DNA from: a virus
Reading direction: 5' to 3' (one strand)
Length of the DNA: 28,245 nucleotides
IMG/VR virus record: IMGVR_UViG_3300030333_004324
Span: 1-28,245 of that record
Every line of letters begins with the position of its first letter. Position 1 is the stretch's first letter. Below, piece after piece: positions 1 through 28,245 of this stretch. The translations under genes and the position numbers were made by a program. The notes under the pieces were generated by a model. The model saw nothing but the letters and a program-made list of their open reading frames with translations. It was not told the DNA's origin and searched no databases.

Positions 1-366
1 GCAAAAAAGAAACTAGAGAATGTATTAATATATCAAGCAGATAGATTAAGAAAAGAACTTGTAACCTTTAATCCTATACCTGGTATGGGTGGTTATCAGC
101 AAATGTATCAACTATTTAAGTCTCCTATTGCTGCAACAAGAACAATGGGTGAATTAGGACAAGCTATGGAGGTGACTGTTGGTACTGGTTTATCTTGGGC
201 ATTTTTAGATGATGACTCATTTGCACAAAGTAAATATGTTTATCAAAGAGGTAATAAAAAAGGACAACTAAAAATTGGAAAGGAATGGGGTGATGCTCTA
301 CCTATTTTATATACTATTAACAGATGGAAGGGATATGAACGTATCACTGACTTCTATATTAAATAA
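1..366 (+). CDS. C-terminal part of an unknown phage protein (5' end outside window)
   Basis: The reading frame is open from base 1 to the TAA ending at 366, so this is the last 121 residues of a larger protein. The internal ATG at 85 is not the true start, because the codons before it encode an equally protein-like, lysine-rich stretch (AKKKLENVLIYQADRLRKEL). The fragment has no signal peptide or membrane segment. It contains a Gly/Met-rich turn (NPIPGMGGYQQMYQ) followed by aromatic- and glycine-rich sequence ending WKGYERITDFYIK. I do not recognise the family. The gene sits at the end of a rightward unit, 2 bases before the SET-domain gene. A structural protein is possible from the phage context, but nothing in the fragment shows it. 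Confidence 0.75.
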   Translation, partial: AKKKLENVLIYQADRLRKELVTFNPIPGMGGYQQMYQLFKSPIAATRTMGELGQAMEVTVGTGLSWAFLDDDSFAQSKYVYQRGNKKGQLKIGKEWGDALPILYTINRWKGYERITDFYIK

Positions 367-368
367 TT

Positions 369-710
369 ATGGAAAAAAACAGATGTAAATCAAAGGCTTA
401 CAAACCTTTACCAGACTTTTTAATGATTGGTCCTTCTGACATAGATGGTGCTGGTATTTTAGCTAAAGAAGATATTCCTGCTGAGGTAGATCTAGGAATA
501 AGTCATATTTATGATTCTAACTTTCAGCATGATTATATAAGAACTCCGCTTGGTGGATTTATAAATCATTCAGATAATCCTAACTGTGAACTGATTGATG
601 ATTCTGATGATACCTATAAGAGGCTAAAGACAATTAAGAAGATAGAACAAGGTGAAGAACTTACTCTTAAGTATTCTTTGTATGAGATATGTGATTACTT
701 AGACAAGTAA
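369..710 (+). CDS. Small SET-domain protein (putative protein lysine methyltransferase)
   Basis: This 113-residue protein covers little more than a minimal SET fold. The SET hallmarks are visible in order: an N-terminal G-x-G-I-L-A-K-E-D-I segment (residues about 27-36), the knot motif INHSDNPNCEL (about 65-75; NHS-xx-PN is the S-adenosylmethionine-binding signature), and GEELTLKYSLY near residues 95-105, which matches the GEELTxxY end of the domain. Known SET enzymes transfer methyl groups from SAM to protein lysines. Here the substrate is unknown; a host or virion protein is possible. The last 44 bases overlap tail to tail with the glycosyltransferase gene on the other strand. SET proteins of this size occur in some bacteria, phages and giant viruses, so activity is plausible but unproven. 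Confidence 0.8.
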   Translation: MEKNRCKSKAYKPLPDFLMIGPSDIDGAGILAKEDIPAEVDLGISHIYDSNFQHDYIRTPLGGFINHSDNPNCELIDDSDDTYKRLKTIKKIEQGEELTLKYSLYEICDYLDK

Positions 711-1467
711 CATAGTATTGTTCATTTTCTAAAGCTAATCTGTTAGTTACTTTTCTATAACGGTTTACATTGTTATGTGATATACCATCTGCTCCGTTGT
801 GTAATGCATCAGCAAGATTACCATAGTCTAGTATGTTCTTATTATTCCACATGTCAAATACAGAGTACTTACCTATTTGATTAATTATCTTAATCTTTCT
901 GCCTTTTTTATGATAATAGTTACTTAGTACCATGTCATCTGACAAATAAAAATCTAGATCCTGTAAAGTATACTTTTCTATGTAAGGTAAAAAATCATCT
1001 TCAAAAGTATCTAAGGTTACACAAACACCACCATAACCTTCTGCAATTGTTGCATTAGCAAGATTAACCCTTATTCCTGTAATCCTGTTTTCAATAATAT
1101 GAAATCCTGTAGCTGTATATACATTTTTGTCATCAGCTAGTTTATATATAGTCTCTACCATTTTGTCTTGGTAGAATATATCATCATCAAGATAAATTAT
1201 TCTAGTGTCTCCAGGGTACTGGTGTTCTTTAAGATGTTTAATTGTAGGTATAATCTTAGTAGCAGGCCCATAATCTTCTTCTGCTACATTAACTGTTACA
1301 TTATTTAAAACATATTCAGGAATGTCATATGTTTCTCCAGTTCTTCTAAACTGTTTAGGTATGTTTAATAAAATTAATTCTGGTTTTTCAGTTTGGTTTA
1401 ACAAACTATCCAACATAGGCCTACACTTGTGTATCCTAGTTGGACTAGTTGTAAATGATATAATCAT
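667..1467 (-). CDS. GT-A type glycosyltransferase with DDD motif
   Basis: This 266-residue protein begins with a beta strand typical of nucleotide-sugar binding (MIISFTTSPTR) and carries a metal-binding DXD-type motif in IIYLDDDIFY (Asp94-Asp96). An upstream EDYGPATK segment (residues 64-71) is the kind of sugar-nucleotide contact loop seen in this group of small viral and bacterial glycosyltransferases. There is no signal peptide, so it should act in the cytoplasm. It is the last gene of the leftward unit with RNR and thioredoxin, and its 3' end overlaps the SET gene by 44 bases. Possible roles are glycosylation of virion proteins, of modified DNA bases or of host surface glycans; the sequence does not decide between them. 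It is one of three DXD glycosyltransferases in the window. Confidence 0.8.
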   Translation of the reverse strand: MIISFTTSPTRIHKCRPMLDSLLNQTEKPELILLNIPKQFRRTGETYDIPEYVLNNVTVNVAEEDYGPATKIIPTIKHLKEHQYPGDTRIIYLDDDIFYQDKMVETIYKLADDKNVYTATGFHIIENRITGIRVNLANATIAEGYGGVCVTLDTFEDDFLPYIEKYTLQDLDFYLSDDMVLSNYYHKKGRKIKIINQIGKYSVFDMWNNKNILDYGNLADALHNGADGISHNNVNRYRKVTNRLALENEQYYVTCLSNHISHTKNT

Positions 1468-1515
1468 AACTTAACGTTTAGTTAACACTAACTGAGATTA
1501 TATTACGTATCTTAT

Positions 1516-1587
1516 TTATATGAAGAAGATAGATATAACCCCAATAATATATATTATCATAATGACAGTTGTTTTTGCTTTAGGCAT
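1516..1587 (-). CDS. Tiny single-pass membrane peptide (23 aa)
   Basis: An ATG at 1587 overlaps the end of the thioredoxin gene (its TAA lies at 1582-1580) and opens a 23-codon frame ending in TAA at 1518. The product has a short basic start (MPKAKTT) and then about 16 hydrophobic residues rich in Ile, Phe and Val, a classic single membrane span with the basic end cytoplasmic. It fills most of the only gap between the thioredoxin and glycosyltransferase genes. The overlapping start suggests translational coupling. Similar tiny membrane peptides occur elsewhere in this window (20969-21061 and 26158-26304). The frame could be chance in AT-rich DNA, since Ile/Phe codons are A/T-only. Confidence 0.45.
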   Translation of the reverse strand: MPKAKTTVIMIIYIIGVISIFFI

Positions 1588-1894
1588 TAACAGCTGATAG
1601 ATAATATTTTAATTTATCTGAGTAGAAAGATTCTGTATTAGCTCTAAACCTTTCTACTTCCTCACCATTCTTAAACATAATAAGAGTGGGAATTCCTCTT
1701 ATAGCAAATTTTTGTACAAGCTCTTGGTTATCATCAGTATTACATCTACCAATATTATTACCAAACTCTTTTTCTAATTTATCTATAACTGGTGTTAAAG
1801 CTCTACATGGTCCACACCAAGGAGCCCAAAATTGTACAAGCATTATTTCATTTTCTTCTAATGCTTTTTCTAAGTTTTCTGTATTTATTATCAT
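1580..1894 (-). CDS. trxA: Thioredoxin
   Basis: This is a 104-residue thioredoxin of normal length. The active site is canonical: FWAPWCGPCRALTPV (WCGPC at about residues 26-30), followed by the GIPT cis-proline loop (about 67-70) and TLIMFKNGEEV. It has no signal peptide, so it is cytoplasmic. It lies 10 bases downstream of the class II ribonucleotide reductase on the same strand. The obvious role is to reduce that enzyme's C-terminal CxxxxC pair after each turnover. A phage copy would free dNTP synthesis from dependence on host thioredoxin; thioredoxin can also serve as a polymerase processivity factor in some phages, but those use family A polymerases, unlike this one. Confidence 0.95.
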   Translation of the reverse strand: MIINTENLEKALEENEIMLVQFWAPWCGPCRALTPVIDKLEKEFGNNIGRCNTDDNQELVQKFAIRGIPTLIMFKNGEEVERFRANTESFYSDKLKYYLSAVNA

Positions 1895-1904
1895 AGGTTT
1901 TTAT

Positions 1905-3764
1905 TTATGTGATCTCACAAGATCCACCAGCACAAGCTAGTTCACCTTTAAGATCAGTGTTATCTTCTTCTTCTGTTATATTAGACAAATCAATGTCCAT
2001 AAGATGTTTAAGCATCTCAGTAAATTTCTTTTTAGATATATCTTCAAATGGTGCTTGAGTATATGTTCCACCATCATAAGGTAAAACAGATAGACCATTA
2101 TAATGATCTCTATTATTCCACATCCATTCACCAGCTTTTTCCCATTCATCTTCTTTTAATGATATTGTAGCTGAAACGTTATGACTATTAGATCCATTTC
2201 TATGACCAGGCTTTACCCATTCACTAGCTATTTTCTTTACTCTTTCTAATAAGTCAAATGAAGACTCTGTTCTTAAAATAGATCCTTCAGGAGCACTTTG
2301 TGGTATACTAATTACAGCAGTATCATGTGGTCTGAAATAATCATCTTCAATAAGCTCAGGGTGATTATTAGATAGATAAGTATACATAGATTCATTTTTA
2401 CCAACTCTAATTCTTCTAATGTAATAATCATTATGCCATGCATGAATACCTGATGATGTTCCTAATGTTAAAGAAGTTGTTCCGGCAGGCTTTACAGTAG
2501 TACATCTAGCTGCTCTTTTTATACCAATTAACTTAGCAACACGTGCATTTTCTTTCTTTACAATTGATGCTGCCTCAGACGTATTAAGTTTTAAGACTTT
2601 ACCACTTCCAATACCTGTCATTGATACACCAATTAAAGCGTCTTTTTCAGTAGTTTCTTTCCATATTTCTCTAAGGTAATGAAAATCTGTATAACCAGCT
2701 TGAAGTGTTCCAATAAAAGCTGCAGCTTTAACTCTTTCATTAAGATCTTCTTGTGACTCAAGATCACTTGCATTAACTTCACAAAGATTACAAAATTGAT
2801 AAGGACGTAATGCTATTTCACAACAAGGATTGGTTCCCCAGTCTTTATCATTATTAAAGTATATACCAGGCTCACCGGATCCTGATAACTCAACACGCTT
2901 CCAAAGATCCATAAAAAATTCTTTAGTTATTTTATGTCTCATTAATACAGCAGAGTTATTAGCTCTACCACGCTGTGGGTTAACTTCCCACCAATTACCT
3001 GATTTACAAGAAATCATTTCATCATCATGAGCACTAAATAAACTAATAAGAGCAGCACGTCTAATTCCACCAGCAAGTACAGCATCAGCTATATAACATA
3101 TAATATCATGTACTTCTAATGTAGACAATTGATCTCCATCTTCTTTAGAACTTAATAATCCTTCAATTTTTAATAAACATTCTTTAAGTGGTTGAGGACC
3201 AGGAGCTTTACCACCTGATGTAACTAACCTTGCACCCTTTGGTCTAATGTCTGAAAAATCAAATACTATCCTAGAAGATCTACCATTAAGATATGACTTC
3301 ATTAGTAATTTAACTGAGTCAGCCCAACCTTCTATAGAATCACTTATTAAGTATCTTTTTGTTCTTTTTGGATAAGGCTTATTTATAGGAGGAAGTTTTT
3401 CAACATGATGTTTTTGAACAGAATACCCTACACCAGTACCACCTAAAAGAAGAAACATACACTCAGCAAAAGAATCAATATGATCAATAGGCATATAAGC
3501 ACAGTTATATATTCTATTAGGAGAAATTTCAATAGGTTTACCTCCAAATTGCATTGATCTCATTGAAGGTAAAACCTTCTTATCATATACAAACTTATAT
3601 GCATTTTGAATCTCCTCTTTAAGCTTAGGATATGTCTTTAAATGCATTGCTTTATTTCTTGTCACTAACTCTTCCCAAGTTTCTCTTCTATTTAATTCTG
3701 GTATATATCTACTGTACTTCATATAGACAGTAATATCACTAAGTATTTTGTTGTTTAAATTCAT
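1905..3764 (-). CDS. nrdJ: Class II (adenosylcobalamin-dependent) ribonucleoside-triphosphate reductase
   Basis: This 619-residue enzyme reduces ribonucleotides to deoxyribonucleotides using a B12-derived radical. It resembles the monomeric Lactobacillus leichmannii RTPR type. Matching catalytic residues by motif gives Cys88 (YNCAYMP) and Cys325 (PYQFCNL) as the reducing pair, Cys314 as the thiyl-radical residue, and Asn312 and Glu316 in TNPCCEI. The 11-residue spacing Cys314-Cys325 equals Cys408-Cys419 of RTPR. The C-terminal shuttle pair is Cys611 and Cys616 in CAGGSCEIT, three residues from the end as in RTPR. It is first in a leftward unit with thioredoxin. It needs cobalamin from the host or environment but no oxygen. 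No intein or frameshift is visible. It is somewhat shorter than the roughly 740-residue reference. Confidence 0.95.
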   Translation of the reverse strand: MNLNNKILSDITVYMKYSRYIPELNRRETWEELVTRNKAMHLKTYPKLKEEIQNAYKFVYDKKVLPSMRSMQFGGKPIEISPNRIYNCAYMPIDHIDSFAECMFLLLGGTGVGYSVQKHHVEKLPPINKPYPKRTKRYLISDSIEGWADSVKLLMKSYLNGRSSRIVFDFSDIRPKGARLVTSGGKAPGPQPLKECLLKIEGLLSSKEDGDQLSTLEVHDIICYIADAVLAGGIRRAALISLFSAHDDEMISCKSGNWWEVNPQRGRANNSAVLMRHKITKEFFMDLWKRVELSGSGEPGIYFNNDKDWGTNPCCEIALRPYQFCNLCEVNASDLESQEDLNERVKAAAFIGTLQAGYTDFHYLREIWKETTEKDALIGVSMTGIGSGKVLKLNTSEAASIVKKENARVAKLIGIKRAARCTTVKPAGTTSLTLGTSSGIHAWHNDYYIRRIRVGKNESMYTYLSNNHPELIEDDYFRPHDTAVISIPQSAPEGSILRTESSFDLLERVKKIASEWVKPGHRNGSNSHNVSATISLKEDEWEKAGEWMWNNRDHYNGLSVLPYDGGTYTQAPFEDISKKKFTEMLKHLMDIDLSNITEEEDNTDLKGELACAGGSCEIT

Positions 3765-3813
3765 TTTTTTTTAATTTTAATAAGGTTAGTTTGAAAGGGT
3801 AATTATAAGATAA

Positions 3814-3821
3814 CAAAACTA
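3814..3821 (-). promoter_or_regulatory. Candidate Bacteroidota-type -7 box for the RNR unit
   Basis: On the minus strand this site reads TAGTTTTG, which fits the Bacteroidota -7 consensus TAnnTTTG. It lies about 50 bases upstream of the RNR start codon at 3764, a reasonable leader length, in the 197-base gap between the two divergent units. I see no convincing -33 TTTG at the expected distance, so the call rests on one short box in AT-rich DNA. Confidence 0.35.
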
Positions 3822-3904
3822 ATTAGTACCGTCAATATAAAAAGGTAAAATCTTTCTATATTTTTTTTCATTCCTATTATATTTTATTAATTCCTTTTTT
3901 TTCA

Positions 3905-3926
3905 GTATATTATATATGTATAATAA
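3905..3926 (+). promoter_or_regulatory. Candidate promoter of the rightward virion module
   Basis: The segment begins with GTATATTATA and contains TATAAT at 3919-3924. It lies 36-57 bases upstream of the first rightward gene (ATG at 3962). The same ten bases recur at 17967-17976, 47 bases upstream of the next plus-strand gene that follows a real gap. No good -35 TTGACA or Bacteroidota -33/-7 pair is visible, so a phage-specific or unusual promoter is an inference. The rest of the 3765-3961 gap is featureless A/T-rich sequence. The leader just before ATG (ACAAAAAAATTTTAATATC) has no Shine-Dalgarno sequence. Confidence 0.35.
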
Positions 3927-3961
3927 ATAATTTACAAAACTAACAAAAAAATTTTAATATC

Positions 3962-4249
3962 ATGGCAGGAAACAAAGCAATTGCGGCTAATCAAGTATCT
4001 ATTGTAACTCCTTTTGGATTTACTGGATCATTAGCAGCTAAAACATTTTTGGAAAAGTTTAGAACTTTTTCAATTTTAAACAATAGCGGAGCATGTAATG
4101 TAACAATGCCTAATGGAAATGTAATGGCAATTCCAGTAGGTGTTACGGTAAATTGGGATGCTGGTAGTCAATACCGTAAATTAAACAAACTGAAAGGGGG
4201 AACTATTACAGTAACAGCAGATGATTGCGTTATTGTAGCTACTATTTAA
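3962..4249 (+). CDS. Small beta-rich virion-type protein (unknown)
   Basis: This 95-residue protein is the first gene of the rightward module. It is rich in Val, Thr, Asn and Ala with alternating patterns (CNVTMPNGNVMAIPVGVTVN; GGTITVTADDCVIVATI) that suggest a small beta-sandwich. It has no signal peptide or membrane span. The composition, with two buried-looking Cys and a run of turn residues, is like capsid decoration or head-completion proteins, and it is loosely similar in style to the paired proteins at 19997 and 20387 (a value-to-property strand followed by an IPV or LPV turn). I do not recognise a family. Being first behind a promoter-like region suggests high expression. Confidence 0.75.
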   Translation: MAGNKAIAANQVSIVTPFGFTGSLAAKTFLEKFRTFSILNNSGACNVTMPNGNVMAIPVGVTVNWDAGSQYRKLNKLKGGTITVTADDCVIVATI

Positions 4250-4251
4250 TA

Positions 4252-4491
4252 ATGGCAACTACAGCAAAAGAAATAGCCCTAATGAAACAAAGGATTGACT
4301 CTATGGAAGATAAATTAGATAAGATGGATGCTAAGTTAGATATGCTAACTGAAAAATTATTAGATCCAGATTATGGAGTAACTGCAAGAGTTAATAGAAA
4401 TACTTCATATAGAAAAGTAATGTCAAAAGCTTTATGGGTAATATATGCAATTACAATAGGATTAATAGTTAAGCTATTTTTTGGTGAGTAA
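4252..4491 (+). CDS. Coiled-coil protein with C-terminal membrane anchor
   Basis: I chose the ATG at 4252, two bases after the previous stop, giving 79 residues; an ATG 27 bases upstream lies inside the previous gene. Residues about 5-45 form a heptad-like coiled coil (MKQRIDSMEDKLDKMDAKLD). A basic linker follows, then one membrane span near the C terminus (about 60-76: ALWVIYAITIGLIVKLFF). The protein would be a tail-anchored, cytoplasm-facing coiled coil. The topology is the mirror image of the protein at 5498-5782. Holin-accessory or spanin-like roles are possible, but no family is recognised. Its stop overlaps the next ATG by one base (TAATG). Confidence 0.75.
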   Translation: MATTAKEIALMKQRIDSMEDKLDKMDAKLDMLTEKLLDPDYGVTARVNRNTSYRKVMSKALWVIYAITIGLIVKLFFGE

Positions 4492-5486
4492 TGGCTGGGT
4501 GTATTCAACATAACTTTAGGAGATGTACTACAAAAGAGGCTCCAACCTGTGCAATATGTTGTGCTCAAGAAGCAGAATGTCAAGCTTTTTATTATACACC
4601 TATAAACGGAGCAGTAAATAATATACAAGTAGGAGATCAACTTTGGTTAACAAATACTTGTACAGGTGAAGCTGCACCAGATGGTATATATACTGACTGT
4701 GGACCTAAAGGACCTTGTGATCAACCAGACGGAGAAACTAGAATATACGGATGTGTAACTGTTGCAAGTGGTATTATAACAGCAATAGCAGCATGTAGTG
4801 GAGATATAAGTTGTGGTAGTGGTGCAGGAGATTTACCTTGTTCACAAAGTTCAACTATACAAACAAATACAAAACATGAATGGACTGGAAGACAAAAGAT
4901 AACAGTAAGTGCTTTAGATACTTGGGAAACATTATATGAATCTACAACAGGATTTGATACTAATGTTACAAATATTGAAACTGGTGCACTTTGTTATACT
5001 GCTAATAACAGAAAAAAAGAATGTTATATAAAACAAATATATATACAGAATTGTGACAAAGGAGGTACTAATGATAAAAAGTTTTCTGTAAGAATATATA
5101 ATGCTGATACTGGTACATATGTAATATCAGATTGTACATTAACTTCTACTACTATTCCTGCAGAAATGTCTTTAGCAGATAGAATAAAACTATCTGATAA
5201 TGAAAGAATTAAACTATTAGAACACGAAAGTCCTTTAAAGTTAAATGCAAACGACATAGTTCAAATTCAAGCACATACATCTGTAGAAGGATGGATTATA
5301 AGCGGTTGGTTTGAAGAAACTAGTCAAAATTGGGATGAACCTGCATCAACACAAATAACAAATATACAAGCTAATACTGGTGTAGGAAACATTGGAGCTA
5401 TGCAAGGGTTATCTAAAAAATTAGGAAAAAGAAATACAGACAGAAGATTTAAACCTGGAGCTGCATCAACTTCAGGAGAAGGTTAA
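4491..5486 (+). CDS. Cysteine-rich virion or appendage protein (unknown)
   Basis: This 331-residue protein starts at an ATG overlapping the previous stop. Residues 1-120 are cysteine-rich, with several CxxC-like pairs (APTCAICCAQEAEC; CGPKGPC), which suggests metal binding or a disulfide-stabilised adhesin. It contains VGDQLWLTNTC, followed by repeated Gly/Thr strands. Residues about 130-290 read as a beta-sandwich (WETLYESTTGF; KKFSVRIYNADTGTYV; IVQIQAHTSVEGWIISGWFE), the type found in tail accessory or receptor-binding proteins. The C-terminal 40 residues are basic and flexible. There is no signal peptide, so it is probably assembled into the particle. The family is not recognised. Confidence 0.75.
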   Translation: MAGCIQHNFRRCTTKEAPTCAICCAQEAECQAFYYTPINGAVNNIQVGDQLWLTNTCTGEAAPDGIYTDCGPKGPCDQPDGETRIYGCVTVASGIITAIAACSGDISCGSGAGDLPCSQSSTIQTNTKHEWTGRQKITVSALDTWETLYESTTGFDTNVTNIETGALCYTANNRKKECYIKQIYIQNCDKGGTNDKKFSVRIYNADTGTYVISDCTLTSTTIPAEMSLADRIKLSDNERIKLLEHESPLKLNANDIVQIQAHTSVEGWIISGWFEETSQNWDEPASTQITNIQANTGVGNIGAMQGLSKKLGKRNTDRRFKPGAASTSGEG

Positions 5487-5497
5487 AAATAAGAAAA

Positions 5498-5782
5498 ATG
5501 GCAAAAGAATTAAATGAAGATACAAGTTTTAAGGTAAGTGTAAAAACTCTTATAGGTATTGCGTTTGCCATAGCAACCGTTGTAGGTATGTGGTTTGCAC
5601 TACAAGCTGATATAGAAGAGGCAAAAGAACTTCCAGTTCCTCCTCCACCAGATGTAACTAGAATGGAGTATGATATGAAAGATCAGCTTATTAGACAAAC
5701 TATTCAAACTACTGCTGATGATGTTACTGAGATAAAAGAAGATATAAAAAGGTTAGAAGAAAAAATAGATAAACTAAGATGA
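5498..5782 (+). CDS. Membrane-anchored coiled-coil protein (spanin/holin-accessory-like)
   Basis: In this 94-residue protein a polar N terminus is followed by one membrane span (about residues 15-35: TLIGIAFAIATVVGMWFALQ), a proline hinge (ELPVPPPPDV) and a long charged coiled coil to the end (EIKEDIKRLEEKIDKL). This N-anchored coiled-coil topology resembles inner-membrane spanins and other phage lysis accessory proteins, but also simple structural anchors. The gene is the opposite arrangement to 4252-4491, so the two could pair through their coils. Its stop overlaps the next start by four bases (ATGA at 5779-5782), which suggests coupled translation. No catalytic motif is present. Confidence 0.75.
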   Translation: MAKELNEDTSFKVSVKTLIGIAFAIATVVGMWFALQADIEEAKELPVPPPPDVTRMEYDMKDQLIRQTIQTTADDVTEIKEDIKRLEEKIDKLR

Positions 5783-6105
5783 AAAAATTATTATCTATAT
5801 TATTTATTTTTTTAAGTCTAACTAGTTTTGGTCAAGTTACTGTTGCATATTATAATGCAGAATGGAATAAAGCTAATTCTGTAGAGTGGATAGATAAATT
5901 AAAAGATTGTGATATTACTAAAGTTGATATTGTTAAACAACCAAAGTTACAACAGAAACATCAGATAGTTGTTGTACCAACTATTATAATTTTTCTTGAC
6001 GGAGAAGAAGTTAAGAGATACCAAGCTGATGTATCATTTACAATGAAAGCTACAAGAGAAGAGGTGCAAGAAAAAATAGAAGAAATAATAATGGATAATT
6101 TTTAA
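5779..6105 (+). CDS. Exported thioredoxin-fold protein lacking the CxxC cysteines
   Basis: This 108-residue protein has a clear Sec signal peptide (MKKLLSILFIFLSLTSFGQ), likely cleaved after Gln19. The mature part follows the thioredoxin pattern: a first strand VTVAYYNAEW, then helix, strand, VVVPT cis-Pro loop at residues 64-68, and IIIFLDGEEVKRYQA. Where thioredoxins have WCxxC this protein has W29-N30-K31-A32-N33, so both active-site cysteines are Asn. It cannot do dithiol chemistry and may instead act as a binding or scaffold protein in the periplasm. It sits just before a glycosyltransferase and the T9SS-tagged repeat protein. One cysteine (Cys44) remains elsewhere. Compare the normal cytoplasmic thioredoxin at 1580-1894. 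Confidence 0.8.
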   Translation: MKKLLSILFIFLSLTSFGQVTVAYYNAEWNKANSVEWIDKLKDCDITKVDIVKQPKLQQKHQIVVVPTIIIFLDGEEVKRYQADVSFTMKATREEVQEKIEEIIMDNF

Positions 6106-6109
6106 ACCA

Positions 6110-6787
6110 ATGAATAAGATTCCAAAAATAATACATCAAATCTGGATAGGTGAAGAAATGCCTGATAAATTAAAAGGCTTTACAGATAAGATGAAAAATG
6201 AACATCCTGATTATGAATATCATTTATGGGGAAATGAATTATGGAAAAAATATGCTAATGATCCTTTTATAGATTCATATAAAGATAAAGGTTTTCCACT
6301 TGCTTTTGTTACGGATAGGTTTAGAATGTTATTGTTAAATGAATATGGTGGGATAGCAGTTGATCCTGACTGTGAGATAATAAGATCATTTGATAATATA
6401 CTAAACAAGTTAAGTAAAGATATAGTATACTTCTGTCCTGCAAGACAAAAAATAGATTCAGGTGCCTTATTTGAATGTGGAATACAAGGTTCAACACCAG
6501 GATCAAGAGTAGTTACAGAACTGTTAAAAGTTTGGAATAAGTTTGGGTTAAACTATGCACCGGGTGGATTAAGAACTAGCAATAGATTAATAGAAATATT
6601 TGATACTGACATAGCAATATTAGGACATGAATATTTCTTTACTTATGAAGTTAATGATAAAACTATTTTATTACATGAACCTCATACATTAGATAGTTGG
6701 AGAAAGCCAGAACAAAAAAGAATAATGCAGAACAGAAGAGCTGTTACTGTTAAGAAATTAGAAAACGAGATAGTAAATTTTACATAG
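6110..6787 (+). CDS. GT32-like DXD glycosyltransferase
   Basis: This 225-residue protein begins with the sugar-transferase signature IPKIIHQIWIG (residues 4-14) and carries FVTDRFRMLLLNEYGGIAVD leading into D85-P-D87, the YGG-x-x-x-D-x-D pattern of the Gly_transf_sug/GT32 group (OCH1- and capsular-type enzymes). These enzymes use a nucleotide sugar and a divalent metal bound by DXD. No signal peptide or membrane span is present. It is sandwiched between two exported proteins (5779 and 6789), so glycosylation of a surface-directed protein is an attractive inference. A second, divergent relative lies at 21228-22091. Confidence 0.85.
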   Translation: MNKIPKIIHQIWIGEEMPDKLKGFTDKMKNEHPDYEYHLWGNELWKKYANDPFIDSYKDKGFPLAFVTDRFRMLLLNEYGGIAVDPDCEIIRSFDNILNKLSKDIVYFCPARQKIDSGALFECGIQGSTPGSRVVTELLKVWNKFGLNYAPGGLRTSNRLIEIFDTDIAILGHEYFFTYEVNDKTILLHEPHTLDSWRKPEQKRIMQNRRAVTVKKLENEIVNFT

Positions 6788-6788
6788 A

Positions 6789-9700
6789 ATGAAAAAACTA
6801 TTATTAATATTATTTGTATTGATGTCACATACAGTGATGTCACAAAACAGTTGGGTAAACTTTAAAGTACAGTTTGATTTTTATGCACCGCAAGAATCTA
6901 ACTTTTTTATGGTTAATGATAGCACAGGACAACAACAGTTCTTTTATCAACCAACAGTTGCATATGAATATTTAGATACTACAATAATTCTTCAATCAGG
7001 TTCTTATACAGTACAACTAAATGATACATATGGAGACGGTTGGATTTCACAAAATCCTGCTTCATTTACAATGGAGAATGCATGTCAGGGCAATATAATT
7101 AATTGGAACCCTGTATTAGGATCATTCTACCAAAGAGATACTACAGTAAATATATTACCTTGTCCTCCACCAACAGGAGGATGTTTAGATTCAATAGCTA
7201 CTAACTATAATCCAAGTGCAGCTTTTGATGACGGTTCTTGTATCTATCCTCCATGTGCAGGCTTAGATACTTTTTACGTTATAAATTATTGTGACGGAGC
7301 ACAAAATAAAGTTCATTATAAATGGACTAATATGCCTAATCCTAACTGTAGGATGTTGGCTTATACTAGAACAACAGATATAAATACACTAGGTAATACT
7401 TGGTATAACTATCCTGCAAATTTTTCTAATACTGGTTTAGTTTATAGTAATAACCAAAATAATACAACATACTATTTTTTAGGTATGCTTGCTGATTCAA
7501 GCTTGACAGATACTTTAGTTGTAACAACACTAGAATGTATCCCTGGATGTACAGATCCTCTTGCTTTGAACTACAATCCTTGGGCTAATTCTGATGATGG
7601 TTCATGTCAGATGCCTCCTGCAAACTGTGCATCTGGGGAATCTAATATAGTAGTATCAATAATGCCGGATACATATCCAGGAGAAACATCATGGGAAATA
7701 GCAGATACAACAGGAACTGTATTAGCTACATCACCAGCTTATTCTATACCTGGTGTACCAGTAATTACTGAAGTATGTATACCAGATGGTACAGTTATAG
7801 AGTTTACTTTATTTGATTCATTTGGAGATGGTTTATGTGGATCATGTTATGGTGGAGCTGACGGAGGAGCAGTAGTACAAACGTTATGTGGAGATACTAT
7901 AATGTCTATATTACCAGGTAATGCTAATTTTGGAGATGATACTTCTATTGTATATACAGTAGCGCCATGTGTACCTAATATTATATATGGATGTACTACA
8001 CCAGGATTTACAGAATATAATCCTCAAGCTACAGTAGATGATTCTTCATGTGCAACACCTGTTATATTAGGTTGTACAGACCCAACATCACCTGATTATG
8101 ATCCTATAGCAAACACAATGCAAATTGTACCGCAATGTCAATATACATTAGTAATTACAGATGAAGCTGAAGATGGATGGTATGGAGCATGGGTAGGTAT
8201 ATTACAAGATACAACAGTACTAGGACCGTTTATGATGGGACCTAATGATGGTTACTCAGAAGAATTTACTATTAGTTTAAATGCATTTAGTCCTGTAGAG
8301 TTAATGTTTTTTGCTCCAGGTAATTCAGCAACAACTGCAAATCAATGTGGATTCTTTTTAATAGGACCTGAAGGTGATACTACATTAGCAGGAGGAACTA
8401 ACCCTTGGACAGATCCTATGTTACAGTTTCCTTATAGATATAGTAACATCCCTTACTGTGGTAATATATGTACACCAGGTATAGTAGGTTGTATGGATTC
8501 TACAGCATTAAATTATTTAGACTCTGCAAATATGCCAGGTCCTTGTATACCAGTAATACTAGGATGTACAAACCCTTTAGCATTTAACTATAACCCAATA
8601 GCTAATGTTGATGACTCAAGTTGTTTACCAATTATTATTGGGTGTATGGATAGCACAGCATTTAACTTTAATCCGTCTGCTAATACAAATGATTCATCAT
8701 CATGTATACCTGTAATCTATGGGTGTATGGATGATACTATGTTTAACTATAATGCTGCCGCTAATACTGATGACGGATCATGTATACCAGTAATCTTTGG
8801 TTGTACTGATGCTTTGGCATTCAATTATGATTCATTAGCAAATACAAATAACAACTCATGTATTCCATTTATATATGGTTGTACAAATCCGTCTGCTATA
8901 AATTATGATCCGTTAGCAAATACAGATGACTCAACATGTATTGGGATTATCTATGGTTGTACTGATCCAACAATGTTTAACTATGATCCACAAGCAAATA
9001 CTGATAATGGATCATGTGAACCTTTTGTATACGGTTGTATGGATTCAACAATGTTTAATTACAACCCTCTTGCAAATACTTCAGATAATAATTGTATACC
9101 TTATATATACGGATGTATAGATCCTACTGCTATTAATTACTGTGATTCTTGTAATACTGATGATTTCAGTTGTATACTTCCTATATATGGATGTACAGAC
9201 AGTACAATGTTTAACTATAACCCTTTAGCCAATGTTGACAATAATACTTGTGTTCCTTTTATTTTTGGTTGCACTGATCCTTCTGCCCTTAACTACAATC
9301 CCCAAGCCAATACAGAAGATTTTAGTTGTATTGATTATATCTATGGTTGTACTGATAGCTCTGCTCTTAACTATGATCCGTTGGCTAACACTGACAATGG
9401 TTCGTGTATTGATGTGGTTGAAGGCTGCATGGACCAAACTGCGTGGAACTACGATCCTTTAGCAAATGTGGATGATCCTGCAGTTTGTTTATATGATGCA
9501 GGATGTATTACTGGTCCAGGTAATCCTTATTGGTTAAATGATGATTGTTACGCTTGGGTTATATCAGTAGATGACTACTGTTGTAATGTAGAGTGGGATG
9601 AGACATGCCAATTAACATATGATTATTGTGGAACTACATGGACTGGACCTGAACCACCAGCAAGAATTTCAGGAGAAATATTAATGTTCTATCCTAACCC

Positions 9701-9884
9701 AACACCAGGTGTTGTTAATATAAGTGAGACAGTAGATATTAAAGTGTATAATAACTTAGGAGAACTAGTAATAAATAAAAAACAAATTAATCAATTAGAT
9801 CTATCCAACCATGTAGATGGTGTATATCATATACATGTTACATACAATGGTAAATTAATTGAAAACAGAATAATAAAACAATAA
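6789..9884 (+). CDS. Secreted Cys-repeat protein with T9SS C-terminal sorting domain
   Basis: This 1031-residue protein has a Sec signal peptide (residues 1-19, ending MSQ). Three glycine/aspartate modules of the Bacteroidota type follow (YGDGW about 82, FGDGL about 345, EDGW about 461). There are 17 copies of a roughly 26-residue motif GC-x-D-x-x-A-x-NYNP-x-AN-x-DDGSC; four are dispersed and 13 are in tandem (residues 567-904). A Cys-rich stretch (about 905-955) precedes a C-terminal domain (about 963-1031: FYPNPTPG, IKVYNNLGELV, LDLSNHVDGVYHIHV) matching the type A T9SS sorting signal. Such proteins are exported and attached to the outer membrane or released by the Por machinery. Encoded inside a phage virion module, it may be displayed on the infected cell. 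The paired cysteines suggest disulfide-stabilised repeats. Confidence 0.9.
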   Translation: MKKLLLILFVLMSHTVMSQNSWVNFKVQFDFYAPQESNFFMVNDSTGQQQFFYQPTVAYEYLDTTIILQSGSYTVQLNDTYGDGWISQNPASFTMENACQGNIINWNPVLGSFYQRDTTVNILPCPPPTGGCLDSIATNYNPSAAFDDGSCIYPPCAGLDTFYVINYCDGAQNKVHYKWTNMPNPNCRMLAYTRTTDINTLGNTWYNYPANFSNTGLVYSNNQNNTTYYFLGMLADSSLTDTLVVTTLECIPGCTDPLALNYNPWANSDDGSCQMPPANCASGESNIVVSIMPDTYPGETSWEIADTTGTVLATSPAYSIPGVPVITEVCIPDGTVIEFTLFDSFGDGLCGSCYGGADGGAVVQTLCGDTIMSILPGNANFGDDTSIVYTVAPCVPNIIYGCTTPGFTEYNPQATVDDSSCATPVILGCTDPTSPDYDPIANTMQIVPQCQYTLVITDEAEDGWYGAWVGILQDTTVLGPFMMGPNDGYSEEFTISLNAFSPVELMFFAPGNSATTANQCGFFLIGPEGDTTLAGGTNPWTDPMLQFPYRYSNIPYCGNICTPGIVGCMDSTALNYLDSANMPGPCIPVILGCTNPLAFNYNPIANVDDSSCLPIIIGCMDSTAFNFNPSANTNDSSSCIPVIYGCMDDTMFNYNAAANTDDGSCIPVIFGCTDALAFNYDSLANTNNNSCIPFIYGCTNPSAINYDPLANTDDSTCIGIIYGCTDPTMFNYDPQANTDNGSCEPFVYGCMDSTMFNYNPLANTSDNNCIPYIYGCIDPTAINYCDSCNTDDFSCILPIYGCTDSTMFNYNPLANVDNNTCVPFIFGCTDPSALNYNPQANTEDFSCIDYIYGCTDSSALNYDPLANTDNGSCIDVVEGCMDQTAWNYDPLANVDDPAVCLYDAGCITGPGNPYWLNDDCYAWVISVDDYCCNVEWDETCQLTYDYCGTTWTGPEPPARISGEILMFYPNPTPGVVNISETVDIKVYNNLGELVINKKQINQLDLSNHVDGVYHIHVTYNGKLIENRIIKQ
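8487..9500 (+). repeat. Tandem array of 13 coding repeats of about 78 bp
   Basis: Thirteen head-to-tail units encode residues 567-904 of the T9SS-tagged protein. The block is 1014 bases, exactly 13 x 78, although individual units vary by a codon. Each unit keeps GC near its start, NY or NF before a D/N-P pair, the AN pair and a closing Cys, with a hydrophobic linker such as PVIY or PFIY. The DNA is well diverged between units, so the array is old rather than a recent expansion. Units 14-17 (counting the whole protein) use visibly more C at third positions than the earlier ones. Confidence 0.9.
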
Positions 9885-9888
9885 CGTT

Positions 9889-12800
9889 ATGCCAATAAGT
9901 ATTAATTTAGGAAGAATAAATACATGTAAAATTGTAGGAACTAAGGATAGGTTTATAGAAAACAGATGTGTTGATGAAGCAATACCAGAATCTTGGGACT
10001 GTGATCCAGCAACTGGTACTTGTTATGATCCGGGTGATGGATCCGGTCAATGGCCTACAGAAGCGGCTTGTATAGCAGCACCAGCATATACTAATAGTTG
10101 TGTTGATGCTGGTCTTACAGATAGTGGAGTTTTTGGCAGTTTAGGTGATCAATATACTTGGTTGGCAAGTAACGGTCATCATGCAGTTAATGGTGCTAAT
10201 TGGTATTTTGAATCTTCAGTACCTCCTCCAACAGGTACTCTATGCCCTGGACCTAATGGAGGTTCTTTATATACACTTTATGATTATACAGTAGCAGATA
10301 TGAATGGTGCTGTATTATTCTCTTCTAATATAATAAATGATGTAGTAACCTACCTAGCTGGTATAGGTATTACGGTTTTACCTACTGATACTTCAGGTAC
10401 CATTAATTCAGCTGTTCATAATTCAGGGGGTGTTGCAAAAGGAGGGAGTTATCAATTAGGTGGTAGTCCTTGTGTATGTGAAGGATGTGGTTCAGGTCAC
10501 GGTGCTAGTTTTGATTGCGTTCAACAATCTGGAACTGCTACTTGTGTAGATCCTGGTACAGGTAATGGACAATATCCTACATTAGCTGCTTGTAATGCAG
10601 CTCTTGCTGCTGGTAGTGTTAATTCTTGTGATACAAATAGTGCAGCAGGTGGTGCTAGAGTAAATGCTGCAGCAGGTACAATTTTTGCTACTGAAGCTGA
10701 TGCAATAGAATATTATACAGATCCTGCTAATGGTATTAGTGGAACAGATGCAAGTACTCTTTTCTTTGAAATAGCTAATGTACCTGGTTCAGGTAATCCT
10801 TGTGAATCAGGACTTTCTAATGTAAACTGTTGTGAAGGTCCAAATAGTACAGCAGGTAGCCCTACATATATAATGTATCTTCCTTATTTATATATACAAT
10901 ATGGTTTTATGCCACCTATGAACTGTCCATGTAATGTTATATCTACAACCTTTCATGGTATGTCTGTTTGTGATTGTTGTCCAAGAGGCGGTTTTAATTC
11001 TACCACTAATCAACCTATTTCAGCTATGGTTGGAAACTGTCATCCTACATATTTTACAGGTGATTATTTAAGTTTATATGGAATGAATGATTTAGGTGTT
11101 ACTCAATCTTGGACTTGGGATGCTATTCTTACTGACGCTATTGCAGCTGGAGCACCGGTTACAATGAATACACCTTATAGTATAAATGGAAACATACAAG
11201 ATGCAAATGCATTTCTTTCTATACTTTGGGCTTGGTTAGATACTAATCCTAATCCAACACCAGATACAGATTGTCATAATTGTACGGTAAATAATATTTG
11301 TTATCAAGGTTGTCTTAATGCTAATCCAACTGGAGGATACCCTAATTGTTCTAGACCAACAATATGTGTTGGAACAGAAGTATGTGAATGTGAAACATCT
11401 TGTACTGGAGAATCATGGGATTGTGATCCAAAAACTCAAACATGTTATGATCCTGGTACGGGTAATGGTCAGTATACAACAGAAGCAGCTTGTCTAGCGG
11501 CTGGGTGTGGAGATCCAGAATCATGGGATTGTATTGAATTAGGTTATTGTTCAGATCCAGGAGATGGTACTGGACAATATTTAACATATGCAGCTTGTGT
11601 TGCAGCAGGAGGTGGTACAAGTACTTGTCAAGGTTATTATACAGATAGTGGACAATATTATACTATAGGTAATGTCTATGATTGGATAGGTTGGCAAAAT
11701 CAAAATTTCCCTGCAGCTGTTATAGGTGACTATTATTATGAACAACAACCAATGGGTTCTCCTGCTCCTTCTGATTGTATAGGTCCTAATGGAGGTATTT
11801 TTTATAGACCTCAAAATATACAAGTATATGCTCATGATGGAAGTATACCTGTTACATTTTTCAGTGGGTTAGGAGATACTGTTAATGATTTAGTAGCTTG
11901 GCTTCAAGCTAATGGGGCTCCTGGAGCTAATAATACTATGACAACAGCACAATTAGAAGCAGAATGGTGTGCTAGTCCAATGTCAAATCCTGATAATCCT
12001 TGTTCTAGTGGACAGTGCTGTAAAATTTTAGGAAATTATGTTGCGTGTGAGTGTAGTTATAATTGTGATCCGGGAGATCCTTGGGAATGTATTCCGGGAG
12101 GAGGTTGTGTACAACAAGCAGGAGGTACATATTTAACTGAAGCTTCATGTTTAGCAGCAACAGCTCCTAGTAATACTTGTGATGGTACAACTGTAATACC
12201 TACTCCTCAAGCAGATCCTGCTACAGCGTTTGAAGAGTTAACAACAAACTATCCTACTGTAGATATTAGTACTATCTCAGCACAAATAATAACTGGAGCA
12301 GATCCTTGTAGACCTCCTCTTAATGCTAATCAAACACATTGTCCAGGTAAAGAAGGTCATCCAACTTATAAGTTTGGAGCATATCAATTTATAGATATAA
12401 CAACAAATGGTCCTTTAACAGGTCTTGCAGCATCTTATACTAAGTGGTCTGATTTCTTAACAGCTGCTCAAGCTATTCCTATTGCGGGTATTGGACCAAC
12501 TACTGGTTTTGCTGATGCATGTCAAGCAATTAATACACATTTTGGCTCAAGCAATGGTATTTGTAGTACTTGTCCTGACCCACTAGATAATGATGTGGTT
12601 CCGGGAGTATGGGATTTAACAAATGGACAACCAGGCACTCCTGGTAGTCTTGGAGTTCCTGCTGATGGAAGGTGGGGAATAAATGGTATTATGGAATATA
12701 TAACTACACAAGCTAATGGTTATACTAGTAAAAATGGTCCTGATCAATCAGGGGCATGTTCTGCTGGTGTATATAATATAGTTCCTGCATCTTCAAATCC

Positions 12801-15750
12801 TCAGTGTAATTCTAATACGACTAATTCTACTTGTTCTGGTGCCACACCTTTTTTAGCTCCTAATGGTTGTCAATATTATCAAGCTCCTAGTTTTGTTCTT
12901 CTTAATTTTATGTTACCAAATGGACCATGGTATAGAAACTGGGATGATTTTCTTGCAGATTTAGTTGCAGATGGTTGTCCAGGTGTAACTCTTACAAGTA
13001 GTTGGTGTGATGTTTTTAATTGTCAAGGTGACCCTAATCCTACAGGTGATAAAATAAAAGCTCATTATGGATTCAATACTAGTATTGTTGCAACAGGTGG
13101 TCCATGTCAATGTGGTACTTCTAATACAATCTCAAAATGTTCTGTAACATATGAATGTTGTGTGTGCGAAGATGGTGGCTGTCCAGATCCTGAACCACCA
13201 TCTAGAGGAGAATGTCTTACATTATGGTTACATGCAGATAAAAGTAAAATTGTAACACACCCTACATATCCTGCAGTACCACCAAATTTAGGAGGTACTA
13301 CATATTATGTTACAGAATGGCATAATCTAGCATATGATTCTCTTGCAGGTGTATATCCTGCTGATCCAACAGCATACTATACATATGATACAATAACACC
13401 TGACTTTACAACTGCACCAATATTTGATACCACTACATTTGCTCCTAATAATGCAATAATGTTTGATGAATACGGAGTAGGTGCTGTATCTAAGTTTTTA
13501 ATTGCTAATCCAAATGGTCCAGCTGTTCAACCATTAGAGCCAGATACTAATCCTAATACATCATATGGTAAAGGATGGACAATATTTTTTAGACGTTGTA
13601 CAAATGAAGCAGGATGGTCAAACGATAAGTCTTGGTTTATGGGTGATGATTGGACACAATCTAGTCCTGGATCAATGGAAAAAGCTTCTGGTTTAAAACC
13701 TGCGGGTCAACCTTATTGTAGAAGTGTACTGTTTGGTCATAATCATGCAAATGAAACTGCTAGTGATCATCAATATGAAGCTTCTTATATTAATGAACAG
13801 TCTCTTGGTAATGACTTATATTTACCAGAAGGATGTTATACACATTGGATAAGAGCTTGTGAAACACAACCAGTAGGTACTGCTAATAATACATTTGATG
13901 TTATGTGGGGTATTGGTTCTCAAACTTTGTTTTTAGATACAATGAATGATGTCAGTATGGATATGATATTAGAAAACATTAATACTAGAAACAGAGATAA
14001 AGCATTTACACAAGCAGGATGGTATCAAGAAATAAGAGCTTATAACTGTTGCTTTACTAAAACAGAAATTAAACTTGAAATACAATCTATAGATAGTCAT
14101 TGGGGTAATACTTTATTACCTCAACAGTTACCTAGACCATGTGGTGGTGAACGTAACCAAGTAGGTAATGTTATTAACTTTGATGGTGTAGATCAAACTA
14201 GAGTAGAGGTTGTAGAAGCCGGTGGTAATGAAACTATATTACCAAGTAATGAAGGATTTACTGCAGCGTTCTGGGTTAGAATGAATGACTGTGTAGATGA
14301 TGATGCTTGTTTCTTTGAGAAAGGTATTAATCTTCCTGGCTCAAACGAAGAAGTAGCATTTAGATTATTCTTAAGTGATGACACAGGTCAAGTTGGTAAT
14401 TTATATTGGGATGTGTTTGGAGATGCGCCTGTAGATTATTTAAATAACTATTCAAGAACAATATCAAATGTAGCTTGGCTAGGAGAAGCAAACTGTGCAG
14501 CTTTAGTAGGTAAATGGAAACATGTAGCTGTTACCATGGATGGTTTAAACGGTATAAATAGAAAGATATATGTTAATGGTGTTGATATAACAGGAGTAAC
14601 AGGTGGAGGAACTCAAGTAATATCAGGAAAAGTTAAAAGAAATAGTAATTATCCTTTAGTAATAGGAGATAGTTCTAGACCTGACTTTACATTTAAAGGA
14701 GATTTCTCTCAGTTTATGACGTGGAATAAAGCTTTAAGTAAAGGAGAAATACAAGACGTATATAATAATGGAGGAATGTGGGCTCCTGATACAAACACTG
14801 ATACTGGTTTTTCAAAAATATTAGGTTTAACGCCTTATACAGATGAAAATAGATTAACGTTCTATACAAACTTTGATTCTGATCCTATTACACATGAGAC
14901 ACAACATTCATATACTATAAATAAATATGGTGGTGTTAATCTTGAAAATACTACAGATGTAGACAATGCAGTATTACCTACAGATATTTCAGGTTTACAA
15001 TGTTGGTTCAGAGCTAATACTAAACAGCTTTTTGATTTAGATTTTAGTAATAGTAAAATTACAAGAGCAACTTATATGGTAGGTAATTTACCACAGCTTA
15101 AAGATAAAATAAGAATATGGGAATGCCATGGTAATACAGGTAGATACTGTATGCCTGATGCAGTTAATACACAATCAGAAAAAATGTTGTATCAACAAAC
15201 AACAGACGCTTCTGCTATTATTGCACCAGGTGGATTATATACAAATGGTTCTAAACAACTTCAAATATTCCATACTAAAGCAGATGGTGGTATTCAATTC
15301 CCTGCTGCTGATGGTACAGTAGGTGCATTTACTATTATGGTTAAAATAAGATTAGAAGCTTTTGCTAATGAAGCTGTATATGGTAATACTACAAGTAATA
15401 TGATGAGGGTTAACAATACTACTACAGTAAGATATAAGCTTGGTGGATCAGGTTCAGCTGACTTTACAGTACCTAGTGCTATGACAGATGCTCAACCTTA
15501 TATATTCACTCTACAAAGAGATGCTGCGGGTGCTCTATCTGCATATATAGATGGAGGAGCTTTTACTGATCAACCATTAACAGGTACTTTTACTGATGCA
15601 GATGCATTTATTATTGATTATTTAGGTGGAGTTCCTAGTCAAGGTATGCAAGGATGGATATTTGATTTCCTAGCTTGGGAAACAAAATTAAACGATGCAC
15701 AAAGAAAAGCACAATATAGAGTAATTAATCAAACAATAAGAACACTATAA
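9889..15750 (+). CDS. Giant cysteine-rich tail fibre/adhesin with lectin-like C-terminal domains
   Basis: This 1953-residue protein is the largest in the window and has no signal peptide, which fits a virion component. Its N-terminal half holds five divergent modules, each opening with a (S/P)W(D/E)C...C-x-DPG-x-G-x-GQ(Y/W)-x-TEAAC motif at about residues 34, 205, 508, 544 and 729. Modules 1 and 4 also share a GPNGG segment and a later DLVAWL-like helix. The C-terminal part carries three concanavalin/LamG-like units: LTLWLHADKSK (about 1107), INFDGVDQTRVEV through WKHVAVTMDGLNG to QFMTWNKALSKGEIQDVYNN (about 1428-1628), and GLQCWFRANTKQ to the end (about 1704-1953). Lectin-like folds bind glycans, so receptor recognition is likely. 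Its stop overlaps the next ATG by one base. Confidence 0.85.
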   Translation: MPISINLGRINTCKIVGTKDRFIENRCVDEAIPESWDCDPATGTCYDPGDGSGQWPTEAACIAAPAYTNSCVDAGLTDSGVFGSLGDQYTWLASNGHHAVNGANWYFESSVPPPTGTLCPGPNGGSLYTLYDYTVADMNGAVLFSSNIINDVVTYLAGIGITVLPTDTSGTINSAVHNSGGVAKGGSYQLGGSPCVCEGCGSGHGASFDCVQQSGTATCVDPGTGNGQYPTLAACNAALAAGSVNSCDTNSAAGGARVNAAAGTIFATEADAIEYYTDPANGISGTDASTLFFEIANVPGSGNPCESGLSNVNCCEGPNSTAGSPTYIMYLPYLYIQYGFMPPMNCPCNVISTTFHGMSVCDCCPRGGFNSTTNQPISAMVGNCHPTYFTGDYLSLYGMNDLGVTQSWTWDAILTDAIAAGAPVTMNTPYSINGNIQDANAFLSILWAWLDTNPNPTPDTDCHNCTVNNICYQGCLNANPTGGYPNCSRPTICVGTEVCECETSCTGESWDCDPKTQTCYDPGTGNGQYTTEAACLAAGCGDPESWDCIELGYCSDPGDGTGQYLTYAACVAAGGGTSTCQGYYTDSGQYYTIGNVYDWIGWQNQNFPAAVIGDYYYEQQPMGSPAPSDCIGPNGGIFYRPQNIQVYAHDGSIPVTFFSGLGDTVNDLVAWLQANGAPGANNTMTTAQLEAEWCASPMSNPDNPCSSGQCCKILGNYVACECSYNCDPGDPWECIPGGGCVQQAGGTYLTEASCLAATAPSNTCDGTTVIPTPQADPATAFEELTTNYPTVDISTISAQIITGADPCRPPLNANQTHCPGKEGHPTYKFGAYQFIDITTNGPLTGLAASYTKWSDFLTAAQAIPIAGIGPTTGFADACQAINTHFGSSNGICSTCPDPLDNDVVPGVWDLTNGQPGTPGSLGVPADGRWGINGIMEYITTQANGYTSKNGPDQSGACSAGVYNIVPASSNPQCNSNTTNSTCSGATPFLAPNGCQYYQAPSFVLLNFMLPNGPWYRNWDDFLADLVADGCPGVTLTSSWCDVFNCQGDPNPTGDKIKAHYGFNTSIVATGGPCQCGTSNTISKCSVTYECCVCEDGGCPDPEPPSRGECLTLWLHADKSKIVTHPTYPAVPPNLGGTTYYVTEWHNLAYDSLAGVYPADPTAYYTYDTITPDFTTAPIFDTTTFAPNNAIMFDEYGVGAVSKFLIANPNGPAVQPLEPDTNPNTSYGKGWTIFFRRCTNEAGWSNDKSWFMGDDWTQSSPGSMEKASGLKPAGQPYCRSVLFGHNHANETASDHQYEASYINEQSLGNDLYLPEGCYTHWIRACETQPVGTANNTFDVMWGIGSQTLFLDTMNDVSMDMILENINTRNRDKAFTQAGWYQEIRAYNCCFTKTEIKLEIQSIDSHWGNTLLPQQLPRPCGGERNQVGNVINFDGVDQTRVEVVEAGGNETILPSNEGFTAAFWVRMNDCVDDDACFFEKGINLPGSNEEVAFRLFLSDDTGQVGNLYWDVFGDAPVDYLNNYSRTISNVAWLGEANCAALVGKWKHVAVTMDGLNGINRKIYVNGVDITGVTGGGTQVISGKVKRNSNYPLVIGDSSRPDFTFKGDFSQFMTWNKALSKGEIQDVYNNGGMWAPDTNTDTGFSKILGLTPYTDENRLTFYTNFDSDPITHETQHSYTINKYGGVNLENTTDVDNAVLPTDISGLQCWFRANTKQLFDLDFSNSKITRATYMVGNLPQLKDKIRIWECHGNTGRYCMPDAVNTQSEKMLYQQTTDASAIIAPGGLYTNGSKQLQIFHTKADGGIQFPAADGTVGAFTIMVKIRLEAFANEAVYGNTTSNMMRVNNTTTVRYKLGGSGSADFTVPSAMTDAQPYIFTLQRDAAGALSAYIDGGAFTDQPLTGTFTDADAFIIDYLGGVPSQGMQGWIFDFLAWETKLNDAQRKAQYRVINQTIRTL

Positions 15751-16802
15751 TGAAAAAACTATTAGTCATATTATTATTAACGATAGTATCATGTGTAACA
15801 CCAAAAAAATGTTGCGGTCAAATATTTGAAGACTTTTTTAAGTACTCAACGTTTTATACATCTGTTAATGGTGGTAATTCTATTTCTGATCAGAGTATAT
15901 TCTCAATAAATTCAGGGATACTAGAAGAAGATATAGTAGAGACACCATATGATTATACGGTTACGTTTGGAGTAAGAAAGATACAAAGATTTCAATACGA
16001 ACCAAAGACTAACTTCAAAGATGGGACAGAGACATCATTTAACGATGCAGCTACAATTGGTAGGTTAAAGAATAAATTTGAATACTTGTTTGAAGTAGAC
16101 ATGAGACGACAAGCAGGAAGCAACTTCTTTGATCAACATCATATGATAAGATATGTAGCAGACAAATGGATGTTAAAGACCGAGTACTTACAAGATGGGT
16201 TTGCAGATATAGAGTACTTTGAATCATCACAACGGTTGAGGTATACAAAGACTGGAACTCTCTCTTTTAACATGGGGGCAGCTCAAAGAATATCTGAACC
16301 ATATGGGTTTGATCCGTTGCAAGAATGGCTGCTAGCAAATGGCGGCATACATTATACTTATCTTGCTATACAGGAGGGATATAATATTGATGTACACAAC
16401 AGTGAATATATGGACCCTAATGGGAATGTTGTTGCAACTACCCCGGAAGTGTGGGAAGCTGTGGTTATACCTCAAGTACTTGCAGATTACGTTGTCTCAG
16501 AAAGAAATAAGTTAGAAAGACAATGGAGTCATTCACTAGTGTTTGGTTTTGACTATTATAAATATAAGAAAGAAGTTTGGATGCATGCTTGGGGTAACGT
16601 TATGCCTTGGCACTATGATGATGGTGGTGTATACTCATACCATGAATTCCATGGTGGGCAATGGTTAGATTACAATGCGGGTATGATCTTTGGATACAAA
16701 ATAACAAAGAGTCTAGGGGCCTTTGTAGAAGGTAAGTACCATAAATATTGGGACAGGAAGTGGTATGACTTTAAGTTTGGTGTTAACTATATAATATTTT
16801 AA
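15750..16802 (+). CDS. Predicted outer-membrane beta-barrel protein
   Basis: This 350-residue protein has an export leader (MKKLLVILLLTIVSC), either a lipoprotein signal with the lipobox IVSC or a normal signal cleaved after CCGQ. The mature part has alternating aromatic/polar strands (YDYTVTFGVRKIQRF, LVFGFDYYKYKKEVWM, KSLGAFVEGKYHKYW) and ends in FKFGVNYIIF with a terminal Phe, the recognition signal for outer-membrane barrel assembly. It would sit in the host outer membrane. It directly follows the giant fibre gene with a one-base overlap. Possible roles are blocking superinfection or helping lysis or release. By eye it uses more G/C-ending codons than its neighbours, so separate acquisition is possible. 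The family is not recognised. Confidence 0.75.
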   Translation: MKKLLVILLLTIVSCVTPKKCCGQIFEDFFKYSTFYTSVNGGNSISDQSIFSINSGILEEDIVETPYDYTVTFGVRKIQRFQYEPKTNFKDGTETSFNDAATIGRLKNKFEYLFEVDMRRQAGSNFFDQHHMIRYVADKWMLKTEYLQDGFADIEYFESSQRLRYTKTGTLSFNMGAAQRISEPYGFDPLQEWLLANGGIHYTYLAIQEGYNIDVHNSEYMDPNGNVVATTPEVWEAVVIPQVLADYVVSERNKLERQWSHSLVFGFDYYKYKKEVWMHAWGNVMPWHYDDGGVYSYHEFHGGQWLDYNAGMIFGYKITKSLGAFVEGKYHKYWDRKWYDFKFGVNYIIF

Positions 16803-16804
16803 TT

Positions 16805-17008
16805 ATGCCTAGAATGAAAAAGAAATCATGTGGCTGTGGAACAAAAAGAAAATCACCGTTACCTAAAATGAAAAAAGGTGGCTCTAAAAAGAAGAGTCCT
16901 AAAGATGCTTGTTACAGAAAAGCTAAAGCAAAGTATAGAGTATTTCCATCTGCATATGCAAGTGGATATATTGCTAAGTGTAGAAAACGTAGAGGTAAAA
17001 TAAAGTAA
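16805..17008 (+). CDS. Small basic protein with FPSAYASG motif
   Basis: This 67-residue, very lysine/arginine-rich protein has an N-terminal SCGCGTKRK and a C-terminal block CYRKAKAKYRVFPSAYASGY followed by IAKCRK. The C-terminal block is a small cysteine-flanked motif I associate with proteins of marine phages and algal viruses. It has no signal peptide. The high positive charge suggests nucleic-acid binding, perhaps packaging or condensing phage DNA, and the paired Cys could bind zinc. It is the first of four consecutive basic genes joined by one-base TAATG overlaps or short gaps. Confidence 0.8.
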   Translation: MPRMKKKSCGCGTKRKSPLPKMKKGGSKKKSPKDACYRKAKAKYRVFPSAYASGYIAKCRKRRGKIK

Positions 17009-17277
17009 TGGCAGTAAGAAAAACAGCAAAGGGAGCAGCTCTTAAACGTTGGTTTAAAGAGAAATGGAAAGATGAGAAAGGTAACCCATGTGGATCTTCT
17101 AAAAATAAGAAGACTAAAAAGTGTAGACCTACTAAACGTGTGTCAAGTAAAACACCTAGGACATGGGGATCAATGTCTAAGAGTCAGAAAGCTAAAGCAG
17201 TTGCAGAAAAGAAACGTGTAGGTATGGGTAAAAGAACTAGTGCAATTAAAAAACGTAAGACTAAAAAGAAAAAGTAA
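17008..17277 (+). CDS. Small basic protein, DUF5872-like
   Basis: This 89-residue basic protein starts at an ATG sharing one base with the previous stop. The segment LKRWFKEKWKDEKGNPCG (residues about 12-29), followed by a second Cys (KKCRPTKRV), matches my memory of the DUF5872 family of viral proteins. The C-terminal half (MSKSQKAKAVAEKKRVGMGK) is a basic helix followed by a lysine tail. The function of the family is unknown to me; DNA or RNA binding fits the charge. It is coupled to the next gene by another TAATG overlap. Confidence 0.8.
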   Translation: MAVRKTAKGAALKRWFKEKWKDEKGNPCGSSKNKKTKKCRPTKRVSSKTPRTWGSMSKSQKAKAVAEKKRVGMGKRTSAIKKRKTKKKK

Positions 17278-17564
17278 TGGCTACAAAAAAGAAAACAGTT
17301 AAGAAAAAAACAGTCAAGAAAAAAGGTGCTACTAAAGGTTGTACTATTAAAAACGGTTGTAAAAGTAAGAAGGGTGGGCTAACTGCTAAGGGCCGTAAAA
17401 TGATTAACAGAAAGACTGGATCTAATCTTAAAGCTCCTCAGCCAGGTGGAGGTCCAAGAAAAAGATCTTTTTGTGCTAGATTTAAAGGTATGAAGGGTCC
17501 AATGAAAAAACCAAATGGTAAGCCAACACGTAAGGCGCTTGCTATGAAAAGATGGAAATGTTAA
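17277..17564 (+). CDS. Small basic protein, DUF6321-like
   Basis: In this 95-residue basic protein a lysine-rich N-terminal tail with KKTVKKK repeats leads to GCTIKNGCKSKKGGLTAKGR and then MINRKTGSNLKAPQPGG, SFCARFKGMKGPMK and TRKALAMKRWKC at the very end. The GGLTAKGR...TGSNLK...FCARxxGMxGPM...RKALAxxxW pattern is the DUF6321 signature as I recall it from marine phages and giant viruses. Four cysteines are present. The histone-like tail and charge suggest binding of packaged DNA, but no function is established. Confidence 0.85.
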   Translation: MATKKKTVKKKTVKKKGATKGCTIKNGCKSKKGGLTAKGRKMINRKTGSNLKAPQPGGGPRKRSFCARFKGMKGPMKKPNGKPTRKALAMKRWKC

Positions 17565-17567
17565 GTT

Positions 17568-17729
17568 ATGGCTAAAAAGAAGTGGATACAAAAAGTAAAT
17601 AAGTCTATCAAAAAACGTGGAACTAAGGGTAAGTGTACTCCTATTACTAAAAAAGGGTGTACTGGGAAAGCACGTACCCTTGCTCTAACGTTTAAGAAGA
17701 TGGCTAAGAAACGTAAAAAGAAAAAATAA
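17568..17729 (+). CDS. Small basic protein (53 aa)
   Basis: An ATG at 17568, three bases after the previous stop, opens 53 codons to TAA at 17729. The product is about 40% Lys/Arg, with GTKGKCTPITKKGCTGKAR followed by a basic helix TLALTFKKMAKKRK. The two cysteines with a TP/TG spacing repeat the C-x(7)-C style of its neighbour at 17277. It is too short for routine calling but is bracketed by genes with tight junctions on both sides, so I regard it as real. The role is probably the same as the neighbouring basic proteins. Confidence 0.8.
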   Translation: MAKKKWIQKVNKSIKKRGTKGKCTPITKKGCTGKARTLALTFKKMAKKRKKKK

Positions 17730-17947
17730 TGTGGGGAATATTTAAAGATGATAATGAATGGAATGAAAAGAATGTTGTAGGATTTATAGCATTCTTAGTT
17801 ATGGTTTTGTTTGCTCTATTAGATCTAATGACCGGATACTTAGGTAAGGACTTAGTAATAAATGAAACTATATATGACTCCTTTACTTGGGTTGTCTTAG
17901 GATGTTTTGGAATTGCAGGAGCAGAGAAATTTGCAAAGAAAGACTAG
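17729..17947 (+). CDS. Two-span small membrane protein (holin candidate)
   Basis: This 72-residue protein starts at an ATG overlapping the previous stop by one base. A charged N terminus (KDDNEWNEKN) precedes a span at about residues 15-37 (VVGFIAFLVMVLFALLDLMT), a short polar loop, and a second span at about 48-65 (FTWVVLGCFGIAGA), ending in EKFAKKD. Size, two spans and a charged tail are typical of class II holins. A GTA-type holin candidate lies 800 bases downstream, so one may be an antiholin or an unrelated membrane protein. It ends the block before the 17948-18013 gap. Confidence 0.65.
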   Translation: MWGIFKDDNEWNEKNVVGFIAFLVMVLFALLDLMTGYLGKDLVINETIYDSFTWVVLGCFGIAGAEKFAKKD

Positions 17948-17966
17948 TATATATCTAAGATATTTT

Positions 17967-17985
17967 GTATATTATAATATATAAA
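17967..17985 (+). promoter_or_regulatory. Candidate internal promoter, same motif as at 3905
   Basis: The site opens with GTATATTATA, identical over ten bases to 3905-3914, and continues into a second TATA-like block. It lies 47 bases upstream of the ATG at 18014, in the 66-base gap after the holin-like gene. A short hairpin ATATC-TAA-GATAT followed by TTTT (about 17951-17967) precedes it and might end the upstream transcript, though the stem is only five A/T-rich pairs. Chance similarity is possible in such AT-rich sequence. Confidence 0.35.
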
Positions 17986-18013
17986 GTGATTAATTAAATT
18001 AAAATATAATAAA

Positions 18014-18469
18014 ATGGCAGAGAAAATGAAAGAAGAAAAAGGTAGCGGTGAAAAAGGTCAACCTAAATCTGGTAAAAAGAACTATGCTAATTCAAGACAA
18101 TCTGCTGCTTCTAGAGGCTTAGGCGGTGGTCTTCTATTAGGTTTTAGTACTTGTGATCAAAGTTCAATTGGTAAAACTTTAATACACCCTCTTCATAGAC
18201 TTAGAGGTATAGAACATTTAACAGGAGAAATAAAATTCTTTTTTGATTCTTGCAAAGGTGGTCTATTTGCTGGCGTTGATACAGTTACATTAAGTATTGC
18301 TGATGAGCATTATCCTGGTTGTTGGAGAACAATCATGAATATGGTAGCAGGTTCTTGGTCTGGTGATAGTATGGTATGGGTACATAATGCATGTGCTGTT
18401 GGACATTTAAAAGAAGCTCCAACTATTCCTGGTGTTACAGCAATTGCTATAGACTTTGCATCATCTTAA
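18014..18469 (+). CDS. Unknown protein, possible virion component
   Basis: This 151-residue protein has a disordered, charged, glycine-rich N-terminal 40 residues (MAEKMKEEKGSGEKGQPKSG) and then a globular part. Visible features are RGLGGGLLLGFSTCDQSS, HPLHRLRGIEHLTGEIKFFF, a Cys-Gly segment DSCKGGLFAGVDTVTLSIAD and a C-terminal stretch with TIPGVTAIAIDFASS. It has five cysteines. It has no signal peptide and no clear membrane span, although LGGGLLLGF is mildly hydrophobic. It starts the second part of the rightward module, behind a candidate promoter with an A-rich leader. I do not recognise a family. A capsid-associated protein is a guess from context only. Confidence 0.7.
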   Translation: MAEKMKEEKGSGEKGQPKSGKKNYANSRQSAASRGLGGGLLLGFSTCDQSSIGKTLIHPLHRLRGIEHLTGEIKFFFDSCKGGLFAGVDTVTLSIADEHYPGCWRTIMNMVAGSWSGDSMVWVHNACAVGHLKEAPTIPGVTAIAIDFASS

Positions 18470-18480
18470 AATAAAAGAAA

Positions 18481-18573
18481 ATGAAAAAAATTATTTGTAA
18501 ATTAATATGTAAGATTTCTTTTGGTACTATCTGTTTAGGATTATGTCCAGAGAAATGTTGTAAAAAAAATTAA
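18481..18573 (+). CDS. Cysteine-rich hydrophobic micropeptide (30 aa)
   Basis: This is a 30-codon frame with an ATG 11 bases after the previous stop and an A-rich leader. The product has six cysteines (positions 6, 10, 18, 22, 26, 27) in a Lys/Ile-rich frame: MKKIICKLICKISFG, then a hydrophobic ICLGLC and a CCKKN tail. The C-x3-C pairs (6/10, 18/22, 22/26) could bind a metal or form disulfides. Alternatively it is a degenerate export leader or a small membrane peptide. It is tightly spaced (4 bases) to the next gene, which supports its being translated. Confidence 0.6.
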   Translation: MKKIICKLICKISFGTICLGLCPEKCCKKN

Positions 18574-18577
18574 AATT

Positions 18578-18736
18578 ATGCCAAAAAGAATGCAAGAAGC
18601 AGGTATGAACTACGGACACGGTGGTTCTAAACCAAAGAAGAAAAAAATGCCTTCTTACAAAAAAGGTGGTGAAAGATATTCTGGAACTCCTACATCATTA
18701 CCAGGAGGTTGTGGTGGTAAAAGAAAGAAGTATTAA
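18578..18736 (+). CDS. Small basic glycine-rich protein (52 aa)
   Basis: This is a 52-codon frame from an ATG four bases after the micropeptide stop, ending in TAATG shared with the next gene. The product is rich in Lys, Gly and Tyr (MPKRMQEAGMNYGHGGSKPK; PSYKKGGERYSG; GGCGGKRKKY) and looks disordered. It resembles the other tiny basic proteins at 16805-17729 in charge but not in sequence motif. It may bind nucleic acid or be a virion internal peptide. No family is recognised. Confidence 0.7.
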   Translation: MPKRMQEAGMNYGHGGSKPKKKKMPSYKKGGERYSGTPTSLPGGCGGKRKKY

Positions 18737-19128
18737 TGAGTATATTATCTAAAATATTTGCAGGTGGTGCAAGTGAGTTAGTTGACTCAGTTGGTGGTGT
18801 ACTTGATAATCTAACTACTACTAAAGAAGAGAAGTTAGAAGCAAAACAAAAACTGAAAGAGTTAGTTGCTAACTATGAGACCAAAATGGAACAAGAAATA
18901 AGTTCTAGATGGGAAGCAGACATGAAGTCTGATTCATGGTTATCTAAGAACGTTAGACCTATGGTCCTTATATTCTTAGTGATAAGCACTGTTCTTTTAA
19001 TATTTATAGATGCAGGCGCTATAAACTTTACAGTTGAGGCTAAATGGACTGACTTATTACAATTAGTATTAATCACGGTGATTGGAGCCTATTTTGGGGG
19101 AAGGTCATTAGAAAAAACAAAGAAATAA
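18736..19128 (+). CDS. Holin of the GTA 3TM type
   Basis: This 130-residue protein has an N-terminal amphipathic region (MSILSKIFAGGASELVDSVG) and a charged helix (TTTKEEKLEAKQKLKELVAN). Then comes the hallmark stretch ISSRWEADMKSDSWLSKNVR, leading into P-M-V-L and hydrophobic segments (about residues 75-93 and 103-120) and ending GAYFGGRSLEKTKK. The order W-x-x-D-x-x-SD-x-WLSKNVRP followed by spans matches the family called 'holin of 3TMs, for gene-transfer release' (PF11351). Such proteins form inner-membrane lesions at lysis. The lysis timing and the partner endolysin are not visible in this window. It overlaps the next start by one base. Confidence 0.8.
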   Translation: MSILSKIFAGGASELVDSVGGVLDNLTTTKEEKLEAKQKLKELVANYETKMEQEISSRWEADMKSDSWLSKNVRPMVLIFLVISTVLLIFIDAGAINFTVEAKWTDLLQLVLITVIGAYFGGRSLEKTKK

Positions 19129-19214
19129 TGGCACAATGTGTATGTGGTAAAACAAAAGCAGAGGACGGTTCATGTGATGGTTCTCACAAAGACAAATGTA
19201 CGTCTACAAAATAG
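19128..19214 (+). CDS. CDGSH-type iron-sulfur micropeptide (28 aa)
   Basis: An ATG at 19128 shares one base with the holin stop and opens 28 codons to TAG at 19214. The product is essentially one CDGSH motif: C4-V-C6-G-K-T9, then C16-D-G-S-H20 followed by KDKC. In mitoNEET and bacterial relatives, three Cys and one His in C-x-C-x2-(S/T)-x3-P-x-C-D-G-(S/A/T)-H hold a 2Fe-2S cluster. Here the spacing between C6 and C16 is one residue longer and the Pro is absent, so cluster binding is plausible, not certain. The family normally works as a dimer of about 70-residue chains, so this would be a minimal version. The last 19 bases overlap the nuclease gene in another frame. Confidence 0.65.
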   Translation: MAQCVCGKTKAEDGSCDGSHKDKCTSTK

Positions 19215-19549
19215 AGCTAATTAGGGTCATTGATGGGGATACCATTGATGCTTATATAGATCTAGGCTTTGATGTTAAAATAAAAAAAAGAATAAGGTTC
19301 ATGGGTATTAATACTCCTGAGTCAAGAACTAGAGACAAAGAAGAAAAGAAAAGAGGCCTTGCTGCAAAAGACAGAGTTAAGTGTTTGCTTGAAGCATGTG
19401 ATCATATAGAATTAAAATCACATGGAGTAGGTAAATACGGAAGATGTCTTGGAGAAATAAGCTTACCTATAGACGGTGAGCTATGTAGTTTAAATCAATT
19501 GTTAATTTCTGAAGGTCATGCAGTGGCATACTTTGGAGGAAAAAGATAA
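19196..19549 (+). CDS. Staphylococcal-nuclease-like (SNase) protein
   Basis: This 117-residue SNase fold starts with YKIELIRVIDGDTIDAYIDL. The calcium/catalytic pattern of staphylococcal nuclease is visible: D13 and D15 (DGDT), R34 and E42 in IRFMGINTPES, and R83 in GKYGRCLGEI, matching reference D19/D21, R35/E43 and R87. Reference calcium ligand D40 is Asn (N39) here, a change seen in some active relatives. There is no signal peptide, so it would act in the cytoplasm or in the virion. It follows the CDGSH peptide with a 19-base overlap. The role could be host DNA degradation or DNA processing; activity is inferred from residues only. Confidence 0.85.
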   Translation: MYVYKIELIRVIDGDTIDAYIDLGFDVKIKKRIRFMGINTPESRTRDKEEKKRGLAAKDRVKCLLEACDHIELKSHGVGKYGRCLGEISLPIDGELCSLNQLLISEGHAVAYFGGKR

Positions 19550-19554
19550 AAAAA

Positions 19555-19728
19555 ATGGAATATAATTTTACAAACACTTGGATAGGTACAGATAAAAAAA
19601 AGAAAAATATTTATGATGTATCTATTAGATTAGGTAAGCTAACTGTATTAGAGTTATACTGTAACCCTGGAGTTGAGCACCGTGCAGTATTGTTTAATTT
19701 TGGAATTTGTATCTGTGGCAAAAGCTAA
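19555..19728 (+). CDS. Small unknown protein (57 aa)
   Basis: A 57-codon frame begins 5 bases after the SNase stop with an A-rich leader (AGATAAAAAAA) typical of this genome. The product starts MEYNFTNTWIGTDKKKKNIY, has a strand-helix-like middle (VSIRLGKLTVLELYC) and ends with FGICICGKS. It is not hydrophobic enough for a membrane span and has three Cys. Its end overlaps the start of the next basic gene by 14 bases. I do not recognise a family. It is supported by spacing and by filling an otherwise empty 165-base stretch. Confidence 0.6.
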   Translation: MEYNFTNTWIGTDKKKKNIYDVSIRLGKLTVLELYCNPGVEHRAVLFNFGICICGKS

Positions 19729-19975
19729 AAGAAATTATAAGAAAGAGTATAAGAAGTTTCAGTCATCAACAGCAGCTAAAAAGAAAAGAGCTAAACTGAA
19801 TGCTTATAATAGAAAGAAAAAAACCTACGGAAATGGTGATGGACTTGATGCATCTCATAGGGGAGGAAAAATAGTTGGATTTGAAAAGTCTTCTAAGAAT
19901 AAAGGAAGAAAAGAAAAATCTAGGTTAAAAGGAAGTAAAAGAAAAAAAACCACTACAAGAAGAAAAAAGAAATAA
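19715..19975 (+). CDS. Small basic protein with HNH-like GDGxDASH segment (86 aa)
   Basis: I place the start at GTG 19715 (AKAKRNYKKEYKKFQ follows). A longer frame from a TTG at 19673 only adds residues encoded inside the previous gene. The 86-residue product is basic, with an N-terminal helix (KRNYKKEYKKF), AKKKRAKLNAYNRKK, then GNGDGLDASHRGGKIVGFE and SSKNKGRKEKSRLKGS, ending in a Lys/Arg tail. The D-x-SH...N...R order resembles a degenerate HNH-like or DNA-binding segment of marine phage proteins; I would not call it a nuclease. The start overlaps 14 bases with the gene before it. Confidence 0.7.
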   Translation: MAKAKRNYKKEYKKFQSSTAAKKKRAKLNAYNRKKKTYGNGDGLDASHRGGKIVGFEKSSKNKGRKEKSRLKGSKRKKTTTRRKKK

Positions 19976-19996
19976 TTAATTAAAAAAAAGAAAATT

Positions 19997-20359
19997 ATGG
20001 CAACATCAACAATTACAGCAGCTGTAACGTTATCAGGCCCTGGTATGACTACGCAAACTTTGAATGTGTCAAAGACTATTTCTTTAGCTATTGGTAATCC
20101 TACCGTTGAGTCAGGTGCAGTAAAAGTTACTACAGCTTGGGGTAAAATAGAAGACAGTCCAACAGGTGGTGGTTATATATACGTAAGAAATACAGAACCA
20201 ACAACTGCAGCAACAATTGAAATAAGATATGGTACACAATCATTAGGTGTTTTAAGACCGGGAGAGTGGGCATTCTTACCTGTACCAGCATCAACAAGCT
20301 TTGAACTAAAAGGATCTGTAGCAACTACTGCTGAGTATGGAATGTGGACAAAAGCATAA
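19997..20359 (+). CDS. Beta-rich virion-type protein, paralogue of the next gene
   Basis: In this 120-residue protein an MATSTITAAVTLSGPGM start is followed by strands and a GYIYVRNTEPTTAATIEIRYG / LGVLRPGEWAFLPVPA segment. The same layout (YIYVRNT or FLYIKNT, then a strand, then LRPGEW or LELGEY with FLPVPA or YVPLAP) occurs in the next gene, so the two are divergent paralogues. No signal peptide, Cys or membrane span is present. The pattern suits a small beta-sandwich decorating the capsid or tail, but the family is not recognised. The leader (ATTAAAAAAAAGAAAATT) is A-rich with no Shine-Dalgarno. Confidence 0.75.
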   Translation: MATSTITAAVTLSGPGMTTQTLNVSKTISLAIGNPTVESGAVKVTTAWGKIEDSPTGGGYIYVRNTEPTTAATIEIRYGTQSLGVLRPGEWAFLPVPASTSFELKGSVATTAEYGMWTKA

Positions 20360-20386
20360 ATTAATAACGATAATAAATAAATAAAA

Positions 20387-20788
20387 ATGGCATCAACAAT
20401 TTCAACCAGATTAATGATAAATGGTACTGCTATAACGTCTGATCCAATTTCTGTAGATTATACAAAATCTAATAATGTGGAAGCACCAGCTATTGAAACA
20501 GGAGGTTATGATATAACTGCAGGTGGAGATGTGGCTATATATAGTACTCCTGCTGCAACACCAACAAGAACGTTTTTGTATATAAAAAATACTGGAGCGG
20601 TTGGTCAGAACTTTATCACAATAGTATATACACTGCTTTGTGGTGAAGCACAAACAGATTTTACTGTAGCTAGATTAGAGTTAGGTGAATACATGTATGT
20701 ACCTTTAGCTCCAAGTATTTCAGTTAAAGCAGCTTCATCTGCAGCAGGTACAGCACGTATAGAGTACGGCTATTTCTCAGCAGCATAA
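20387..20788 (+). CDS. Beta-rich virion-type protein, paralogue of the previous gene
   Basis: This 133-residue protein is related in layout to 19997-20359: VAIYSTPAATPTRTFLYIKN, then FITIVYTL, LELGEYMYVPLAPS and a final ARIEYGYFSAA. One Cys is present in LLCGEAQ. It is probably a structural decoration protein. It is the last gene of the rightward module; its final 19 bases overlap the leftward gene at 20770, and a strong hairpin starts 16 bases after its stop. The 27-base leader after the previous gene is A/T-rich with no Shine-Dalgarno sequence. Confidence 0.75.
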   Translation: MASTISTRLMINGTAITSDPISVDYTKSNNVEAPAIETGGYDITAGGDVAIYSTPAATPTRTFLYIKNTGAVGQNFITIVYTLLCGEAQTDFTVARLELGEYMYVPLAPSISVKAASSAAGTARIEYGYFSAA

Positions 20789-20982
20789 TATATATCAGAA
20801 AGATATTCAATAGCCCATTCATATGCTTTGAACGGGTTATTGAATAATTTCTTTTGATCTATATTCCAGGCACCTTTTACTTTCTTATAAATGGATAATC
20901 TCCATTTTTTCCCATTTTTTGTAGGAACTACAGTAGGCCAATACCCTAGGTCAATTAAGGACTTTATATCAGAGGAGTCCAT
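20770..20982 (-). CDS. Small unknown protein at the end of the leftward module (70 aa)
   Basis: This 70-residue soluble protein is basic in the middle (KNGKKWRLSIYKKVKGAWN) and ends in an amphipathic helix (FKAYEWAIEYLSDIYY). The N terminus (MDSSDIKSLIDLGYWPTVV) looks helical. Its ATG at 20982 lies within the last 14 bases of the upstream membrane-peptide gene. Its 3' end overlaps the rightward gene by 19 bases, and its coding sequence contains the plus-strand hairpin at 20804-20846. I do not recognise a family. Confidence 0.65.
   Translation of the reverse strand: MDSSDIKSLIDLGYWPTVVPTKNGKKWRLSIYKKVKGAWNIDQKKLFNNPFKAYEWAIEYLSDIYYAAEK
20804..20856 (+). terminator. Candidate intrinsic terminator of the rightward module
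   Basis: TATTCAATAGCCC (20804-20816) pairs with GGGTTATTGAATA (20834-20846): 13 pairs with one G.U wobble and a 17-base loop, then ATTTCTTTT. The wobble forms only in plus-strand RNA (it becomes C.A on the other strand), which points to a plus-strand function. It begins 16 bases after the stop at 20788 and lies inside the coding sequence of the opposite gene. The loop is long and the T-tract is interrupted, so confidence is moderate. Confidence 0.55.
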
Positions 20983-21061
20983 TTCTTTCCCAATGTTTAT
21001 AAATTAAATAAGCTATTATAATAAAAGCTATTCCAAATAATAATGTATCCCTTTCTAACAT
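20969..21061 (-). CDS. Tiny single-pass membrane peptide (30 aa)
   Basis: An ATG at 21061 shares one base with the stop of the upstream gene (TAATG) and opens 30 codons to TGA at 20969. The product has an acidic start MLERDT, a hydrophobic span of about 16 residues (LLFGIAFIIIAYLIY) and a polar basic tail KHWERNG. Its end overlaps the next gene by 14 bases. Tight junctions on both sides support translation. The role is unknown; small phage membrane peptides can be holin regulators or exclusion factors. Confidence 0.6.
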   Translation of the reverse strand: MLERDTLLFGIAFIIIAYLIYKHWERNGLL

Positions 21062-21231
21062 TATTTAAACCATACAGCATACACAGCTGCTTTACTACCA
21101 GTATCTCTCATTTGTGAATCTCTTATAGTAGCATCACACATGTGAACACGTTTAGCTACTTCTTTTTCATTTGAGTTAATACCTTTATTATATATAGGAT
21201 TTTTTGAATTAAGTTTTCTTTTTTTTGTCAT
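21061..21231 (-). CDS. Small unknown protein (56 aa)
   Basis: A 56-codon frame has its ATG at 21231, overlapping the stop of the glycosyltransferase (ATGA at 21231-21228), and ends in TAATG shared with the next gene. The product is basic at its start (MTKKRKLNSKNPIYNK), then EKEVAKRVHMCDATIRDSQM and a C-terminal AVYAVWFK. It resembles a small helical, soluble protein. It is too short for routine calling, yet both junctions are typical coupled overlaps of this genome. No family is recognised. Confidence 0.65.
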   Translation of the reverse strand: MTKKRKLNSKNPIYNKGINSNEKEVAKRVHMCDATIRDSQMRDTGSKAAVYAVWFK

Positions 21232-22091
21232 TTTAAATCTTTTAATTTTAATCTATAGTTATATATTTCATTAGGGAATTTTGCAAGATGATAAGTGTCT
21301 TCACCCGGTTCATACCCAACATACTTTACATCTATAATACTTTGCCCTTGAAGATCTGTAATGGTTTGCATTTGATTCCACATATTATTCTCATTAGAAC
21401 TAGTCATGTTAATGTTACGCAGTTGACCAGCAAATCTTATATATACCTTATCTGTTTTAATCAAACCAAGTTTAAAACTTGATGTAACAGGCATACCTAT
21501 ATGTTGATTAATTATATCTGCTAGCAGTTTAGGTCCAGTTAACTTAATAGTAGCACCACAATATTGCGGTGACCACCATGGAGCTAATCCATCATCAGGC
21601 ATAACTCTGTTTAATGTATTAATTACTATATGATCAATACATTTTTTTAATATAGGATTGTCAGGCTTTGAAGCAATAAATGCTTGATAAATTAAATCAT
21701 GTTTAACTTTAGGTAAAAGATCATTTGACTCTTTACTTCTTTCTTCTAAGTAAGCTAAATCTAACATAGTAACAAACTCTTCTTTTTCACAGTTCATCCA
21801 TTCATCTATTGGTCTTATACATATGTTATCTAGATCAGTATATACACCACCTTTTATAAACAGGTAACAGTATCTAAATAGATCAGCTTTCATTGCACCC
21901 GGTTTAAGTAGGTTAAATGCCAATCTAACATCTTTATGAAAATTTTGTAGTATAAATTCATCACAGTCTTTATCTGTAAAATATTTATACTCATATTCAG
22001 GATTCAAATCTTTCCATGATTGTATTGCTGCTAACACAGCATCATTATGATTATTATCCTTTCCAGTCTGTATAATAATTTTTGGTATCAT
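21228..22091 (-). CDS. GT32-like DXD glycosyltransferase (second copy)
   Basis: This 287-residue protein opens with IPKIIIQTGKD (residues 2-12) and has WKDLNPEYEYKYFTD (about 26-40), then KADLFRYCYLFIKGGVYTDL with D86-L-D88: the GG-V-x-x-D-x-D sugar-transferase motif of the GT32/capsular polysaccharide type. Residues 135-175 contain a conserved-looking acceptor region (NTLNRVMPDDGLAPWWSPQY). No membrane span is seen. It is in the leftward replication unit, one base after the radical SAM gene. It might glycosylate modified DNA bases, a surface glycan or a protein; position beside DNA genes hints at the first but does not show it. Confidence 0.85.
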   Translation of the reverse strand: MIPKIIIQTGKDNNHNDAVLAAIQSWKDLNPEYEYKYFTDKDCDEFILQNFHKDVRLAFNLLKPGAMKADLFRYCYLFIKGGVYTDLDNICIRPIDEWMNCEKEEFVTMLDLAYLEERSKESNDLLPKVKHDLIYQAFIASKPDNPILKKCIDHIVINTLNRVMPDDGLAPWWSPQYCGATIKLTGPKLLADIINQHIGMPVTSSFKLGLIKTDKVYIRFAGQLRNINMTSSNENNMWNQMQTITDLQGQSIIDVKYVGYEPGEDTYHLAKFPNEIYNYRLKLKDLK

Positions 22092-22092
22092 A

Positions 22093-22947
22093 TTAAAATA
22101 TATATCTAATTGTATTCCAAGGGATTATATTATTATGAACTTCTTTAAATTCATTTATATATTCCCTTTTTAAAGTATGCTTATAACGTACATTTTCTCC
22201 TCCATACTGTGAAATTTTTGTTTCTTGTATTTTAGGAGTCCATAAGGTTAGTTCTGTATCAGGATGATGCACTAAATTTACAGTGTGCTTTTTAAAATTA
22301 TGAGTAAGAAATATTACTTCAGCTAATACTTCATCTTTATATTCTATATAATCATTCATCATACTAAATAGAAACTCATAATCTTTTAACCATCCGTCAT
22401 ATACTATTACAGGACTAAAGTTTACATGTACATCATAACCTGCATCTATAAATGCATCAATTGCTTGTATCCTATCAATGATTTTAGATGTATTTGGCTC
22501 ATGAATATCTGCCATATTTTGTGGCATTAAACTAAATCTAACACGTATCTTACCTTCAGGATCAAATGTAGTAAGATCCGGGTTAACATACTTAGTAGCA
22601 AAGCTTCCCATAGCAATAGGGTGATCTTTAAAAAATTTAAATATTCTTTTCCAATCATGATACTTAGCATGCAATGCAAAATCCTCATTACAACTTATAT
22701 CATATGTTGTAAATGATTTGTGTGTTTGATTAGGTTTATTTACCGGGGTAAAATAAGCATGATTATTAATCTCTGTTAGTATATCACCAGTATTAGTTGC
22801 TATGCTTAAACCTTTTGCTTTATGACGTTTCATATAGCAATATGAACAGTTGTATAAACAACCGTGACCAAAACTAGGAGAAATAAAATCAGTACTTCTA
22901 CCTGATGGACGTATCTTAAATGTTTTCCTTCTTACTTTTGTTATCAT
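22093..22947 (-). CDS. Spore photoproduct lyase-like radical SAM protein
   Basis: In this 284-residue protein the radical SAM cluster motif is C30-x3-C34-x2-C37 in FGHGCLYNCSYCYMKRH, the placement and flanks typical of the SPL family. A further cysteine (C86, in TYDISCNEDF) falls where SPL enzymes have the hydrogen-donating Cys (Cys141 in Bacillus subtilis), about 50 residues after the cluster. Later segments (IRVRFSLMPQNMADIHEPNT, DAFIDAGYDVHVNFSPVIVY) match the TIM-barrel repeats of the family. SPL reverses a UV-induced thymine dimer in spores. Many SPL-like proteins have unknown substrates, so photoproduct repair of phage DNA is a reasonable but unproven role. It follows the DUF5664 gene in the replication unit. 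Confidence 0.8.
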   Translation of the reverse strand: MITKVRRKTFKIRPSGRSTDFISPSFGHGCLYNCSYCYMKRHKAKGLSIATNTGDILTEINNHAYFTPVNKPNQTHKSFTTYDISCNEDFALHAKYHDWKRIFKFFKDHPIAMGSFATKYVNPDLTTFDPEGKIRVRFSLMPQNMADIHEPNTSKIIDRIQAIDAFIDAGYDVHVNFSPVIVYDGWLKDYEFLFSMMNDYIEYKDEVLAEVIFLTHNFKKHTVNLVHHPDTELTLWTPKIQETKISQYGGENVRYKHTLKREYINEFKEVHNNIIPWNTIRYIF

Positions 22948-22973
22948 TTTAAGAAGGCCAAATAACTATTATA

Positions 22974-23393
22974 TTAGGACTCATCATTTTCTAGTTTAGT
23001 TTGTAAAGCTGCAAGCGCTCTCCATGCAACTTTAGCTAAATGTAATATACCATCATCATCTGTTTTTTCTGCATCTATAAGATGTCTAGTAAGAGCATCT
23101 AAATGATCTTTACTTTTATCTTTATCCCAATGCAATGGTTTATCAGGATGATGTTGTTTATTTCCCTGCAATGAAACTCTTGAAAGTTCCATTAGAGCAT
23201 CAGGAAAATACTTAAGTACACCTGTATATACAGGATAATCTTTTCTTGTTATCATTTTTTCTTTAATTTCATCAAGTGTATAAGGGGTATTAAACTCTAA
23301 TCCATCTGGTACAGACATAGTTATATCTGCTTCATATGGATAATTACGTTTAGTATCCCAATAATACTTATTGTGTTTATCTTTTTTACTCAT
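22974..23393 (-). CDS. DUF5664 family: putative dATP/dGTP diphosphohydrolase (MazZ-like)
   Basis: I start at ATG 23393, just after the previous stop (TAATATG); a TTG twelve bases upstream would begin inside the earlier gene. The 139-residue product has the DUF5664 layout: LKYFPDALMELSRVSLQGNK, H-x-P-D-K-P-L-H-W, DHLDALTRHLIDAE and GILHLAKVAWRALAALQ. The alpha-helical pyrophosphohydrolase style and Glu/Asp/His pattern resemble MazG/MazZ enzymes, which cut deoxynucleoside triphosphates to monophosphates. In some phages MazZ supports diaminopurine (Z) DNA, but no purZ is in this window. Together with RNR it may tune the dNTP pool. Confidence in the family is good, in the exact substrate low. Confidence 0.7.
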   Translation of the reverse strand: MSKKDKHNKYYWDTKRNYPYEADITMSVPDGLEFNTPYTLDEIKEKMITRKDYPVYTGVLKYFPDALMELSRVSLQGNKQHHPDKPLHWDKDKSKDHLDALTRHLIDAEKTDDDGILHLAKVAWRALAALQTKLENDES

Positions 23394-23394
23394 A

Positions 23395-24234
23395 TTACAT
23401 TTCAAAAAAGTCAGTACCGTCTACTTCAACTTCAACATCATCTACTACAATATCATTTACATCAACATCTTCTGGATTTGGAGCATCATGATGCTTAGTA
23501 CCATGAGCATTTAAAACTTCACTAGTCATAAATTTATGAAACTTAGCTTGATTTTCCATCCAGTTTCTTGGGTGAGTTAATTTAAATGCATGCGTCACAT
23601 GATTATAAAACATCCAAGCTGTATCAGGAGAAATACCGTATTCATATGAAGGTTTTTCAATCTCAGCTTTAACACAAGACATTTGCTGTGAATCAAGAAG
23701 CTTTTCTTCAACAAATAATCTTCCCATAAGCTCAGACTGCTGAGTTATAGATAAAGGTATATTCTTCATATCATTTTTATTATTGACAAGCTCTTTAAAA
23801 GTATTACTAGCTTTACCAATATGTGTTGCAATAGCACCGGATACTTCAGAATTAGCAGTACCAGTATGTTTTCTAGCAAATGTATCAAGATCACCGTGGA
23901 TCAAACCATTATTGCATACAAACACGTGAGCACCTATTCCACATTGAAACCTTGTGCTTTTATCATATGAATTAGTCCAAGCAAACATCATACCCAATTC
24001 ATCATCAGTTTGTACTGAGTCAGATGTAATATAATATATTCCTTGTGCTACTTTAGCATTCATATTAGCCCTAAATATTTGCTTCTTTATAGAAAAGCCA
24101 TGCATATTTAATAGACTCTGTGTATGATCTATTACCTCTTTATGTGACACCACGGTATATGATTTACCGTGGTTAGGAAGAGGAGCTGTTTCTAAATAAG
24201 CTCTTGACGTAAAGTTTGGTTTTTTATGTCCCAT
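23395..24234 (-). CDS. DUF932 phage/plasmid-like protein
   Basis: This 279-residue protein with FQCGIGAHVFVCNNGLIHGD (about residues 96-115) is the signature of the DUF932 (TIGR03299-like) family found in phages and plasmids. Upstream is a lead region with SHKEVIDHTQSLLNMHGFSI. The C-terminal 30 residues are strongly acidic (DVDVNDIVVDDVEVEVDGTD), a feature shared with single-stranded-DNA-binding proteins. The family's function is not established. Its place between DNA polymerase and a nucleotide hydrolase supports a role in DNA metabolism. The ATG is 22 bases after the polymerase stop. Confidence 0.8.
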   Translation of the reverse strand: MGHKKPNFTSRAYLETAPLPNHGKSYTVVSHKEVIDHTQSLLNMHGFSIKKQIFRANMNAKVAQGIYYITSDSVQTDDELGMMFAWTNSYDKSTRFQCGIGAHVFVCNNGLIHGDLDTFARKHTGTANSEVSGAIATHIGKASNTFKELVNNKNDMKNIPLSITQQSELMGRLFVEEKLLDSQQMSCVKAEIEKPSYEYGISPDTAWMFYNHVTHAFKLTHPRNWMENQAKFHKFMTSEVLNAHGTKHHDAPNPEDVDVNDIVVDDVEVEVDGTDFFEM

Positions 24235-24256
24235 TTTTTTAATTTTTACAAAGTTA

Positions 24257-26161
24257 TTAAAATAATTCTAATTGGTTAGAAGATACACCAAGAATGTTAT
24301 TGATTTCTTTTTCAATTGCTTGCATGTAATATTTTATATTAATATTATGTGCATCCCATTCTTTTTCTTCCATTTTGTTATATACGGTTTGCAACCATTG
24401 GCCTGCTTCTAATTGAATGATTCTTCCATCATTCTTGTTTACTTTAACCATCTTAACACCTTGATTACTAATGTAATACCTATTAATCTTTTGTAGATTT
24501 ACAGATTTTGCTACACCATTTTCAACGTATTCTGATTTTACTTGCCAACCACTATTAGTTTTACCACCTATACAATAATCTAATATGTTTTTATTAGTCT
24601 TGAGATAGTCTTCAGGTAATATATCATTAACAAAATATTGATATATTGCTTTAGGTATTACTAGTTTAGATTTGTTTTTATGAAGAGCTAAGTTTTCAAA
24701 TTCAAAACGACCCTTACATTTAGCTTTACCATCAGTATTTATTGCAATATAATTATTGACATCAGCTAATATAAGTTTCTTATATTCATCATGCTCTAGA
24801 TTAAAACTAGTAATGTCTTCCCATTGCCTACATACTTCCATATACTTATCTTTATATTCTACAGGAATGATTGTCTCAATACCATCAGTATTTTGTAATA
24901 AAGGTATAGCGCCTGGTATTGCTTCCATAATCATTTCATATAGCATCATCAATGTAAGTTGACCATTAATGGTAATACGCATAGTAAACTCAGGATCATA
25001 TAGAAAAGAATTCTTATCATTAGATAAACCATATGTACTATTAAGTATAATTTTATATACATAGTTCATAGGATCACTCTTAGGGATTTTCTTTCTTTCT
25101 GTAAAGAACCAGTTGTATAGTCTACAAAATTGCTCAGAAGGTAAATGTGCTGGAGACCACTTATTCTTTATAGCTAGATTAGGATAAAAACTAGTTACGT
25201 CAGAAGACATTATAACCATATTATTATTAGATTCATACACCCCTGCTTTAGCAGCACCGTGTGCTCCACCTAAACCAAAGTGTGTTTTAACACCTTTATA
25301 AGTTACAGAGTATTTAAAGGCTCCTTTAATATTAGTAGGATCTAATTCAACAGTTTTAAATCTATTTAATAACATTTGGAATTCAGGAGTCTTAAAGTTA
25401 ATATAAGGCAGTATAATGTTTTCTAACTTAATAGTTTCCCTATACGTCCTCATTGTTTTAAGGTCCCTTTTTGCTATTCCTAATTCATCACTTAAGTAAT
25501 AACTAAATAATTCTTTAGATATACGTGGCTCAGAAGCATTAACAAGGTTAATATCATATTGCTCGGTTAAGTTTAACCTAAGCCCTATTAAACTTTTAGA
25601 CCTATTATAGATCTCATTAGTTGCTTCCACATCATTCACACAGTACTCTACTATAGTATCTAATTCTTCTTGAGTAGTTATATCTGACTCATGATGAATA
25701 GGCATATCAAGAATATTACCCCAATCCATAGTGTATTCAATCCATTTAAGGCTAGACCTTTTGGCCATATTATCCCAGTGATTTAATTTAAATACATCTA
25801 TTTGTGGTATACGCATCCTCCATTCAGGATACTTTTGAAATTCTTTTCTATTAGACTTATCAATTACAGACTGTGCTTCTTTATATATCATCTCAGTAAT
25901 TTCAGATGGTTTTATGCTCATCAGATAATCTGCATTATCAATAATATAATGTGTTATCTGTGCATCAAATGCGAGACCATTGTAAGATATATGCCACTCC
26001 CTGTTTGTTATGTTATTAGAAAGAAATTTTAAAAATTTTTCTAAGTCATTTTGTAGGTCATGAATAATAAATGTATGTGTCTCATCAGTTTTATAATGTT
26101 TGAATACACCTACGAAGCAGTTCTTAAGTGTTTCATAATCCATCACCCAATGTTTCTTCAT
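24257..26161 (-). CDS. Family B DNA polymerase with 3'-5' exonuclease
   Basis: This 634-residue replicative polymerase is short for the family. Exonuclease motifs: Exo I D8-x-E10 (MDYETL), Exo II N61-GLAFD66, Exo III Y173-x3-D177 (YCVNDVEAT). Polymerase motifs: A with D321-VTSFYP (DxxSFYP, as DxxSLYP), B with K370-IILN374-STY377-G, C with N424-T-D426-G (the usual YxDTDS reads QNTDG). The two metal-binding carboxylates D321 and D426 are kept while the first Asp of DTD is Asn. A C-terminal region of about 200 residues ends in QLELF, resembling a clamp-binding (PIP-like) tail. It is first in its run after a membrane peptide, with ATGA overlap. Confidence 0.9.
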   Translation of the reverse strand: MKKHWVMDYETLKNCFVGVFKHYKTDETHTFIIHDLQNDLEKFLKFLSNNITNREWHISYNGLAFDAQITHYIIDNADYLMSIKPSEITEMIYKEAQSVIDKSNRKEFQKYPEWRMRIPQIDVFKLNHWDNMAKRSSLKWIEYTMDWGNILDMPIHHESDITTQEELDTIVEYCVNDVEATNEIYNRSKSLIGLRLNLTEQYDINLVNASEPRISKELFSYYLSDELGIAKRDLKTMRTYRETIKLENIILPYINFKTPEFQMLLNRFKTVELDPTNIKGAFKYSVTYKGVKTHFGLGGAHGAAKAGVYESNNNMVIMSSDVTSFYPNLAIKNKWSPAHLPSEQFCRLYNWFFTERKKIPKSDPMNYVYKIILNSTYGLSNDKNSFLYDPEFTMRITINGQLTLMMLYEMIMEAIPGAIPLLQNTDGIETIIPVEYKDKYMEVCRQWEDITSFNLEHDEYKKLILADVNNYIAINTDGKAKCKGRFEFENLALHKNKSKLVIPKAIYQYFVNDILPEDYLKTNKNILDYCIGGKTNSGWQVKSEYVENGVAKSVNLQKINRYYISNQGVKMVKVNKNDGRIIQLEAGQWLQTVYNKMEEKEWDAHNINIKYYMQAIEKEINNILGVSSNQLELF

Positions 26162-26304
26162 GATGTCTTTTTGTTTTTACGTTCAAATTCTTCTAAATTT
26201 CTTTTGAGTTTATTATTTTGCTCAATTTGTATACCTTGTTGTATAGCATATTTACAGAGCTTATAAATAATCCATAAAGTGAGAATAATTATTGATGCAA
26301 CCAT
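26158..26304 (-). CDS. Small membrane peptide with coiled tail, upstream of the polymerase (48 aa)
   Basis: A 48-codon frame with ATG at 26304 ends in TGA overlapping the polymerase ATG by four bases (ATGA, 26161-26158). The product has an N-terminal hydrophobic span (VASIIILTLWIIYKLC) followed by a polar, charged helix (NNKLKRNLEEFERKNK). It would be a small inner-membrane peptide with a cytoplasmic coil. It is the first gene after the terminator at 26323-26346, so its transcription depends on readthrough or on a promoter I cannot see. The overlap supports coupling to polymerase translation. Confidence 0.6.
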   Translation of the reverse strand: MVASIIILTLWIIYKLCKYAIQQGIQIEQNNKLKRNLEEFERKNKKTS

Positions 26305-26322
26305 AATAATAATTTTAAAGCC

Positions 26323-26346
26323 AAAAAAAGGAGCACTTGGCTCCTT
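26323..26346 (-). terminator. Intrinsic terminator between early genes
   Basis: Read on the minus strand, AAGGAGC, loop CAAGT, GCTCCTT, then a run of T: a perfect seven-pair stem with a five-base loop and a T-tract of seven or more. The stem is 26328-26334 with 26340-26346 and the tract is 26323-26329. It lies 34 bases after the stop of the gene ending at 26380 and before the membrane peptide and polymerase. It is the clearest rho-independent terminator in the window and may attenuate polymerase expression. Confidence 0.8.
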
Positions 26347-26379
26347 ATCTTGGATTGGTTAATTAAAAAAAAATATTGA

Positions 26380-26838
26380 CTAGGCTATTGTCATATTAGT
26401 AGCTTTGTCAGCGGGCAATGCTCTTGAATCAGGTTGAGGTACAGCTTCAGCATCTAGAAATTGATTATAATCATAACTATCTGCATTAACTGCAAATCCA
26501 TGAATCATAGATTTTATCTCATCCTTATCTGTAATATAATATTCAGCATATGTTTTAAGAAGTCTTCTTTCCTGTTTAGTATCAGAACCATCTTGTCTTC
26601 TGTTGATCTTCATTTTTTGAGGATCACCATTGTCATCTAGTTTATCTACCATGTGATAAGCTTCTTTAGCAATTGTAGATATAACAGCTAGTATTTTACT
26701 ACCTGGATCAAATATTGCTTCTACATATGGACAATCTTTAGAGATTGGAATTAATTTAAAGGTCTTGTTTGGACCCCAGTTTGATGTTATTACCATCATT
26801 GTTTTCTCTATTGCTAGAGGTGTTGTCTTTTTTGCCAT
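26380..26838 (-). CDS. Unknown phage protein (152 aa)
   Basis: This 152-residue soluble protein starts with MAKKTTPLAIEKTMMVITSN. The body (FKLIPISKDCPYVEAIFDPG, ILAVISTIAKEAYHMVDKLD) looks like a mixed alpha/beta fold, and the middle is charged (KMKINRRQDGSDTKQERRLL). I do not recognise a family. The start at 26838 overlaps the previous gene by 83 bases in another frame; a later Met (residue 14 or 15) would shorten the overlap, but the residues before it look like a normal N terminus. It is the last gene before the terminator at 26323-26346, in an early or replication unit. Confidence 0.7.
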   Translation of the reverse strand: MAKKTTPLAIEKTMMVITSNWGPNKTFKLIPISKDCPYVEAIFDPGSKILAVISTIAKEAYHMVDKLDDNGDPQKMKINRRQDGSDTKQERRLLKTYAEYYITDKDEIKSMIHGFAVNADSYDYNQFLDAEAVPQPDSRALPADKATNMTIA

Positions 26839-27421
26839 TTGGTTTTTCTTTTAAATTATCTGACAAAGATATGTTTTTATTTTTAAATAACCCAACTTCT
26901 GGAACTTTTAATTTTAAAGTTTCTTTTTCTTTATTGGGTTTATCACATAATTCCCATACCTTTTGTAATAATTCAACTGTAACAGCTAAATCATGTGCAA
27001 CATCTTCATGATAATAATCTGGATATATATAGCTTTCTATATAATCAGTAACTTTACCTGAGCCTTCAAAAAAATCTGTAATTATTTTCTTAGATCTATC
27101 CGTGAACTTAGAGTACTTTCCATTCATCAATGCTCTCCAATCATTTGGAAACTTTGAGTAATCAAATATATATAAGTGCAAAGTCTTACTTAATTTTTGA
27201 TAATCATCAAATAATATATTACCTAACAAGTATTTATCTTCAAATTTATAGAATGCTTTACTCTCCCTTTGTTTATATAGACACATAAACTTCATGTCAC
27301 TAAATTCTATTTCATCTTCCCATGCTAGGTAGGTACCAACAGGAACAAATTTTTGTCCCTTTGGTATACCTAATAGAGGGTAGAAAAAAACTTTACTTTT
27401 TTGAAAATACTCTTTATACAT
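26756..27421 (-). CDS. Unknown phage protein (221 aa)
   Basis: This 221-residue protein is rich in Lys, Tyr, Phe and Asp in its first 170 residues (MYKEYFQKSKVFFYPLLGIP; GTYLAWEDEIEFSDMKF; KTLHLYIFDYSKFPNDWRAL). It ends in a long low-complexity basic/Asn-Ser tail (DNTSSNRENNDGNNIKLGSK) that overlaps the start of the next gene. There is no signal peptide, membrane span or catalytic motif I know. It starts 3 bases after the PD-(D/E)XK nuclease stop, so it is in the same operon. The family is not recognised. Confidence 0.7.
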   Translation of the reverse strand: MYKEYFQKSKVFFYPLLGIPKGQKFVPVGTYLAWEDEIEFSDMKFMCLYKQRESKAFYKFEDKYLLGNILFDDYQKLSKTLHLYIFDYSKFPNDWRALMNGKYSKFTDRSKKIITDFFEGSGKVTDYIESYIYPDYYHEDVAHDLAVTVELLQKVWELCDKPNKEKETLKLKVPEVGLFKNKNISLSDNLKEKPNGKKDNTSSNRENNDGNNIKLGSKQDL

Positions 27422-27424
27422 AAA

Positions 27425-28245
27425 CTATAAACTTATAGACTTAGTTAAGAAGTCATAAGGCAAATCAAATCTATTGTTTTCAATATGGTAATTAGCCATG
27501 CCTAATATACCACTCATTCCATCTCCCCATGCGTTCATTGTAGTATCTCTGACAGGGAAATTATAAACTTGATTATACTTATCTATTACTATAAAGTTAA
27601 AGTTTATTTTGTAATCTTGAGTCTTTTCATCTAAGTTTTTTGCTACAAGTGTCATATAAATAGCCGCTTGGAGCCAATAATTATAGAATTCTACGGTTTC
27701 AGGGAAGTCTACAATGGTTTTACCAGTAGTTTTGATGTCTATGATAGTGATCACCTTTTTGTCATGATCTATAACATATCTATCAACTATACCTTTAAGT
27801 CCAAATGTATATCCATCAAGAGTACATTCAAGAGGTGCTTCATTAAATATCTCTATTGAATCCATTTCAAAATCAGTAGTATTATCTTCAAGTAATTCCA
27901 TTATAGGTTTATTATCTTTAATTAATTCTACTGACTCTTTACATTTTTCTAAAGTATCTACATCTATAATATCCTTATTAGTTGTAGACAAGAATCTATA
28001 GTAATCTTCACACTCAGGAGTACGTACCTTAGCTACACGTTTTGTTTCATCTTTTAATGATTGGTATAATCCTATCTCTTTTAAAGAATCTAAAATGGTT
28101 TGGTCAGATACTTTGGACAACTCTTTATGCTCTGCATTAGCAGCTATTTGTTTAAGAACTTTTCTTAATGATTCAGATGGCAACTTTGCAGGTAGTAATA
28201 CAAATTGATTGTCAAACTCCTCTGGTTGTAACAATAGTAAATGTA
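27425..28245 (-). CDS. PD-(D/E)XK nuclease (RecB/Cas4-like), 5' end outside window
   Basis: At least 273 residues are visible. The frame stays open to the edge of the window (the codons beyond the in-window TTG at 28234 encode HLLL before LQPEEF), so the start lies outside. The nuclease motif is clear: LKGIVDRYVID (D151, numbered from the TTG), then ITIIDIKTTG (D166-I-K168) and a downstream Q189 in YWLQAAIYM, the D...(D/E)-x-K...Q pattern of RecB/Cas4/lambda-exonuclease-like proteins. It likely acts on replication or recombination intermediates. It is first in the leftward unit seen here, with the unknown 221-residue gene next. Confidence 0.85.
   Translation of the reverse strand, partial: HLLLLQPEEFDNQFVLLPAKLPSESLRKVLKQIAANAEHKELSKVSDQTILDSLKEIGLYQSLKDETKRVAKVRTPECEDYYRFLSTTNKDIIDVDTLEKCKESVELIKDNKPIMELLEDNTTDFEMDSIEIFNEAPLECTLDGYTFGLKGIVDRYVIDHDKKVITIIDIKTTGKTIVDFPETVEFYNYWLQAAIYMTLVAKNLDEKTQDYKINFNFIVIDKYNQVYNFPVRDTTMNAWGDGMSGILGMANYHIENNRFDLPYDFLTKSISL

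Follow-up and report, generated by a model that had tools for sequence, protein, structure and literature searches.

CDGSH proteins and the window peptide

The closest described systems are the CISD or NEET proteins (PF09360), among them mitoNEET and MmCISD (3tbn, 3tbm), which comprise 50-80 or more amino acids and share the ligand set C-x-C...C-D-G-(S/T/A)-H. CISD types 1-7 were defined by Lin et al. in 2011, and the tested proteins of several types hold a [2Fe-2S] cluster (PMC3174974). Every known CISD structure uses an N-strand, a lid-proline, P11 and a beta-sandwich (PMC3174974). The cluster of mitoNEET is reduced by FMNH2 supplied by a flavin reductase (PMC9490426). Among viruses, GciS of Megavirinae is cited as a small Fe-S protein that is plentiful in the particles of these giant viruses (JACS 2023, cited in PMC12499515).

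The window analysed here, a stretch of 28,245 nt from an IMG/VR record of an uncultivated virus, contains a 28-codon gene with the ligands of this family, lodged between a holin and an SNase-type endonuclease (Table 1). An earlier, sequence-only reading had singled out this ORF, and re-reading the window returned the same ORF, the same translation and the same motif residues (C4, C6, C16, D17, G18, S19 and H20). The two overlaps described in that reading are also present: the A of the ATG at 19128 is the last base of the holin stop TAA (19126-19128), giving TAATG, and the 3' end of the gene overlaps the SNase ORF (ATG at 19196) by 19 nt, with both flanking genes confirmed by PHROGs and Pfam. 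The window contains a single match to the motif pattern, and 100 dinucleotide-preserving shuffles contain none. Common gene callers stop at 90 nt, and a 28-codon ORF with its stop occupies 87 nt. The peptide itself matched nothing in the family libraries (Pfam, PHROGs and others), even at E 10.

Table 1. Features of the window that bear on the micropeptide gene
Feature	Coordinates	Strand	Evidence or remark
Mini-CDGSH micropeptide gene, 28 codons, MAQCVCGKTKAEDGSCDGSHKDKCTSTK	19128..19214	+	motif, conservation, family
17-residue predicted metal-binding motif CVCGKTKAEDGSCDGSH (C-x-C-G-x-T-x4-G-x-C-D-G-S-H; Cys2-Cys3 gap of 9 residues)	19137..19187	+	
Holin	18736..19128	+	phrog_3427, E 1.7e-30; PF11351 GTA_holin_3TM, E 1.2e-5
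SNase-type endonuclease	19196..19549	+	phrog_452, E 4.9e-35; PF00565, E 2.9e-10
Alternative peptide site, empty in the window: junction of small membrane-protein-like ORF and thioredoxin-like ORF	5779..5782	+	
Small membrane-protein-like ORF	5498-5782	+	upstream flank of the empty alternative site
Thioredoxin-like ORF, signal-like start	5779-6105	+	PF00085, E 6.1e-6

The window peptide has the complete CISD ligand set and, as T9, the Ser/Thr that Lin et al. place at motif position 7. In contrast, the 17-residue CISD motif has eight residues between Cys2 and Cys3, whereas the window peptide and its family have nine, and Pro11 and the hydrophobic residues that precede Cys1 and Cys3 in CISD proteins give way to Q3 and G14-S15; the longer spacing and the missing proline before Cys3 had both been correctly recognized beforehand. 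With only three residues N-terminal of the motif and eight C-terminal, the peptide is devoid of the N-strand, the lid-proline P-motif and the beta-sandwich alike, and the mini-CDGSH peptides as a family mostly have 22-30 amino acids. The Pfam CDGSH model, at its cut-off of 29.5 bits, does not match the window peptide and scores other peptides with the nine-residue loop (9-loop peptides) at 11-17 bits. Comparison with classical CDGSH proteins by hhalign gives a probability of 92.8 and an E of 3.9e-7 over 23 columns with one gap. The top PDB profile matches are the CISD structures 3tbn and 3tbm, at an E of only 0.11-0.17, and AlphaFold2 returned a poor model (pLDDT 63, pTM 0.20) for a 30-residue family member (L237). 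Judged by its residues, the window peptide is a minimal variant CDGSH module, which would fall outside all seven types of Lin et al.

Two other systems invite comparison. With GciS the window peptide would share the character of a small, Cys-rich viral Fe-S protein, the metal centre of the window peptide being a prediction; GciS differs, as far as the citing account goes, in being glycine/cysteine-rich, in forming a unique family of its own that is not termed CDGSH there, and in belonging to giant viruses of eukaryotes. The SEC-C zinc motif, C-x-C-G-S-G-x-K-x-K-x-C-C/H, opens with the same C-x-C-G but is without the CDGSH end, and the mini-CDGSH family has no G-S-G after Cys2; identity with SEC-C was rejected.

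Conservation in related phages

Relatives were fetched via the nuclease and the holin, independently of the motif, yielding 160 loci (1.04 Mb). In three of these (L002, L003, L141) the holin gene is followed at once by the same peptide gene, again overlapping it as TAATG; the 1.04 Mb contained no further copy of the motif at any loop length used in the search. In L002 the junction between the peptide gene and the SNase gene is likewise TAATG. The reading frame is unbroken in all motif-bearing relatives examined, namely these three and L175, L265, L241, L289, L230, L197 and L262. Between the window and L002, the nearest of the three, the 17 motif codons differ by three synonymous and no nonsynonymous changes (P 0.01 for the pair), and pN/pS for the window together with ten relatives comes to 0.22, a value partly conditioned on the motif, by which eight of the ten were chosen. 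An intact frame and an excess of synonymous change were the checks proposed with the sequence-only reading, and both came out in favour of its claim of a genuine CDGSH-like micropeptide below the usual gene-calling length. The window ORF is a real, established gene.

A family of mini-CDGSH peptides in viruses

IMG/VR was scanned with a degenerate DNA pattern for C-x-C-G-x8-C-D-G-(S/T)-H, the counts being lower bounds. By inspection, at least about 116 of the 120 matches listed are genuine 9-loop loci. Two out-of-frame control patterns gave 11 and 1 matches, none with CDGSH and nine of the 11 in one unrelated gene, and a pattern with a 10-residue loop gave three. Although absent from the pattern, Thr or Ser occupies motif position 6 in all 87 distinct viral motifs among the matches listed, and Gly occupies position 11 in 84 of them. 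IMG/VR contigs may include host DNA; the holin, XkdF and WYL_2 contexts are those of phages.

Most viral 9-loop modules among the matches listed are standalone peptides of 22-45 amino acids. Others form tails on an XkdF-like head maturation protease (PF14550; L200 and at least seven others) or lie within larger proteins, of the WYL_2 (L176, L211) and HeH/SAP-like (L245, L275) kinds and of a 108-residue family (L189). A 96-residue phage protein (L271:3130-3420) joins an N-terminal, degenerate C-x-C-G...C-I-G-W-H to a C-terminal 9-loop CDGSH.

Other loop lengths are also represented in viruses. The canonical 8-residue loop occurs in at least 120 stretches, again chiefly as short peptides, and the 7-residue loop in 63, the majority genuine; the 7-loop peptides (L560-L622, for example L598 and L618; CGCGRSESGFCDGSH) include some XkdF tails. 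One carrier protein can bear different loops: XkdF tails have 7 or 9 residues, WYL_2 tails 8 or 9, and HeH-like proteins 9 or 10. Furthermore, an 80-residue protein from a gammaproteobacterial MAG (L310), a Pfam-positive CDGSH protein at 61.2 bits, has a 9-loop first motif, like that of the 9-loop peptides; unlike them, it also has sequence for strands at the N-terminus and a second motif, of the classical kind. The swapping of loop lengths on carriers, L310 and the profile comparison are the chief grounds for regarding the 9-loop peptides as CDGSH modules rather than look-alikes.

Classical 8-loop CDGSH heads are fused to phage 2OG-Fe(II) oxygenases (PF13640) in three cases (L426:6101-6940, L512:2756-3634 and L421:8635-9366). 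A neighbour family resembling these oxygenases lies near 50 of the 120 8-loop loci among the matches listed; the label of this largest neighbour cluster is based on the fusions and on appearance, and a 110-residue piece of its representative had no match in Pfam. In one phage group (L457, L429, L463 and others) the 8-loop peptide lies near an AhpC-type peroxiredoxin (PF00578) and also near a second conserved gene, of unassigned family.

Searches of 50,697 phage records by tblastn with two viral and one cellular 9-loop peptide returned nothing, and those with 8- and 7-loop peptides returned weak matches or none; one of the weak matches, an unannotated scaffold from faeces, carries an 8-loop motif of the classical form. 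A DNA search using part of the WYL_2 fusion gave no match. The 9-loop peptides are missed by Pfam, PHROGs and NCBIfam, and no description of phage CDGSH peptides was found in the open-licence literature, a result that is provisional in covering open papers only and that agrees, within these papers and libraries, with the earlier opinion that such a peptide is undescribed. The earlier reading needs correction here: the peptide is no isolated curiosity of a lysis cassette, its long spacing being the consensus of a large overlooked family that occurs in hundreds of uncultivated aquatic viruses and also in bacteria of several kinds. Just under the gene-calling length lie a large number of genes that the libraries tested leave unnamed.

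Cellular relatives

Among the cellular matches listed, the 9-loop pattern occurs in Flavobacteriales (MKINRPKCGCGNTQNPNGYCDGSHNNK and similar), Paenibacillus and Brevibacillus, as tandem copies in Opitutae, and in a 49-residue version in freshwater Actinobacteria; the peptides of marine Flavobacteriales, Paenibacillaceae and others have 24-30 amino acids. In the Polaribacter family 15 of the 299 genomes contain the pattern, in the Paenibacillus family 16 of the 59; the reversed pattern, used as a control, is absent from all 358. YceI is encoded directly upstream in 50 of the 85 cellular loci among the matches listed (median gap 5 nt), an NADPH-dependent FMN reductase directly downstream in 13 (gap 2 nt) and an HxlR regulator upstream in seven, with pirin following the FMN reductase in several loci. 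The order YceI - peptide - FMN reductase - pirin is frequent in marine Flavobacteriales; the Paenibacillus copies lie outside the YceI operon. The flavobacterial operon with its FMN reductase fits the reduction of mitoNEET by FMNH2 (PMC9490426).

The predicted metal centre

The preferred reading, which is given about an even chance of being correct, is that the window gene is a functional late phage gene, translationally coupled and moron-like, for a minimal CDGSH-type metal peptide acting as a small [2Fe-2S] carrier. Most likely, by analogy with mitoNEET, the cluster would be held by the loop's three Cys and single His, the peptide being the iron-sulfur loop alone, without the CISD beta-sandwich. 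It could then be a small, soluble carrier of single electrons or iron-sulfur clusters, sustaining redox or iron chemistry in the infected cell. Support for a redox or iron role comes from the YceI, FMN reductase, pirin, thioredoxin-like, 2OG-Fe(II) oxygenase and AhpC neighbours or fusions. On the other hand, a peptide without the CISD fold elements may, to judge from its sequence, fail to fold or to hold a cluster alone, and the immediate neighbours of the window peptide are a holin and a nuclease, with no redox genes.

The likeliest alternative is that the peptide binds zinc through its three Cys and one His, and is a structural clip or protein-protein tag and no iron-sulfur protein. Such a role would account for the C-terminal XkdF and WYL_2 tails and for the indifference to loop length; short tail or head fusions to several unrelated phage proteins, loops of anywhere from 7 to 10 residues and the want of a surrounding fold all point in this direction. 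It is nevertheless considered rather unlikely, in that Asp-Gly-(Ser/Thr) between Cys3 and His and Thr/Ser at motif position 6 are hallmark features of CDGSH proteins, [2Fe-2S] is present in the tested CISD proteins of several types (PMC3174974), and flavin reductases and peroxiredoxins are among the neighbours.

Were [2Fe-2S] bound, as the preferred reading has it, the minimal CDGSH unit would shrink to some 20 residues, and the 17-residue motif of the textbooks would be too strict. The peptide would give researchers a natural Fe-S module of very small size to study and to design with, aquatic phages would commonly carry Fe-S or iron-handling cargo, and the bacterial operon running from YceI to pirin would become concretely testable. 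A bolder proposal, and an improbable one, is that of an autonomous [2Fe-2S] protein of 22-30 residues, widespread among aquatic phages and various bacteria, with loops of 7-10 and no dimerisation fold, to which the membrane lysis proteins of phages are coupled so that the redox or pH state of the cluster influences the end of infection; an autonomous peptide of this kind would be among the smallest natural Fe-S proteins.

Phage neighbourhood and mobility

Among the 87 standalone-peptide loci listed, a holin or M15 endolysin lies no more than two genes away in 35 (40%), as against a background of 16% for the other genes on the same contigs, and the maximum in 2000 permutations was 24 loci, the loci being non-independent. 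Another small membrane protein is encoded directly upstream, usually overlapping, in 25 of the 87. This proximity is an association and no proof of a lysis-specific role. A lysis accessory, made together with the holin and modulating holin triggering by way of a labile cluster and its redox or pH state, would fit these figures; it would also fit the position of the ATG within the stop codon of the holin gene, seen in two groups of holins that are 45% identical over 78 residues. The idea is distinctly unlikely, however, given the non-independence of the loci, the cellular homologues and viral fusions that have no lysis partner, and a position that varies, both after the holin and among related phages.

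The slot after the window's holin is occupied by 18 gene families in 79 loci, and in three related records with a complete holin away from the peptide another gene follows the holin. In L241 and L289 a peptide gene 91-92% identical to that of the window is sited between homologues of the membrane-protein-like and thioredoxin-like ORFs (Table 1); the flanks of this site are 76-86% identical to the window, where there is no room for a peptide. In L230, L197 and L262 the peptide gene lies near a homologue of the same thioredoxin-like gene, which is thus beside or near the peptide in five related phages. Each of nine related records has one motif copy. Because there is one copy per related phage, at alternative sites, the gene moves, by recombination or transfer, and it would represent a very small moron, single in each genome and differently placed in related phages. 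A strict lysis-cassette gene was rejected, there being no fixed position. The earlier picture of a peptide beside lysis genes is therefore borne out in part: the proximity to holin and membrane genes exceeds the background, but the slot is variable and five phages carry the gene elsewhere. In a related phage (L096:2547-2612) this post-holin slot is filled by a 21-residue metallothionein-like micropeptide, MKCNCKECNCGTSCECTCCNC, whose start likewise lies in the holin stop (TAATG).

The tails on the XkdF-like head maturation protease, together with the abundance of GciS in giant-virus particles in the account cited above, raise the further idea that the virion receives iron, or some metal centre, by way of the peptide. 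This is quite improbable, since a head maturation protease need not remain in the particle and that of a relative, P12024L, has no tail. Finally, a chance ORF without a product, for which its shortness and the lack of a significant family-library match might speak, is scarcely credible and was rejected on conservation, considering the shuffles, the conserved frame, the synonymous excess, the family in viruses and cells, and the reversed pattern.

Host and other genes of the window

A Bacteroidota source of the phage peptide is plausible because similar peptides occur in the marine Flavobacteriales operon. Transfer would have run from host to phage, a direction that we infer, since 17 conserved residues carry too little phylogenetic signal. 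The window also encodes a 1031-residue protein (6789-9884, + strand) with a signal-like start and repeated GCTDPxAxNYNPxANxDDGSC units. Its C-terminus carries a sorting domain of type IX secretion (PF18962, E 3.2e-8), through which the phage product seems to be directed to the secretion system of its host; the domain suggests a Bacteroidota host, in keeping with the flavobacterial peptides. A small ORF at 369-710 (+ strand) is SET-domain-like by eye (GAGILAKEDIPAE...GGFINHSDNPNC).
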